From NCBI RefSeq assembly GCF_030296595.1, contig NZ_AP027731.1, positions 806,001 through 870,000 of the forward strand: a stretch of 64,000 nucleotides of DNA, in the 5' to 3' direction. The notes beneath the pieces were generated by a model. The model saw only the letters and a list, made by a program, of their open reading frames with translations. It was not told the DNA's origin and did no database searches. Shown in pieces: positions 1 through 64,000 of the stretch. Both the position numbers and the translations under genes were made by a program. The DNA is from Naasia aerilata. GTDB lineage: Bacteria; Actinomycetota; Actinomycetes; Actinomycetales; Microbacteriaceae. Position 1 is the first letter of the stretch; each line of letters begins with the position of its first letter.

Positions 1-29
1 ACGATGTCGACGCCGATGCCGAGGATCAT
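1..29 (-). CDS. acpS: Holo-[acyl-carrier-protein] synthase, N-terminal fragment
   Basis: Only the first nine codons are inside the window (ATG at 29, running off the left edge). They read MILGIGVDI, the characteristic start of AcpS, which transfers 4'-phosphopantetheine to acyl carrier protein. It lies 39 bases downstream of glmS on the same strand, and glmS-acpS is a common actinobacterial pair. The call rests on a very short match plus context. Confidence 0.7.
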
Positions 30-68
30 CGGTGCCGGTTCCCCGGATCCCCCGCGAGCCGCTGGGGC

Positions 69-1915
69 TCACTCGACCGTGACCGACTTGGCGAGGTTCC
101 GCGGCTGGTCCACATCGAGGCCCTTGGCGGCGGCCAGCTCCATCGCGAAGATCTGCAGCGGCACGACCGCGAGGAGCGGCTCGAAGAGGGGGCCGGCGAG
201 CGGGATGCGCAGCACGTCGTCCGCGAACGGCAGCACCGCGACGTCGCCCTTCTCGGCGATGGCGATCACGTGGGCCCCGCGGGCGCGGATCTCCTGGATG
301 TTGGAGACGACCTTCGGGTGCAGCACGCCGCCCTCGCGCGGGCTGGGCACGACGACGAAGACGCGCTGCCCGGGCTCGATGAGCGCGATGGGCCCGTGCT
401 TGAGCTCACCGGCGGCGAAGCCCTCAGCGTGGATGTAGGCCAGCTCCTTGAGCTTGAGGGCGCCCTCGAGGGCGACCGGGTAGCCGACGTGGCGGCCGAG
501 GAACAGGACGGAGCGCGTGTCGGACATGCCGCGGGCGAGCTCCTCGATCTCGCGCCCGGAGCGCAGCACGGTGGCGAGCTTGTCCGGCACCGCCTGCAGC
601 TCGGCCAGGTGGGTCGCGAGCTCCCCCGGGAAAGGTGGCCCCGCAGCGTGCCGAGGTGCAGGGCGAGGAGGTAGAGCGCGGCGACCTGCGCGACGAAGGC
701 CTTCGTGCTCGCGACGGCGACCTCAGGTCCCGCGTGCGTGTAGAGCGCGGCGTCGGACTCGCGCGCGATGGTGGCGCCCTGCGTGTTGCAGATGGAGAGG
801 GTGCGCGCACCCCGCTCCTGCGCGTACTTGACCGCCATGAGGGTGTCCATGGTCTCGCCCGACTGGCTGATCGAGATGACGAGCGTGTTCTTGCCGATCA
901 CCGGGTCCCGATAGCGGAACTCGTGCGACAGCTCGACGTCGGCGGGGATGCCCGCCCACTTCTCGATCGCGTACTTGCCGAGCATGCCGGCGTAGGAGGC
1001 CGTGCCGCAGGCGAGCAGCAGCACGCGGTCGACGCCCGCCAGGGCCTCGGTCAGCGGCTCGAGCTCCGCCAGCTCGATGGCACCGTCGACGATGCGGCCG
1101 CGCAGGGTGTTGGCGATCGCCTCGGGCTCCTCGCTGATCTCCTTCGCCATGAAGCTCGACCAGCCGCCCTTCTCGGCGGCGGCAGCGTCCCACGACACCT
1201 CGAAGGGCTCGGTCTCGACGGGGTTGCCGGCGAAGTCGATCACCTCGATCGAGTCGGGGCGGATCGTGACGATCTGGTCCTGCCCGATCGCCACGGCCCG
1301 TCGCGTGTGCTCGACGAACGCGGCGACGTCCGAGCCCAGGAAGTTCTCGCCGTCGCCCAGGCCGATCACGAGCGGGGAGTTGCGCCGAGCGCCTACGACG
1401 ACGCCGGGCTGGTCCTGGTGCAGCGCCAGCAGGGTGAAGGCGCCGTGCAGCCGGTCCACGATGTTGCGGAAGGCGAGCGTGAGGTCCCCGGTCGCCCGAT
1501 ACTCGTGACCGAGCAGGACGGCCGCGACCTCGGTGTCGGTCTCGCTCGTGAAGGTGTACCCCTCGGCGAGCAGCTCGTCCTTCAGCGCGGAGAAGTTCTC
1601 GATGATGCCGTTGTGGATGAGCGCGAGCTTGCCGTCGTCGCCGAGGTGCGGGTGCGCGTTGCGATCGGTCGGGCCACCGTGCGTCGCCCAGCGGGTGTGC
1701 CCGATGCCGGTCACGCCGTCGGCGATCGGCGACGCGGCCAGGTCGTCGGTGAGCATGGCGAGCTTGCCGGCCTTCTTGTGGGTCGAGAGGTGACCATCGC
1801 CGTCGATCACCGCGACCCCGGCGGAGTCGTACCCGCGGTACTCGAGGCGGCGGAGGCCCCCGATGAGGACCCCGAGGCTGGGGCGAGTGCCGACGTATCC
1901 GACGATTCCACACAT
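69..1915 (-). CDS. glmS: Glutamine-fructose-6-phosphate aminotransferase (isomerizing), frameshifted in this sequence
   Basis: GlmS makes glucosamine-6-phosphate from fructose-6-phosphate and glutamine, the first step to UDP-GlcNAc and peptidoglycan. The N-terminal amidotransferase domain begins [10 protein letters not shown] with the nucleophilic Cys2, two SIS domains follow, and the C-terminus ends NLAKSVTVE, as in the family. The reading frame breaks near 626-630: one extra base in the C/G run restores LSPGEL and a protein of about 615 residues, the usual length. A TAGAAT-like -10 (1922-1927) lies only 7 bases before the ATG, so the mRNA may be leaderless. Divergent from coaA; glmM, the next pathway enzyme, is nearby at 3105. 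Confidence 0.95.
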
Positions 1916-2040
1916 GCGGGCAATTCTAGGTAGTCCTCGCTCTGTACCCCGGGAGGCCGCCCCGCGAGGGGCCGCCGGGGCGCGGGACGCGGCGGCGGCC
2001 CGGAACGGCGCGATCGTCTCGCGACACTACGCTGGAGCGA

Positions 2041-2987
2041 ATGTCCGAGAACGGCTCGACGTCCCCCAGCGCCACCCCTTCCTCGAGATCGACCGGGCGC
2101 GCTGGGCGGAGCTCGCCCCCTCCGCCGGGCTTCCCGTGAGCGAGGCCGACCTGGTGCGCCTCCGCGGGCTGGGCGAGCCGCTCGACGCGCGCGAGGTCGC
2201 CGACGTCTACGTTCCGCTGAGCCGCCTGCTCAACCTGTACGCGACGGCGACGCGGTCGCTGCAGCAGGAGACCAGCGCCTTCCTCGGGGAGCGGGAGTCG
2301 AAGGTGCCGTTCGTGATCGGCATCGCGGGCTCGGTCGCGGTCGGCAAGTCGACCGTCGCCCGCCTGCTCCGGGAGCTGCTGTCTCGCTGGGAGAGCACGC
2401 CGCGCGTCGAGCTCGTCACCACCGACGGCTTCCTCCTGCCGAACGCGGAGCTGCAGCGCCGGGGCCTGATGGATCGGAAGGGCTTCCCCGAGTCCTACGA
2501 CCGCCGATCCCTGCTGCGCTTCCTCAGCCGGGTGAAGAGCGGCGTCGAGGAGGTGCGTGCGCCCTTCTACTCGCACCTCAGCTACGACATCGTGCCGACC
2601 GGCGAGATCGTGGTGCGCCAGCCGGACGTGCTCCTCGTCGAGGGGCTCAACGTCCTGCAGCCGCCGACCGTGGGCGGCCGGCTCGCGGTCAGCGACCTGT
2701 TCGACTTCGGGATCTACGTCGACGCGCGCACGTCGCACATCGCCGCCTGGTACGAGGAGCGCTTCCTCCGGCTGCAGCAGGGCGCGTTCGCCGACCCGAA
2801 GTCGTACTTCCATCGCTACGCCGACCTGACCGAGACCGAGGCGCGCGCGAAGGCCCGCTCGATCTGGACCGAGATCAACGAGCCGAATCTGCTGCAGAAC
2901 ATCCTGCCGACCCGCTCGCGGGCGTCGCTCGTGCTGCGGAAGTCGGCCGACCACAGCGTCCGCTCGGTCCTGCTCCGGAAGCTCTAG
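2041..2987 (+). CDS. coaA: Type I pantothenate kinase, probable frameshift near the start
   Basis: CoaA phosphorylates pantothenate, the first committed step of coenzyme A synthesis. The body contains the P-loop [18 protein letters not shown], and the family C-terminus, so type I is clear. No good start codon exists in the main frame after the divergent glmS start. An ATG at 2041 preceded by GGAG opens [13 protein letters not shown] in another frame. A single missing base in the CCCC run near 2074-2078 would join it to FLEIDRARW and give about 315 residues, the normal length. The start is therefore inferred. Confidence 0.9.
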
Positions 2988-3016
2988 TCCGGCACAGCGG
3001 GCACAGGACACCACGT

Positions 3017-3084
3017 CGAGGAGATCCGCCGTGGTTCGGGCCGGGTTCGGCATCGCCGGCGGCGGCCACGGCCGATCTTCCTCG
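3017..3084. terminator. Bidirectional terminator candidate between convergent coaA and glmM
   Basis: An imperfect inverted repeat with arms at 3017-3034 and 3066-3084 (CGAGGAGATCCGCCGTGG against CCACGGCCGATCTTCCTCG, one bulge and one mismatch) fills the gap between two genes that end towards each other. There is no clear U-tract. Confidence 0.5.
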
Positions 3085-3104
3085 ATTCGGTCGGGGGACC
3101 GGGG

Positions 3105-4469
3105 TCAGGCGACGGCGAGGCGCACGCGGACGATGTCGGCGAGTTCGTTCGCGACGTTCTCGGCCGTGTGCTGATCCGCCGCCTCCACCATCACGCGCAC
3201 CATCGGCTCCGTGCCGGAAGGGCGCAGGAGGACGCGGCCGGTGTCGCCGAGACGCTCCTCAGCGCCGGTGACGGCCTCCGCGATGACGTCGTCGCCGTCC
3301 AGGCGGTCGCGATCGACGCCCTTCACGTTGACGAGGACCTGCGGGTACATCGTCACGATCGAGGCGAGCTCGGCGAGCGTCTTGCCCGTGCGGGCGACCT
3401 CCGCTGCGAGGTGCAGTCCGGTGAGCAGCCCATCGCCGGTCGTCGCGTGGTCCGTCATGATGACGTGCCCGGACTGCTCGCCGCCGAGCGAGAGGTTGCG
3501 CGCGCCGAGCTCCTCCAGCACGTAGCGGTCGCCCACCCGGGTCTGCACGATGTCGATGCCGTGTTCGCGCATCGCCAGCCGGAGGCCGATGTTGCTCATG
3601 ACCGTCGTCACGAGCGTCTGCTGGCGCAGGACGCCGCGCTCCTTCATGCCGAGCGCGAGGATCGCCATGATCTCGTCGCCGCCCACGACGGTGCCATCGG
3701 CGTCGATCGCGAGGCAGCGGTCCGCGTCGCCGTCGTGCGCGATGCCGAGGTCCGCGCCGTAGGCGATGACCGCGGCGGCGAGGGGTTCGAGGTGGGTCGA
3801 GCCGACGCCGTCGTTGATGTTGATGCCGTTGGGCTCGTTGCCGATGACGGTGACCTTGGCGCCGGCATCGGCGAACACCTCGGGGGACACGCCCGCCGCG
3901 GCGCCGTTGGCGCAGTCGATCACGACGTGCAGCCCCGTGAGCCGGGCGGGGAGGGTCGACAGCAGGTGCAGGACGTAGCGGTCCTCGGCGTCCGCGAAGC
4001 GCCGGATCCTGCCGACGCCCTCGCCGGTCGGGGCCAGCTTCGGCTCCCCGAGCGCCGCCTCGATGCGATCCTCGACCTCGTCCGGGAGCTTGGTGCCGCC
4101 GCGGGCGAAGATTTTGATGCCGTTGTCGGGCGCCGGGTTGTGCGAGGCGGAGATCATGACGCCGAAGTCGGCGTGGATGTCCGCGATGAGGAACGCGGCC
4201 GCCGGGGTCGGGATGACCCCGGCGTCCAGCACGTCCACACCGGAGCTGGCCAGCCCCGCGGCGACGGCCGCCGAGAGGAACTCCCCCGACACGCGCGGAT
4301 CGCGCGCCACGACCGCGGTCGGGCGGCGCCGCTGCAGCCGGCGGGCCTCGGCGCTGCGCCCTCTTCCGAGGACGACCGCCGAGGCCTGGGCGAGGGACAG
4401 CGCGAGCTCCACCGACACGTCGCCGTTGGCGAGGCCGCGGACCCCGTCAGTACCGAAGAGTCGTGGCAT
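3105..4469 (-). CDS. glmM: Phosphoglucosamine mutase
   Basis: GlmM interconverts glucosamine-6-phosphate and glucosamine-1-phosphate on the way to UDP-GlcNAc. It begins [12 protein letters not shown], has the phosphoserine loop [12 protein letters not shown] (serine about residue 109), the metal loop DGDADRC and the phosphate-binding [11 protein letters not shown] near the C-terminus. The 454 residues are full length and intact. It lies 18 bases downstream of rpsI and is probably cotranscribed with rplM-rpsI, a conserved actinobacterial order. With glmS at the other end of this segment, two of the steps to UDP-GlcNAc are encoded within 4.5 kb. Confidence 0.97.
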
Positions 4470-4487
4470 GTCCGGAAGCGCCGGAGA

Positions 4488-4973
4488 TCAGCGCTTCGAG
4501 AACTGAGGCGCCTTGCGGGCCTTCTTGAGACCGGCCTTCTTGCGCTCGGTGACGCGCGCGTCGCGGCTGAGGAAGCCCGCCTTCTTGAGCGTCGGGCGGT
4601 TGTTCTCCTGGTCGATCTCGTTGAGCGCACGCGCGATCGCGAGGCGGAGCGCACCGGCCTGGCCCGAGGGGCCGCCGCCGGTGATCTTCGCGACGACGTC
4701 GTAGCTGCCGAGGAGGTCGAGCACCTTGAACGGGTCGGTGATCAGCTGCTGGTGCAGCTTGTTCGGGAAGTAGTTCGCGAACTCACGGCCGTTGACCGTG
4801 ATGGTGCCGCCACCCGGCACGAGACGCGCGCGGGCGATGGCCTGCTTGCGGCGGCCGACCGCCGCACCGGGCACGTTGAGGACGGCGCGCGGCGTGGCCG
4901 GCGCGGCCGCGGCCGGGGTCTCGGTGGAGAAGCTCGAAGGAGCGTTGTCGATGGAGTCTGCGATTCTCGCCAT
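4488..4973 (-). CDS. rpsI: 30S ribosomal protein S9
   Basis: S9 contacts P-site tRNA through its basic C-terminal tail, here KAPQFSKR. The core [15 protein letters not shown] and [19 protein letters not shown] are typical. About 35 residues rich in Ala, Ser and Thr precede the core, an N-terminal extension common in actinobacteria, giving 161 residues. It follows rplM by 24 bases. Confidence 0.97.
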
Positions 4974-4997
4974 GTCAGTGGTCCTTGGTGGCCGGCG

Positions 4998-5444
4998 CTA
5001 CTGGGCGACCTGGTTGAGGGTGTACGGCGTGGGCTGCTGGGCAGCGTGAGGGTGCTCGGGGCCGGCGTAGACCTTGAGCTTCTTCAGCTGGGCGGCACCG
5101 AGGGAGTTCTTGGGGAGCATGCCGCGGATGGCCTTCTCGACCGCGCGCGTGGGGTGCTTCTCGAGCATCTGGGCGTAGCTCGTGGCGGTGAGGCCGCCCG
5201 GGTAGCCGGAGTGGCGGTACGCCTTCTTCTGCTCGAGCTTCGAGCCGGTGAGGGCGACCTTCTCCGCGTTGACGATGATGACGAAGTCGCCCATGTCCAT
5301 GTGCGGGGCGAAGGTGGGCTTGTGCTTCCCGCGGAGGAGAGCAGCGGCGTGGCTGGCGAGGCGACCGAGGACGATGTCCGTCGCGTCGATCACGAGCCAG
5401 TCGTGCTGGATCTCGCTCTCCCGGGGCGTGTATGTGCGCGTCAC
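4998..5444 (-). CDS. rplM: 50S ribosomal protein L13
   Basis: L13 is an early-assembly protein of the large subunit. The GTG at 5444 opens [20 protein letters not shown] and follows AAGAAAG; this gives 148 residues, the usual length. A longer open frame upstream has no L13 homology and overlaps truA, so it was not used. HSGYPGGL and GMLPKNSLG are conserved. It heads the rplM-rpsI-glmM unit. Confidence 0.96.
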
Positions 5445-5595
5445 GGTAATAGCTTTCTTGTCGAGGTGTTCGTGGATCCCGCTCCTGGGCCCCTTCGGCC
5501 ATGCTTGGGCGAAGGGATGGGAGTTCCCGAGGGGAACTGCCGCGGTGGAGGGCTCAACTTGACGGCGCCGCTCTGGCGAACGCCAACGGGAAAGC
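5445..5595 (-). promoter_or_regulatory. truA-rplM spacer: probable L13 leader/promoter with a small hairpin
   Basis: This 151-base gap lies between the truA stop and the rplM start. It contains a perfect 7-bp hairpin (5522-5528 with 5532-5538, AGTTCCC/GGGAACT, loop GAG). It could end truA transcription or sit in the L13 leader. No promoter hexamers are convincing. Confidence 0.3.
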
Positions 5596-6591
5596 TTACC
5601 GGACGCCGGAGCCCCCGACAACCGCGGCGGTTCCGCCCTCGCCGGCCTGGCGCCGGGCGCGCGTCTGCTCCGAGCGGGCCGCCAGCTCCGAGTCGCGCGG
5701 GTAGCCGACCTCCATGAGCGTGAGGCCCTTGGCGGGCAGGACCACGAACTCGGTGCTGCGAGCGCCCGCGCCGAGGAGCTCCCCAGGCCGCTCTGGAGGG
5801 AGCTTCCCCTCCCCCACCGCCACGGCGGCCCCCACCAGGGATCGGACCATGGAGTGGCAGAACGCGTCCGCCCGCACGCGCGCGACGAGCACCCCGTCGG
5901 CGTCACGCTCCCATGTGTAGTCCTGCAGGGTACGGATGGTGGTCGCCTCCGCCCGCGGCTTGCAGTAGGCGGCGAAGTCGTGCAGGCCGAGCATGCCCCG
6001 CGCCGCCGAGTTCATGAGGTCGACGTCGAGCCGGCCCGCGTGGGCGACGGTCCGGTGCCGCTGCAGCGGGTCGTGCAGGGCCTCCGCATCGGCGATCCGG
6101 TACTCGTACCGACGCCAGACAGCACCGAAGCGGGCGTCGAACCCGGCCGGGGCCTCCACCGCCGACGTGACGACCACGTCGGACGACAGCCCCAGGATCC
6201 CGTTCAGACGCGCGCGGAGGAGCTCGGCCGACGACTCGGCCGCTCTCCGCCGGCGCTCCCTGCCCAGGGCGGCGAGCTGCTCGACCGTGAGATCGACATG
6301 GCACGCCTGCCCGACCGCATGCACGCCCGCGTCGGTGCGACCGGCGACGACGAGGGACGGCGCAGGCGGGTGCCGGCGCAGGAGCGTCAGGAGGGCGTCC
6401 TCGAGAACGCCCTGCACGGTGCGGAGCCCCGGCTGCCGGGTCCAGCCGCGGAAGCCGGTGCCGTCGTAGGCCACCCCCAGCCGGAAGCGGACGGTGCCGC
6501 CACCCGCGCCTCCGGGAGAGCTCAGACCGTCCTCCGACGCCGGAGCGAGGAGGCCGCCATCGCTCGCGGCGGGCGCCTCCGTTCCGGTCAC
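5596..6591 (-). CDS. truA: tRNA pseudouridine(38-40) synthase
   Basis: TruA converts U38-U40 in the tRNA anticodon arm to pseudouridine. The catalytic aspartate is D87 in [19 protein letters not shown] and [12 protein letters not shown] are also typical. The frame has 331 residues, somewhat long because of about 33 residues of Ala/Gly/Ser-rich sequence before the core, and a start near [11 protein letters not shown] is possible. The rplQ-truA-rplM-rpsI order is usual in actinobacteria, but here rplQ is 4.6 kb away, separated by a repair-gene pocket. Confidence 0.95.
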
Positions 6592-6638
6592 CCGGGAAGT
6601 CTAGGCGGGAGGTCGGCGGCGTCCGGCAGGATGAGCGC

Positions 6639-7691
6639 ATGGACCTGCCCGTCGCCCTGCCGCTCGAGCCGATGCTGGCCAAAGCGATTCCCGACATCCC
6701 GGAGACCGGTCCGAAGGGCGGCGCCCTCAGCTACGAGCCCAAGTGGGACGGGTTCCGCGGCATCGCCTACTTCGACGGCACCGACGTCGAGATCGGCAGC
6801 CGCGGCTCCAAGACCCTCACCCGCTACTTCCCCGAGCTCGTCGAGACGCTGCGCGCGCAGTTGCCCCGGCCCTGCGTCCTCGACGGCGAGATCATCGTGA
6901 GGACCGGCGCTCGGGGCGCCGAGCACCTCGACTGGGAGTCGCTGTCGCAGCGCATCCACCCCGCCGAGAGCCGCATCCGGAAGCTGGCCGAGGAGACCCC
7001 CGCGGCCTTCGTCGCCTTCGACCTGCTCGCGGTGCGCGATCGGTCCCTGCTGGATGAGCCGTTCGAGACGCGCCGCCGCGAGCTCGAGATCCTGCTCGCC
7101 GACGTGGCGGCCCCGCTGCACCTGACCCAGACGACGCGGGACGCCGCCGTCGCGCGGACCTGGCTGACGGAGTTCGAGGGCGCCGGGCTCGACGGCGTCG
7201 TGGCGAAGGGGCTCGCGGACACGTACCAGCCGGGCAAGCGCACCATGCTCAAGATCAAGCACGAGCGCACCGCGGACACGGTGGTCCTCGCCTACCGGGT
7301 GCACAAGAGCGGCGCGGGCGTCGGGTCCCTCCTCCTCGGGCTCTACGACGACTCCGGCGAGCTGCGGGGAGTGGGCGGAGTCGCCGCGTTCTCCGACGCG
7401 CGCCGACTCGAGCTCATCGACCAGCTCGAGCCCCTCGTCCAGCGCGACGCGGACGGCAACGCGGTCACCGGCGAGGGCGAGCGGAACCGGTTCTCGTCCA
7501 ACAAGGACACGTCCTTCGTGAAGCTCCGGCCGGAGCTCGTGGTCGAGGTGCGCTACGACCAGATGGAGGGCGCGCGGTTCCGGCACACGGCACAGTTCCT
7601 GCGCTGGCGCCCGGACCGGGATCCGCGGTCGTGCACCTTCGCTCAGCTCGAGCGTCCCATCTCCTACGACCTGGACCGGGTCATCGGATGA
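6639..7691 (+). CDS. ATP-dependent DNA ligase, LigC type
   Basis: This enzyme seals nicks using ATP. Nucleotidyltransferase motif I is YEPKWDGFRG with the adenylated lysine at about K35; FVAFDLLA, GLDGVVAKG and MLKIKH correspond to motifs III, IV and V. An OB-fold region follows (VVLAYRVHKSGAGVG). The 350 residues match stand-alone LigC enzymes of mycobacteria, which act with a separate LigD-type polymerase in backup repair. Such a polymerase is encoded 2.3 kb away at 10018-11071. It is divergent from truA across 47 bases and overlaps the next gene by 4 bases (ATGA). Confidence 0.92.
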   Translation: MDLPVALPLEPMLAKAIPDIPETGPKGGALSYEPKWDGFRGIAYFDGTDVEIGSRGSKTLTRYFPELVETLRAQLPRPCVLDGEIIVRTGARGAEHLDWESLSQRIHPAESRIRKLAEETPAAFVAFDLLAVRDRSLLDEPFETRRRELEILLADVAAPLHLTQTTRDAAVARTWLTEFEGAGLDGVVAKGLADTYQPGKRTMLKIKHERTADTVVLAYRVHKSGAGVGSLLLGLYDDSGELRGVGGVAAFSDARRLELIDQLEPLVQRDADGNAVTGEGERNRFSSNKDTSFVKLRPELVVEVRYDQMEGARFRHTAQFLRWRPDRDPRSCTFAQLERPISYDLDRVIG

Positions 7692-8643
7692 CGGACGCGT
7701 CTCCGCCCCGCGATGGCCGACGCGTCGTCGTCGTCTTCCTCGCGATCGCGTTCGGGTGGACCTGGCTCGTCGGGCTCGCGCTCTTCCTGCTGCACGTCCC
7801 GCTCAGCTCCCCCTCGCGGTGCCGGTCCTCGCGCTGCTCTACATGCCGACCCCCTTGGTCGCCGCGCTGATCGCCGAGCGGGGCCTTCGCCGCTCCCGCT
7901 TCGCGATCCCGCGAGGCCGCAGCCGGATCCGGTTCTTCACCCTGCCGGTGGTCGCCATCCTCAGCTTCGCCGTTCTGCACCTCGCGCTCATCGGGCTGGG
8001 AGGCGGCCTGCTGCACCTGCCCGGCTTCGGTGCCCTCGCCACGACGCCGCAGGACCTCGAGGAGACCCTCGCGGCGCTCGTGGGCCCCGAGGCTCTCGCC
8101 ACGGCGAGCGCCCCTCCACCGCCCATCGTGCTCGGGCTGGCGGGACTGGTGGGCTCGATCGTCGCCGGCTGGACCATCAACGGGCTCTTCGCGATGGGCG
8201 AGGAGTACGGGTGGCGGGGACTGCTGTGGGAGCACCTGAGGGGCCTGGGGGCGTTCCGGGCGAACCTCCTGCTGGGCGCTGTGTGGGGCCTCTGGCACGC
8301 CCCGCTGATCCTGCAGGGCTACAACTACGGCGACCAGCCGCTGCTGGGGGTGGGTGCGATGGTCGTGCTCGCGATTCCGATGTCCTTCGTGCTCACGGCG
8401 ATCCGCGAGCTGACCGGCAGCGTGATCCCGGTCGCCGCGGCGCACGGCATGTTCAACGCCATCGCGTCGGTGCTGATCCTCCTGACGCTGCATGCCGAGC
8501 TGCTCGTCTCCGGCCCGGTCGGCCTCGTCGCCGCGCTCGCCCTGGCCGTGGTCGCCGCCGTTCTCTGGCGGCTGGTCCACCGCCGAGCGGCATCGGCTCC
8601 GCCCGTCCCCACCGGAGCCGTCGCTCCTCTGGCGGCGTCATGA
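7688..8643 (+). CDS. CPBP-family intramembrane metalloprotease, frameshifted
   Basis: This is a multi-span membrane protein of the CAAX-protease/bacteriocin-processing (Abi) family. The signature glutamates and arginine are in GEEYGWRG, followed by AVWGLWHAP and AAAHGMFNA, which carry the second and third motif histidines. The ATG at 7688 overlaps the ligase stop and opens MTDASPPRDGRR and a first transmembrane helix. One base is missing in the C-rich stretch 7800-7813, after which the frame continues as QLPLAVPVLALLYMPTPL. Corrected length is about 318 residues. The substrate is unknown, and its place between two repair genes may be only translational coupling. Confidence 0.85.
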
Positions 8644-10021
8644 CGCCCTCCGTCGTGTGGTTCCGCGACGACCTCCGCGTCGCCGACAACCCGGCACTCA
8701 CCGCAGCCGCGGAGCGCGGCGGACCCGTCGTCGCCCTCTACGTCCTCGACGAGGACCCGCAGGTCGCACGGCCGCTCGGCGGCGCGAGCCGGTGGTGGCT
8801 GCACGGTGCCCTGGCGGCGCTCGATGCGGAGCTCCGCGCCCTCGGGTCGCGACTCCTCCTGCGCCGCGGGAGCGCTGCGGAGGTCGTGCCCGCGGTCGTC
8901 ACCGAGTCGCAGGCGGCGGCCGTCTTCTGGAACCGGCGCTACGGCCTGGGCGAGCGGGAGCAGGACGCGGCGCTGAAGACGGGGCTGCGGGCCGCCGGTC
9001 TCGAGGTGCGGAGCTTTCCCGGCTCCCTGCTGCACGAGCCGTGGGAGGTCCGCCGCGAGGACGGCGAGCCCTACTCGGTGTACTCCGCGTATGCGCGGGC
9101 GGCGCAGAAGCTGCCCGCTCCGCGCCAGCCGCTCGCCGTGCCCGCCGCACTGCCGGCCCCGCCGCCCCTAGCAGGCGCTGGGCTCGACGACTGGTCCCTG
9201 CTGCCGAGCGCGCCGGACTGGGCCGGGGGCTTCCGCGAGACCTGGACGCCGGGAGAGCGCGGTGCGCACGAGCGGCTCGAGGAGTTCGCCGCCCGGATCG
9301 AGGAGTATCCGACGGGGCGGGATGCGCCGGGCGCCGATGTCACCTCCCGGCTCTCCCCCTCGCTCCGCACGGGCGAGCTGAGCCCGCACCAGGTCTGGCA
9401 TCGGGTGCGGCAGGCGGACCCGTCCGGCCGGGCGGCGGGCAAGTACCTGAGTGAGCTGCTGTGGCGGGAGTTCAACTACAGCCTGCTGTTCGCTCAGCCC
9501 AACCTGGCGGACGAGAACCTCCGGCCGGCGTTCGACCGCTTCCCGTGGAACCGCGCAACCGAGGAGGTCCTGCAGCGCTGGCAGCAGGGCAGGACCGGCT
9601 TCCCCTGGTCGACGCCGGCATGCGCCAGCTGTGGCAGACCGGCTGGATGCACAATCGCGTCCGGATGGTGACGGCTTCGTTCCTCATCAAGAACCTGCTC
9701 CTCGACTGGCGCGAGGGCGAGCGCTGGTTCTGGGACACGCTGGTCGACGCCGATCCGGCGAACAACGCCGCCAACTGGCAGTGGGTCGCCGGCTCAGGAG
9801 TCGACGCCGCCCCGTTCTTCCGCGTGTTCAACCCGGTGCTGCAGAGCCGGAAGTTCGATCCGGACGGCACCTACCTGCGTCGCTGGCTCCCCGAGCTGCG
9901 CGACCTGGATGACAAGGCGATCCACGAGCCGCAGGGCGTGCCCGGGTACCCGGAGCAGATGGTCGACCTCAAGGTCACCCGCGCCGAGGCGCTGCGCGCC
10001 TTCGAGTCGATCTCGGGCTAG
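8640..10021 (+). CDS. phrB: Deoxyribodipyrimidine photolyase, class I, frameshifted
   Basis: This light-driven enzyme splits cyclobutane pyrimidine dimers. The N-terminal antenna-binding Rossmann domain begins SVVWFRDDLRVADNPAL. The FAD domain includes LLWREFNYSLLF, MHNRVRMVTASFLIKNLL, WQWVAGSGVDAAPFFRVFNP and a C-terminal YPEQMVDLKVTRAEAL. The frame breaks near 9602-9606 in TTCCCCTGG; one more C gives GFPLVDAGMRQLWQTGWMHN. Corrected length is about 460 residues, normal for the family. The start overlaps the preceding stop (ATGA), and the stop overlaps that of the convergent polymerase gene by 3 bases. Confidence 0.93.
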
Positions 10022-11071
10022 TCGGCCTCGGTCGGCGCGGTCGCGGGAGCCCAGTTCTTCGGGTTGATGCGGGAGGGCTGCACGCGTGGCGGCTCCCCCG
10101 GCATCTTGGGGTAGTCGGGGGGTAGGGCATCTCGCCCTGGCCGTTCGCGACATCCCGCTCCCACCACTCGAGGAGCACGCGCAGATCGCCGGCCTTCTCG
10201 CCGAGGGAGGCCCACGCGTCACCGCGCTCGGCGACGATCCCGGGCACCGTGCGCACCGTGAAGTCCGCGGGCTGCGCGTCGTCGAGCTCCTCCCAGCGGA
10301 GAGGCATCGACACCGTCGCGCCCGCCGTCGCGCGGGGGCTGTACGCGCCCGCGATGGTGCGGTCGCGCGCCGCCTGGTTGAAGTCGACGAACACCTTCTC
10401 GCCGCGCTCCTCCTTCCACCACGCCGTCGTCACCCGGTCGGGCATGCGCCTCTCCAGCTCCCGGGCGGCCGAGATGACCGCGTGACGGACCTCGATGTAG
10501 TCGTGCTGGGGAAGGATCGGCGCGAAGACGTGGATGCCCCGGTTGCCGGAGGTCTTCGGGAACGCCTCGAGCCCGGCCTCGCGAAGCACGTCGCGCAGCT
10601 CGTGCGCGGCCGGGACCGCGTCGTCGAACCCTCGGCCCGGTTGGGGATCGAGGTCGATGCGCAGCTGGTCCGGGTGGTCGATGTCCCGGGCGCGGCTCGG
10701 CCAGGGTGGAACACGACCGTGTTCATCTGCACCATCCAGACCAGGGCGGCCGGCTCGTCGATGACGAGCATGGGGTGCGAGCGGGCGCTCGGGAAGACCA
10801 CCGGCACCTCGCGGATGAACTCGGGCTTCCCCTTCGGCGGGTTCTTCGAGAAGAACATGTCGCCGTCGACGCCGTCGCCGTAGCGCTGCAGCGCGACGGG
10901 GCGGTCGCCGATCGCGCGCACGAACGGCTCCCCCACGGCGACGACGTACTCGGCCAGCTCCAGCTTCGTGACCCCGGCCTGCGGCCAGATCACGCGCGAC
11001 GGGCTCGACACGCGCATCTCGCGGGGCCCGTCGGGGCCGGGAACGGTCAGCGTCGTCGCCTCACTCGCCAT
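10018..11071 (-). CDS. LigD-type DNA polymerase/primase domain protein, two frameshifts
   Basis: This resembles the polymerase domain of LigD, an archaeo-eukaryotic primase-fold enzyme that fills gaps in non-homologous end joining. RYGDGVDGDMFFSKNPPKG, the DxD metal motif in LRIDLDPQPG, and KTSGNRGIHVFAPI are typical. Two single-base deletions break it: near 10701-10706 (CACCCTGG) and near 10119-10125 (C run before GACTAC). Corrected, it is about 351 residues and lacks ligase and nuclease domains. With LigC at 6639 it forms a split NHEJ-like repair pair. No Ku gene is present in this window. Confidence 0.88.
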
Positions 11072-11100
11072 GGCCCCACCCTATCCAGCCCGGTTAACCG

Positions 11101-11158
11101 CGAACTGCCCAGTTCTGCGGCAACTCGGTGGTGAGATGCAGCAGAACTGGGCAGTTCG
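11101..11158 (-). terminator. Perfect 18-bp inverted repeat downstream of rplQ
   Basis: The arms are CGAACTGCCCAGTTCTGC (11101-11118) and GCAGAACTGGGCAGTTCG (11141-11158), separated by 22 bases. They lie 10 bases past the rplQ stop and 30 bases before the LigD-type gene start. Each arm is itself a GAACTG-CAGTTC palindrome, so alternative small hairpins or a paired operator are possible. There is no U-tract. Confidence 0.6.
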
Positions 11159-11168
11159 GCGAGAAGGG

Positions 11169-11828
11169 CTACTTCTTGGTGTCGTCCGCGACCTCAGCCG
11201 CGTCGGCCTCGACCTCGGCGGCGGCCGGGGTGACGTCCTCGGCGGGCGTCGGCTCGGACTCCTCGACCGTCTCCGTCGCCTCGACGGGTGCCTCGTCGGC
11301 TCCACCGACCGCCTCGTCCACGCTGGCCTCCTGGTCGGTCACGACATCGTTGGCCGCAGCGGCGTCCGCGGGCGCCTCGGTGGCCGGAGCCTCCGTGGCG
11401 GGCACGGCGGCAGCCGGAGCCGCGGAGCGGGCCGGGCGGCGCGTGGTCGTCGCGCTGGCCTTCGGCGTGAGGGGCTCGAGGACGAGCTCGATCACGGCCA
11501 TCGGAGCGTTGTCGCCCTTGCGGAAGCCGGTCTTGGTGATGCGCGTGTAGCCACCCGGGCGGTCCGCGACGAGCGGCGCGATCTCGGTGAAGAGCTCGTG
11601 CACGGCCGTCTTGTCGCGCACGACCGTCAGCACCCGGCGACGGGCGTGCAGGTCGCCGCGCTTGGCGAACGTGACGAGGCGGTCGGCCAGGGGCTGCAGG
11701 CGCTTGGCCTTCGTCTCCGTGGTCGTGATCGCCTTGTGCGTGAACAGGGCCGTCGCGAGATTCGCGAGCAGGATGCGCTCGTGCGCCGGTCCGCCGCCGA
11801 GACGGGGACCCTTAGCTGGTCTGGGCAT
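11169..11828 (-). CDS. rplQ: 50S ribosomal protein L17 with long acidic tail
   Basis: The L17 core covers about residues 1-125 ([20 protein letters not shown] to [11 protein letters not shown]). A tail of roughly 95 residues follows, dominated by Ala, Glu, Asp and Pro and ending ADDTKK. The total of 219 residues is nearly double the bacterial norm, but such tails are usual in actinobacterial L17. It follows rpoA by 31 bases and ends the alpha operon. Confidence 0.97.
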
Positions 11829-11859
11829 TGTCTATTCCTCGTGTCTCAGGACGCGAACG

Positions 11860-12849
11860 TCAGTTCTCTTCGTCGTCGTAGCCGCTGAAGTAGTGGGCTC
11901 CATCGAACCCGGGCACCGCGTCCTTGAGGGAGAGGCCGAGCTCGACGAGCTTGTCCTTCACCTCGTCGACCGACTTCTGGCCGAAGTTGCGGATGTTCAT
12001 CAGCTGCGTCTCCGACAGGGCGACGAGCTCGCTGACCGTGTTGATGCCCTCGCGCTTGAGGCAGTTGTAGGACCGGACCGACAGGTCCAGGTCCTCGATC
12101 GGCATCGAGAGCTCGGAGCTGAGGACGGCGTCGACCGGCGCGGGGCCGATCTCGATGCCCTCGGCGGCGCTGTTCAGCTCGCGGGCGAGGCCGAAGAGCT
12201 CGGTGAGCGTGCGACCGGCGGATGCGATGGCGTCGCGCGGGCTGATCGCCGGCTTCGTCTCGACATCGACGACCAGGCGGTCGAAGTCGGTGCGCTCACC
12301 GGCACGCGTGGCCTCCACGCGGTAGGTGACCTTGAGGACCGGCGAGTAGATGGAGTCGATCGGGATCTGACCGGCCTCGGAGAACTCGCTGCGGTTCTGC
12401 GCCGCCGACACGTAGCCGCGGCCACGCTCGATGGTCAGCTCCAGGTCGAACTTCGCCTTGTCGTTGAGGGTCGCGATGACCAGCTCGGGGTTGTGGATCT
12501 CGACACCCGCGGGGGCGGAGATGTCCGCCGCGGTGACCTGGCCGGCGCTCTGCTTGCGCAGGTACGCGGTGATCGGCTCGTCGTGCTCGCTCGAGACGAC
12601 GAGGCCCTTCACGTTCAGGATGATCTCGGTCACGTCCTCCTTCACGCCGGGGATGGTCGTGAACTCGTGCTGGACGCCCTCGATGCGGATGCTCGTGACG
12701 GCGGCACCCGGGATGGAGGAGAGCAGCGTCCGGCGGAGGGAGTTGCCGAGGGTGTAGCCGAAGCCGGGCTCGAGCGGCTCGATGAGGAACCGCGAGCGGA
12801 ACTCCGAGATGTTCTCTTCGACGAGCGTCGGGCGTTGTGCAATGAGCAC
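11860..12849 (-). CDS. rpoA: DNA-directed RNA polymerase alpha subunit
   Basis: RpoA dimerizes to nucleate RNA polymerase assembly. The N-terminal domain contains [27 protein letters not shown]. The C-terminal helix-hairpin-helix domain, which contacts UP elements and activators, is at about residues 245-310 ([19 protein letters not shown]). Its 329 residues are full length and intact. It lies between rpsK and rplQ in the standard order, but 234 bases after rpsK. Confidence 0.98.
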
Positions 12850-12985
12850 TGTGTTTTCCTTCCGAAAGAGTGTCCGCTATATGACACTTCTTCTGCGGCG
12901 CCGGGGAGTGGCCGGCGCGGTCTATTGAGTTGTGGTCACGAGGTAGGCGGGCGCACGCCACTCGTGGCGGGCACCCAGCGTCCCT

Positions 12986-13032
12986 CACCGGATTTCGAGA
13001 TGCGCTCCTGCGGAGCGCTCCTCAATCAGCGG
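12986..13032 (+). repeat. Dispersed palindromic repeat, copy 1 (rpsK-rpoA spacer)
   Basis: A block of about 45 bases begins CACCGGATTTCGAGATGC and ends CTCCTCAATCAGCGG, with an internal hairpin GCGCTCC-TGC-GGAGCGC. Two further copies flank the mtlR-adk junction at 22300 and 22391. The rest of the 234-base spacer (12850-13083) shows no coding potential. On the minus strand the hairpin lies between rpsK and rpoA, where it could uncouple rpoA expression from upstream genes. Confidence 0.75.
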
Positions 13033-13083
13033 GGCGGTCGCGCTGCGCGGCGACCGGAGGACCGGGGCGAAGCCCCAGCCGTG

Positions 13084-13485
13084 CTAGACGCGACGACGCT
13101 TTGGAGGGCGGCAGCCGTTGTGCGCCTGCGGCGTCACATCGTTGATCGAGCCGACCTCGAGGCCCGCGGCCTGGAGCGAGCGGATCGCCGTCTCGCGACC
13201 GGAGCCCGGGCCCTTGACGAAGACGTCGACCTTCTTCATGCCGTGCTCCTGCGCCTGACGCGCGGCGGACTCGGCGGCGAGCTGCGCCGCGAACGGCGTC
13301 GACTTGCGGCTGCCCTTGAAGCCGACGCCTCCGGAGGAGGCCCAGCTGATCACGGCACCGGTGGTGTCGGTGATCGAGACGATCGTGTTGTTGAACGTCG
13401 ACTTGATGTGGGCCTGGCCCACGGCGATGTTCTTCTTCTCCTTGCGGCGCGGCTTGCGGGCGGCGCTCGCCTTAGGTGCTGCCAT
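13084..13485 (-). CDS. rpsK: 30S ribosomal protein S11
   Basis: S11 lies on the 30S platform near the E site. [34 protein letters not shown] and the C-terminus [12 protein letters not shown] are typical, and its 133 residues are normal. It is 63 bases downstream of rpsM in the conserved infA-rpmJ-rpsM-rpsK-rpoA-rplQ order; rpsD, often next in other bacteria, is absent, as is common in actinobacteria. Confidence 0.97.
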
Positions 13486-13548
13486 CTGGCGTACTTCTCC
13501 TGAGTTGATCTGAACCGAAAGGGCGCAGGCGGCGGTGCCGCCCGGCGA

Positions 13549-13929
13549 CTACTTGCGGCCGGCCTTCTTCTTGCCGGCGACGGTGCGCTTCGGGCCCTTG
13601 CGGGTGCGCGCGTTGGTCTTGGTGCGCTGACCGCGCACGGGCAGGCCGCGGCGGTGGCGGATGCCCTCGTAGCTGCCGATCTCGACCTTGCGGCGGATGT
13701 CGGCGGCGACCTCGCGACGGAGGTCACCCTCCACCTTGAAGGTGCCTTCGATGTGGTCGCGGAGTGCGACGAGCTGGTCGTCGGTGAGGTCCTTGACCCG
13801 GATGTCAACGCTGATCCCCGTGACGCTGAGCGTCTGCAGGGCTCGGGTGCGGCCGATGCCGTAGATGTACGTGAGGGCGACCTCCACGCGCTTATCGCGC
13901 GGGATGTCGACGCCGGCGAGACGTGCCAT
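13549..13929 (-). CDS. rpsM: 30S ribosomal protein S13
   Basis: S13 forms head bridges to the 50S subunit. The start is the ATG at 13929 ([19 protein letters not shown]), after AAGGAG; the longer upstream frame is not homologous. IYGIGRTRA and [20 protein letters not shown] are typical. The protein has 126 residues with a basic C-terminus, GKKKAGRK. Confidence 0.97.
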
Positions 13930-14081
13930 AGCTGGCTGCTCCTTGGAGAGATGTCGGAGGTGTGGAGCGGATCCGGTGCCCGGGCCTCCGACCCGGGGTG
14001 TCCCCACTTCCGTGGGCTCTGGAACCGCCTGTTTTCTACTCAGTTACTGCTACCCCGCTGAGGGGGCCTTGGCGCTGCTTC

Positions 14082-14107
14082 GCTTCATCGCGCTTGCGCG
14101 ATGAAGC
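14082..14107 (-). other. 11-bp hairpin in the rpmJ-rpsM spacer
   Basis: The arms GCTTCATCGCG (14082-14092) and CGCGATGAAGC (14097-14107) pair perfectly around a CTTG loop. It lies about 150 bases before the rpsM start on the transcript. It may act as an attenuator, processing site or RNA stabilizer. Confidence 0.55.
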
Positions 14108-14126
14108 CGATAAACACAGCCTCTTT

Positions 14127-14172
14127 CGTCACAAGCAGCGACGGGGCGTCAGCCCTGTCGCTGCTTGTGACG
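14127..14172 (-). other. 16-bp stem overlapping the 3' end of rpmJ
   Basis: CGTCACAAGCAGCGAC (14127-14142) pairs perfectly with GTCGCTGCTTGTGACG (14157-14172), with a 14-base loop containing the rpmJ stop codon. One arm encodes the last residues of L36 (RHKQRQ), and its inverted copy lies just downstream. No U-tract follows, so attenuation or processing fits as well as termination. Confidence 0.6.
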
Positions 14173-14262
14173 AGGGTTGTCGCAGATGACCATGACATTG
14201 CCGTGGCGACGGATCACCTTGCACTTGTCACAGATGCGCTTGACGCTGGGGTTGACCTTCAT
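14149..14262 (-). CDS. rpmJ: 50S ribosomal protein L36
   Basis: L36 is a 37-residue zinc-ribbon protein. The sequence from the ATG at 14262 begins [17 protein letters not shown]; the four zinc ligands are the cysteine pair in CDKC, the cysteine in VMVICDN, and the histidine in PRHK, so it is the zinc-binding form. It ends HKQRQG. It lies between infA and rpsM, as is usual. Confidence 0.96.
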
Positions 14263-14321
14263 TGTTCTTTTCCTTCGCTGGCGTCGTGCCCGGCATGCGG
14301 GCCGTTCCTTTCCAGCAGGCT

Positions 14322-14543
14322 CTACTTGTAGCGGTAGACGATCCGGCCGCGGGTCAGGTCGTAGGGGCTCAACTCGACGATCACCCGGTCCTCGGGGAGG
14401 ATTCGGATGTAGTGCTGTCGCATCTTGCCGGAGATGTGAGCGAGTACCTTGTGTCCGTTGCTGAGCTCAACGCGGAACATCGCGTTGGGCAGAGCTTCGA
14501 GCACCGATCCCTCGATCTCGATTACGCCGTCCTTCTTGGCCAT
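14322..14543 (-). CDS. infA: Translation initiation factor IF-1
   Basis: IF-1 blocks the 30S A site during initiation. The start is the ATG at 14543 ([12 protein letters not shown]), giving the standard 73 residues of an OB-fold ending [11 protein letters not shown]. An upstream in-frame ATG would add 29 non-homologous residues and was rejected. The 205 bases between mtlD and infA (14544-14748) hold no gene and probably the promoter of the infA-to-rplQ unit. Normally adk and map precede infA; here a mannitol operon does. Confidence 0.97.
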
Positions 14544-14748
14544 ACACTCACTTCGCTGCACGCAGATATCTGCTGGTCTTGCGGGATGATTGCGATGCGA
14601 CCCCACGCAGGACGAGACGGACTCGTTCACGAAGAGGGGAATGGACCGACCGGCCCGGGCACCAACGAGCTATCGTATGCGAAATCCGGCAGGTACGCCA
14701 GCCGACTCGCGCGACTCGTCCTCTACGACAACCTGCGGCGGCGCGGGC

Positions 14749-15903
14749 CTATTCCCGGCCGCTCCCGCGTGCGGCGTCGATCTCCTGGGCGATGCGCGGA
14801 AGCAGGGGCGACGCGCTGTCGATGCCCGTGATCTCCTCCGCCAGGTCGGCCGAACTCCGATCGCTGCGCAGCAGCTCCTGCAGCCGCACGCTCTCCGGGT
14901 CCTCGGGAACGTCGAAGCGGAGGGCCGCGCCGATCGCGCGCACGAGGGCGTCGGGGCTGCGCCCGAGCTCGACGAGGGCGGCCGCCGGCCCGACGAAGCG
15001 CTCGTTGCGGCTCAGCTTGCGCAGCGGCGCGCGGCCCACCCGGTCGACGGTGTCGGAGAGGGCCGGGTTCGCGAACCGCAGGAGGTTCTTCTGCAGGTAC
15101 TTCTCCTGCTCCTCCGGGTCGAAGTCGTGCTTGGTGACGAGCAGGTCCTTCGTCTCCCCCAGCACTGCACGCACCTCGGCTGCGACCTCCGGGAGGTCGA
15201 GCGCCTCGACAAGCGTCGAGGCGCCGCGCGCGAACCCGTGGTAGGCGATCGTCGCGTGGCCGGTGTTGACGGTGAAGAGCTTGCGCTCGATGTAGGGCGC
15301 GAGATCGTCGACGAAGGTCGCCTCGGCGATGTCCGGCACGGCGTTGCCGAATGGGCCTCGCTCGACGACCCATTCGAAGAAGTCCTCGACGGTCACGTCG
15401 AGCCCCGCCGCGGGATCCTGGCCGGGCACGATGCGGTCCACCGCGGTGTTGGCGAAGATCGCCCGGCGCAGCACGGCTTCGTCGTCCGCGAGGAGCATCT
15501 CGATCTCGGCCCGGAGCAGGTCGGTCGCACCGATCGCGTTCTCGCACGCCATGACGCTGACCGGCGCACCGTTCGACGGCCGCGCCCGCAGGCCCTCGGC
15601 GATCACCGGCGCGATGAACTTGAGGATGCTGGGTCCGACGGCGGTCGTGACGATGTCGGCGGTCGCGATCTCCCGCGCGACCTCGACCTCCGCGGTCCGC
15701 GAATTGAGCGCGCGGTAGTTGTCGACCGTCCAGTCGCGGGCGTCCGGGCCCACTTCGTGAACGGTGTAGCTGGGGGTCGTGGCGAGCGCGTCGATCAGGT
15801 CGGCGTTGACGTCGGCGAAGACGACCTCGTAGCCGGCGTTGTGCAGGATCAGGCCGACGAAGCCGCGGCCGATGTTGCCTGCGCCGAAGTGGACGGCCTT
15901 CAT
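14749..15903 (-). CDS. mtlD: Mannitol-1-phosphate 5-dehydrogenase
   Basis: MtlD oxidizes mannitol-1-phosphate to fructose-6-phosphate with NAD+. The start [20 protein letters not shown] is the Rossmann motif; [10 protein letters not shown] and the catalytic region [16 protein letters not shown] are typical of polyol long-chain dehydrogenases. It has 384 residues, as in the family. The ATG at 15903 overlaps the IIA stop by 4 bases (ATGA), so it is translationally coupled to the transporter. An overlapping longer frame lacks homology. Confidence 0.96.
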
Positions 15904-16340
15904 TCGTCGTCCGAGTTGACGTCGCCGAGGAGCGCGAACAGCTCCTCGGGGGTGCGCGCGGCGAGGAGCTTCTCGACCTCGTCCTCGTCGCTGAAGACGA
16001 TCGCGATCTTGGACAGGATGCCGAGGTGCTCGTTGTTCTGTCCGGCGATGCCGATCGCGAACCGGACCTCGTTGCCGTCCCAGTCGATCGGGGCGTCGTA
16101 GCGCACGATGGCGAGCGCCGAGCGCAGGATCGTGTCCTTCGCGTCGTTGGTGCCGTGCGGGATCGCGAGGTAGTTGCCCATGTAGGTGGAGACGGTGTTC
16201 TCGCGATCGAACATCGCGTCGACGTACGCGGGCTCGACGGCACCGGCCGCGACGAGCATGGCGCCGACCTCGCGGATGGCGTCGTCCCGGGTGGTGGCCG
16301 TGCCGTGCAGCGTGATGCGGTCGAGCTCGAGGACGTTCAT
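15900..16340 (-). CDS. mtlF: Mannitol PTS EIIA component
   Basis: EIIA accepts phosphate from HPr and passes it to EIIB. The phosphorylated histidine is in NYLAIPHGT (about residue 62), preceded by the typical [15 protein letters not shown]. It has 146 residues from the ATG at 16340. IIA is a separate protein here, unlike the fused E. coli MtlA. It follows mtlA after a strong hairpin. Confidence 0.95.
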
Positions 16341-16363
16341 GGTTTCCTTCCACCGAGAAGAGC

Positions 16364-16392
16364 GGGTGCGGGGGATCTGCTCCCCCGCACCC
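16364..16392 (-). terminator. 12-bp GC-rich hairpin between mtlA and mtlF
   Basis: GGGTGCGGGGGA (16364-16375) pairs perfectly with TCCCCCGCACCC (16381-16392) around a 5-base loop. Lying 29 bases after the mtlA stop and 24 bases before mtlF, it is probably a partial terminator or mRNA stabilizer setting unequal IIBC and IIA levels. No strong U-tract follows. Confidence 0.6.
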
Positions 16393-16420
16393 ACCCTGTC
16401 ACTTGTTTCCTGTTCCGGGC

Positions 16421-17971
16421 CTACTTGTTCTGCGCCGCCACCCGCTGCACGACCTCGTCGTAGCGCGGGCTGTTCATGAAGTTGTCCACCGACACGTGCT
16501 GGGCGTGCGGGGCCTTCTGCTCGGCGCGCTGCGTGAGCTCGCGCTGCGTGATGACCAGGTCGGCGTTGTCGTCGAGGTTCGAGATGGCCTTGTTGACCAC
16601 CGTGACCCCTTCGATGCCCGCCTTCTTGATCTTGTTGCGCAGCACCGAGGCGCCCATCGCACTCGACCCCATGCCCGCGTCGCACGCGAACACGATGTTG
16701 CGGATGATCGCCCCGTCCGTCGCGACGCCCGCGACGGCACCCGACTCGGCGGCCTCAGCAGCGGCCTCGGAGCCGGAGACGACGCCGGCGCCGATGTTCT
16801 GCGCGCTGCCGGTCGCGGTGGAGGTGCCCGTGCCGAGGTTCGACAGGACCGAGCTCTCCTTGCCCTTGTTCGACTGCGTCGCCGCGATCGCGGCCGACAT
16901 GTCACCCGCGCCCTCGCGCTCGAGGTCGCGCTTGCGGCTCGCCCGGAGGATCACGGACGCCACGAGGAACGACACCAGCGCGGAGAAGACCACCGACAGG
17001 ATGACGCCGACGTAGCTGTCGCTCGCGGTCTGCAGGATGATCGCGAAGATGCTGCCCGGTGAGGCGGGTGCCCGCAGTCCGGAGCCGAAGATGACGTTGG
17101 TGAGGACGCCGGTCGCGCCGCCCGCGATGGTAGCGAGGATGAGGATCGGCTTCGACAGCACGTACGGGAAGTAGATCTCGTGGATGCCGCCGAGGAACTG
17201 GATGATGATGGCGCCCGGCGCGCTCGCCTTGAACATGCCGATGCCGAACACGGAGAACGCGAGCAGGAGACCGAGGCCCGGGCCGGGGTTCGCCTCGAGC
17301 AGGAACAGGATGCTCTTGCCGTCGGCGGTCGACTGCTGGACGCCCAGCGGGGTCAGCACGCCCTGGTTGATCGCGTTGTTGAGGAACAGCACCTTGCCGG
17401 GCTCGATGAAGATGCTCACGAGCGGCAGCAGGTTGAGGCTGACCAGCCAGTCGACGGCACCCTCGATGAGCCCGCTCAGCGCGGTGACCAGCGGCGCGAT
17501 CCCGAAGAAGGCGCCGATCGCGAGGATCATGCCCAGGATGCCGGCTGAGAAGTTGTTGACCAGCATCTCGAACCCGGGCCGGATCTTGCCGTCCCAGATC
17601 CGGTCGACCTGCTTCATGATGTAAGCCGCGAGCGGGCCGACGATCATGGCGCCCATGAACTGCGGGATCGTGCTGCCGACGATGACACCCATCGTCGCGA
17701 TCGTCGCCACGACGCCACCGCGGGTGTCGTAGATCATCCGGCCGCCCTGGTTCGCGATGAGCAGGGGCAGCAGGTATGTGATCATCGGGCCGACCAGCCC
17801 GCCGAGGGTCTCGTTGGGCGTCCATCCGGTGGGGATGAAGAACGCGGTGATGAGGCCCCACGCGATGAACGCCGCGATGTTGGGCAGGACCATCCCGGAG
17901 AGGAAGGTGCCGAATCGCTGAACGCCGACGCGGACTCCTCCCCGCTTCCGTTCGACTGACGTCGCTGTCAT
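16421..17971 (-). CDS. mtlA: Mannitol PTS EIIBC component
   Basis: This is the membrane permease that takes up mannitol and phosphorylates it. The IIC domain (about residues 15-345) is highly hydrophobic and contains GGIHEIYFPYVL, a hallmark of mannitol permeases (GGIHE). After a linker of about 90 residues rich in Ala/Ser/Gly, the IIB domain carries the active cysteine in FACDAGMGSSAMGASVLR. It has 516 residues from the ATG at 17971; the IIA domain is encoded separately by mtlF. It follows ptsI by 46 bases. Confidence 0.95.
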   Translation of the reverse strand: MTATSVERKRGGVRVGVQRFGTFLSGMVLPNIAAFIAWGLITAFFIPTGWTPNETLGGLVGPMITYLLPLLIANQGGRMIYDTRGGVVATIATMGVIVGSTIPQFMGAMIVGPLAAYIMKQVDRIWDGKIRPGFEMLVNNFSAGILGMILAIGAFFGIAPLVTALSGLIEGAVDWLVSLNLLPLVSIFIEPGKVLFLNNAINQGVLTPLGVQQSTADGKSILFLLEANPGPGLGLLLAFSVFGIGMFKASAPGAIIIQFLGGIHEIYFPYVLSKPILILATIAGGATGVLTNVIFGSGLRAPASPGSIFAIILQTASDSYVGVILSVVFSALVSFLVASVILRASRKRDLEREGAGDMSAAIAATQSNKGKESSVLSNLGTGTSTATGSAQNIGAGVVSGSEAAAEAAESGAVAGVATDGAIIRNIVFACDAGMGSSAMGASVLRNKIKKAGIEGVTVVNKAISNLDDNADLVITQRELTQRAEQKAPHAQHVSVDNFMNSPRYDEVVQRVAAQNK

Positions 17972-18017
17972 TGATGTTCTCCTGTTTCTGTGTGTGCTGG
18001 TGAGGGTGGTGCTGGGG

Positions 18018-19679
18018 TCAGACGTGCTGGGGAAGGAGGGCGCGGACGGCGGCGCGGGCAGTCGCCCCGTCCTCGGCGGTGAGCGCGGCGTCGGCGAAGG
18101 CCACCGCCTGCTCGCGGGTGTGCTGCAGGAGTTCGGCGCGCACATCCCCGAGCGCCGACGGCGACATCGACAGGGTGGTGGCGCCGAGGCCGACGAGGAC
18201 GACGGCGAGCAGCGGATCGGCGGCCGCCTCGCCGCAGATGCCGACGGGCTTGCCGAGTGCGGCTCCGGCGCGTCCCACCTCGCGGACGAGCCGCAGCACC
18301 GCGGGGTGCCAGGGGTCCTGGAAGGAGGCGACCGAGCCGAGGAGCCGGTCCGCGGCGAGCGTGTACTGGGTGAGGTCGTTCGTCCCGATGCTCGCGAAGT
18401 CGGCCTCGGCGAGCACGCGGTCGGCGAGGAGCGCCGCAGAGGGCACCTCCACCATCACCCCGGCGGTCTTCAGGCCGAGCTCGCGCGCGAGGGCGACGAA
18501 GTAGCGGGTCTCCTCGACCGTCGAGACCATCGGCGCCATGACCCAGAGGTCCGCGTCCGTCTCGCCGGCCGCTCGCGCCAGCGCCGTGAGCTGGTCGCGG
18601 AGGATCTGCTCGGTCGCCCGCAGCGCCCGCAGGCCGCGGAGGCCGAGCGCCGGGTTCTCCTCCGGAGCGTCGTTGAGGAAGCTGAGCGGCTTGTCCGCGC
18701 CGGCGTCGAGGACGCGGACCACGACCTTGCGGCCCGGGAAGCCGCGCAGCAGCTTGGCGTAGTGGCCGTACTGCTGCGCCACCGACGGCGCCGTCTTGGC
18801 GTCGAGGAAGAGGAACTCGGTTCGGAAGAGGCCGACGCCCTCCGCCCCGGCGGCGACCGCGCCCTCGACGCCCTCGGCGGATCCGAGGTTGGCGAGGAGC
18901 GGGATCGGGGTGCCGTCGGCGAGCGCGCCCGGTCCGACCGGCACCGCGGATCGCTGGGCGCGCGCGGCCGTCTCCCCGGCGGCACGGCGCAGCTCCTCCT
19001 CCGAGGGGTCGACGGTGACCGCGCCGGTCGAGGCGTCGGCGATGACCACGGTGCCGTCGGCCATGTCGAGGATGCCGGAAATGCCGACGATCGCCGGGAT
19101 GGACTTCTCGCGGGCGAGGATCGCGGTGTGCGAGGTGGGCCCGCCCTCGCTCGTGAGCACGGCGAGGACCTTCTGCAGGTCCAGCAGCGCCGTGTCCGCC
19201 GGTGCGAGGTCGCGCGCGACGAGCACGAAGGGGGTGTCGCTCTCCGGCACCCCGGGCGCCGCGACGCCGGACAGGCGCGCGACGACGCGCTGCGAGACGT
19301 CGTCGAGGTCGGTGGCGCGCTCGGCCATGTACCCGCCGATGCCGAGCAGCATGTCGCGGAAGCCCGCGAAGGCCTCGAACACGGCACGATCCGCGGTGGC
19401 GCCGTTGTCCACGCGCACGTCGATGTCGCTGCGGAGGGTCGGATCCTCGGCCATCAGCGCCTGCGCCTCGAGGACCTCCTGCGCCTTGCCGCCTGCTTTC
19501 TCTCCGCGGCTGCGGATGTCCTCCGCCGTGGCGGCGAGCGCGGTCGTGACCCGCTCGCGCTCTCCGTCGGGCCCGATGGTGCTGGGCAGGGTCGCCGGCT
19601 CGGGCAGACGATCGGGCATCCGGAGGACCGGTCCGACGACCAGGCTGCGGCCGATGCCGACGCCGGTGAGGCTCGTCAT
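18018..19679 (-). CDS. ptsI: PTS enzyme I (phosphoenolpyruvate-protein phosphotransferase)
   Basis: EI takes phosphate from PEP and passes it to HPr, feeding all PTS transporters. The phosphorylated histidine is H184 in GGPTSHTAILAR. The PEP-binding barrel contains GLFRTEFLFLD and FASIGTNDLTQYTLAADR, and the C-terminus has VGICGEAAADP. It has 553 residues, close to the norm of 570. It overlaps ptsH by 4 bases. Having the general PTS genes inside the mannitol operon suggests mannitol may be a main PTS sugar here. Confidence 0.96.
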   Translation of the reverse strand: MTSLTGVGIGRSLVVGPVLRMPDRLPEPATLPSTIGPDGERERVTTALAATAEDIRSRGEKAGGKAQEVLEAQALMAEDPTLRSDIDVRVDNGATADRAVFEAFAGFRDMLLGIGGYMAERATDLDDVSQRVVARLSGVAAPGVPESDTPFVLVARDLAPADTALLDLQKVLAVLTSEGGPTSHTAILAREKSIPAIVGISGILDMADGTVVIADASTGAVTVDPSEEELRRAAGETAARAQRSAVPVGPGALADGTPIPLLANLGSAEGVEGAVAAGAEGVGLFRTEFLFLDAKTAPSVAQQYGHYAKLLRGFPGRKVVVRVLDAGADKPLSFLNDAPEENPALGLRGLRALRATEQILRDQLTALARAAGETDADLWVMAPMVSTVEETRYFVALARELGLKTAGVMVEVPSAALLADRVLAEADFASIGTNDLTQYTLAADRLLGSVASFQDPWHPAVLRLVREVGRAGAALGKPVGICGEAAADPLLAVVLVGLGATTLSMSPSALGDVRAELLQHTREQAVAFADAALTAEDGATARAAVRALLPQHV

Positions 19680-19939
19680 GCGTCGTGGTCCGTGGTGAGG
19701 AGCCCGGAGAGCTCGTCGAGCACGTCCTCGGCGCCTTCGCCGTCCACCGCGAGCAGGACCTCGTCGCCGTGGTCGATGCCGAGCGAGATGACGCCGAGGA
19801 TGCTCGCCGCGTTGACGGACCGCCCGTTCTTGGTCAGCTGGACGGGCACTCCGGCCTTCGCAGCGGCCTGGGTGAAGAGGGCCGCGGGGCGGGCGTGCAG
19901 GCCATGGGCGGAAGCGACGACGACGGTGCGTTCAGGCAC
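19676..19939 (-). CDS. ptsH: PTS phosphocarrier protein HPr
   Basis: HPr carries phosphate from EI to the EIIA proteins. His15 is in GLHARPA, and a serine at position 46 (VNAASILGV) matches the HPr kinase site of Firmicutes, although no HPr kinase gene is visible here. It has 87 residues. It starts 2 bases after the IIB-like gene and overlaps ptsI. Confidence 0.96.
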   Translation of the reverse strand: MPERTVVVASAHGLHARPAALFTQAAAKAGVPVQLTKNGRSVNAASILGVISLGIDHGDEVLLAVDGEGAEDVLDELSGLLTTDHDA

Positions 19940-19941
19940 AG

Positions 19942-20271
19942 CTACTCCTTGGTTTCGGGGATGGGGGTTCCACGGTAGGACGCCGCGGCCAGCAACTCGC
20001 GGGCTTGCGCGACGGCTGCTGAAGCACCGTCCGCGCCGAAGGCGGTGGGCGGCAGCAGGCCGACCGGCGCCTCCCCGACCAGGATGCGGACCGAGTCGAG
20101 TCGCTCGGCGAGCTGGGGCGCCACGAGCACGGCGTCGCAGTGCGCGGCCTCCTCGGGGACGGAGTCGAGCGGAACGACCACCGGCTGCAGTTCCGCGTCG
20201 AGGGCCCGGATGCGGCGGGCGAGGAAGGTTCCGGAGACGCCGGCGACGCAGACGATCAGCACTCGTGCCAC
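19942..20271 (-). CDS. Stand-alone PTS IIB-like protein
   Basis: This 109-residue protein begins MARVLIVCVAGVSGTFLARR, resembling the phosphocysteine loop of lactose/cellobiose-type IIB domains, with Cys8 as the candidate site. The middle (CDAVLVAPQLAERLDSVR) also fits that fold. No matching IIC or IIA is in the window, since mtlA has its own IIB domain. As first gene of the operon, divergent from mtlR, it may be a phosphorylation sensor or belong to a second transporter elsewhere. Function is inferred from the loop and context. Confidence 0.65.
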   Translation of the reverse strand: MARVLIVCVAGVSGTFLARRIRALDAELQPVVVPLDSVPEEAAHCDAVLVAPQLAERLDSVRILVGEAPVGLLPPTAFGADGASAAVAQARELLAAASYRGTPIPETKE

Positions 20272-20345
20272 GGTCGCCTCCTCGCGTCCGAACGAACTCC
20301 TGTGGTCAGTGTGCCGCGGGGCGGGCGGGGCTCACCAGCGGATCT

Positions 20346-20365
20346 TCTTCCGCACCCCCGGAAGA
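20346..20365. promoter_or_regulatory. Inverted repeat upstream of mtlR, possible operator
   Basis: TCTTCCG (20346-20352) and CGGAAGA (20359-20365) form a 7-bp inverted repeat in the 123-base divergent spacer, 30 bases before the mtlR start. It could be an activator site or a short leader hairpin. Support is positional only. Confidence 0.3.
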
Positions 20366-20394
20366 CGAGCACTGATCCGTGGTTGAGTGAAGGG

Positions 20395-22293
20395 ATGCCG
20401 GACAAGACGCCTCAGCTGCTCGAGCACCTCGCTCGCGCAGAGGGGTGGGTCGCGGCCAGTGAGCTCGCCGAGCGCCTCGGAGTGAGCACGCGCACGGTGC
20501 GCAGCTACGTGACCGCGATCAAGGCGGCGGCCGGTCCGCTCGACGTCATCACCTCGTCGACGAGCGGCTACCGCCTCAACCGCGAGGCGTATGCGAAGTA
20601 TGCGGCCGGGTCCCCGCGGGCGGCCGGCACTCCCGGCACACCCCGGGAGCGCGTGGCCTTCCTCGGCGCGCGCCTGGCGCAGGCGCCGGAGGGGCTCAGC
20701 GCCTCGGAGCTCGCCTCCGCGCTCTTCGTGTCGGAGACGACCCTCGAGTCCGATCTCCGGCGGGTGCGCACGCTCGCGCGGGACAGCGGCGTCGAGCTGG
20801 TCCGCTCCGGTGACACCCTCCGCCTCGAGGGCCGCGACGAGGGCCTGCGCCGGCTCATCAGCCGCATCTTCCGGGAGGAGACGGCCCGCGGGATGTTCGA
20901 CCTCGGCCAGGTGCAGGAGGCGTTCGCGGTCGGCGACCTCAGCGCCTTCAAGACCGACGTGATCGAGCTGCTGAGCGCCGCCGGCTACACCGTCAACGAG
21001 CTCGGGCTCGACGGGGTCCTCGTGCACACGGCCATCGCCGTCGAGCGCTCCCGCCGCCGGATGCCGCCCGCGGGCGAGGGCGTGGTGGACGGCGACCTCG
21101 AGACGGCGCTGGCCACGATCGTGGAGCGGCACTTCGCCACCTCCCTGCCACCCGGCGAGCTCGCTTCCCTCGCCCTCCTGCTGACCACACGGGTCGGCAC
21201 CCGACGGCCGGAGGAGGAGGTGCTGGCCTCCGCGGAGGTCGCCGACGACGTCGCCGTCCTCCGCCGACTGATCGAGGGAGCCGAGCGGGAGTACCTCATC
21301 GACCTCGACGACGAGGACTTCCTGCTGCGGCTCGCCCTGCACGTGCGGAACCTGGTCGCCCGCTCGCGGGCCGGGTCCCTGACCCGCAATCCGCTCGCCC
21401 GCTCCATCAAGACGTCCTACCCCCTCACCTACGAGCTGGCGGTGTATCTCGCGAGCGAGATCCAGCGCGAGTTCCGCATCACCGTCAACGACGACGAGAT
21501 CGCGTTCATCGCTCTGCACGTGGGCTCGCACCTCGAGCGCCATGCGCGTCCGGCTGACGACGTGACGGCGACGCTCGTGCTGCCCGGCTACCACGACATG
21601 GGCGCGGTGCTCCGCGACCGGGTGGAGGCGGCCGCGGGACCGGATCTGCGCGTGGTCGACGTGGTCGGGCGCACCGACGCGCCGCTCGAGGGCCACGGCA
21701 CGGATCTCGTCATCACGACGCTGCCGGTGGTTCCCCGCCCGGAGAACGTGGTCGTCGTGAGCCCGTTCCCCAGCGCCGCGGACGGCGAGGCGATCCGGGC
21801 CGCCGTCTCGCGGGTCCGACGGCACCGCCGTCGCGCGCGCATCCGGAACGAGCTGCGCCTCTATCTCGACGAGCGGCTCTACCTGCGCAATCCGGACGCG
21901 GCCGACGCGGACGCCGTCATCCGCCTGCTGGGCGAGCGGATGATCGGGCTGGGCATCCTCGACGAGCGCTACCTCGAGGGGGTGCTCGAGCGGGAGCGGC
22001 TGTCGTCGACCGCGTTCACCGAGAGCCTCGCCGTGCCGCACTCGATGGCGATGAGCGCCGCGCGCACCGCCATCGGGCTCGCGGTCTTCGACTCCCCTCT
22101 GGAGTGGGGCGACGGCCGGGTCAACGTCGTGGCGCTGGTCGCGTTCAGCGCCGAGGGACGCGCCGCATTCCAGACCGTGTTCGAGCAGTTCGTCGAGGTG
22201 TTCGCGGAGCGCTCGGACGTGCAGCGGCTCCTGCGCGACTCGACCGACTTCCCGTCGTTCCTCGAGCAGCTCGCGCTGCTCATCGACAGTTGA
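20395..22293 (+). CDS. mtlR: BglG/MtlR-family PTS-regulated transcriptional activator
   Basis: This 632-residue regulator begins at the ATG at 20395 after GAAGGG. An N-terminal helix-turn-helix lies at about residues 22-40 (ELAERLGVSTRTVRSYV), with a second near residues 105-125 (SASELASALFVSETTLESD). Two PTS regulation domains follow, with histidines in RLALHVRNLVARS and IAFIALHVGSHLERH, then a IIB-like segment (about 400-480) lacking an obvious cysteine, and a C-terminal IIA-like domain with histidine in SLAVPHSMAM. This fits mannitol-operon activators controlled by HPr and EIIA phosphorylation. It is divergent from the mannitol operon it probably controls. Confidence 0.9.
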   Translation: MPDKTPQLLEHLARAEGWVAASELAERLGVSTRTVRSYVTAIKAAAGPLDVITSSTSGYRLNREAYAKYAAGSPRAAGTPGTPRERVAFLGARLAQAPEGLSASELASALFVSETTLESDLRRVRTLARDSGVELVRSGDTLRLEGRDEGLRRLISRIFREETARGMFDLGQVQEAFAVGDLSAFKTDVIELLSAAGYTVNELGLDGVLVHTAIAVERSRRRMPPAGEGVVDGDLETALATIVERHFATSLPPGELASLALLLTTRVGTRRPEEEVLASAEVADDVAVLRRLIEGAEREYLIDLDDEDFLLRLALHVRNLVARSRAGSLTRNPLARSIKTSYPLTYELAVYLASEIQREFRITVNDDEIAFIALHVGSHLERHARPADDVTATLVLPGYHDMGAVLRDRVEAAAGPDLRVVDVVGRTDAPLEGHGTDLVITTLPVVPRPENVVVVSPFPSAADGEAIRAAVSRVRRHRRRARIRNELRLYLDERLYLRNPDAADADAVIRLLGERMIGLGILDERYLEGVLERERLSSTAFTESLAVPHSMAMSAARTAIGLAVFDSPLEWGDGRVNVVALVAFSAEGRAAFQTVFEQFVEVFAERSDVQRLLRDSTDFPSFLEQLALLIDS

Positions 22294-22299
22294 ATCTCA

Positions 22300-22342
22300 C
22301 TGATTGAGGAGCGACCGAAGGGAGCGTCTCGAAATCCGGTGA
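22300..22342 (-). repeat. Dispersed palindromic repeat, copy 2
   Basis: This is an inverted copy of the 12986 element, reading CTGATTGAGGAGC at one end and TCTCGAAATCCGGTGA at the other. It lies 7 bases after the mtlR stop. With copy 3 it forms a large inverted repeat between convergent mtlR and adk and so may end transcription from both sides. Confidence 0.75.
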
Positions 22343-22390
22343 CCATGTCTCAGGACTCAGCCACGCCCGGCCGGGCTCTGGGGGTTCGTC

Positions 22391-22434
22391 GCCGGATTTC
22401 GAGACGCCCGCTTCGCAGGCTCCTCAATCAGCGG
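22391..22434 (+). repeat. Dispersed palindromic repeat, copy 3
   Basis: This has the same orientation as copy 1: GCCGGATTTCGAGACGC at the left, CTCCTCAATCAGCGG at the right, and a weaker internal stem. It lies 9 bases past the adk stop. The sequence between copies 2 and 3 (22343-22390) shows nothing else. Confidence 0.75.
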
Positions 22435-22443
22435 AGGATCGGC

Positions 22444-23034
22444 TCAGAGGGCGGCGGCGCCGATGCCGCGACGCTCGAGGGCGTCGACGATGCGGTCGGT
22501 GACCTCGTCCATCGAGCCGAGACCGTCGACGCGGATCACGAGGCCGCGGTCCGCGTAGACGTCGATGAGCGGCGCAGTCTGGGCGGCGTACACGTCGAGC
22601 CGGTGACGGATGACCTCTTCGGTGTCGTCGCTGCGCCCCTGGTCCTTCGCCCTGCGGAGGAGACGGGACACCGTCTCGTCCGTGTCGGCGGTGAGCTGGA
22701 CCACGGCGTCGAGGCTCTCGCCGCGCTGGGCGAGGAACTCGTCGAGCTCCCGGACCTGGTCGGTCGTGCGCGGGTAGCCGTCGAGGAGGAATCCGGAGTC
22801 CGCGTCGGCAGCCTCCAGGCGGTCCATCACCAGGTCGTTGGTGACCGAGTCGGGCACGTACTCGCCGCGGTCCATGAAGGACTTGGCGAGGACGCCGAGC
22901 TCGGTGCCGCCGCGGACGTTGTCGCGGAAGATGTCCCCCGTCGAGACGGCCGGGATCGCCAGCCGCTCGGACAGCCGTGCCGCCTGGGTCCCCTTGCCTG
23001 CGCCCGGCGGACCGATGAGCAGCAGACGCGTCAC
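22444..23034 (-). CDS. adk: Adenylate kinase
   Basis: Adk catalyses 2 ADP = ATP + AMP. The GTG at 23034 gives VTRLLLIGPPGAGKGTQAARL with the P-loop; STGDIFRDN and FLLDGYPRTTDQ are typical. It has 196 residues and a short LID without zinc cysteines, as in other actinobacteria. The start overlaps the secY stop by 4 bases (GTGA). map, which often follows adk, is absent. Confidence 0.97.
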   Translation of the reverse strand: MTRLLLIGPPGAGKGTQAARLSERLAIPAVSTGDIFRDNVRGGTELGVLAKSFMDRGEYVPDSVTNDLVMDRLEAADADSGFLLDGYPRTTDQVRELDEFLAQRGESLDAVVQLTADTDETVSRLLRRAKDQGRSDDTEEVIRHRLDVYAAQTAPLIDVYADRGLVIRVDGLGSMDEVTDRIVDALERRGIGAAAL

Positions 23035-24352
23035 CGAAGCAGTCCTTCGTAGTGCCGCTGCTGGAGCTGCGAGTCGATCTGCTTCACCGTCTCGAGCCCC
23101 ACGCCGACGATGATGAGGATCGAGGCGCCACCGAACGGGAAGTTCGTGTTCGCTCCGACCAGCACGAACGCGATCAGCGGCACGAGCGCGATCAGACCGA
23201 GGTAGATCGAGCCCGGCAGCGTCACCCGGGTGAGGACGTAGTCGAGGTACTCGGCCGTCGGGCGGCCCGCGCGGATGCCCGGGATGAAGCCGCCGTACTT
23301 CTTCATGTTGTCCGCGACCTCCTCCGGGTTGAAGGTGATCGCCACGTAGAAGTAGGTGAACCCGACGATGAGCAGGAAGTACAGGAGCATGTAGAGCGGG
23401 TGGTCGCCCTTGGTCAGGTAGTTCTGGATCCAGACGACCCACGGCTGCGGCGTCTGGCCCGCGGCCGGCTGGTTGAACTGGGCGACGAGGGCGGGCAGGT
23501 ACAGCAGCGACGACGCGAAGATGACCGGCACGACGCCCGCCATGTTCACCTTGATCGGGATGTACGTGTTGTTGCCGCCGTAGGTGCGCCGGCCGACCAT
23601 GCGCTTCGCGTACTGGACCGGGATCCGACGCTGGCTCTGCTCGACGAAGACGACGAGGCCCACGATGACGAGGCCGATCGCGATGACGAGCAGCAGCACC
23701 TCGATGCCCTGCGACTGCGCGATCGCGCCGAGGAGTCGGGGAAGCGCGCCGCGATGGACGTGAAGATCAGCAGGGACATGCCGTTGCCGATGCCGCGCTC
23801 GGTGATGAGCTCACCGAGCCACATGATGAGGCCCGTGCCTGCGGTCATGGTGATGACCATGAGCAGGATCGCGTACCAGGCGTCGTTCGTGATCAGCTGC
23901 GTGCAGGCGGGGTCGCTGTTCTGCGGGAACAGCGCGCCGCTCCGGGCGACGGTGATCAGCGTCGTGGACTGCAGGACGCCGAGCGCGATGGTGAGGTAGC
24001 GCGTGTACTGCGTCAGCTTGGCCTGGCCGGCCTGGCCCTCCTTGTAGAGGGCTTCGAAGTGCGGGATGACCACGCGCAGCAGCTGCGTGATGATCGACGC
24101 CGTGATGTACGGCATGATCCCGAGCGCGAAGATCGACAGCTGCAGCAGCGCGCCGCCGCTGAACAGGTTGACGAGCTCGTAGAGGCCCGAGGTGTTCTGG
24201 TTCTGCGCGAGACACTGCTGCACGTTCGCGAAGTCCACGAACGGCGCGGGGATGAACGACCCCAGCCGGAAGAGGGCCACGATGCCGAGCGTGAAGAGAA
24301 GCTTTCGGCGCAGGTCGGGCGTGCGGAAGATCCGCCCTATTGCTCGGAACAC
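23031..24352 (-). CDS. secY: Preprotein translocase subunit SecY, frameshifted
   Basis: SecY is the channel of the Sec translocon, with ten membrane helices. The start is the GTG at 24352 (VFRAIGRIFRTPDLRRKLLF). YKEGQAGQAKLTQYTRYLT and GIGNGMSLLIFTSIAARFP are intact up to the break. A missing C in the run at about 23737-23741 breaks the frame; restored, it continues RLLGAIAQ and VLLLVIAIGLVIVGLVVFVE through QRRIPVQYAKR to the C-terminal YEGLLR. Corrected length is about 441 residues. Because the gene is essential, the break must be an error. Confidence 0.96.
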
Positions 24353-24385
24353 GCTGACTTGCCTGCTTTCGTTGGGGGATACAGG

Positions 24386-24416
24386 ACGTGGCCGGGGGTG
24401 TTCCCCGGCCACGTCG
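24386..24416 (-). terminator. 13-bp hairpin between rplO and secY
   Basis: GACGTGGCCGGGG (24386-24398) and CCCCGGCCACGTC (24404-24416) pair perfectly around a 5-base loop, 36 bases after the rplO stop. It is a likely partial terminator or processing site separating spc ribosomal genes from secY-adk. Confidence 0.65.
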
Positions 24417-24452
24417 ACGCCTAGTGCTTCAGGAGCTGCAGCTCCGCGCGGG

Positions 24453-25075
24453 CTACTGTACGGAACCGCCGGCGGCGACGATCTTCTGCTCGGCAGAGCC
24501 GGAGACCTTGTCGACAGCAACGCTCAGCTTAACCGCAATGTCACCGGTACCCAGCACCTTGACCTTCTCGTTCTTGCGAACGGCGCCCTTGGCCACCAGA
24601 TCGGCGATGGTCACATCGCCGCCCTGGGGGTAGAGCTCGGCCAGCTTGTCCAGATTCACGACCTGGTACTCGACGCGGAACGGGTTCTTGAACCCGCGCA
24701 GCTTCGGGGTGCGCATGTGCAGCGGCATCTGGCCGCCCTCGAAGCCGGCCTTGACCTGGTACCGGGCCTTGGAGCCCTTGGTGCCGCGGCCGGCCGTCTT
24801 GCCCTTCGAGCCCTCACCGCGTCCGACGCGGGTGCGGTCCTTGCGGCTGCCCTCCGCGGGACGGAGGTGGTGCACCTTCAGGACGCGGTCGCGCGTGGCG
24901 GCCGGGGCCGCCTCGGCGGTGGCCTTGTCGGCGCCTGCGGCCTTGGTCGTGCGGGACGAGGTGGTGCGAGCAGGAGCCGCGGCGGTCGTCGCTGCCTCGG
25001 CGGCCGGCTTCGCGGCACGCGTCTTCTTGGGGCGGCCTCGGCCGCCACCGTCTCGTTCTTGGCTTCGTCGGCCAT
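24453..25075 (-). CDS. rplO: 50S ribosomal protein L15 with N-terminal extension, frameshifted
   Basis: The L15 core starts [20 protein letters not shown], with [19 protein letters not shown], and ends [10 protein letters not shown]. The ATG at 25075, overlapping the rpmD stop, opens [15 protein letters not shown]; one base is missing in the C run near 25029-25032, after which the frame reads [19 protein letters not shown]. The Lys/Ala-rich extension of about 60 residues is unusual among bacteria but seen in this family. Corrected length is about 207 residues. Confidence 0.94.
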
Positions 25076-25257
25076 CAGTCGATCTCCTCAACCTTCACGA
25101 GGTGAGCGACCGCGCGGACGTAGCCGCGGTTCTGCTCGGTGTCCTCGCGCTCGACGCTGTCGCCGATCCGCTTGAGGCCGAGCGAACGCAGCGTGTCGCG
25201 CTGGTTCTGCTTCTCACTCACCTTGGACTTGATCTGGGTCACCTTCAGCGTGGCCAT
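25075..25257 (-). CDS. rpmD: 50S ribosomal protein L30
   Basis: This 60-residue protein from the ATG at 25257 begins [20 protein letters not shown] and contains [14 protein letters not shown] and the C-terminal VAHLVKVEE, all typical of L30. It overlaps the rpsE stop and the rplO start by single bases, in the conserved rpsE-rpmD-rplO order. Confidence 0.97.
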
Positions 25258-25975
25258 CAGGCACCTGCCTTCGCCTCGGCGGCGTGCGCGACAGCCTCGG
25301 CGTCGGCGCGCTGCATGCGGGTGGGGACGACCTGGTCGATCTCGAGGCCACGGCGGGCCGCGACGGCGGCCGGCTCCTCGAGGCTCTTCAGGGCCTCGAC
25401 GGTCGCGTGCACGATGTTGATCGTGTTGCTCGACCCGAGCGACTTCGAGAGGACGTCGTGGATGCCGGCGCACTCGAGGACGGCGCGGACCGGGCCGCCC
25501 GCGATGACGCCGGTACCGGCGGCAGCGGGGCGGAGGAGGACGACGCCGGCAGCGGCCTCACCCTGCACGGGGTGCGGGATGGTGCTCGCGATGCGGGGGA
25601 CGCGGAAGAAGTTCTTCTTCGCCTCCTCGACACCCTTGCTGATGGCGGTCGGGACCTCGCGGGCCTTGCCGTAGCCGACGCCCACCAGGCCGTTGCCGTC
25701 GCCCACGATCACGAGAGCGGTGAAGCTGAAGCGACGACCGCCCTTCACGACCTTGGAGACGCGGTTGATGGTGACGACGCGCTCGAGGAACTGGCTGTCC
25801 CGGCCGCCGTCGCGTCCGCCGCGGTCGTTGCGGGGGCTGCGCTCACGGCTGCCCCTGCGCTGCTCGCGCGGCTCGTTGCGGGTGTCCGTCGAGGGGCGGA
25901 GCCTGCAGAGGTCTCCACCAGCGCCTCGCTGGTCGTCTCCGGCGTAGTCGTCGTGGTGCTGGTCACATCGCTCAC
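25257..25975 (-). CDS. rpsE: 30S ribosomal protein S5 with N-terminal extension, frameshifted
   Basis: S5 contributes to decoding accuracy. The core includes [37 protein letters not shown] and [20 protein letters not shown]. The GTG at 25975, overlapping the rplR stop (GTGA), opens [20 protein letters not shown]. One base is missing in the C run at 25893-25896; corrected, the frame passes through [18 protein letters not shown] to the core. Total is about 239 residues, including a 65-residue Thr/Ser- then Arg-rich extension like those of other actinobacteria. Confidence 0.95.
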
Positions 25976-26343
25976 AGGCTCAGCCCGCCTTCCCGAGCTC
26001 CATCCGCGATGGCCGCGATGCGGCCCGCGTACTTGTTTCCTCCGCGGTCGAAGACGACCGCGTCAATGCCCGCCTGCTTGGCGCGCTCGGCGACGAGCTC
26101 GCCGACCTTGCGTGCCTTGGCGGTCTTGTCGCCCTCGAACCCGCGGAGGTCGGTCTCCATGGTGGACGCCGACGCGAGGGTGTGACCCTTGGCGTCGTCG
26201 ACGACCTGGACGAAGACGTGCCGCGCGGAGCGGGTCACGACGAGGCGCGGCCGGACAGCCGTGCCCTCGATCTTCTTGCGCAGGCGGCTGTGGCGACGGA
26301 TGCGCGCAGCCGACTTGCTCTTGCCACGAATGACGGTGGCCAT
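25972..26343 (-). CDS. rplR: 50S ribosomal protein L18
   Basis: L18 binds 5S rRNA with L5. [38 protein letters not shown] and the C-terminus [17 protein letters not shown] are typical. It has 123 residues, intact. It overlaps rpsE by 4 bases and follows rplF by 2. Confidence 0.97.
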
Positions 26344-26345
26344 GA

Positions 26346-26881
26346 TTACCTACCTGACTTTCCGGTCTTGCGGCGAACGGCCTCGCCCGCGTAGCGGACA
26401 CCCTTGCCCTTGTAGGGCTCCGGCTTGCGGATCTTGCGGATGTTCGCGGCGACCTCACCGACGGCCTGCTTGTCGATGCCGGACACCGTGAGGCGGTTGT
26501 TGCCCTCGACCTGGAAGCTGATGCCGGCGGGGGCGACACGAGGACGGGGTGGCTGAAGCCGAGCGCGAACTCGATGTCGCTGCCCCGAGCGGTCACTCGG
26601 TAGCCGGTGCCGACGACCTCGAGGCTCTTGGTGTAGCCCTGGGTGACGCCCTGGATGTTGTTGGCGAGGAGGGTGCGCGTGAGTCCGTGCAGCGAGCGCG
26701 ACTCGCGCTCGTCGTCGGGCCGGGTGACGAGCACCTGGCCGTCCTGGACGGCAACCTCGATCGGGCGGGCGACGGTGAGGTTCAGCTCACCCTTCGGCCC
26801 CTTGACGGTGACGGCGCTGCCGTCGACCGTGACGTCGACCCCCGAAGGGATCTCGATGGGAAGTCTTCCGATTCGCGACAT
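26346..26881 (-). CDS. rplF: 50S ribosomal protein L6, frameshifted
   Basis: L6 lies near the factor-binding site. It begins [20 protein letters not shown], with [20 protein letters not shown] and [11 protein letters not shown]. The frame breaks in the G/C run at 26529-26533; one added base restores [20 protein letters not shown] through [13 protein letters not shown] to the end. Corrected length is about 178 residues, as usual. Confidence 0.96.
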
Positions 26882-26887
26882 CTGGGG

Positions 26888-27286
26888 TCACCACACGTAG
26901 GCGAGGACTTCCCCACCCACGCCCTTCTTGTGCGCCTGGCGGTCCGTGAGGAGGCCCGACGAGGTGGACAGGATCGCGACGCCGAGGCCGCCGAGGACCT
27001 TGGGGATCTCGTTCGACTTGGCGTAGACGCGGAGGCCGGGCTTCGAGACGCGCTTGATGCCGGCGATGCTCCGCTCGCGGTTGGGGCCGTACTTGAGGTC
27101 GAGCACGAGGGTCTGGCCGACGCGGGCGTCCTCGACGCGCCAGTCGGCGATGTAGCCCTCCGCCTTCAGGATGTCGGCGATGTGGCCCTTGAGCTTCGAA
27201 TGCGGCAGGGTCACCGTCTCGTGGAATGCCGAGTTCGCGTTGCGCAGCCTCGTGAGGAGGTCGGCGACCGGATCGGTCATGGTCAT
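26888..27286 (-). CDS. rpsH: 30S ribosomal protein S8
   Basis: S8 is a primary 16S rRNA binder and, in E. coli, the spc operon repressor. [26 protein letters not shown]-type loop [20 protein letters not shown] and EVLAYVW are typical. It has 132 residues; the start could be the second methionine. It lies 6 bases before rplF. Confidence 0.97.
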
Positions 27287-27477
27287 GTGATGCGTTTCCT
27301 TTGTTCACCAGGTTTCGGACACCGTCGTGGCTGTTGCACTGCACGGTGGACGACCTGTGGTGGTTGTGATCCCAGTAGCCGAAGCCGGTTCGCGGCCCCG
27401 GCATTCCCGGATCACAGATCTTTGTTCAGTTGAGCGGGTGGTGCGGGTACTGCTTCCGAGTCAGCCGGATGCTGGGA
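27287..27477 (-). other. rplE-rpsH spacer with stem-loop; rpsN absent
   Basis: These 191 bases lie where many bacteria have rpsN. No S14-like sequence is found in any frame. An 8-bp stem TGTGATCC/GGATCACA (27365-27372 with 27409-27416) encloses smaller GC hairpins. It may be an S8-type regulatory leader or a processing site. In this family rpsN is presumably elsewhere in the genome. Confidence 0.4.
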
Positions 27478-28068
27478 TCAGGCACTCTCGGCCGTGCGGA
27501 ACGGGAAGCCGAGGGAGCGGAGCAGAGCCCGGCCCTCGTCGTCCGTCTTGGCGGTGGTCACGACGGTGATGTCGAAGCCGCGGACCCGGTCGATGCGGTC
27601 CTGGTCGATCTCGTGGAACACGCTCTGCTCCGTGAGACCGAAGGTGTAGTTGCCGTTGCCGTCGAACTGCGTGTCCGACAGGCCGCGGAAGTCGCGGATG
27701 CGGGGCAGCGCCAGGTTGATCAGGCGGTCCAGGAACTCCCAGGCCCGGTCGCCGCGCAGCGTCACGTGGGCGCCGATCGGCTGACCCTCGCGCAGCTTGA
27801 ACTGGGCGATGGACTTCCGGGCCTTGGTGACCTGCGGCTTCTGGCCGGTGATCTTGGTGAGGTCGGCGACCGCACCGTCGATGATCTTGCCGTCGCGGGC
27901 GGCGTCGCCGACGCCCGTGTTGACGACCACCTTCACGAGGCCCGGCACCTGGTGCACGTTCGTGAAGCCGAACTGCTCCGTGAGCTGCGGGATGATCTCG
28001 CTGCGGTACTTCTGCTTGAGGCGAGGCTGCACCTTGACAGCCGTCGCGGCAGTAGCGGTATCGGTCAT
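27478..28068 (-). CDS. rplE: 50S ribosomal protein L5
   Basis: L5 binds 5S rRNA and contacts P-site t[38 protein letters not shown] and the C-terminus [17 protein letters not shown] are typical. It has 196 residues with a short Thr/Ala N-terminal extension, intact. It starts 2 bases after rplX. Confidence 0.97.
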
Positions 28069-28070
28069 GA

Positions 28071-28430
28071 TCAGAGGTCCTTGCCTGACTTCTTGGCGTA
28101 GCGCACGCGGACGGACTTGGTCACGCCGTCCTTCGTCACCTGATCGACCCGGTGGCCGACGCGGGTCGGCTTCTTGGTCTCGGGGTCGACGAGCGCCACA
28201 TTGGAGATGTGGATGGGGGCCTCGTGAGTCTCGATGCCGCCCGTCTTGCTGCCGCGCTGCGTCTGGCCGACGCGCACGTGCTTGGTCACGAAGTTGATGC
28301 CCTCGACGACCACGCGGTTCTGCTCGACGAGGACCTCGATCACGCGGCCCTGCTTGCCGCGGTCGCCGCCGCGCGCCTGCGCGGCGCCGGTGATCACCTG
28401 GACGAGATCGCCCTTCTTGATCTTGGCCAT
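28071..28430 (-). CDS. rplX: 50S ribosomal protein L24
   Basis: L24 is an assembly initiator near the exit tunnel. The KOW motif begins [15 protein letters not shown] and continues [30 protein letters not shown] is typical. It has 119 residues, intact, 3 bases after rplN. Confidence 0.97.
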
Positions 28431-28433
28431 TTC

Positions 28434-28802
28434 TCAGATCACCTCCGGTGCGAGCGACACGATCTTCATGAACTTCTTGTCGCGAAGCTCACGGCCCACC
28501 GGGCCGAAGATGCGGGTGCCGCGGGGGTCGCCGTCGTTCTTGAGGATGACGGCGGCGTTCTCGTCGAACTTGATGTACGAGCCGTCCTGGCGCCGCGTCT
28601 CCTTGACGGTGCGCACGATGACGGCCTTGACGACATCACCCTTCTTGACGTTGCCGCCGGGGATGGCGTCCTTGACGGTCGCGACGATGACATCGCCGAG
28701 ACCGGCGTACCGGCGGCCGGAGCCGCCCAGCACGCGGATGGTCAGCAGCTCCTTGGCGCCCGTGTTGTCGGCGACCTTGAGCCGCGATTCCTGCTGAATC
28801 AC
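28434..28802 (-). CDS. rplN: 50S ribosomal protein L14
   Basis: L14 lies at the subunit interface and binds RsfS-type silencing factors. [35 protein letters not shown] and [20 protein letters not shown] are typical; 122 residues, intact. It overlaps rpsQ by 4 bases (ATGA). Confidence 0.98.
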
Positions 28803-29116
28803 TTGGCCTTCTCCAGGATCTCGACGAGGCGCCAGCGCTTCGTGGCGGACAGCGGACGGGTCTCGCTGATGACGACGAGGTCGCCGACGCCGGCGGTGCC
28901 CTGCTCGTCGTGCGCCTTCACCTTCGAGGTGCGGCGGATGACCTTGCCGTACAGCGGGTGCTTCACGCGGTCCTCGACCTCGACGACGATGGTCTTCTCC
29001 ATCTTGTCGCTCACCACGTAGCCGCGGCGGACCTTGCGGTCACCGCGGTCGCCCAGGACCTTCGCGTCATTGGCTGCGGACTCGTGGCCAGTGGCCTGGG
29101 TCTCGACTTTCGCCAT
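28799..29116 (-). CDS. rpsQ: 30S ribosomal protein S17
   Basis: S17 is a primary 16S rRNA binder. The core [34 protein letters not shown] and [20 protein letters not shown] is typical. It has 105 residues with about 25 extra at the N-terminus. It overlaps rpmC by 1 base and rplN by 4. Confidence 0.97.
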
Positions 29117-29460
29117 TACTTCGTCTCCTCAGTGCTCACCGCGGCAGGCGCCTCGGCCTCGGCGGGAGCCTCGGCCGCGTCCGCCTTGCGGCTGCGGGTC
29201 TTCTTCTCCGGCTTGGCCGCGACCTCGACAGGCGCCGGGGTGGCGCGGATGCCGAGCTCACGCTCGCGGATCACGGTGTAGATGCGGGAGATGTCCCGCT
29301 TGACCGCACGGATGCGGCCATGGCTCTCGAGCTGCCCCGTCGCCGACTGGAAGCGCAGGTTGAACAGCTCCTCCTTGGCCTTCTTGAGCTCCTCGACGAG
29401 ACGCTCGTTCTCGAAGGTGTCGAGCTCGGTGGGGGCGAGCTCCTTGGTACCGATCGCCAT
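29116..29460 (-). CDS. rpmC: 50S ribosomal protein L29 with charged tail
   Basis: The coiled L29 core (about residues 10-75) contains [20 protein letters not shown] and [13 protein letters not shown] tail of about 40 residues rich in Ala, Glu and Lys extends the usual 65 residues to 114, ending VSTEETK. L29 lies at the exit tunnel, so the tail could affect docking of nascent-chain factors; this is inference. Confidence 0.95.
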
Positions 29461-29879
29461 TACGCGTCGCCCTCCTCGCGCTTGATGATGCGTGCCTTGA
29501 GGGGCAGCTTGTGGATGGCCCGGGTCAGCGCCTCACGAGCGAGTTCCTCGTTGACGCCGGCGACCTCGAAGAGGACGCGGCCGGGCTTGATGTTCGCGAC
29601 CCACCACTCCGGCGAGCCCTTTCCGGAACCCATGCGGGTCTCGGCGGGCTTCTTCGTGAGCGGACGGTCGGGGTAGACGTTGATCCACACCTTGCCGCCG
29701 CGCTTGATGTGACGCGTCATGGCGATACGAGCGGACTCGATCTGACGGTTGGTCACGTACGCGGGGGTGAGGGCCTGGATGCCGAACTCGCCGAAGCTGA
29801 CCTTCGTGCCGCCGGTGGCCTGGCCACTGCGACCCGGGTGGTGCTGCTTGCGGAACTTGACCTTGCGGGGAATCAGCAT
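29460..29879 (-). CDS. rplP: 50S ribosomal protein L16
   Basis: L16 supports A-site tRNA binding and late 50S assembly. [40 protein letters not shown] and [19 protein letters not shown] are typical. It has 139 residues, intact, overlapping rpmC by 1 base. Confidence 0.98.
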
Positions 29880-29881
29880 GA

Positions 29882-30661
29882 TTACGCGCTCGCTCCTTCT
29901 GCGGCCGGCGCACCGGCGTCGCTCCTGGGTCCGCGGCCACCGCGGGGTCCGCCGTCACGGCGGTCGTCCCGGCGGTCCGGACGCTGCGACCGCTGGCTCG
30001 CCTGCTCGCGCGCCAGCTCCTTGTTGGTGATGTCGCCCTTGTAGATCCACACCTTCACGCCGATGCGGCCGAACGTCGTCTTGGCCTCGTAGAAGCCGTA
30101 GTCGATGTTGGCGCGGAGCGTGTGCAGCGGGACGCGACCCTCGCGGTAGAACTCGCTGCGGCTCATCTCCGCACCGCCGAGGCGGCCGGAGACCTGCACG
30201 CGGACGCCCTTGGCGCCGGCGCGCTGAGCGCCCTGCAGGCCCTTGCGCATCGCGCGGCGGAACGCCACACGTGCGGAGAGCTGCTCGGCGATGCCCTGCG
30301 CGACGAGCTGGGCCTCGGCCTCGGGGTTCTTGACCTCGAGGATGTTCAGCTGGATCTGCTTGCCGGTCAGCTTCTCGAGGTCGGCGCGGATGCGCTCGGC
30401 CTCGGCGCCGCGGCGGCCGATGACGATGCCGGGGCGCGCCGTGTGGATGTCCACGCGGACGCGGTCACGGGTGCGCTCGATCTCGATGCGGGCGACGCCG
30501 GCACGGTCCAGCGACGTCTTCAGCATCGACCGGATCTTGATGTCCTCGGCGACGTAGTCGCTGTACTGCTGGCCGCGCTTGGTGCTGTCCGAGAACCAGC
30601 GCGACACGTGGTCGGTGGTGATCCCGAGACGGAAACCGTACGGATTGACTTTCTGTCCCAT
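29882..30661 (-). CDS. rpsC: 30S ribosomal protein S3
   Basis: S3 lies at the mRNA entry and has helicase-related activity. [20 protein letters not shown], the KH-domain motif [16 protein letters not shown] and [20 protein letters not shown] are typical. It has 259 residues with an Arg/Asp/Gly-rich C-terminal tail from about residue 212, and is intact. Confidence 0.98.
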
Positions 30662-31067
30662 TACTTGCTCGCCTTCGCGGTGTTCTTGGACGCGCTGCCG
30701 CGGGTCGTCTGCGCGACGTCCGGAGTGGCCAGCACCACGGTGATGTGGCTGGTGCGCTTCAGGATCTGGAACGCGCGGCCCTGTGCTCGCGGCTGCATGC
30801 GCTTGAGCGTCGTGCCCTCGTCGACGAACGCCTTCGAGATCACGAGGTCCTGCTCGTCGAGGTAGGTGTTCTCGGCGTCGGCCTTGACCCGTGCGTTCGC
30901 GATCGCGGAGGCGACCAGCTTGTACACGGGCTCGCTGGCGCTCTGCGGCGCGAACTTCAGGATCGCGAGGGCCTCAGTGGCCTTCTTGCCCCGGACGAGG
31001 TCGACGACACGACGAGCCTTCTGGGGGTGACGCGGATGTGTCGCACGCGGGCGATCGACTCCACCAT
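30661..31067 (-). CDS. rplV: 50S ribosomal protein L22, frameshifted
   Basis: L22 lines the exit tunnel. The ATG at 31067 opens [15 protein letters not shown]. One base is missing in the run at 31023-31027; restored, the frame reads [20 protein letters not shown] to [17 protein letters not shown] and the beta-hairpin [18 protein letters not shown]. Corrected length is about 135 residues. It overlaps rpsC by 1 base. Confidence 0.95.
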
Positions 31068-31092
31068 TTCTTCTCCTCCTTCGCCGCCGCGA

Positions 31093-31374
31093 CTAGCGGC
31101 GACGCCCCTTCTTGTCGTCCTTCTCGTGTCCACGGAAGGTGCGGGTGGGGGCGAACTCGCCGAGCTTGTGCCCGACCATGGTCTCCGTCACGAAGACGGG
31201 GATGTGCTTGCGGCCGTCGTGCACGGCGATCGTGTGGCCGAGCATGGCCGGGATGATCATCGAGCGGCGCGACCAGGTCTTGATCACGTTCTTGCTGCCG
31301 CCTTCGTTCGCGACCTGGACCTTGCGGAGCAGGTGGTCGTCGACGAAGGGGCCCTTCTTGAGACTGCGAGGCAT
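31093..31374 (-). CDS. rpsS: 30S ribosomal protein S19
   Basis: [40 protein letters not shown] and [20 protein letters not shown] are typical of S19 in the 30S head. It has 93 residues and is intact, 12 bases after rplB and 25 before rplV. Confidence 0.98.
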
Positions 31375-31386
31375 GTCCTTCTCCTA

Positions 31387-32223
<837 letters not shown>

Positions 32224-32241
32224 TCTGAGTTCCTCCCGGGC

Positions 32242-32541
32242 CTAGCCGACAGCCGTGAAGATGTCGATGGTGCCCGACTTGAGCGTGACGATGGCGCGCT
32301 TGATGTCCTTGCGCTTGCCGATGCCGAACTTGGTCCGGCGGGTCTTGCCCGAACGGTTGAGCGTGTTCACCGAGGCGACCTCGACGCGGAAGATCTTCTC
32401 GATGGCGAGCTTGATCTCGGTCTTGTTCGAGCGGGGGTCGACGATGAAGGTGTACTTGCCCTCATCGATCAGGCCGTAGCTCTTCTCGGAGACGACGGGC
32501 GCGATGATGACGTCGCGCGGGTCCTTGTTGTAGCCGCTCAC
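32242..32541 (-). CDS. rplW: 50S ribosomal protein L23
   Basis: L23 is the exit-tunnel docking site for trigger factor and [43 protein letters not shown] and [15 protein letters not shown] are typical. It has 99 residues and overlaps rplD by 4 bases. Confidence 0.97.
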
Positions 32542-33187
32542 GCGGTCACCTCCGCGGTGTTCTTGGTCTTCGCGGCCACGAAGGCCTCGAAGGCGGACTG
32601 CGTGAAGACGATGTCGTCGGAGACGAGCACGTCGTACGCGTTCAACTGGTCCCAGGTGAGGACGTGCAGCGACTTGAGGTTGCGCACGCTCTTCCAGGCG
32701 GTCTCGTCCGCGCGGTCGAGGACCACGAGGACGTTCTTGCCGGGGGCGACGCGGGCGAGCAGCTCGGCCGCGGCCTTCGTCGAGGGGCTCTCACCGGCGG
32801 CGAGGGCGTCGACGACCTGGAGCCGGCCACCGCGGGCGCGGTCCGACAGGGCGCCGAGGAGCGCCGCGGCGATCATCTTCTTGGGGTGCGCTGCGAGTAG
32901 TCGCGGGGCACGGGACCGTGGACGACGCCACCGCCGCGGTGCTGCGGCATGCGGACGGAGCCCTGACGGGCGCGGCCGGTGCCCTTCTGCTTGAAGGGCT
33001 TGACGCCGGAGCCGGAGACCTCGCCGCGGTTCTTCGCCTTGTGCGTGCCCTGACGGGCGGCGGCGAGCTGGGCGACGACCACCTGGTGAAGCAGCGGCAC
33101 GTTGGTCTGCACGTCGAAGATCTCGGCGGGCAGGTCGACCGTGCCGGCCGTGGTGCCGCCGGCGGTCTGGATGTCGAGCGAAGCCAT
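32538..33187 (-). CDS. rplD: 50S ribosomal protein L4, frameshifted
   Basis: L4 reaches into the exit tunnel and autoregulates the S10 operon in E. coli. The N-terminal part includes [20 protein letters not shown] and [20 protein letters not shown]. One base is missing in the C run at 32883-32886; restored, SQRTPKK joins [14 protein letters not shown] and continues to the C-terminus [20 protein letters not shown]. Corrected length is about 216 residues. Confidence 0.96.
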
Positions 33188-33192
33188 GATGC

Positions 33193-33846
33193 TCAGGCTC
33201 CCTTCACAGCGTTGCGGACGAAGACGAGGCGGCCGCGCGCACCGGGGACGGCGCCCTTGACGAGCAGCAGACCCTTCTCGGCGTCGACGGCCTGGACCTG
33301 GAGGTTCAGCACGGTGGTGCGGTCGCCGCCCATCCGGCCCGCCATGCGCATCCCCTTGAAGACGCGGCTGGGGGTGGAGGAGGCGCCGATGGAGCCCGGC
33401 TTGCGGTGGTTGCGGTGCGAACCGTGGGACGCCGAGACGCCCTTGAAGTTGTGCCGCTTCATGACGCCCGCGAAGCCCTTGCCCTTGCTGGTGCCGACGA
33501 CGTCGACCTTCGCGCCGGCCTCGAACACGTCGACCGCGATCTCCTGGCCGAGCGTGTACTCGGCGGCGTCAGCGGTGCGGACCTCGGTGAGGTGGCGGCG
33601 GGGCGTGACGCCCGCCTTGTCGAAGTGGCCGGAAGCCGGCTTGTTCGCCTTGCGGGGGTCGATCTGGCCGTACGCGATCTGGACGGCGGCGTAGCCGTCG
33701 ACGTCGGGCGTGCGGATCTGGGTCACGACGTTCGGGGTGATCTGGATCACGGTGACGGGCACGAGCTTGCCCTGGTCGTTCCAGACCTGGGTCATCCCGA
33801 GCTTCGTGCCGAGCAGACCCTTGAAAGTCCTGGTGGCGGTAGTCAT
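33193..33846 (-). CDS. rplC: 50S ribosomal protein L3
   Basis: L3 is an early 50S assembly protein near the peptidyl transferase centre. [39 protein letters not shown] and [20 protein letters not shown] are typical. It has 217 residues, intact, 26 bases after rpsJ. Confidence 0.98.
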
Positions 33847-33872
33847 GCGATTCCTCAGTGCTTCGCTCTTGG

Positions 33873-34181
33873 TCAGAGCTTGATCTCGATGTTGACGTCG
33901 GCGGGGAGGTCGAGGCGCATGAGCGAGTCGACCGCCTTCGGCGTCGGGTCGATGATGTCGATGAGACGCTTGTGGGTGCGCATCTCGAAGTGCTCGCGGC
34001 TGTCCTTGTACTTGTGCGGCGAGCGGATCACGACGACCACGTTCTTCTCCGTGGGCAGCGGGACCGGTCCGACGACGCTGGCGCCCGCACGGGTCACGGT
34101 GTCGACGATCTTGCGCGCCGAGGTGTCGATGACCTCGTGGTCATACGACTTGAGTCGGATGCGGATCTTCTGTCCGGCCAT
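33873..34181 (-). CDS. rpsJ: 30S ribosomal protein S10
   Basis: S10 (NusE) is the first gene of the S10 cluster and also joins antitermination complexes. [40 protein letters not shown] and [19 protein letters not shown] are typical. It has 102 residues. In related genomes tuf normally lies just upstream; here 21 kb of accessory genes intervene. Confidence 0.98.
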
Positions 34182-34602
34182 CTGTCACTCGCTCTCTTTC
34201 GTTGCTTCGCGAAACCTGCTGGTCCGCGCTGTCGCTCGTTCATGACCTGGGTCACGACGCCGCTCGTCCGGATCTTCCGATCCGATGGGCCCTGCGCTCC
34301 GCTCTCGCGGCACACAGGAGGACTCGCAGCACTGTTCTTCTGTCAATGAGCCGTTCGCACCCGGTTCCGCGCGCACGCGGACGCGCACGGCAGTTTCAGG
34401 TGGTGGTGGCTTGCACATCCGGGGCCGCACACGGCGGCGGGAGTGCTGTTCTCCTGCCCGCGGCCTAGCCCTGATCCCTGAGGGAAGCTATGCACTGCCT
34501 GGCAGTGATCCGGGCCGCGCGCCTCGCACAGCGGCCTGGAATGTGGAACTAGAAGAGTTTGCCATACCCCTCCACACCCTGCAACCCGGGCGTGTCGCGC
34601 GG
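34182..34602 (-). promoter_or_regulatory. S10 operon leader/promoter region
   Basis: These 421 bases upstream of rpsJ have no convincing gene: the short open frames lack a ribosome site and resemble nothing. A 15-bp palindrome, CACTGCC-T-GGCAGTG, lies at 34493-34507 and could be an operator. The region must hold the S10 cluster promoter, since everything upstream belongs to the accessory block, but no hexamers are clear enough to name. Confidence 0.4.
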
Positions 34603-34623
34603 GGGCGCGGCTCCGGCCTCTCC

Positions 34624-34700
34624 GCCGAGCGCGGGCCGCAACGACGAGCGCGGGCCGTGTACGGGGCGCGCTCGTCGGCACGGGGCGCGCTCGGCGGGCG
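34624..34700. repeat. 19-bp-phased inverted repeat array, left copy (2 forward + 2 inverted units)
   Basis: GAGCGCGG cores at 34627 and 34646 (19 bases apart) are followed by inverted CGCGCTC cores at 34667 and 34686 (19 apart). Together they can form a long hairpin centred near 34660. The family is the same as at 49960-50790 and 51832-52017. It lies at the left edge of the accessory block, 18 bases past the 3' end of the gene at 34718. Confidence 0.8.
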
Positions 34701-34717
34701 ACAGGCAGGCGGCGCCG

Positions 34718-35131
34718 TCAGGCGTGGGGGAAGCCGTTGCGCTCCGCGTCGTCCTCGTCGGCCACAGGAGCTCCCGTGCTGTCCAGGTAGTCCACGTGCG
34801 GGTGGTCGCTGAATCCCTCCTCGGCCTGAGCGGGGACCACGAACTGCCCGTCGATGGTGTCCACCACGACCGGCTCGAGTCCCACCGAATCGCCGGTGTC
34901 CTCGGGCGACGGGGACTGCGCCACAGGGGCGCCCGTCGTGTCGAGGATGAGGACGTGCCGCTCGGCGTGGGCCTCGTCCGCGACCTCCCCCGGCATGAAG
35001 AACTGCCCGTCGATGGTGTCGACCTCGACCGTCTCCAGATGCTTCCGCGTGCGCCCGATCGGGTCGGACGGCGCCGACTGCTCGGGAGCGTCGGCCTCCG
35101 CGCGCGCAGGCCGCTCCGGCTGCTCACTCAT
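34718..35131 (-). CDS. Small acidic protein with two internal repeats, function unknown
   Basis: This 137-residue protein matches no family I recognise. It has two imperfect repeats: residues 35-72 and 88-124, each with VDTIDGQF, a hydrophobic pair and proline, a histidine-rich spacer, then LDTTGAPVA or LDSTGAPVA. The rest is acidic and Ala/Pro-rich. No signal peptide or membrane segment is seen. It starts 48 bases after the LeuD-like gene and ends beside a 19-bp repeat array, so it may be the last gene of the catabolic operon or an independent gene. Confidence 0.7.
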   Translation of the reverse strand: MSEQPERPARAEADAPEQSAPSDPIGRTRKHLETVEVDTIDGQFFMPGEVADEAHAERHVLILDTTGAPVAQSPSPEDTGDSVGLEPVVVDTIDGQFVVPAQAEEGFSDHPHVDYLDSTGAPVADEDDAERNGFPHA

Positions 35132-35179
35132 GCAAACTCCTTCTCGAGTCGTGCGTTCTCGCCGCGTTGCCGAAGCGGA

Positions 35180-35704
35180 TCAGGTGTTCGCGGTCGACGC
35201 CCAGTCGGGGTCGCTCTGCGTCAGGTTGATCAGGCCGCCGGCCGCGAGCATCCGGAGGAGGAACGGCGACGCCGGCGCCACGTGGCGCTCCACTCCGGAC
35301 GTCTCGTTGCGGAAGAAGCCCTGCGCGATGTCGACCACCAGGTGGTCGCCGTCCTCGACGATGTCCGTGGCGTCGGGGATCTCCAGCGACGGCAGGCCGA
35401 TCTCGAAGCAGTTGCGGAAGAAGGTGCGCGAGAAGGCGTTCGAGACGACGCAGCCGATGCCGGTCGCCTTGAGGGCCTTCGCCGCGATCGCCCGCCCCGA
35501 CGACTGCCCGAAGTGGTGCCCGGCCACGACGATGTCCCCGGGCTGCACCTCCAGCGGGAAGCGCGGGTTGTAGTCCTCGAGCACGTGCTTGACGATCTCG
35601 TCCATCGGATCGAACACGTAGCGCGATTTGACGAGGGCGTCGGTGGGGATGTTGGCAGGGAACTTCCAACAGCGCCCCTCGTAGCGGGGAACCAGCTCGC
35701 CCAT
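35180..35704 (-). CDS. Aconitase/LeuD-like small subunit, divergent copy
   Basis: This 174-residue swivel-domain protein belongs to the isopropylmalate dehydratase small-subunit family. The substrate loop is VAGHHFGQSSGRAIAAKAL, where ordinary family members have a form like GRNFGCGSAREQA (as in 38252-38767), so it is altered. FSRTFFRNCFEIGLPSLEIP is typical. It follows the cysteine-free large subunit (35706-36970) by 1 base and probably forms a dimer with it. The substrate is unknown; leucine biosynthesis is unlikely because no leuA or leuB is nearby. Confidence 0.85.
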   Translation of the reverse strand: MGELVPRYEGRCWKFPANIPTDALVKSRYVFDPMDEIVKHVLEDYNPRFPLEVQPGDIVVAGHHFGQSSGRAIAAKALKATGIGCVVSNAFSRTFFRNCFEIGLPSLEIPDATDIVEDGDHLVVDIAQGFFRNETSGVERHVAPASPFLLRMLAAGGLINLTQSDPDWASTANT

Positions 35705-35705
35705 C

Positions 35706-36970
35706 TCAGGCCTCCTTGTCGGCGTAGGGGCGGGGATCGGCGATCGCGCCCTCGAGAGCGGAGGCGGCGACGGTCAGCGCGGAGGCGAGGTACATGGATG
35801 CCTTCGTGCTGCCGTTCCGGCCGGGGAAGTTGCGCGAGTGGGTCGAGATCATCGCCTCCCCTCCGACATGGCGCCCATGTTCGCCGTCTGATTGGAGCCG
35901 GTGCTCGGCGGGAACCAGGTGCCGCCGGCCTCGTGCAGGTCCGCGACGAGCCCGAGCTCCAGGGCCTGGCGGAACACCTCGCGGCTGCCGGGCACGAGAT
36001 TGAGCTTCACGTCGGGGTGGATCCTGCGTCCGCGGAGCACCCGGGCCGCGAGCAGGAAGTCCTCGAGCCGCCCGCCGCCGTGGCCGCCGAGCTCCGCCCA
36101 CTGGAGCGGGGTGCCGACCAGCTCGTCGACGGGATGCACATTCCCGACGGTGGGCGGCGCGGCGACCGTGGGCGGCACCACGCCGACGTCGAAGCGCCGC
36201 ACGTCCTCGACGGGGTCACCGTCGCCGTTGAGCAGGAGGTCGAGCCTTCCGCCCGGCAGCGCCTCGATGAACTCGCGCGTCACGTCGTCCGGCTCCACGT
36301 AGCCGCACTTCGCGCCGAGGTCGACGCAGAGCACCGGGAAGAGCCAGCGGTCCCAGATCCCCAGCGAGGTGATGAAGGGACCCGTGAACTCGAGCGCCTT
36401 GTAGATGACCGACCCCTCGCCGAGCTGGCCGACCAGCCAGAGCGCGACATCGCGGGGCGTGGTGCCGGGCTGCAGCTCCCCCGTGAGCTCGATCTGGATG
36501 AGCTCCGGGACGCGGAACCACGCCTTGCCGAACGGCATGACCGTGCCGGCGTGCGAGTCGTTCCCCAGTGCGACGGCGAAGGCGCCGACCGCGCCGTGCA
36601 CGGGGGTGTGGCTGTCCGAGCCGACGACGATTTGCCCGGGCAGCGCGAGCCCGTTCTGCATGAGCACGTTGTGGATGTTGCCGCTGCCGCAGTCGAACAG
36701 CTGGGTTCCCCGCTTCTTCGTCCAGGCGCGGTTCCGGTTGAGGACGTCGGCCTGCTGCTCCGTCGGTGGCGAGAAGTGGTGGTCGAAGACGGTCACCACC
36801 CGGTCGGGGTATGGCAGGTCCTTGCCGATCCGCTCGTCGTACACCTTGCCGGTGAGGTACGCGCTCAGATCGTGCATGACGAGGCGGTCGACGTTCGCGA
36901 CCACGACGTCACCGGCCTTCACCGACTCCTGGCCGCTCGCGCGCGCCAGGATCTTCTCGACGAGATTCAA
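35706..36970 (-). CDS. Aconitase-superfamily large subunit lacking Fe-S cysteines, frameshifted
   Basis: This LeuC-like protein keeps the fold signatures [20 protein letters not shown] and SRNFPGRNG. All three cluster cysteines are missing: where its neighbour has FIGSCANAK this has ELGGHGGGR (histidine at the cysteine position), and where the neighbour has NPGCGACAG it has [10 protein letters not shown] [4Fe-4S] cluster of the aconitase type therefore cannot form. The start is taken as TTG at 36970 ([17 protein letters not shown]) after GAGGGG. One base is missing at 35858-35861; corrected length is about 421 residues. It is either a non-Fe-S lyase or a regulatory paralogue. Confidence 0.82.
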
Positions 36971-36983
36971 TTCCGGCCGCCCC

Positions 36984-38252
36984 TCAGACCGGCGCGAGCA
37001 CGCGGCTCGGATCGGTGATGACTCCCGTGATGGCGGAGGCCGCCGCGACCGCAGGACTCGACAGGTAGATGCTCGACTCGTAGCTGCCCATCCGCCCGCG
37101 GAAGTTCCGGTTGGCCGTCGAGAGCGTGACCTCTCCGTCGGCCATCGCGCCGCCGCTGCCCGCGCACGCACCGCACCCGGGGTTCGTGATCAGCGCGCCG
37201 GCCTGGATGAGCGTCGTGACGATCCCGTCCGCGGCGGCCTTCGCCATGATGTCCGCCGAGGCCGGCGTGACGACGAGACGGACGCCGTCCGCGATCCGGT
37301 TGCCCTTGAGGTAGCGGGCCGCGATCGCGAGGTCGTCGTACTTCGCATTGGCGCACGATCCGATGAACACCTGGTCGACCTTGGTGCCCACGACCTGGCT
37401 GATCGGGACGACGTTGTCGACGTTGTGCGGAACCGCGATCTGCGGCTCGAGGGCGGTGCCGTCGAGCTCGATCACCCGGTCGAAGACCGCGTCAGGGTCG
37501 GAGACCAGCGGCTCCACGGTGTCGAGGTCGACGCCGTGCTCGGCCAGGTAGCGCATGGTCTCGGCGTCCGGCGGAACGAAGGCGTTCTTCGCCCCGGCCT
37601 CCATCGCGAGGTTGCAGAGCGTCATCCGCTCCGACGTGGAGAGCGACTCCACCCAGGATCCGTGGAACTCGACCGAGTAGTAGGTCGCTCCGTCGGCGGT
37701 GAGGTCGCCGATGAGCTTGAGCATGACGTCCTTGGGGTAGACACCTTCCGGCAGCGGCCCCTGCACGATGACCTTCATCGACTGGGGAACCTTCATCCAG
37801 AGCTTCCCGGTGACCCAGGCCGCGGTGATCTCGCTGAAGCCGACCCCGGTGCCGAGGGCGCCGAGGGCGCCGTAGATGGTCGAGTGCGAGTCGGTGCCGA
37901 TGATGAGGTCGCCCGGCTTGACCAGCCCGTGCTCCATGAGCACGACGTGGGCGATGCCGGCGTTGACGTCGAAGAAGTGCTTGATGCCCATCTTGTCCCG
38001 GAACTCCCGCGAGAGGCGGTGATCGCCCGCGATCTTCGAGGTCTGCGCCGGCGAGATGTGGTCCATGACCATGGCGATCCGGTCCTTGTCGAAGAGCTCG
38101 GGCTCTCCCATGCGCTCCCACGTCTTGATGCAGCGCCAGGTCGCCGTGTGGCTCATGTAGAGCGCCGGATAGGCGTCCACGATCTGCCCCGGAACCAGGC
38201 CGGTCACGCCCGATGCGCGCTCCAGCGCCTTGACGGCGAAAGTCTTGCCCAT
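36984..38252 (-). CDS. Aconitase/LeuC-type hydro-lyase large subunit, Fe-S form
   Basis: This 422-residue protein has the [4Fe-4S] ligands in FIGSCANAK and NPGCGACAG, and the active-site loops LIIGTDSHSTIYGALGALG and STANRNFRGRMGS. Its family dehydrates or isomerizes hydroxy-diacids (isopropylmalate, homocitrate, 2,3-dimethylmalate). It starts at the stop of its small subunit (38252-38767). Lack of other leucine genes and the MarR/ABC/hydrolase setting suggest a catabolic 2-hydroxy acid dehydratase, exact substrate unknown. Confidence 0.88.
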   Translation of the reverse strand: MGKTFAVKALERASGVTGLVPGQIVDAYPALYMSHTATWRCIKTWERMGEPELFDKDRIAMVMDHISPAQTSKIAGDHRLSREFRDKMGIKHFFDVNAGIAHVVLMEHGLVKPGDLIIGTDSHSTIYGALGALGTGVGFSEITAAWVTGKLWMKVPQSMKVIVQGPLPEGVYPKDVMLKLIGDLTADGATYYSVEFHGSWVESLSTSERMTLCNLAMEAGAKNAFVPPDAETMRYLAEHGVDLDTVEPLVSDPDAVFDRVIELDGTALEPQIAVPHNVDNVVPISQVVGTKVDQVFIGSCANAKYDDLAIAARYLKGNRIADGVRLVVTPASADIMAKAAADGIVTTLIQAGALITNPGCGACAGSGGAMADGEVTLSTANRNFRGRMGSYESSIYLSSPAVAAASAITGVITDPSRVLAPV

Positions 38253-38767
38253 CAGTTCTTCTCCTTAGCGAACTTCTTCATGAGGTGCTCGATCAGTCCG
38301 CCGGCCTCGAGGATCTCCTGGAGCACCGGCGGGAAGGGCGCGAAGGGGTACGACTGGTCGCCGACGGTCACGAGTCCCGCCGCGTAGTCGACCCAGACGT
38401 CGTCGCCCTCCTGGATCGCGTCGACCGCCGCGGGGCACTCGACGGCGACCAGGCCGGTGTTGATGGCGTTGCGGAAGAACACCCTGGAGTAGGAGCGTGC
38501 GACGACGGCCTTCACCCCGACCCCGATGAGGCAGGTGGCCGCCTGCTCGCGCGCGCTGCCGCACCCGAAGTTGCGGCCGCCCACGACGACCGGGCTCTGG
38601 GCCAGCTTGGCCTGCACGTCCGGGCCCAGCGGCTCGAAGGCGTGCGAGCCGAGCTCGACAGGATCGATGCTGATCAGGTACCGGCCCGGGATGATGACGT
38701 CGGTGTTGACGTCGTCGCCGAAGACGATGCTCCGGCCGCCGAGCCTCTCGTTGAGTGTGGTGCTCAT
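38252..38767 (-). CDS. Aconitase/LeuD-type hydro-lyase small subunit
   Basis: This 171-residue swivel-domain partner of the Fe-S large subunit opens at the ATG at 38767 (MSTTLNERLGGRSIVFGDDV). NTDVIIPGRYL, VGGRNFGCGSAREQAATCL and SRVFFRNAINTGLVAVECP are typical. Its start overlaps the upstream cyclodeaminase-like gene by 4 bases, and its stop overlaps the large subunit start, so complex members are made in step. Confidence 0.88.
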   Translation of the reverse strand: MSTTLNERLGGRSIVFGDDVNTDVIIPGRYLISIDPVELGSHAFEPLGPDVQAKLAQSPVVVGGRNFGCGSAREQAATCLIGVGVKAVVARSYSRVFFRNAINTGLVAVECPAAVDAIQEGDDVWVDYAAGLVTVGDQSYPFAPFPPVLQEILEAGGLIEHLMKKFAKEKN

Positions 38768-39843
38768 GGTGTGGTGTCCTCCGTGAACCAGTCCGTGGGG
38801 ATGACGTGCCCGAGGTCGCGCTCCTCGGCGAGCTCGAGGATCCGAGCTCCGACGGCTGCGAACTGGATGCCCATTCCCGTGTTGTTGGCGAAGATCGTGA
38901 TGTCGTCGCGGTTCTTGCGTGCCGGAGCGGGGTCGACCAGGATCTGCCCCAGCTCCTGGATGTCGTCCCACTGCTTGAGCCCGCGCTCCACGGGACCGAG
39001 GATGTCGAACTGGCTGTCGTGGTGGACCTGCTCCCGCGAGAAGACGACGATCCGATCCGCACGATCGAACGTCGTGTCGTCGAGCTCGCGCCGCGTGGCG
39101 GTGCCGTCCGGGCTCGTGATGCAGCTGACGTGCGTGCCCGGTTCGATCCACTCGCCCTCGAAGACGGGATCCATCGCCGCCGTCGCCGCCGTGATGATGC
39201 GGCAGCCTTCCACCGCGTCCTTCGGGTGGTCGACCGCGAGAACGCGCTTGCCCGTCCTGTCGCTCCACTCCGCGGCGAACGCCTCCCGGCGCTCCTTGGT
39301 GGGGCTGAACACCCGGATCTCCTCGATCCCCGGGCGGACCAGGAGCAGCGTCTCGAGGTGCGCGGCCGCCTGCCAGCCGGCGCCGAACATCCCGGCCACC
39401 GTGACGTCCGGGTTGCTCATCTCGCGGATGCCGAGAGCCGTCGTCGCGCCCACGCGGTACTTCTGGATCACCGAGTCGTGGATGATCGCAAGCGGCGCGA
39501 GCTCGGTGAGGCTGAACAGGGTGACGAGGCCGACGTACCGGCCGCCCGGCGCCACGGGCAGCAGGCGACGGCGCTTCTCCCCTGTCGGCAGAGTCTCGAC
39601 CCCGACCATGTCGGACGTGATCCGGGTGCCCCAGACGCCGCTCGAGATGTTGCCGCCCTCCTGGGACTTGAAGCGGAACCGGAAGCCCGGGTACCGCTCG
39701 TCCTCCACCGGGAAGTAGGTGTGGTTGCGCGGGCGGTTGTGCCCGCGGTTCTCGGCCAGCTCGCGATACGCGACCTCCAGCACGTCGATGACGTCCTGGG
39801 CGCTCAGCAGCTGCTCGACGTCCGCATTCGAGAGGACTCTCAT
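38764..39843 (-). CDS. Ornithine cyclodeaminase / mu-crystallin family protein
   Basis: This 359-residue protein has the NAD(P)-binding motif GMFGAGWQAAAHLETLL and the family loop KYRVGATTALGIREM. Relatives include ornithine cyclodeaminase, ketimine reductases, alanine dehydrogenase and EutC of ectoine breakdown, all acting on amino or imino acids. Here it could reduce or hydrolyse an imine made from the transported compound. The ATG at 39843 overlaps the previous gene by 4 bases. Confidence 0.85.
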   Translation of the reverse strand: MRVLSNADVEQLLSAQDVIDVLEVAYRELAENRGHNRPRNHTYFPVEDERYPGFRFRFKSQEGGNISSGVWGTRITSDMVGVETLPTGEKRRRLLPVAPGGRYVGLVTLFSLTELAPLAIIHDSVIQKYRVGATTALGIREMSNPDVTVAGMFGAGWQAAAHLETLLLVRPGIEEIRVFSPTKERREAFAAEWSDRTGKRVLAVDHPKDAVEGCRIITAATAAMDPVFEGEWIEPGTHVSCITSPDGTATRRELDDTTFDRADRIVVFSREQVHHDSQFDILGPVERGLKQWDDIQELGQILVDPAPARKNRDDITIFANNTGMGIQFAAVGARILELAEERDLGHVIPTDWFTEDTTP

Positions 39844-40907
39844 ATTCCGTTGTTCTCCTGGTCGCTTGAGTCGGTGGATCGGGCGGCGGTCAGCGGATCT
39901 GCACCCTCTGCCGTGACGAGGACCGTGTCGGTGAGGACGCTGCGGACCCCGGCGACATCGATGACCTCGATCACGACCGCACCCACTTCGCCCGCCGCGG
40001 GAGCGTCGGCCACCGGCTGCAGCTCGCCGCCCGTGGCGAAGTCGGCCTGGTTGATCCAGCGGATCGAGGTGACGGACCCCTCGGGCAGTGCTTGCAGGGC
40101 GATGGTCGCCGCCGCCTCGGCCGCGGAGAACGCGGCGCCGGCCCGGACCTCCACGAAGGCGGCGCGCTGAGCGTCCGCGAGCAGAGGCAGCCACGGCTCG
40201 TCGCCGAACGTCCGGCCGGCGAGCAGCCAGCCGTGCCGGTACTCGCCGGCCACCTCCATCGTGACGTGGCCGCCGTCCTCGGCTCCCCGGACGAGTGCGT
40301 CGGCGAAGCCCGCGTGCCGGGTGACCCGGTCGACCGCGGCAAGGCGTTCGCGCATGCTGAGTCCCGCCACCGTGGCATCGGCGAGCGCCGCGCGGAGGGC
40401 GGCGACGCCGGCGCGGAGCAGCGCGACCTCGGCCTCCGAAGGCTGAGCGCGGACGTCGCGCACGAGGGAGCCGAGCGGCTTGACCGTCCAGTCGGGAACG
40501 GCGGCCTCGATCTCGGCGACGACCGCAGCCGGCCAGAGTGCCGCATCGATGACGCCGATCGTGCCGGCAGGCCGGCCCGCGACGTAGGACGCGACGAGCT
40601 TGCCGAACGACGGGCCGCTGCGGAGATCCTCGAGCATCGACGTGCGCTGCATCCAGGAGAAGACCCGCTTCGACAGCTTGGTGAGCAGGGTCGCCTCGCC
40701 CTCGGCGGGGATCGCGAGCACGCCCTCGTTCCAGTAGATGACGAGGTTCGTGAGGTAGCCGATGTCGTCTCCCCGCGACACGTCGTTGTAGACGATGCCG
40801 ACGTCCACGCCCTCGGCCTTCAGCCGCTGCTGGACCGTCGCGATCCTGTCCGCCCATTCCGACTCGGCGATCTCCGCCGGGTCGAGCACCACCAGACCGC
40901 GCTTCAC
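39840..40907 (-). CDS. M24-fold protein, probably inactive paralogue
   Basis: This 355-residue protein starts at the GTG at 40907 (VKRGLVVLDPAEIAESEWAD), overlapping the upstream M24 gene by 4 bases. The N-terminal half resembles the creatinase/prolidase N-domain (VGIVYNDVSRGDDIGYLTNL). The C-terminal half has the helical lead of the pita-bread domain (SEAEVALLRAGVAALRAAL) but no recognisable metal ligands. The paired layout with 40904-42081 suggests a heterodimer with one active and one structural subunit. Identification is by weak similarity and position. Confidence 0.65.
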   Translation of the reverse strand: MKRGLVVLDPAEIAESEWADRIATVQQRLKAEGVDVGIVYNDVSRGDDIGYLTNLVIYWNEGVLAIPAEGEATLLTKLSKRVFSWMQRTSMLEDLRSGPSFGKLVASYVAGRPAGTIGVIDAALWPAAVVAEIEAAVPDWTVKPLGSLVRDVRAQPSEAEVALLRAGVAALRAALADATVAGLSMRERLAAVDRVTRHAGFADALVRGAEDGGHVTMEVAGEYRHGWLLAGRTFGDEPWLPLLADAQRAAFVEVRAGAAFSAAEAAATIALQALPEGSVTSIRWINQADFATGGELQPVADAPAAGEVGAVVIEVIDVAGVRSVLTDTVLVTAEGADPLTAARSTDSSDQENNGI

Positions 40908-42081
40908 GAGCGGCTCCCTTCGTCGGAGGAGAACAGCCGGCGCTCGGTGGAGACGAGCCGCTCGCTCCCCGTCGCGGTGACCACGACCTGGTCGCCGAAC
41001 ACGTGGTAGCCCGCGATCGGCGTGTAGGTGTTGGGGTGGATGATGAAGGTCGCGCCCTCGGGGAAGACCGTGTGGTTCCCCTCGATGATGGGGACCTCGT
41101 CGAGGTGCAGCCCGACGCCGTGGCCGCGCACGCGCGTCCACTGATCCGAGCAGTACTCCCCCAGCCCGTACTTGCGGAACACGTCGTTCTCGGCGACCGC
41201 GATCTCGTGGGCGGTGACTCCGGGCTTCACGACGGCCACTCCCGCCTCGGCCGCCTCGAGGAAGAGCTCGGCCGATCGACGCTGCTCCGGGGAAGGCTCG
41301 CCCACAACGGCGGAGCGACAGATCTGCAGCCAGTACCCCCGGTCTGCGGAGTGAGCTCGGTGCGGACGAGGTCGCCCTCCTGGAGGAGCCGGCGGCTGGG
41401 CGGCGTCATGCCGAGCACCTCGTCCCTGCCGGAGGCGATGAGCATGAAGTTGTCCTCGGCCCCGAGCCGCTTGATCTCGCTCTCGACCTCCGCGACGATG
41501 TCGTACTCGGTGATGCCGGGCTCGAGGACCTCCACGAAGGTGCGCCACGCGGCGTCCGAGACCTTCGCGGCCTGGCGCATCCGGTTCAGCTCCCACTCGC
41601 TCTTGACCATCCGAGCCGCATCGAAGAGCTTGCTCGCCGACACGAGCTCGACTCCGGGGAGCCCCTCTCGCAGGGCGCCGTCGAATACGGTGGGGAGCAG
41701 CTCGAGGTGACCGACCCCGATCCGCTGGGCGCCCAGCGCGCGGACCTCGTCGACCAGGGGGCGGAGGTCCGCCACCGAGACGAGCTCGGCTCCGCGGACC
41801 CACCCCCGGCGCCGCAGGGGCACGAGGTCGGCGAGACGCGTGGTGAACGCGACCGCCTCGCCGTCGAGCGGCAGGAGCACGAACGCGCCGGCGCCGCCCA
41901 CCGAGGTGTCGGTGAGGTAGCGGACGTTCTCCCGGCGCCAGGCCGGGGCGTAGGCGATCAGGGCGTCCAGCCCGCTCTCCGCCATGGCGGCGCGCAGCTT
42001 CGTGTGCCGGAGTCCGAGCTCCTCCGCGTCGTCGGCGGCCGTGGGGCCCGCCGCCGCACGGACGATGTCGATGAGGGTCAC
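40904..42081 (-). CDS. M24-family hydrolase with altered metal site, frameshifted
   Basis: This creatinase/prolidase-fold protein has the N-domain (LDALIAYAPAWRRENVRYLT) and the pita-bread domain. Usual ligands Asp, Asp, His, Glu, Glu appear changed: GDLVRTELTPQ has Glu and YWLQICRSAVVG has Gln at the Asp positions, His is kept in RGHGVGLHLDEVP, and FIIHPNTYTP and FGDQVVVT replace the two Glu. That resembles metal-free members such as creatinase, which cleave C-N bonds. One base is missing near 41336-41342 (G run). Corrected length is about 393 residues. It overlaps both neighbours by 4 bases. Confidence 0.82.
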
Positions 42082-42878
42082 CTGGTCATCTCCTTCTCGA
42101 GCCGGACCTGCTCCTCCATGCGCATGAAGTCCTCGGTGACCGACTTCTCCAGCTCGAAGAGCAGATCGTCCTCGGGCTTGCGCGGATGCGGAACGGTGAC
42201 GGGCAGATCAAGGTAGGTGCGCGCCGGGCGGTCCGTGATCACGAGCAGCCGTGAGGACAGGAACACCGCTTCGCGGATGTTGTGCGTGACGAAGAGGATC
42301 GTCTTCCCCGTCTCGGCCCAGATCCGCACGAACTCCTGCCGCAGACGGCGAGCGGAGAACTCGTCGAGCGCCGAGAACGGCTCGTCGGCGAGCAGCAGAT
42401 CCGGTTCGATCGCGAGGCCCCGGGCGAGGGAGACGCGCTGCTGCATGCCGCCGGACAGCTGGAGCGGGTAGTAGTCGGCGAACTCGGCGAGGCCCACGAG
42501 GGCGAGGTACCGGCGGACCCGATCGTCGATCTCGTCCTTGGGCAGACCCATCTCCTGCAGCGGCAGGGCCACGTTGTTGCGAACGGTCCGCCACGCGAGA
42601 AGGCGGGGCTGCTGGAAGACGACGCCGATCTTCACGTCGGAGCGTGTTCTCGTGCTCACCTTCCTGCCGGCGAGCCGCACCTCCCCGGTCGTCGCGTCGT
42701 CCAGCCCGTTGATGATGTTGAGCAGCGTCGACTTGCCGCAGCCGGAGGGACCGAGGATCGAGAGCAGGGCCCCCTCCTCGACGTGCACGTCGAGGTCGCC
42801 GAGAACGTTGAGCGGACGGTCGCCGCGCCTCGGGAACTCCTTGTGGAGGTGATCGATGGACAGGTAGGACTCGGTCAT
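42078..42878 (-). CDS. ABC transporter ATP-binding protein (SsuB/TauB family)
   Basis: This 266-residue ATPase has Walker A GPSGCGKST, Q-loop FQQPRLLAWRT, signature LSGGMQQRVSLARGLA, Walker [13 protein letters not shown] and the H-loop histidine in VTHNIREAV. The subgroup serves nitrate, sulfonate, taurine, pyrimidine-precursor and similar importers. It lies 2 bases after the permease gene and forms a complete importer with the lipoprotein at 44419-45492. Confidence 0.94.
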   Translation of the reverse strand: MTESYLSIDHLHKEFPRRGDRPLNVLGDLDVHVEEGALLSILGPSGCGKSTLLNIINGLDDATTGEVRLAGRKVSTRTRSDVKIGVVFQQPRLLAWRTVRNNVALPLQEMGLPKDEIDDRVRRYLALVGLAEFADYYPLQLSGGMQQRVSLARGLAIEPDLLLADEPFSALDEFSARRLRQEFVRIWAETGKTILFVTHNIREAVFLSSRLLVITDRPARTYLDLPVTVPHPRKPEDDLLFELEKSVTEDFMRMEEQVRLEKEMTR

Positions 42879-42880
42879 GA

Positions 42881-43722
42881 TCACGCAGCCCCTCTCTGGA
42901 TCTGGGCTGCCGGGCGCCAGCGGGTGAGGCGGTTCTCCAGCGGCTTGAGGATGGCGAACTCGATGATGAGGAGGGTGATGGTGAACAGCAGCGTCCAGGC
43001 GAGCACCTGGATCATGCTGAAGTTGCCGAACCAGTAGCTGAGCATGTAGCCGACGCCGCTCGAGAGCCCGATCAGCTCCACGATCGTCACGATCTTCCAG
43101 GCGATGCCGAGGCCGTAGCGGAGCGCGGCCAGGATGTACGGGATGAGCTGCGGGACCACGATCTTCAGCAGGACGGTGGCCTTGCCGAAGCGGAACGCCT
43201 TGCCCATGTGGATCAGGTCCCGGTCGATCGCCTTCGTTCCCTGCCAGATGTTGATGGCGATCGGCGGCGCCGAGCCCACCGCGATGGCGACGATGGCGGC
43301 CGTGTCGTTGAGGCCGAACCAGAGGATGCAGAGGATCCCGTAGACGAGGGCGGGGATCGTGAAGAGCACGAGCACCCACGTGTCGAGCAGGTCTTCGCCG
43401 ATCTTGGTGAGGCCCATGGTCAGGCCGATGATCATGCCGACCGCGACGCCGGCGATCATCCCGACGACCACGCGGAACATGGTCACGCCGAGCTGGGAGT
43501 ACGTTTCCGGCTGCGTGAGGTTCTGGCCCAGCTGCGCGAAGACCGCGATGGGGCTCGGCAGGATCGTCGGCTTCATGAAGAGCGAGACGATCTGCCAGAG
43601 CACCAGCAGGGCGAGCACGGAGAGCGTGCGGCGCCACACCCCGCGGAAGACCCGGGCGCGATGCTCCTCGCTATCGAAGCGGTGTCGAACACCACCTCGC
43701 TTTCCAATGCTGCAGTACTCAC
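42881..43722 (-). CDS. ABC transporter permease (SsuC/TauC family), start uncertain
   Basis: The hydrophobic protein has about six membrane helices and the ATPase-contact loop, here GKATVLLKIVVPQLIPYILA. A GTG at 43639 gives 252 residues but has a poor ribosome site. A GTG at 43722 follows AAAGGTGGAG and opens VSTAALESEVVFDTAS in another frame; one missing base around 43640-43680 would join the two and give about 280 residues, nearer the family norm. The upstream start is preferred because of the strong ribosome site and many similar deletions nearby. Confidence 0.87.
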
Positions 43723-43792
43723 GCGCTCCACCTTTCGTCTTTGAATTCCCGTGCCACCGTTGGCGCGGGGGTGAGCTCTGGGCCGGCTGGGC

Positions 43793-43870
43793 TCAGGCGT
43801 CGCTGTCGATGTGCTGGCTGAAGTAGATGGTCGCCCGCTCGTAGACCTGCGCCAGAGTGGCCGCCGTCAC
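43793..43870 (-). CDS. Possible 25-residue ORF coupled to marR
   Basis: A GTG at 43870 overlaps the marR stop by 4 bases (GTGA) and encodes VTAATLAQVYERATIYFSQ plus HIDSDA before a stop at 43793. It looks like an amphipathic helix. The overlap style matches every other junction of this operon, so it may be translated, or be the start of a gene cut by another lost base. No homology is recognised. Confidence 0.35.
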   Translation of the reverse strand: MTAATLAQVYERATIYFSQHIDSDA

Positions 43871-44271
43871 CGCTCGATCGGCCGACGGCACTCCTCGATG
43901 AGGTAGCCGAGGAAGTCCTGCAGAGCGGCATCCGCCGACGCCACGGCCGCTCGACCGGCATCCGTGATGCCGAGGACCACCGCGCGGCGATCCTGCGGGC
44001 TCGGTGTCGTGGTCATCAGTCCCCGGCGGACGAGCCCGTCCACGTTCTCCGACACGGTGGGCAGTGTGAGGTTGCCGCGCGCCGCGAGCTGGCTGAGCGA
44101 GGTGAACCCCTCCGCGATCCTCGAGAGGGTGCGGTACTGCCGGAAGGTCAGGCGGGGATCCAGCGATCCGAGGATCGCATTGTGGAGCCGGCTGAGCCGG
44201 GCCGGCACCGCGAGCAGGAGCTCGAGGATGTCGGTGTCGACCTTGTCCGCCGCCGCCGTGTCAGTGCTCAT
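43867..44271 (-). CDS. MarR-family transcriptional regulator
   Basis: This 134-residue winged helix protein has the recognition region GNLTLPTVSENVDGLVRRGL followed by the wing, TTTPSPQDRRAVVLGITDAG, typical of MarR repressors that respond to small aromatic or carboxylate ligands. It is first in the long minus-strand operon. Its promoter contains two copies of AAGGGnnCCTAA, one in the -35/-10 spacer and one just after the -10, which predicts autorepression. Confidence 0.92.
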   Translation of the reverse strand: MSTDTAAADKVDTDILELLLAVPARLSRLHNAILGSLDPRLTFRQYRTLSRIAEGFTSLSQLAARGNLTLPTVSENVDGLVRRGLMTTTPSPQDRRAVVLGITDAGRAAVASADAALQDFLGYLIEECRRPIER

Positions 44272-44316
44272 GTGATCCTCGTCCCCTTGTTTCCTGCGGT
44301 ACGGCCCCGAGTAAGT

Positions 44317-44359
44317 AAGGGCACCTAAGTACTATAGGTAAGGGACCCTAACTACACAA
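44317..44359 (-). promoter_or_regulatory. marR promoter with two MarR-box candidates
   Basis: Read on the minus strand: -35 TTGTGT (44354-44359), a 17-base spacer, -10 TATAGT (44331-44336). Two copies of AAGGGnnCCTAA lie at 44317-44328 and 44340-44351: one fills the spacer, the other begins 2 bases after the -10. Occupation of either would block RNA polymerase. Confidence 0.7.
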
Positions 44360-44369
44360 GGGCTGCCGC

Positions 44370-44405
44370 GGTGCGCTCCGCTGCTGGTCGAGCGCGGAGC
44401 GCACC
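44370..44405 (-). terminator. 12-bp hairpin after the substrate-binding protein gene
   Basis: GGTGCGCTCCGC (44370-44381) pairs perfectly with GCGGAGCGCACC (44394-44405). It lies 13 bases past the lipoprotein stop and just upstream of the marR promoter, so it probably stops read-through. The right arm region GTCGAGCGCGGAGCGCACC matches the 19-bp repeat unit of this block at 16 of 19 positions. Confidence 0.6.
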
Positions 44406-44418
44406 ACGGGCGTGCGCC

Positions 44419-45492
44419 TCAGTCCTCGAACGCGGGATAGTCGAGCGAGAAGAGCTTCGGGTCGACCTCCTTGGGGAACGCCGGGTCGAGGTAGGGGGTG
44501 AGGGTCGACACGAGCTTCTTCATGCCATCGACCTGCTCCTTGCCCCAGTCGGTGACGAACGAGTCGCCGTAGAGGTCCTGGAAGGACTTGGCCGCCGCCT
44601 CAGGCTGACCCACCGCCTCGGCGTAGGTCTCCCAGATCTTCGGGTCCTTCTCGATGTCGAGGACGGCGTCGCGGATCGCGCTCGCATACGCGCGCACCTC
44701 GCCGCAGTGCTCAGTGGCGTAGGACTCCGTCGTCACCGGCCCGAGGTACAGCGCCTGGAACCCGAACTCGTCCGGGAAGTCGGTGGCCAGGTCGACGATC
44801 TGCCGGTACTTGCCCTCGTACTTCTGCACGGCGGTCGCGTCGACGCCGAGGATGACGGCGTCGAGCGAGCCCTGATCGAGCAGCCCGAGCAGAGCGGCGT
44901 CCGGCGCGACGTGCACCTCGCCGTTGACGTCCTTCAGCATGTTGAAGTCGTACGCGCTCTGCGCATAGGCCTGCATGATGGACGTGATCGCCCCGTTCAG
45001 CGCGGTGAACGATCCGACGTTCTTGCCTTTGAGGTCGCCGATGTCCTTGATCGGCGAGTCCTTCTTGACGAACATGCCGTTGCCCGGCGTGGACAGAGCT
45101 CCGATCATGATGACGTCGGCGCCGGTCGAGCGCGCCTGCACCATGGTGGTGAGGCCGCCGAAGCCGAGGTTCACGGCCTTCTGGACGATGGCCTGGGCCG
45201 TGGCCGGCGGGTTCTGGAACGCCTGGACCTGCAGGTCGAGGTTGTACTTCGTGTCGAAGCCGCCGTCCTTCACGTGCTTGATCACGAGGTCCTGAGCGCC
45301 GGGGTTGGTCGCCACCGTCGCGGTGGTCATCGAGCTGGGCATCGGGCAGCCGGTGTCGGACGAGCCCGCGGCGGCCGTCGTCGCGGCCGGGCTCGGCGCG
45401 GCTTCCGAACCGCCCCCGCCCGCGCAGCCGGCCAGGACGAGCGCGGCAGCGGCGAACCCCGCCGCCGCCGTGATGCTTCTTCTCTTGTGCAT
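44419..45492 (-). CDS. ABC transporter substrate-binding lipoprotein (SsuA/NMT1-like)
   Basis: This 357-residue lipoprotein starts MHKRRSITAAAGFAAAALVL with the lipobox LAGC, so it is anchored outside the membrane. A Ser/Ala/Thr linker precedes a two-lobed binding domain; IKDIGDLKGKNVGSF and LLDQGSLDAVILG are typical of nitrate/sulfonate/taurine-type binding proteins. It is transcribed separately from the permease and ATPase, from a promoter carrying the same MarR-box. The ligand is unknown. Confidence 0.9.
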   Translation of the reverse strand: MHKRRSITAAAGFAAAALVLAGCAGGGGSEAAPSPAATTAAAGSSDTGCPMPSSMTTATVATNPGAQDLVIKHVKDGGFDTKYNLDLQVQAFQNPPATAQAIVQKAVNLGFGGLTTMVQARSTGADVIMIGALSTPGNGMFVKKDSPIKDIGDLKGKNVGSFTALNGAITSIMQAYAQSAYDFNMLKDVNGEVHVAPDAALLGLLDQGSLDAVILGVDATAVQKYEGKYRQIVDLATDFPDEFGFQALYLGPVTTESYATEHCGEVRAYASAIRDAVLDIEKDPKIWETYAEAVGQPEAAAKSFQDLYGDSFVTDWGKEQVDGMKKLVSTLTPYLDPAFPKEVDPKLFSLDYPAFED

Positions 45493-45606
45493 GTCGGTCC
45501 AATCTCGGTGAGGAAGACGGACCGTCGCGACGATGCGGCGATCCGTGCGCGCTTGCAGCCAGCCGCGCGCGGGCGGCGGTTCCCAGGGCCAACGACTCTG
45601 CTGTTC

Positions 45607-45640
45607 AGGGAACCTAAGTATCTGTGACCCATAAAGTAAG
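45607..45640 (-). promoter_or_regulatory. Substrate-binding protein promoter with MarR-box
   Basis: AGGGAACCTAA at 45607-45617 matches the box seen at marR. On the minus strand a TAGGTT -10 lies inside the box, with TTACTT 17 bases upstream. It is about 115 bases before the lipoprotein start, leaving a long leader with no other clear feature. Confidence 0.5.
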
Positions 45641-45704
45641 TACTCCGAAGTGATTGCCGTGTCAAGCAAGCGCTCCCGTGTTCGCAGCCTCGTCCTCGCG
45701 TCTC

Positions 45705-45756
45705 TTGCGCGCCTCGGGCTCCAGCCATTAGGTTCCCTAATCAAACGGGTCCCTAA
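45705..45756 (+). promoter_or_regulatory. SDR operon promoter with two MarR-boxes
   Basis: TTGCGC (45705-45710), an 18-base spacer and TAGGTT (45729-45734) form a plausible promoter. TTAGGTTCCCTAA (45728-45740) is the palindromic form of the box and covers the -10. A second, one-mismatch copy (ACGGGTCCCTAA) lies at 45745-45756. The SDR gene starts at 45814. Confidence 0.6.
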
Positions 45757-45813
45757 TAGTTGCCGGATGCGAACCGGCCGTGGCCCCTCGGCCGACACAG
45801 AGAGGTATCGGGC

Positions 45814-46548
45814 ATGACGAGCTCCTTCGACTTCACCGGCAAGGTGATCCTCATCACGGGCGGCGCGAGCGGCATCGGCGGTGCGACCGCGCGGGCAGCC
45901 GCGGAGGCGGGCGCCCGGGTCGCGGTGCTCGACGTGAACGACGAGCTCGGGGCGGAGATCGCCGCCGAGCACGAGAACATCTCTTTCCACAGAGTCGACG
46001 TGTCGGACCACGACGCCGTGCTCGAGGTGGTGGGCGGCATCGCCTCCGCGGAGGGCCGCATCGACGGGCTCGTGTGCTGCGCGATCGTCCAGCCGCTCAT
46101 CCCCGTCCTGGAGATGACGCCGCAGCAGCTGAAGAAGGTCCTGGCGATCAACGTCGAGGGCGTCTTCTGGGCCTGCAAGGCGGTCGCGCCGACGATGATG
46201 CGGCAGAACAGCGGATCGATCATCGTCTTCGTGTCCGGCACGGCAGACCTCGGCAAGCCGAACTCGTCGCCCTACACCGCCTCCAAGGGCGCGGTCGCCG
46301 GATTCGCGCACACGTTCGCCAAGGAGGTCCAGCCCTATGGCGTGCGGGTCAACATGCTGCGTCCCGGCATCATCGACACCCCTCAGTTCCGCGGGTCCAA
46401 CCCCAACGCGGACTTCGGCAAGATGGACAAGCCCTCGGACGTGGTCGGACCCGCGATGTTCCTGCTCTCGGACTTCGCCACCATGACCAACTCGATCGTC
46501 ACCCGCGAAGGCTCCCTGCCCCGCTCCCCCAAGGCCTACGAGGGATGA
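45814..46548 (+). CDS. Short-chain dehydrogenase/reductase
   Basis: This 244-residue classical SDR has the cofactor loop ITGGASGIGGATARA, an acidic residue after the second strand (VAVLDVND, favouring NAD), and the catalytic Tyr-Lys in SPYTASKGAVAG with serine in VFVSGTAD. The usual NNAG motif is replaced by CCAIVQP. The ATG at 45814 follows AGAGAGG. It probably oxidizes an alcohol intermediate. The C-terminus overlaps the RidA gene by 4 bases. Confidence 0.9.
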   Translation: MTSSFDFTGKVILITGGASGIGGATARAAAEAGARVAVLDVNDELGAEIAAEHENISFHRVDVSDHDAVLEVVGGIASAEGRIDGLVCCAIVQPLIPVLEMTPQQLKKVLAINVEGVFWACKAVAPTMMRQNSGSIIVFVSGTADLGKPNSSPYTASKGAVAGFAHTFAKEVQPYGVRVNMLRPGIIDTPQFRGSNPNADFGKMDKPSDVVGPAMFLLSDFATMTNSIVTREGSLPRSPKAYEG

Positions 46549-46958
46549 CCACCGGGCGGGCGACCGGTGCCGTCGCCATCGACGTGGACACGCTCAAGAT
46601 GCCCGCGCCGCTCACGCACGCGTTCGCGGTGCCGCCCGGCACCCGGCTCGTGTTCCTCAGCGGCCTCACCGCGAAGGACTCCGACGGGCGCACCGTCGGA
46701 GAAGGCGACGCCGAGGCTCAGGCCGACCACATCCTCACGGTGATCGGGGAGATCCTCGGCGCCGCCGGCGGCAGCATCGACGACGTCATCAAGCTCACCG
46801 TCTTCCTGCAGGACCGGAAGCACGCGCCGGACGTGGGAAGGGCACGGCGACGGCATTTCGCAACGGAGCCGCTGCCCGCATCCACGATGGTCGTCGCCCA
46901 GCTCATGTCCGACGACCAGCTGGTCGAGATCGAGGCGATCGCGGCGATCAGCGCCTGA
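46545..46958 (+). CDS. RidA/YjgF/UK114-family protein
   Basis: Family members hydrolyse reactive enamine/imine intermediates or act in amino-compound breakdown. GTRLVFLSGLTAKDSDGRTV, QADHILTVIGEILGAAGGSI and DDVIKLTVFLQD are typical. The usual catalytic arginine region (RxxxxVxxL) is here PASTMVVAQL without the arginine, so it is probably not a classical RidA deaminase. It has 137 residues and overlaps the SDR stop (ATGA). Its presence supports an amine- or imine-forming pathway. Confidence 0.87.
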   Translation: MTTGRATGAVAIDVDTLKMPAPLTHAFAVPPGTRLVFLSGLTAKDSDGRTVGEGDAEAQADHILTVIGEILGAAGGSIDDVIKLTVFLQDRKHAPDVGRARRRHFATEPLPASTMVVAQLMSDDQLVEIEAIAAISA

Positions 46959-46998
46959 CGCTCAGGGCCGCGCAGGACGTGACCGAAGGGAGGTGCGC

Positions 46999-48731
46999 AT
47001 GAGCACCGAGGAGACGGGCGCGGACGCGCTGCTCGCCGGGCTGCGAGACGCCGGGGTCGACGTGGTGTTCGCGAATCTGGGCAGCGACCATCCTGCGATC
47101 ATCGAGTCCCTGGCCCGGGACCGCGCGGCCGGAGTGGCCACGCCGTCGGTCGTGCTCGCTCCGCACGAGGCGAGCGCGCTGGCCGCCGCGCACGGCTACG
47201 CACTCGCGACGGGACGGCCCCAGGCCGTCTTCGTCCATGTCGACGTGGGCACGGCCAACCTCGGCGGGGCCGTGCACAACGCGGCCCGGTCGCAGGTGCC
47301 GGTCCTGATCTTCGCGGGGCTGACACCGTTCACCCTCGAGGGCGAGCTGGCCGGCACCCGCAACAGCTATCCGAACCATCTCCAGGACGTCCGGGACCAG
47401 CACGCGATCGTGCGCCCGTACACGAAATGGAGCTACGACCTCCGCACCGGGTCCAACGCCCGGCAGGTCGTGCTGCGCGGGCTCCAGCTCGCCGGCAGCG
47501 CCCCCAAAGGGCCCGTCTACCTGACGGCCGCCCGAGAGGTGCTCGCCGGGCGCACCCAGGGGCGCAGCGTCGACCCGGACTTGTGGCATCCGATCGATCC
47601 GGTGCCTCTGCCGGGCGACGCCGTGGACGAGATCCTCGACGCGATCGCCGGCGCCCGGTTCCCCGTCCTCGTCACCTCCGGCTTCGGACGGGATCCGGCC
47701 GGCGTCCCCGACCTGGTCGAGCTCGCAGACCTCCTCGGCCTGGGTGTGGCCCAGCCGATCGCCGCCGCCATGTCGTTCCCCGCCGACCACGAGCTGCACC
47801 TCGGCTACGCCGCCGACCCCCTGCTCGCCCGGGCGGACCTGATCCTCGTCGTCGACTGCGATGCGCCGTGGATGCCCGCGCTCGCCCGGCCGCGGGGGAG
47901 GCGGCGGTCTACGTCCTCGACACCGATCCCCTGAAGGAGGGCATGCCCCTCTGGTATCTCGAGGCGCGACGGTTCCTTCGCGCCGACTCGGGGCACGCGG
48001 TGCGGCAGCTGCTCGAGGCCGCTCAGGCGCGGCCGGACCGCGGCGACGTCGACGGGCGGCGGGCCGCGATCGCCGCGGTGCACGACGAGCAGCGATCGGC
48101 CTGGGCCGCCGAGCGGGATGCCGACCGCCTGACGCCCTCCACGGTCGCCGCGGCCCTCGCGGACCTCGTCGACGACGACACGATCCTCCTCAACGAGGCC
48201 ATCAGCAACGCCGCCACGGTGTTCCGGCACTTTCCGCGCACCCGGCCCGGCACGCTCTTCTCGAGCGGGGGCTCGTCCCTCGGCTGGTACGGCGGCGCGG
48301 CGGTGGGCATCAAGCTGGCTCGGCCGGAGGCGGAGGTCGTCGCGATCGTCGGCGACGGCTCGTACCACCTCAGCGAGCCGGCCTCCACCTACTGGATGGC
48401 GGCCCGGTACGGCACGCCTTTCGTCACGGTCGTCCTCGACAACGGGGGCTGGAACGCCACGAAGCAGAACGTGCTCCGGCAGCACGCCGGCGGGACGGCG
48501 GCGGAGACCGACCGCTACTGGGTGAGCCTCGGGCAGTCCGCCGACCTGGCAGGCGTCGCGGCAGCGGCGGGCGCCGCGTACGCCTGCACCGTCACCGAGT
48601 GGGAGGAGCTCGATGCGGCCCTGCGCGGCGCCCTCGCGGCAGCCCGAGACGGCGTGAGCGCCGTCGTGCGGGTCGTGCTCGACCCGATCTCGGGTGAGCC
48701 GGCCGACTGGGGCTCGGCTGGGCGTCCGTGA
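46999..48731 (+). CDS. Thiamine diphosphate-dependent enzyme (acetolactate synthase/decarboxylase superfamily), frameshifted
   Basis: The N-terminal Pyr domain has the cofactor-activating glutamate in APHEASALAAAHGYALATG. The PP domain has the ThDP motif IVGDGSYHLSEPASTYW to VLDNGGWN. The start is the ATG at 46999, 5 bases after GGGAGG. A missing base at about 47886-47897 breaks the middle domain; restored, it reads GEAAVYVLDTDPLKEGMPLW. Corrected length is about 577 residues, normal. It may decarboxylate a 2-keto acid or cleave a C-C bond after the dehydratase steps. The exact reaction is unknown. Confidence 0.88.
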
Positions 48732-48741
48732 CCCGCATCCC

Positions 48742-49977
48742 ATGAGCGGCACGTTCCGCTCCCTCGCGGTGCACAACTACCGCCTCTGGTTCGCGGGGGC
48801 GACCGTGTCCAACGTCGGCACCTGGATGCAGGGAACGGCGCAGGACTGGATCGTCTTCACCGAGCTGACCGATCACGACGCGGCCGCGGTCGGGGTCGCG
48901 CTCGCCCTGCAGTTCGGACCGGTCTTCGTGCTGACCCCGCTGAGCGGTCTGGTCGCCGATGCCGTGGACCGCCGCCGGATCCTCCTCGTCACCCAGATCG
49001 TCCAGGGCGTCCTGAGCCTCGCCCTGGGCGTCCTCACGCTCGCGGGCATCCTCGAGCTCTGGATGGTCTTCGTCTTCGCGGGTCTGCTCGGGGCGACGGC
49101 GGCGTTCGACGGCCCCGCGCGGCAGTCCTTCGTCTCGGAGCTCGTCCCTCGCAGCTACATCCCGAACGCGATCGGCCTCAACGGGACCTCCTTCACCCTC
49201 GCGCGCTTCTTCGGGCCGGCGATCGCGGGACTGCTCATCGCCGTGGCGAGCGCCGGCTGGGTGTTCGTGATCAACTTCTTCACCTTCACCGCGACGATCT
49301 TCGCGCTGATCCTGATGCGCCGCGACGACCTCCACACCGAGCCGCGCTCCGGTGGTCCCCGGCCAACTATGGTGAGCGCACTGAAGGTCGTCACGCAGCG
49401 CGAGGACCTCGTGCTCGTGCTGACGAGCGCCTTCCTGTTCACCGCGCTCGGGATGAACTTCCCGATCTTCATCTCGACGATGGCGGTCGTCGAGTTCCGG
49501 GTGGGCGCGGACGGCTTCGGCATCCTGACCTCGATCGTGGCGATCGGGTCGGTGACCGGCGCCCTGCTGAGCGCTCGGCGCGAGCAGCCGAGCGTCCGCG
49601 TCGTGGGCCTCGGCGCGCTCGCCTTCGGGCTGTCGACGGCGATCCTGGCACTCGCTCCCAACGTGACGGTGTTCGCCGTCCTTCTCGTCGCCCTCGGCGT
49701 GACCTCCCTCACCATCCTCAACGGCTCGAACGCGTACATCCAGATGAACTCGCCGGTCGAGATCCGCGGCCGGGTGATGGCGGTCTACATGGCGCTGATC
49801 AGAGGCAGCGCGGTCTTCGGGGCGCCGCTGATCGGATGGGTGGCGAACGCGGCGGGTCCTCGTGTGGCCATCGCGGTCGGCGCTCTGGGCGGCTTCCTTC
49901 CGGCGCTCCTCCTGATCCTGTGGTGGGCCCGCAGGCGCGATCCCCGCCTCACCCCCTCCGCTGAACGCGGCGCGTAA
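48742..49977 (+). CDS. MFS transporter (EntS/MFS_3-like)
   Basis: This 411-residue permease has about 12 membrane helices. NYRLWFAGATVSNVGTWMQG and LSGLVADAVDRRRILL (the loop 2-3 motif) are typical of MFS_3 exporters. The ATG at 48742 is 10 bases after the previous stop. Its last codons, ending SAERGA, are made from the first unit of the 19-bp repeat array, so the repeat has shaped its C-terminus. It may export a product or toxic intermediate. Confidence 0.9.
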   Translation: MSGTFRSLAVHNYRLWFAGATVSNVGTWMQGTAQDWIVFTELTDHDAAAVGVALALQFGPVFVLTPLSGLVADAVDRRRILLVTQIVQGVLSLALGVLTLAGILELWMVFVFAGLLGATAAFDGPARQSFVSELVPRSYIPNAIGLNGTSFTLARFFGPAIAGLLIAVASAGWVFVINFFTFTATIFALILMRRDDLHTEPRSGGPRPTMVSALKVVTQREDLVLVLTSAFLFTALGMNFPIFISTMAVVEFRVGADGFGILTSIVAIGSVTGALLSARREQPSVRVVGLGALAFGLSTAILALAPNVTVFAVLLVALGVTSLTILNGSNAYIQMNSPVEIRGRVMAVYMALIRGSAVFGAPLIGWVANAAGPRVAIAVGALGGFLPALLLILWWARRRDPRLTPSAERGA

Positions 49978-50150
49978 CCCGAACGCGGTGCATCCCGCCG
50001 AGCGCGGTGCGTCCCGCCGAACGCGGTGCGTACCGCCGAGCGCGGTGCGTACCGCCGAGCGCGGTGCGTACCGCCGAACGCGGTGCGTACCGCAGAGCGC
50101 GGTGCCCCCGGCCGAGCGCGGTGCGTACCGCCGAACGCGGTGCGTAGACG
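49960..50150 (+). repeat. Tandem array of ten 19-bp units
   Basis: The unit is close to GCCGAGCGCGGTGCGTACC, alternating GAG and GAA. Cores begin at 49963, 49981, 50000, 50019, 50038, 50057, 50076, 50095, 50114 and 50133; after the first pair the phase is exactly 19. The first unit encodes the end of the MFS protein. Since 19 is not a multiple of three, the open frames here are repeat artefacts, not genes. Confidence 0.92.
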
Positions 50151-50790
50151 GGCCGCGCTCGTCGTCACGGCCCGCGCTCGGCGACACGGGCCGCGCTCGG
50201 CGGCCGAGATGCCGTGACAGCAAGCGGTGATGCCAGCGGCCGCGTAGCCCGCATACCGCCGCCTGCCGCCGCCGAGCGCGGCCCCTCCCACCGAACGCGG
50301 TGCGTAACGACGAGCGCGGTGCGTAGACGGGGCGCGCTCGTCGTCACGGCCCGCGCTCGGTGCGCGCTCGGCGACACGGGCCCCGCTCGGCGGGTCGAGA
50401 TGCCGTGACAGCAAGCGGATATGCCAGCGGCCGCCGGATCCCGGACGCGGCCGCCTGCCGCCGTCGAGCGCGGCGCTTCCCACCGAACGCAGTGCGTAAC
50501 GACGAGCGCGGTGCGTAGACGGGGCGCGCTCGTCGTTACGGCCCGCGCTCGGTGCGCGCTCGGCGACACAGGCCGCGCTCGGCGAGCCCAGGTGCTGCGG
50601 CCTTGCCCGGCACTGCTGCATCCCTGTGGCCCGCCGGCGCGCGCCCAGCGCGCCCCTCCCCGCCGAACGCGGTGCGTAACGACGAACGCAGTGCGTAGAC
50701 GAGGCGCGCTCGTCGCTACGGGCCGCGCTCGGTGCACGATCGGCAATACGGACCGCGCTCGGCGCGCGGTTCGCGACCCGGAGACGCTCG
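50151..50790. repeat. Inverted 19-bp units and ~190-bp higher-order repeats
   Basis: Inverted CGCGCTC cores at 50154, 50173 and 50192 continue the 19-base phase in the other orientation. Then a larger unit recurs: GAGATGCCGTGACAGCAAGC begins at 50206 and at 50397 (191 bases apart), and a hairpin module starting CCGAACGC occurs at 50291, 50483 and 50663. Within each module ACGACGAGCGCG pairs with CGCGCTCGTCGT (or a one-base variant). This fills the gap between the convergent MFS and AbiEi-like genes. Confidence 0.88.
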
Positions 50791-50802
50791 ATGCACCGAA
50801 CG

Positions 50803-51740
50803 CTAGCGGTGGGCGCGGGGGTGGGTGCGCGGAACACCCGCCTCGGTCAGAAGGTCCTCGAGGCGACGGCGGTCGCGGAGGTCGTCCCACGTCCACCGGG
50901 CGACACTCCGGGCCGCCCGGCGGAGGTCGTTCTCGCGGTTCTTCTCGTCGATGACGACCTGTTCGGGAGTGCGACCCTGGCGGTATTCGCGCCGCCGGTA
51001 CTTGACCTCGCCGTCGAACTCGCCGACGATCCTCTGCTCGACCCACTCGAAGTCGACGACCCCCACGCGCCGGCTTCCCAGGTAGACGGTGGACTGTAGC
51101 TCCGGCGCCTGGAATCCGAGCTCGTGGATCAGCACGCGGGACCACGACTCCCCCACCGACTCCGACCGCGGATCGGCGAAGTCCAGCACCCGGGCCGCCC
51201 TGCGAATGCCGCGGGTGCCGGGCCCGAGCATCCGCAGCAGCTCGCCGAAGTCATCTCGTGCGCCGGGGTAGCGGGCGAAGACGGCGTCGGCCACGACGAC
51301 CGCCTCAGCGAATGACCGGCTCAGTGCCAGGTCGAGGGCGGTGCGGGCCGGAGAGGTGCAGCGGAGCTCGCCGACCGGCACCACGTCGACGGCGTCCAGG
51401 CCGAGGCAGTGGCGAACGACGTCCAGGGCACTGCGACCGCCGGTGCGGCGATCCCCGATCACATGCACGACGGCCGGCCACGGCCGGAGGGAGGAAGGTC
51501 GAGGAGGCGGAGCGCCGATTCGTGGGAGAACACGACCGTGCCCTGCAGCCTCGCCGCGGCAGCGCGGATCCGCATCCGGTATTGCGCATCGAAGCTGGCG
51601 GTCCGCCAGGTGCCGGCATCGGCGTAGACCCCGCGGCGGAGACGCTCGAGATCGCCAGACGCCCCGAGCCGTCGTTCGGGGTGCTCCTCCCCCGCCCGCC
51701 GGAGCTCGCGGGATGTGAAGAGGGACGCCTCGGGTTCCAT
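50803..51740 (-). CDS. AbiEi-like protein with DUF559/Vsr-type nuclease domain, frameshifted
   Basis: The N-terminal part (MEPEASLFTSRELRRAGEEH to VFSHESALRLLDLP) resembles the winged-helix and AbiEi region of type IV antitoxin-like proteins common in actinobacteria. The C-terminal 100 residues have a nuclease-like pattern: GVVDFEWVEQRIVGEFDGEV then KYRRREYRQGRTPEQVVIDE. One base is missing near 51485-51495. Corrected length is about 312 residues. No AbiEii toxin gene is adjacent. Many copies of this family occur per genome; the function is uncertain. Confidence 0.75.
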
Positions 51741-51831
51741 GACCGGATCCTTCTCCCGGCGTGCCTCCCTCATCACCGGTGAGGCGCGCTCCGTGGAACA
51801 ACCCTGCGCACCCACCCCTGTGCAGGGACGC

Positions 51832-52017
51832 CGAGCGCGGGGCGTGACGACGAGCGCGGTGCGTCTACGGGGCGCGCTCGGCGGCACGGGGTGCGCTCGG
51901 CGGTACGGGGTGCCCTCGGCGGTACGGGGCGCGCTCGGCGGAACGGGGCGCGCTCGGCGCTACGGGGCGCGCTCGGCGGCACGGGCGCGCTCGGCGGTAC
52001 CGGGCGCGCTCGGCTCA
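51832..52017. repeat. Array of eight inverted 19-bp units with a forward lead
   Basis: Two forward cores (about 51832 and 51852) are followed by inverted cores at 51873, 51892, 51911, 51930, 51949, 51968, 51986 and 52005, spaced 19 (once 18) bases. The array runs up to the stop codon of the MBL-fold gene at 52015. With 51741-51831, where nothing is recognised, it fills the 274-base gap. Confidence 0.9.
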
Positions 52018-52874
52018 GTCCTGGTCGGGGTCCGTCGCCGTGCCCGTGAGCCAGGAGCGGTAGAGCTCGGCGCCCTCCGCGACCGCCCGCTGGGCGCCTT
52101 CCAGGACCGTGAGGCCGGTGAAGAGGCCGTAGAGGCGGTCGTAGGCCAGGCCGTCGAGCGCCGCGAGGAGGCGGTCCAGGTAGCGCTCGGGAAGCGGCAG
52201 GAACATCGGGTAGCTGCGCATGAACGAGACGCGGCGGCCGTCGCGGAGCACCATCATCGTGTCACCGACCAGGAGGGCGCCGCGCCCCTCCGCCGCGTCG
52301 GCCAGGTGCAGCACGGCGCTGCCGGCGAAGTGGCCGCCCGTCCGCACCAGGGTGACACCGGGCGCGAGCTCCAGGCGGTCGTCCCACCAGGTGACGGCAT
52401 CGTCGGGGCCGAGCAGCCAGCGGGCGTCCCGACGCGGCACCCACACGGTCGCCCCGCGTCCGTCGGGCCGGGGAAGCGGGCGCTCCACTCGTCCTGCACG
52501 CCGCAGAGGTGCGGGTGGCTGCGCGCGATGCCGAGCAGCCCGCCGCGCTCCCGGACGTACTCGACGCTCTCGTCGTCGAGGTAGCCGGGCGGGTCCCAGA
52601 GGATGCCGCCCCGCGGCGTGGTCACCAGGAGGCCGCGGTGACCGATGCCGAGCGAGGGGCGCACCGCGAGCTCGGAGAGGCCGGGCTCGAGCTCCGTCCA
52701 CGTCGCGGTGTGGCCCTCCGCGGCGAGCGCTGCGAGATTCGTCCACTCCTGGCCCGTGGCCGGCACGTACTGCCGCTCCTCCGCGCAGATCACGCATGCG
52801 GACGGAGGGACCGCCGCGGGCGGGTAGCGGTTGCCGCACGTGCGGCAGATCCAGGCGGTCGTCGAGACGGCCAT
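52015..52874 (-). CDS. MBL-fold metallo-hydrolase with N-terminal zinc ribbon, frameshifted
   Basis: Residues 9-30 hold two cysteine pairs (WICRTCGNRYPP and SACVICAEE), a probable zinc ribbon. A metallo-beta-lactamase-like domain follows: LVTTPRGGILWDPPGYL, the variant metal motif ARSHPHLCGVQDEW and VRTGGHFAGSAVLHL. The frame breaks in the C run at 52470-52473; one base restores RPDGRGATVWV. Corrected length is about 286 residues. The substrate is unknown. Its stop codon abuts the repeat array. Confidence 0.82.
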
Positions 52875-52907
52875 CGCCTCTCCTTCCTCAGCGCCGAGGG
52901 CGCCGAA

Positions 52908-53873
52908 TCATCCCGGATACAGCATGGCCCGCAGCTCGCTCTCCGGGCGAGCGGGGTCGATGGTCTCTCCGCTGTTGTAGTGATCGACGACCCGGGGGTC
53001 CACGTAGCTGGCCCGCGCGATCGACGGCGTGTTGCCCAGCACCTCGGACGCGTCCTTCATGGCCTGGACTATCGCCTTCTGCCGCTTCGTCTTCGTGGTC
53101 TCCGGGCCGTGCTCCGCGAGGCTCTTCGCCGCGGCCAGGGTGCCGTGCAGGGTGCGGAAGTCCTTCGCCGTGAACTCCCCGCCGGTGCGCTCGCGCACGT
53201 AGTCGTTGATGTCCGCGGCGGAGACGGGATGCCACCCGCGGCCGTCCTTGAAGGCCAGCAGGCGCGCGTTCGGCCCGCGGCGCTTGAGCGCGCGCACCAC
53301 CCGGGCGAGGTCGGCGTCCTTGATGTCGGACTCCCACGTCTGGCCGCTCTTCGCCGGGAAGCGCAGGGACACGACGTCGCCGCGGACGGTGGCGTGCGCG
53401 CACAGGAGGGTCGAGAGCCCGTGGCTGCCGTTGGCGGTCGCGTAGCGCTCGGAGCCGACCCGCAGGGAGCCGGTGTCGAGCATCCGGAAGGCGGCCGCGA
53501 GAGCCCGCTCCCTGCTCGGCCCCTCCGAGCGCAGGTGCAGAGTCACCTGCCGGCGCGCGGCCGGCAGCGACTCGGCGAGCTTGAGGGCACGGTCGTACTT
53601 GACCCGGTCCTTCTTCTCGCGCCAGTACGGGTGGTACATGTACTGCTTGCGGCCCTGGGTGTCGTAGCCGACGGCCTGGATGTGGCCGTTGTCGTAGGGC
53701 GCGATCCACACGTGCGTCCAGGCGGGCGGGATCACGAGGGCGTCGAAGCGCTCGCGCAGCTCCGGATCCGTGACCGCCTCCCCCGTCTTGATGTCGTGGT
53801 AGGAGAAGCCCTTCCCGCGGCGCACGCGCGTGTACCCGCGGTATCCGACGTTGGAGCGGCGCAGCCGGACCAT
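52908..53873 (-). CDS. DNA topoisomerase IB
   Basis: This poxvirus-like type IB enzyme relaxes supercoils through a 3'-phosphotyrosyl link. The N-domain includes IPPAWTHVWIAPYDNGHIQA and GRKQYMYHPYWREKKDRVKY; the catalytic domain ends with tyrosine in SIARASYVDPRVVDHYNSG. Its 321 residues match bacterial TopIB. The ATG at 53873 overlaps the stop of the upstream membrane protein by 1 base. Confidence 0.93.
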   Translation of the reverse strand: MVRLRRSNVGYRGYTRVRRGKGFSYHDIKTGEAVTDPELRERFDALVIPPAWTHVWIAPYDNGHIQAVGYDTQGRKQYMYHPYWREKKDRVKYDRALKLAESLPAARRQVTLHLRSEGPSRERALAAAFRMLDTGSLRVGSERYATANGSHGLSTLLCAHATVRGDVVSLRFPAKSGQTWESDIKDADLARVVRALKRRGPNARLLAFKDGRGWHPVSAADINDYVRERTGGEFTAKDFRTLHGTLAAAKSLAEHGPETTKTKRQKAIVQAMKDASEVLGNTPSIARASYVDPRVVDHYNSGETIDPARPESELRAMLYPG

Positions 53874-54319
53874 CAGGCCACCGCCGCGGGTGCGGGCGGG
53901 GTCCGCCGGAAGAGGACGAGGTGGGTCAGGACGAGGGCGATCAGCGCGGCGCCGCAGAAGAGGGCGACGTCGACGACCGCGATCCCGACGACGAGATCGC
54001 CGAACCCGCCGACGGCCGCGGCGAACGCCGCCCAGAACGCGAGAGCGGCCCCACCGACGAGCAGCGTGAGAAGCGTGTCGGTCACGAGGCGCACCACCGG
54101 GCTCCGGCTGCGGTTGACGGCGGCGGCCACGAGCAGGAGGACGATCCACAGCAGCACGGCGACGCCGAGGATCCCGACCACCGACGCGGGCCCGGAGCGG
54201 AAGAAGGCGTCGAGCGCGGACTCCGCCGTCCCGAGCGCGAGCAGTCCTGCGCCGAGGAACAGCAGCACCAGGGTGATCCCCGCCGCGGCGAGGGGTTCGG
54301 CGAGCGTCCTGCCAGACAT
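53873..54319 (-). CDS. Four-helix membrane protein, function unknown
   Basis: The 148 residues form four hydrophobic segments (about 12-32, 46-66, 80-103, 108-137) with short charged loops (NRSRSPVVR, FRRTPPAP). No family is recognised. It is coupled to topoisomerase IB by a one-base overlap. Confidence 0.7.
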   Translation of the reverse strand: MSGRTLAEPLAAAGITLVLLFLGAGLLALGTAESALDAFFRSGPASVVGILGVAVLLWIVLLLVAAAVNRSRSPVVRLVTDTLLTLLVGGAALAFWAAFAAAVGGFGDLVVGIAVVDVALFCGAALIALVLTHLVLFRRTPPAPAAVA

Positions 54320-54382
54320 GACGCGAGTCTAGGACCGACCGCGCCCCCGGATCGCCGCCCCCGTTCGGGACGGCGCCGGCGG

Positions 54383-55545
54383 TCAGGCCGGAGCAGCGGA
54401 GACCGCATGGATCCCCCAGAAGGACAGGAGGAGCGTGAGGGTCGCGAGGGACGCGAGGGAGCCGAGGACGACCGGCTTCCTCCTGCGGTACTCGGCGGCG
54501 CGGAAGCGGATGGGGTTCTCGATATAGCGGAGGCTGAGCGCTGCGACGACGAAGGTGAGCGCCACGAGGCCCACCACCACGTACCAGGGACTCGCCTGGC
54601 CGGTGACGTACGGCGTGAACCCGACGATCGGCAGGTGCCACAGGTAGAGGGAGTAGGAGGCGTCACCGATCCACTGCACCGGCCGGAGGCGGGCGAGCCG
54701 GACCGACCCCCAGGGCACCTCGGGAGCGCCCGCGACGAGGACGGCCATGGTGCCGAGCACCGGGACGACGGCGATCCAGCCGGGGAAGGCGGCCGGGTGG
54801 TTCCAGAAGAGGGCGACGCCGGCGATCACCGCGAAGCCGAGCCAGGACACCACCGCGCGCTGCCGCGGCGTGAAGAAGCGGGGGCGAGGGGCAGCAGGGC
54901 CATGAGGCCGCCTGCCCCGAACTCCCACGCGCGACTGAAGGTGGAGTAGTACGCCCAGTCCGCGGCGGCGTCCGTCTTGAGGCCGCAGTAGACGAAGGAC
55001 GGGACGGTGACAAGGAGCAGCACCGCCGCGAGGATCGGCACGGTCCGCAGCCCCGCGCGACCCAGGACGCGCGCCAGGATCAGCGCGAGCAGGAGGATGC
55101 ACGGCCACACGAGGTAGAACTGCTCCTCCAGCGCGAGCGACCAGAAGTGCACGACGGGCGTCGAATCGAGCTGCGACCGGACCGGGTCGATGGTGGCGAG
55201 CGCCATGAACCAGTTCTGCACGTAGAGGAGGCTCGCGGCGATCTCGCCCAGGAACTCCGGCCAGCTCCTCCGCGGCACGAACGCCACGGTGAGGACGGTG
55301 CACGCCGTGAGCGCGACGAGCGCCGCGGGCAGGAGGCGCCGGATGCGCCGCAGGTAGAAGGCGCGGAGGTCGATGCGGCCGGTCCGCGCATGCTCGCGCA
55401 GCAGCAGGCCGGTGATGAGGTAGCCCGAGACGACGAAGAAGACGTCGACCCCGATGTACCCGGCCGGCGCGAGTCGGGGGACGATGTGGTTCGTCATGAC
55501 CGCGAGGATCGCGACGGCCCGGAGGGCCTGGATCTCCGGGCGCAC
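54383..55545 (-). CDS. Acyltransferase 3 family membrane protein (OafA/YrhL-like), frameshifted
   Basis: These proteins acetylate or acylate cell-surface glycans. It begins MRPEIQALRAVAILAVMTNH, with GVDVFFVVSGYLITGLLLRE and FWSLALEEQFYLVWP, all hallmarks; about ten membrane helices. A C is missing at 54880-54884, after which RFFTPRQRAVVSW continues to YIENPIRFR and the end. Corrected length is about 387 residues. There is no SGNH domain. Confidence 0.88.
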
Positions 55546-55696
55546 GGCGGTGCGCTGCAGGAGGGGGTGGCCGTCACCCGCCCACGCTATGTCGGGGACC
55601 TCGGGGGCCGAATCGCTGCCCCGGGCTTGACTCCTGCGCCGTCGCGGGGCAGGAGCGGGGTCGGCGGCCCGGGACCGGCCGCGTCCGGGAACGACG

Positions 55697-55726
55697 AAGG
55701 GGCCTGGCCGGACGGCCAGACCCCTT
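55697..55726 (-). terminator. Terminator after tuf
   Basis: The 14-bp stem AAGGGGCCTGGCCG (55697-55710) with CGGCCAGACCCCTT (55713-55726) has one G-U-type mismatch and a two-base spacer. On the minus strand it is 20 bases past the tuf stop and is followed by TCGTCGTT. It ends the rpsL-rpsG-fusA-tuf unit. The remaining 55546-55696 shows no gene. Confidence 0.75.
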
Positions 55727-55745
55727 GTCGAGTGTTCCGGAAGGA

Positions 55746-56939
55746 CTACTTGATGATCTTCGTCACCGTGCCGGCGCCGACGGTGCGGCCACCCTCACGG
55801 ATCGCGAAGCTCAGGCCCTCCTCCATGGCGATCGGCTGGATCAGCTGAACCGTCATGTCGGTGGTGTCGCCGGGCATGACCATCTCGGTGCCCTCGGGCA
55901 GCGTGATGACGCCGGTGACGTCGGTGGTGCGGAAGTAGAACTGCGGACGGTAGTTCGCGTAGAACGGGTTGTGACGCCCACCCTCATCCTTGGACAGGAT
56001 GTACGCGGTGCCCTCGAAGTCGGTGTGCGGCGTGACCGAACCCGGCTTGACGACGACCTGGCCGCGCTCGACCTCTTCGCGCTTGGTGCCGCGGAGGAGC
56101 AGACCACAGTTCTCGCCGGCCCAGGCCTCGTCGAGCTGCTTGTGGAACATCTCGATGCCCGTGACCGTGGTCTTCTGCGTCGGGCGGATGCCGACGATCT
56201 CGACCTCGGAGTTGATCTTGAGCGTGCCGCGCTCGGCGCGGCCCGTCACGACGGTGCCACGACCGGTGATCGTGAACACGTCCTCGATCGGCATGAGGAA
56301 CGGCTTGTCCTTGTCGCGCACCGGGTCCGGGATCGACTCGTCCACCGCGTTCATGAGCTCGACGATCGACTCGGTCCACTTGGGGTCGCCCTCGAGCGCC
56401 TGCAGGCCGGACACGCGGACCACCGGGGCGTTGTCGCCGTCGAAGCCCTGGCTGGCGAGCAGCTCGCGGACCTCGAGCTCGACGAGCTCCAGGATCTCCT
56501 CGTCGTCAACCATGTCGGCCTTGTTGAGCGCGACGAGGAGGTACGGGACGCCGACCTGCTTGGCGAGCAGCACATGCTCACGCGTCTGGGCCATCGGGCC
56601 GTCGGTGGCGGCGACCACGAGGATCGCGCCGTCCATCTGCGCCGCGCCGGTGATCATGTTCTTGATGTAGTCGGCGTGACCGGGGGCGTCGACGTGAGCG
56701 TAGTGACGCTTGGGCGTCTCGTACTCGACGTGCGAGATGTTGATCGTGATGCCGCGCTGGCGCTCCTCGGGAGCGGAGTCGATCGACGCGAAGTCACGCT
56801 GCTTGTTGGTCGCGGACGGGTACTTGTCCGCCAGCACCTTCGAGATCGCCGCGGTGAGCGTGGTCTTGCCGTGGTCGACGTGACCGATCGTTCCGATGTT
56901 GACGTGCGGCTTGGTCCGCTCGAACTTGGCCTTGGCCAC
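55746..56939 (-). CDS. tuf: Elongation factor Tu
   Basis: EF-Tu delivers aminoacyl-tRNA to the ribosome. G1 [10 protein letters not shown], switch [14 protein letters not shown] and NKADMVDD are intact, and the C-terminus ends [15 protein letters not shown]. It has 397 residues, intact, starting with GTG at 56939 after AAGGAGGA. It lies 119 bases after fusA; that gap probably has an internal promoter, as tuf is usually made in excess, but no hexamers are certain. Confidence 0.98.
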
Positions 56940-57058
56940 TGGTGTCCTCCTTAAGGACGTCTCGTGCAGTCCCCCGGATCGCAGGCTGCAAACCGGAAGA
57001 GACTACAGGGGAATCGGTAGTTATGTTACTTGGGTCGTGAACGGCTGACCGAGGGTGG

Positions 57059-59171
57059 TCAGTCGCCCTTGTTCTTCTGGATGATCTCGTCGGCCACGGC
57101 CCGGGGGACCTCGGCGTAGCTCGAGAAGGTCATCGAGTAGACGGCGCGTCCGGAGGTGCGGCTGCGCAGGTCGCCCACGTAGCCGAACATCTCGGAGAGC
57201 GGGACGGTGGCCCGGATCACCTTGACGCCGGTGGCGTCCTCCATGGCGAGGATCTGCCCGCGCCGGGAGTTGATGTCGCCGATGACGTCGCCCATGTACT
57301 CCTCGGGCGTGCGGACCTCGACGCTCATGATCGGCTCGAGCAGCGCCGGGTCGGCACGCCGAGCGGCCTCCTTGTACGCCATCGAGCCGGCGATCTTGAA
57401 CGCCATCTCCGACGAGTCGACGTCGTGCGCCGCACCGTCGAGGAGGATCGCCCGGACGCCGACGGTCGGGTAGCCCGCGAGGACACCGACCTGCATCGCG
57501 TCCTGGATGCCCGCGTCGACCGACGGGATGTACTCCCGGGGCACGCGGCCACCGCTGACCGAGTTCTTGAACTCGTACGACGTCTCCGCCGTGACCTCCA
57601 TCGGCTCGAGGGAGATCTGCACCTTCGCGAACTGGCCGGAGCCACCCGTCTGCTTCTTGTGCGTGTAGTCGTACTTCTCGATCTTCTTGCGTAGCGTCTC
57701 GCGGTAGGCCACCTGCGGCTTGCCGACGTTCGCCTCGACCCGGAACTCCCGCTTCATGCGGTCGACCAGGATGTCGAGGTGGAGCTCGCCCATGCCCTTG
57801 ATGATGGTCTGGCCGGTCTCCTGGTTCTGCTCGGTGCGGAACGTGGGGTCCTCTTCGGCGAGCTTCTGGATCGCCATGCCGAGCTTCTCCTGGTCGGCCT
57901 TGGTCTTCGGCTCGATGGCGACCTCGATGACCGGCTCTGGGAAGGTCATGCTCTCGAGCACGACCTGGTTGTTCGCGTCGGAGAGGGTGTCACCGGTGGT
58001 GGTGTCCTTCAGGCCGATGACCGCGTAGATATGGCCGGCGGTGACCGAGTCGACCGGGTTCTCCTTGTTGGAGTGCATCTGGAAGATCTTCCCGATGCGC
58101 TCCTTCTTGCCCTTGGTCGAGTTGACCACCTGCGCGCCAGAGTCGAGTCGACCCGAGTAGACGCGGATGTAGGTGAGACGGCCGAAGAACGGGTGCGTCA
58201 TGATCTTGAACGCGAGCGCGGAGAACGGCTCGTCGGCGTCGGCGTGACGCTCGATGACCTTCTCCTCGTCGCGGACGTCGTGGCCCTCGACGGCCGGCAC
58301 GTCGAGCGGCGACGGCAGGTAGTCGACCACGGCGTCCAGCATCGGCTGCACGCCGCGGTTCTTGAAGGCGGACCCGCAGAACACGGGGTACAGCGCGCTC
58401 GCGATGGTGAGCTTGCGCACGGCGCCCTTGATCTCCTCGACCGTGAGCTCCTCGCCGCCGAAGAACTTCTCGAGCAGCGCGTCGTCGGTCTCCGCGACGC
58501 GCTCGACGAGCTTCGCGCGGTACTCCTCGGCCCGCTCGCGCAGGTTCTCCGGGATCTCCTGGGTCTCGTAGGAGGCGCCCAGGGTGACGTCACCCTTCGC
58601 GTCGCCGGGCCACACGAGCGCCTTCATCTCGACGAGGTCGACGACACCGACGAACTCGCTCTCGGAGCCGATCGGGATCTGCATGACGAGGGCTCAGCGC
58701 CGAGGCGCTTGATGATGGTGTCGACCGTGTAGTAGAAGTCGGCGCCGAGCTTGTCCATCTTGTTGACGAAGCAGATGCGCGGGACGTCGTACTTGTCCGC
58801 CTGGCGCCACACCGTCTCGGACTGGGGCTCCACCCCTCCTTGCCGTCGAACACGGCGACCGCGCCGTCGAGGACGCGGAGGTTGCGCTCCACCTCGACGG
58901 TGAAGTCCACGTGCCCGGGGGTGTCGATGATGTTGAGCTGGATGCCGTTCCAGAAGCACGTCGTCGCAGCGGACGTGATGGTGATGCCGCGCTCCTGCTC
59001 CTGCGCCATCCAGTCCATCGTGGCGGCGCCGTCGTGCACCTCGCCGATCTTGTGGGTGATGCCCGTGTAGTACAGGATGCGCTCGGTCGTGGTGGTCTTG
59101 CCGGCATCGATGTGCGCCATGATGCCGAAGTTGCGGACCTTGTTCAGGTCGGTGAGCACGTCTTGTGCCAC
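57059..59171 (-). CDS. fusA: Elongation factor G, two frameshifts
   Basis: EF-G drives translocation. The GTPase domain has [35 protein letters not shown] and [14 protein letters not shown]; domains II-V end with [16 protein letters not shown]. Two bases are missing: at 58833-58836 (restores [20 protein letters not shown]) and at 58690-58692 (restores [19 protein letters not shown]). Corrected length is about 704 residues. Both breaks must be errors in an essential gene. Confidence 0.96.
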
Positions 59172-59215
59172 GGAGTCCTCCGGGGAAGTTTTGGTGGGGT
59201 TGCTATACGCAACGG

Positions 59216-59299
59216 CGGACCGAGAGAAATGCTTCCCTCGGTCCGACCGCTTCGCTGTCGGCTGATTCCTCGGCGCCCGCGTGCGGGGCCTCGATCAGC
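59216..59299 (-). other. Two hairpins in the rpsG-fusA spacer
   Basis: CGGACCGAG (59216-59224) pairs with CTCGGTCCG (59237-59245). A second structure has ends GCTGAT/ATCAGC and core CCCGC-GT-GCGGG (59261-59299) and partly resembles the CTGATTGAGG end of the 22300 repeat. They lie between rpsG and fusA on the transcript and may process or attenuate it. Confidence 0.5.
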
Positions 59300-59308
59300 G
59301 GTTCTTGC

Positions 59309-59779
59309 CTACCAGCGGTAGTGCGCGAAGGCCTTGTTCGACTCGGCCATCTTGTGCGTGTCCTCGCGGCGCTTGACGGCGGCGCCGAGACCGTTCGACG
59401 CGTCGAGGATCTCGTTGGTGAGGCGCTCGGTCATCGTCTTCTCGCGGCGCTGCTTCGCGTAGCCGGTCAGCCAGCGGAGGGCGAGGGTGTTGGCGCGGTG
59501 CGGCTTGACGTCGACCGGGACCTGGTAGGTCGAGCCGCCGACGCGGCGGGACTTGACCTCGATCGAGGGGCGCACGTTGTCGAGCGCCTTCTTCAGCGTG
59601 GCGACGGCGTCCTGGCCGTTCTTCGCCGAGACACCCTCGAGGGCGCCGTAGACGATGCGCTCGGAGAGGCCCTTCTTGCCGTCGAGCAGGATCTTGTTGA
59701 CCAGCTGGCTGACGACGGGGGCGCCGTACACCGGGTCGGCGACGACGGGACGCTTCGGGGCGGGACCCTTGCGGGGCAT
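59309..59779 (-). CDS. rpsG: 30S ribosomal protein S7
   Basis: S7 nucleates 30S head assembly. [40 protein letters not shown] and [20 protein letters not shown] are typical. It has 156 residues and overlaps rpsL by 1 base. Confidence 0.98.
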
Positions 59780-60153
59780 TACTTCTTCTCCATCTTCGCG
59801 CCGTACCGGCTGCGAGCCTGCTTGCGGTTCTTCACGGCCTGCGTGTCGAGCGCGCCGCGGACGATCTTGTAGCGGACGCCGGGGAGGTCCTTCACACGGC
59901 CGCCGCGGACGAGCACCATCGAGTGCTCCTGGAGGTTGTGGCCCTCACCGGGGATGTACGCGGTGACCTCGACCCCGTTGCTGAGCTTCACGCGTGCGAC
60001 CTTGCGCAGGGCGGAGTTCGGCTTCTTCGGGGTGGTGGTGTACACGCGGGTGCACACGCCGCGCTGCTGCGGGTTCGCGTTCAGCGCCGGCGCCTTGGTC
60101 TTCGTGACCTTGGGCGCGCGGCCCTTGCGGACCAACTGCTGGATGGTTGGCAC
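59779..60153 (-). CDS. rpsL: 30S ribosomal protein S12
   Basis: S12 controls decoding accuracy and is the streptomycin target. The conserved lysines in [20 protein letters not shown] and [18 protein letters not shown] are both present, so no common streptomycin-resistance substitution is seen. It has 124 residues and is first in the str cluster. Confidence 0.98.
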
Positions 60154-60432
60154 TAACTGCTCCTTGGTTTCATACTGCTCGGCTGCCCACGCATCGGCAC
60201 GATGCGAACGGGCTCCTGGACAACCGGCAATACGGGATCGAACTCATATCGCTGGTGGTGTGGCGGTGGGGGCGGCATCCGACCTGAGATCGGATGTGTT
60301 TCGCCCAGCGTCGCCGGAGATCGGAGAGTGTGCCTCGGGCACACACCCCGGAAATGTTAGCCGCCGCGCTTCGGGCGGTCAACCTGACCGGGACTGGTCG
60401 GCGAGCCGTTCGGACCGGGACCGCGAAGCAGT
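60154..60432 (-). promoter_or_regulatory. rpsL upstream region
   Basis: These 279 bases separate the hydrolase stop from rpsL and should hold the str operon promoter. A small hairpin CCGCC/GGCGG around 60361-60379 could end the hydrolase transcript. No gene is apparent, and no promoter hexamers are clear enough to name. Confidence 0.35.
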
Positions 60433-61245
60433 TTACCGCACGCCGCTGTGGGCGTCGCGGCCGCTCAGGAACCCGGAGAGGATGTCGAGCAGCGCGTCGC
60501 GATCCCACCGGTGATCGGCGCCCGGAACCTCGATGCGGCGGGCCCCGGGGATGGCCTCGACGATGGAGTCGGCGGCGGGTCCGAAGAACGCGAGGGTCTC
60601 GGCCCCGACGAGCGCCGCGACGGGGACCGAGATCCCGCCCCACAGCTCCCTGCGCGGCGCAGACTGGGCGACGGCGAGCGATTCGGTGTCGGGCTCGAGC
60701 GACGGCCCGACCTGCACCATGGTCGGCCACGCGGGGCTCGCCTTCGAACCCTCGAGCCACTCCGGCGGCATGTCCTTCATGAAGTGCTCCACGACTGCGT
60801 CGGTCTCGCCGTCCCGGATGAGCTTCCGGAGCTCGGCCAGGAACGCCTCGCGTTCGCCCCCGTCCGGCTGCGGTCCGAGCGGGACCTCCCAGAGGGCGAG
60901 GGCGGTCACGGGCAACCCCGCTGCGGCGGCCGCCAGGGAGATGGATCCGCCGGACGAGCTGCCGAACAGCGCGGCGGACCCGCCCGCCGCCTCGATCAGG
61001 GCAGCCAGGTCCTCCAGGGTCTGGGCGAGGGTGAACGGCGCCGAGCCGCCGCTCTCTCCGCGGCCCCGCCGGTCGTAGTTGAGCACCGTGAACCCCCGTG
61101 CTGCAAGCAGCGAGGCCAGCTCGCGGGTCTCAGGGTCGAACGCGCGGAACTGGAACGCACCCGCCACCAGGATCACGGCCGGGCCCTCGCCCTCGATGTC
61201 GTAGGCGATGCGGGTTCCGTCGGCCGAGGTGGCGAAGCTGGTCAT
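60433..61245 (-). CDS. Alpha/beta hydrolase
   Basis: This 270-residue alpha/beta-hydrolase has the nucleophile elbow FGSSSGGSIS, the strand-turn LNYDRRGRGESGG and a C-terminal histidine in GADHRWDRDAL. Esterases, lactonases and C-C hydrolases share these, so the substrate cannot be named. It is transcribed towards rpsL and has no functional link to its neighbours. Confidence 0.85.
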   Translation of the reverse strand: MTSFATSADGTRIAYDIEGEGPAVILVAGAFQFRAFDPETRELASLLAARGFTVLNYDRRGRGESGGSAPFTLAQTLEDLAALIEAAGGSAALFGSSSGGSISLAAAAAGLPVTALALWEVPLGPQPDGGEREAFLAELRKLIRDGETDAVVEHFMKDMPPEWLEGSKASPAWPTMVQVGPSLEPDTESLAVAQSAPRRELWGGISVPVAALVGAETLAFFGPAADSIVEAIPGARRIEVPGADHRWDRDALLDILSGFLSGRDAHSGVR

Positions 61246-61294
61246 GTGGACACCGTAGACAAGGGGAACTGCCAGCGGAACGCCAGAAACCGCC

Positions 61295-61782
61295 TCATTC
61301 GTCGGACGGGTCCTCCCATGGCCACCGAGGTCGGGGAGCGCCGCCGATCTCCGCTCGGCCGATCGCGCCGGCCAGCAGAGCCGCGATGCCGGCGAGGAAG
61401 GCCGCAGCGACGATGAAGGGACTCGATCCCGCCCCGAGGGGATAGCCGACGAGCCAGAAGAGCTGGCCGCGGATCAGGGCGTAGCCGATCCCGCCGATGA
61501 GGAGCAGCACCAGGTACACGGCCGCGGCGGTGCCGAAGAAGGCGATGCCGGGCCGCTCCCTGTCCGCACGATGCGCAGCACGAGGAGCAGCAGCGCGATC
61601 GCGGCGAGCCCCACCATCACGGGGCCGAGGAGAGGGCCTGCGTCGCCCTGCGGGATGACGTCGAGGTCGAGCAGGAGGCTGAGGATGCCCCAGACGGCGA
61701 TGACCACGGCGACCCACGCGACCGCGGTGAGGGCCGCCAGCAGGAGCAGTCGCGGTCTCGGGCGGCGCTGGCCCGCGCTCAT
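61295..61782 (-). CDS. Four-helix membrane protein, frameshifted
   Basis: From the ATG at 61782 the protein has a basic start (MSAGQRRPRPRL) and two hydrophobic segments; after a missing base near 61560-61571 the frame continues RERPGIAFFGTAAAVYLVLL with two more, ending WPWEDPSDE. Corrected length is about 163 residues. No family is recognised. It is just downstream of csrA. Confidence 0.65.
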
Positions 61783-61791
61783 CCCGGCGTC

Positions 61792-62043
61792 CTAGCCGTC
61801 CGTCGGCTCCGCGGGCGGCTTGGAGAGGAGGTCGACGAGCCGCTCCCCGTCCGTGGCCCCGACGCTCGCGGCCTCGGTGTTGGCGGCGGAGACCGCGGCG
61901 ATCACCTCCGCGCGCTGGATCGGCACACCGCGCGGGGCGTCGAAGCCGATGCGGATGCCATCGCCCCGGATGTCGATGACGGTGATGACGATGTCGTCCC
62001 CGATCATCACGCGCTCGCCCTTCTTGCGCGTCAGGACCAGCAT
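61792..62043 (-). CDS. csrA: Carbon storage regulator CsrA
   Basis: CsrA binds GGA-containing mRNA leaders and, in flagellate bacteria, controls flagellin translation with FliW. MLVLTRKKGERVMIGDDIVI and IRIGFDAPRGVPIQRAEV are typical. It has 83 residues, with about 20 more than E. coli CsrA at the C-terminus. Its place after the flhA/flhF-like genes fits the flagellar role. Confidence 0.95.
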   Translation of the reverse strand: MLVLTRKKGERVMIGDDIVITVIDIRGDGIRIGFDAPRGVPIQRAEVIAAVSAANTEAASVGATDGERLVDLLSKPPAEPTDG

Positions 62044-62052
62044 CCCGTCAGC

Positions 62053-63060
62053 CTATCCCAAGCGGTCCGACCAGCCCTCGGGCAGGCCGAGCTCCGCGAT
62101 CGAGTCGCGGTCCGAGGTGAACCGGCCGGCGAGCGTCGCCATCGCGGCGACATCGGCGACCGCGCGGACCGCGTTGACCCACCGCGCGGTGTCGACGGTC
62201 TTGCGGGACACGTCGACGGCGACCCACACCTGGTCGGCGCCGATGCCCTGCAGTGCGGCGACCCGGGGATCCGACGGGTTGCCGTTGCCCAGCCCGTACG
62301 CCACGACGACGGTCTGGCCGCTCTGCACGCCGTAGGCCCGCGCGGCGAGCGCGCCTCGCCGGTCCTCGACCCTCCGGCGGGTGTGACCGACCACCGAGCC
62401 GCCGTCGCAGACGTTCGCGCGGCCGAGGCGCCGGGCGAGCGCGGTGGCCACCTCGAGCGAGTCCTCCCCCAGCCCGGCGACGAGGACGAGGTCTCCCGCC
62501 TGGGTCGGCAGCGGAGGCGGGACGCGGCCCGCGGGCACCGCGCCCGGCAGCACGGCGCCGGCGTCGATGGGCCCGGTGCGCGGCGGAACCGGCAGCACGC
62601 CGCCGACGGGACCCGTGCGCGGCGCGGCGGGCAGCGGGATCGCGGGCGCGTCCCACGCGTCCCACGCCGGACGCGCGGCCGGCGCCGGGCGCGGGGCTGG
62701 AGGACGGGGAGCGGCGACGTCGGCGCGCAGCGTGTCGAGGACGCGGGCGAAGTCGATGCTCTCGGTCGAGACCGGCGGCTCGGCCTGCGGGGCCCCGGCC
62801 TCGGCCTGCTCGGCGTCCTCCAGGAGGCGGGCGAGTCCGACGCGGGCCGAGGTGTCGAACGCGTGTGCCTCAGGCGCCGCGCCCGGGTCGGGCACGTCCA
62901 CGGTCACATCGATCACGCGCTTGGCGAAGAAGCCCCCGATCCCGCCGAGAAGGGACTCCTCCGTGGAGACGACCCGGGCTCCCGGACCGTACTCCGCGCG
63001 CACGCGCTCCGCGAGGCCGCGGAGCGTCGGCTGCTCAAGCCGAAATCGGATCGAGGGCAC
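62053..63060 (-). CDS. FlhF-like flagellar protein without an intact GTPase P-loop
   Basis: The N-terminus IRFRLEQPTLRGLAERVRAE with YGPGARVVSTEE resembles the FlhF N-terminal domain. A Pro/Ala-rich middle (about residues 110-190) and a Rossmann-like C-terminal part follow (DLVLVAGLGEDSLEVATALA), but the SRP-GTPase P-loop GxxGxGKTT is not present, nor a clear DTAGR motif. It may be a degenerate, non-GTPase form. It has 335 residues from the GTG at 63060, overlapping the flhA end by 26 bases. Confidence 0.7.
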   Translation of the reverse strand: MPSIRFRLEQPTLRGLAERVRAEYGPGARVVSTEESLLGGIGGFFAKRVIDVTVDVPDPGAAPEAHAFDTSARVGLARLLEDAEQAEAGAPQAEPPVSTESIDFARVLDTLRADVAAPRPPAPRPAPAARPAWDAWDAPAIPLPAAPRTGPVGGVLPVPPRTGPIDAGAVLPGAVPAGRVPPPLPTQAGDLVLVAGLGEDSLEVATALARRLGRANVCDGGSVVGHTRRRVEDRRGALAARAYGVQSGQTVVVAYGLGNGNPSDPRVAALQGIGADQVWVAVDVSRKTVDTARWVNAVRAVADVAAMATLAGRFTSDRDSIAELGLPEGWSDRLG

Positions 63061-64000
63061 GCACCACCCCCACCGTCTCGATGGCGACGTCCGCCGTCGT
63101 CACCTCCGAATAGGAGAGCACGGACAGCCCGCCGGTCTGCGGCGCGACCAGCCGGCGTACGGCGGGACGCAGCGCCGGGGCGCACACGAGGACGGGCGCC
63201 CACCCGCGGCTCTCGGCCGTCTGCACCGCGTTCCGGAGCGAGCCGACCACCGCCTCGAGCCGGGCCGCGTCGAAGAGCACCTGGGTACCGAGCTCCGAGG
63301 GCCGGAGCGACTCGAGCATCGCCTGCTCGAGCGGCGGGTCGAGCATGATGACCCGCAGCGTGCGCTCGTCGAGGTGGGGCGCGACGACGACGGGACCGAG
63401 CGCGTACCGCGCGGCCTCGACGAGCCCCTCGGGATCCGTGGACACGCGCGCGCGGAGCGTGAGCGCCTCGTAGATGCGGGCGAGGTCGTTGATCGGGAGC
63501 CGCTCCTGCAGGAGCCCCTGCAGGACGCGGTGCACCTCCGCGAGCGTGAGCAGGTTGGGGATCAGCTCGTCCACGACGGCCGGGCTGATCTGCTTGACGC
63601 TCTCGGTCAGCACGCGGACGTCCTCGCGGCTGAGCAGTCGGGCCGCGTTGTCGGTGATGAGCGACGACAGGTGCGTGATGACGACCGAGCCGCGGTCGAT
63701 GACGGTGGCGCCGGTGAGCTCGGCGCTGTGCCGCATCTCGGCCGGGATCCACTTCCCGGCGAGGCCGAACACCGGCTCGATGGTCGGCGTCCCCGGGAGT
63801 CCGTCGAGCGCGTCGCCCAGGGCGAGCACGCGTCCGGCGGGGGCGATGCCGCGCCCGACCTCGACCCCCGCGACACGGATGACGTAGGTGGACGGCGGCA
63901 GATCGATGCTGTCGCGGGTGCGGACCGGCGGCACGACGACGCCGAGCTCCATCGCGATGCGCCGGCGCAACGCCCGGACCCGGGCGAGCAGGTCGTCGCT
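63035..64000 (-). CDS. flhA: Flagellar biosynthesis protein FlhA, C-terminal part
   Basis: FlhA is the export-gate subunit of the flagellar type III system. The window holds about 321 C-terminal residues of the cytoplasmic domain, with RDSIDLPPSTYVIRVAGVEV, GATVIDRGSVVITHLSSLIT and NLLTLAEVHRVLQGLLQERL, typical of FlhA. The membrane half runs off the right edge. This shows a flagellar gene cluster just outside. Confidence 0.93.
   Translation of the reverse strand, partial: SDDLLARVRALRRRIAMELGVVVPPVRTRDSIDLPPSTYVIRVAGVEVGRGIAPAGRVLALGDALDGLPGTPTIEPVFGLAGKWIPAEMRHSAELTGATVIDRGSVVITHLSSLITDNAARLLSREDVRVLTESVKQISPAVVDELIPNLLTLAEVHRVLQGLLQERLPINDLARIYEALTLRARVSTDPEGLVEAARYALGPVVVAPHLDERTLRVIMLDPPLEQAMLESLRPSELGTQVLFDAARLEAVVGSLRNAVQTAESRGWAPVLVCAPALRPAVRRLVAPQTGGLSVLSYSEVTTADVAIETVGVVRALDPISA

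Follow-up and report, generated by a model that had tools for sequence, protein, structure and literature searches.

The genes lying between infA and adk in the window (the whole stretch of 64,000 nucleotides analysed here) are read as an ordinary mannitol PTS operon that carries its own general PTS genes and is controlled by a PRD-type regulator, MtlR, and a stand-alone IIB protein dedicated to it. We give this reading a probability of about 60%. The small IIB, whose gene travels with mtlR, is probably the dedicated sugar-status sensor of MtlR, as far as sequence and gene neighbourhood can tell.

Gene content and layout of the operon

The features of the locus are as follows.

14322..14543, minus strand: infA (flank); ORF with tblastn matches of 86-100% identity in relatives
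14749..15903, minus strand: mtlD, mannitol-1-phosphate 5-dehydrogenase; NF002652 (E 3.9e-133), PF01232 and PF08125
15900..16340, minus strand: mtlF, mannitol IIA; PF00359 (E 3.4e-34), active-site motif AIPHG present
16421..17971, minus strand: mtlA, IICB mannitol permease; NF011663 (E 5.4e-185, over cut-off), PF02378 and PF02302
within 16421..17971, minus strand: IIB domain of mtlA itself, Cys in FACDAGMGSS; PF02302, motif read
18018..19679, minus strand: ptsI, enzyme I; TIGR01417 (E 1.7e-114), single match in its own genome
19676..19939, minus strand: ptsH, HPr; PF00381 (E 7.2e-25), HGLHARP motif
19942..20271, minus strand: stand-alone IIB-like gene, 109 aa, first gene of the operon; PF02302 (E 0.00026, below gathering score)
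20348..20363, no strand: inverted repeat TTCCGCACCCCCGGAA, putative MtlR operator; sole exact copy within the window
20395..22293, plus strand: mtlR, PRD-type regulator; PF08279, PF00874 and PF00359
22444..23034, minus strand: adk (flank); PF00406 (E 9e-49)

On the minus strand the order of transcription is the IIB-like gene, ptsH, ptsI, IICB, IIA and mtlD. Since mtlD and the IIA gene overlap by 4 bp, as do ptsI and ptsH, and the gap between ptsH and the IIB-like gene is 2 bp, these six genes look like a single tight operon. The regulator gene, being on the plus strand and divergent from the other six, stands outside it. The original prediction had placed mannitol and general PTS genes between infA and adk, and Pfam and NCBIfam confirm these gene identities, with mtlA, mtlF and mtlD found together as in a mannitol PTS operon. 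However, mtlR had been counted within the operon, and the permease, correctly recognised but listed as IIBC, is an IICB fusion with an IIB domain of its own.

The active-site motifs of IIA, HPr and EI are all present in the window, and in relatives the strict patterns for these sites are matched by 132/133 IIA, 99/127 HPr and 118/125 EI sequences. The stretch 14300-22500 yielded no sigma-70-like promoter.

Location of the operon and use of the PTS

Relatives were compared in two sets of loci, one chosen by the Cys-loop pattern of the IIB protein and one not chosen by it. The place of the operon had been implied to be an oddity; a check for the same layout in relatives found the block to be common in Microbacteriaceae. 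In the set not chosen by the Cys pattern, adk, map or infA lies beside the block in 36 of 51 family loci. Among the Microbacteriaceae-type loci of the Cys-loop-pattern set, in which Naasia sp. SYSU D00057 comes closest to the window, at 67% for the IIB gene, adk adjoins mtlR, directly or across a map gene, in 44 of 80. These neighbours rule out a layout peculiar to this genome; the location is common and ordinary in the family, and as a claim by itself it is an ordinary one.

The absence of map stands at the site, where no map gene was found and no room is left between the end of mtlR (22293) and that of adk (22444), but not genome-wide: genome position 2087281 (2.087 Mb) encodes a 256-aa methionyl aminopeptidase of type I (TIGR00500, E 1.3e-72), which rules out loss of map from the genome. 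A candidate map copy at window positions 40973-41583 was rejected, being by sight a frameshifted Xaa-Pro/creatinase-type peptidase. In the 44 loci where adk adjoins mtlR, map is present in 39 and absent from 5 (four Naasia, one Amnibacterium), and in the other set 3 of 35 adk loci are without it (L049, of the same genus, L054 and L087); these counts come from a search whose query was the map encoded elsewhere in this genome (matches of 34-40%), which a very diverged map could escape. A further locus of the window's genus, L207, likewise has no map at the site.

It had also been proposed that PTS use is dominated by mannitol, and the genome agrees with this. A single ptsI was found and no second ptsHI locus. 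The second HPr match in the genome was excluded as such a locus, as it is a domain of DhaM in a dhaKLM cluster; ptsI probably, by this gene context, also feeds dihydroxyacetone kinase. A search for two types of EIIC returned one PF02378 protein, the mannitol permease, and no EIIC-GAT (PF03611). Mannitol is thus probably the main PTS sugar here.

The stand-alone IIB protein

The IIB-like protein has the fold of a cellobiose/chitobiose IIB, with Cys8 in the loop CVAGVSGTF, so that both the fold and the Cys phosphorylation loop of a Lac/Chb-type IIB are present. Its single-sequence Pfam score is 22 against a gathering cut-off of 23.6 (PF02302). The AlphaFold model has a pLDDT of 94.2, and in Foldseek it aligns to 2wy2 and 1iib with TM scores of 0.82-0.87.

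None of the 56 distinct sequences from loci not chosen by the Cys pattern has lost the active Cys. With the Cys-loop-pattern loci included the count is 121/121, which is partly by construction, as the pattern that found those loci demands the Cys loop. Distinct sequences were used for the residue, tree and repeat counts of IIB and MtlR, and MtlR reads shorter than 500 aa were dropped (L160, L180, L182, L203 and L222). Cryobacterium carries a second IIB copy, which a role as partner of MtlR does not explain.

Linkage of the IIB gene to mtlR

Profile searches, which score a limited number of first-look candidates and may therefore miss a gene, detected mtlR in 66 of 150 family genomes and a strong IIB match in 65, every one of them among the 66; ptsI is present in 137 of the same 150. 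The IIB profile had matched 75 genomes, ten of which were set aside as matching in part, with no more than about 24 bits (G006, G013, G017, G023, G061, G094, G099, G108, G139 and G148). An earlier search with a single IIB sequence had given 52 of 150. In 393 genomes of the class, a sample that shares genomes with that of the family, IIB and mtlR are held by the same 17, seven weak ones out of 24 IIB matches having been set aside (G139, G333, G359, G173, G248, G361 and G487).

The two genes are divergent and adjacent in 133/135 loci, which is not a count of independent genomes because the two locus sets overlap, and their median start-to-start distance is 155 bp. Exceptions in distance are L092, where a distant mtlR has the IIB gene 3.5 kb away, and L201, where the pair is 1.9 kb apart. 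Additionally, in G084 a second MtlR-like gene, more distant than the first (427 bits, contig C8), has no IIB match nearby. Outside the family, one Nesterenkonia has the pair and the whole operon.

The pair also separates from the rest of the operon. Of the 71 family genomes that have ptsI but lack mtlR, 55 were covered, each by a single ptsI region. Transport genes for mannitol without mtlR were found in 10 of the 60 loci read, and the IIB gene is absent from all ten. One of these (G067), from the window's genus, keeps mtlD-IIA-IICB-ptsI-ptsH between infA and adk and has lost mtlR, the IIB gene and the repeat. In the remaining nine, ptsI has a DeoR-family gene next to it (assigned by Pfam in six, and by eye from near-identical sequence in three); these nine may represent a separate operon lineage and not losses.

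The linkage of the IIB gene to mtlR is thereby well established, and the question is what it means. It could reflect adjacency only, with the IIB gene riding along through a shared regulatory region and joint losses being single deletions. The divergent, closely spaced arrangement is what this would give, and in G067, where the DNA between the genes is gone as well, one deletion could have removed both neighbours without any functional tie. We nevertheless consider this unlikely: none of the 65 IIB-bearing family genomes lacks mtlR, and the only mtlR entirely without IIB is the 66th (G141), a remnant that contains a stop and has no operon next to it. Furthermore, neighbouring ptsH or ptsI do leave the locus, the IIB gene staying beside mtlR without ptsI, or without both, in L072, L091, L096, L174, L196, L199 and L226. 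The Cys loop is also invariant, though the IIB proteins of relatives otherwise have 25-45% identity to the window copy.

A left-over or shared transport subunit of a cellobiose/chitobiose-type permease, with its IIC encoded elsewhere, agrees with the closest sequence and fold and with the intact phosphorylatable Cys loop. It is less probable still, because no partner IIC came out of the EIIC search of the genome, where the one PF02378 protein belongs to mannitol and PF03611 is absent, and because the presence of the gene tracks that of mtlR, not that of ptsI. Just as improbable is a role in mannitol transport, in which the protein would boost the supply of phosphate to IICB as an extra IIB of the permease: the gene does share an operon with IICB and IIA, also in most loci read, yet the permease keeps its own IIB Cys in 112/112 distinct proteins with the motif read (not counting 4 reads that were truncated or split), so that transport has its own IIB, and 10/10 mtlR-less operons with a related permease manage without the small one.

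Domains and residues of MtlR

MtlR, the proposed partner of the small IIB, has the domain order HTH_11, Mga-like HTH, PRD1, PRD2, degenerate EIIB-like and EIIA-like. The N-terminal HTH is found by PF08279 (E 6.4e-13), and HTH_Mga (PF08280, E 2.6e-5, just over cut-off) covers the same stretch; the Mga match PF05043 is weak (E 0.00084) and below cut-off. PRD2 was found by Pfam, and both of its His are kept in 116/116 distinct sequences. In PRD1 the first His is kept in 113/116, and the expected second site is Leu in 114 and Gln in 2. The C-terminal EIIA-Mtl-like domain (PF00359, E 1.5e-16) has its active His in 116/116. The AlphaFold model (pLDDT 83.6, pTM 0.48) matches Mga/AtxA folds, the nearest solved structures being 3sqn, 4r6i and 5way, and its end matches IIA-Mtl.

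The EIIB-like site is variable. Cys is present in 87 of 116 distinct sequences, the other 29 having Ser, Phe, Leu, Ala, Thr or Val, and in 37 of 56 from loci not chosen by the Cys pattern. The MtlR of the window has Leu where the EIIB-Gat-like domain has a conserved Cys (Cys419 in B. subtilis), the site being placed by family alignment and AlphaFold strand order and not by aligning the B. subtilis protein. On a FastTree tree the site needs 14 changes, at least 9 of them forced by starred branches, with long branches blurring some placements. As the site is still Cys in the majority of sequences, the small IIB may supplement it rather than take its place.

Inverted repeat between mtlR and the IIB gene

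An inverted repeat, TTCCG-N6-CGGAA, was first noticed in an alignment of seven loci. Its core, TTCC-N8-GGAA, is present in 113/118 distinct mtlR/IIB intergenic regions (20.3 kb), and in 107/111 when the seven discovery loci are excluded. Flanking DNA of 2,062,180 bp, partly repeated, holds 4 copies of the core, a density at which 0.04 would be expected in the intergenic set. Two loci have TTCCT...AGGAA, i.e. both arms altered together. The repeat is also present in the Nesterenkonia locus outside the family, and, in L092, directly upstream of the distant mtlR, which has a ptsH next to it. With one mismatch allowed the window has 3 matches against a shuffle mean of 2.65, which is no excess; the claim is therefore carried by the conserved position of the repeat and not by the pattern alone. 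The copy at 20348-20363 is a putative MtlR operator.

Proposed mechanism

Gene order, conserved residues, the link between IIB and mtlR and the conserved repeat are observations, from which we infer binding of MtlR to the repeat, binding or phosphotransfer between IIB and MtlR, and the direction of the effect. EI and HPr would phosphorylate MtlR on its PRDs, and IIA-Mtl would pass phosphate from them to the permease IICB as well as to the small IIB. During mannitol uptake, phosphate would drain to the sugar and leave the small IIB dephosphorylated, in which form it would act on the EIIB-like/EIIA-like end of MtlR. MtlR enabled in this way would activate the divergent promoters via the inverted repeat. 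Our more specific proposal is tentative, at somewhat less than even odds: that a diffusible IIB serves as the dedicated phospho-sensor of a PRD activator, replacing both the permease IIB and the EIIB Cys of the regulator as used in Bacillus, and forms with the divergent operator a two-protein module kept across Microbacteriaceae.

If this is true, an IIB paralogue reserved for a signal on sugar flux that in Bacillus comes from the permease itself would show how a transport domain is split off as a signalling protein. The idea is directly testable, since a single genus contains natural operons with and without the mtlR-IIB pair. With the proposed operator it would, moreover, be possible to map the mannitol regulon in many actinobacteria that live in soil or in association with plants.

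Comparison with known systems

Among the matches listed in the open-licence literature there was no paper on this pair of regulator and IIB. The mannitol operon of Pontimonas salivibrio, also of Microbacteriaceae, is reported as its sole PTS, much like what the PF02378 and PF03611 search gives for this genome, and the part of the account consulted (PMC6106888) makes no mention of a regulator-linked IIB or an operator. CelA and ChbB (1IIB, 4MGE, 2WY2) are like the window IIB in size, fold and phosphorylatable Cys loop. In contrast to them, it lacks an EIIC of the same type in its genome (by the PF02378 and PF03611 search), scores below the Pfam gathering cut-off and is linked to mtlR. The PRD regulators AtxA and Mga have the nearest solved folds to the MtlR model. 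As described in excerpts of PMC8560693, they are, unlike MtlR, without an EIIA-like end, and no link of theirs to a mannitol operon was seen in this analysis.

The closest known system is that of B. subtilis, where the EIIB domain of MtlA, according to the passages seen of PMC8560693 and PMC6148471, both activates MtlR and brings it to the membrane. For B. subtilis MtlR and MtlA, Bouraoui 2013 and Joyet 2010 are cited in the parts consulted of PMC8560693, PMC3217849, PMC6148471 and PMC10992428. The same excerpts give the B. subtilis regulator the order HTH, PRD1, PRD2, EIIB-like and EIIA-like, as in the window. Conserved PRD2 and EIIA histidines and the mannitol operon as target are likewise shared, as far as these excerpts go. 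The window differs from B. subtilis in having a separate small IIB gene tied to mtlR, a variable EIIB Cys site in MtlR (Leu in the window) and a PRD1 that in this family is without His at the second site, as well as an mtlR divergent from the operon with TTCC-N8-GGAA as the proposed operator.

Assembly quality

Four genes of the window are each broken across frames, the first two as shown by comparison with L126 and the last two as judged by eye:

window ~23740, secY
window ~26530, rplF
window ~41330, peptidase gene
window ~9460, photolyase-like gene

Since these genes are expected to be intact and nevertheless fall into different frames, the assembly of the window's genome appears to contain indel errors. 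Its completeness is 90.6%, as against 98-100% for most of the relatives among the matches listed.

Mannitol loci of relatives

An additional HPr-like gene lies beyond mtlR, on the opposite side, in 18 of the 80 named loci, and the Microbacterium loci with this arrangement include L134, L146 and L155. In three Cryobacterium loci (L174, L196 and L199) a second copy of the small IIB-like gene adjoins the 3' end of mtlR, and ptsH and ptsI are absent from the mannitol locus.

A contig titled Acidobacteria bacterium G2_35 (L153), probably a mislabelled or mixed bin, carries a mannitol locus typical of Microbacteriaceae. Nesterenkonia pannonica (L184), from outside the family, has the entire cluster, including mtlR, the IIB-like gene and the TTCC-N8-GGAA repeat, close to infA-rpsM yet not between adk and infA; transfer is possible.

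Other PTS genes and the role of ptsI

A second orphan IIB, of the ascorbate type (UlaB-like), is encoded in the window's genome at L013:9580-9855 (G000:C1:1579585), immediately following an adenosine deaminase-like gene; a search of this genome for EIIC-GAT found none. Elsewhere in the genome, a glpF-like gene adjoins dhaK-dhaL-dhaM-like genes (L012:9389-12744). The DhaM of this cluster contains an HPr domain, and therefore the single ptsI, that of the mannitol operon, probably supplies dihydroxyacetone kinase as well.

In six loci of relatives (L211, L228, L230, L232, L262 and L265) ptsI is located between adk/map and infA without mannitol genes. The site may thus have housed ptsI separately from them.
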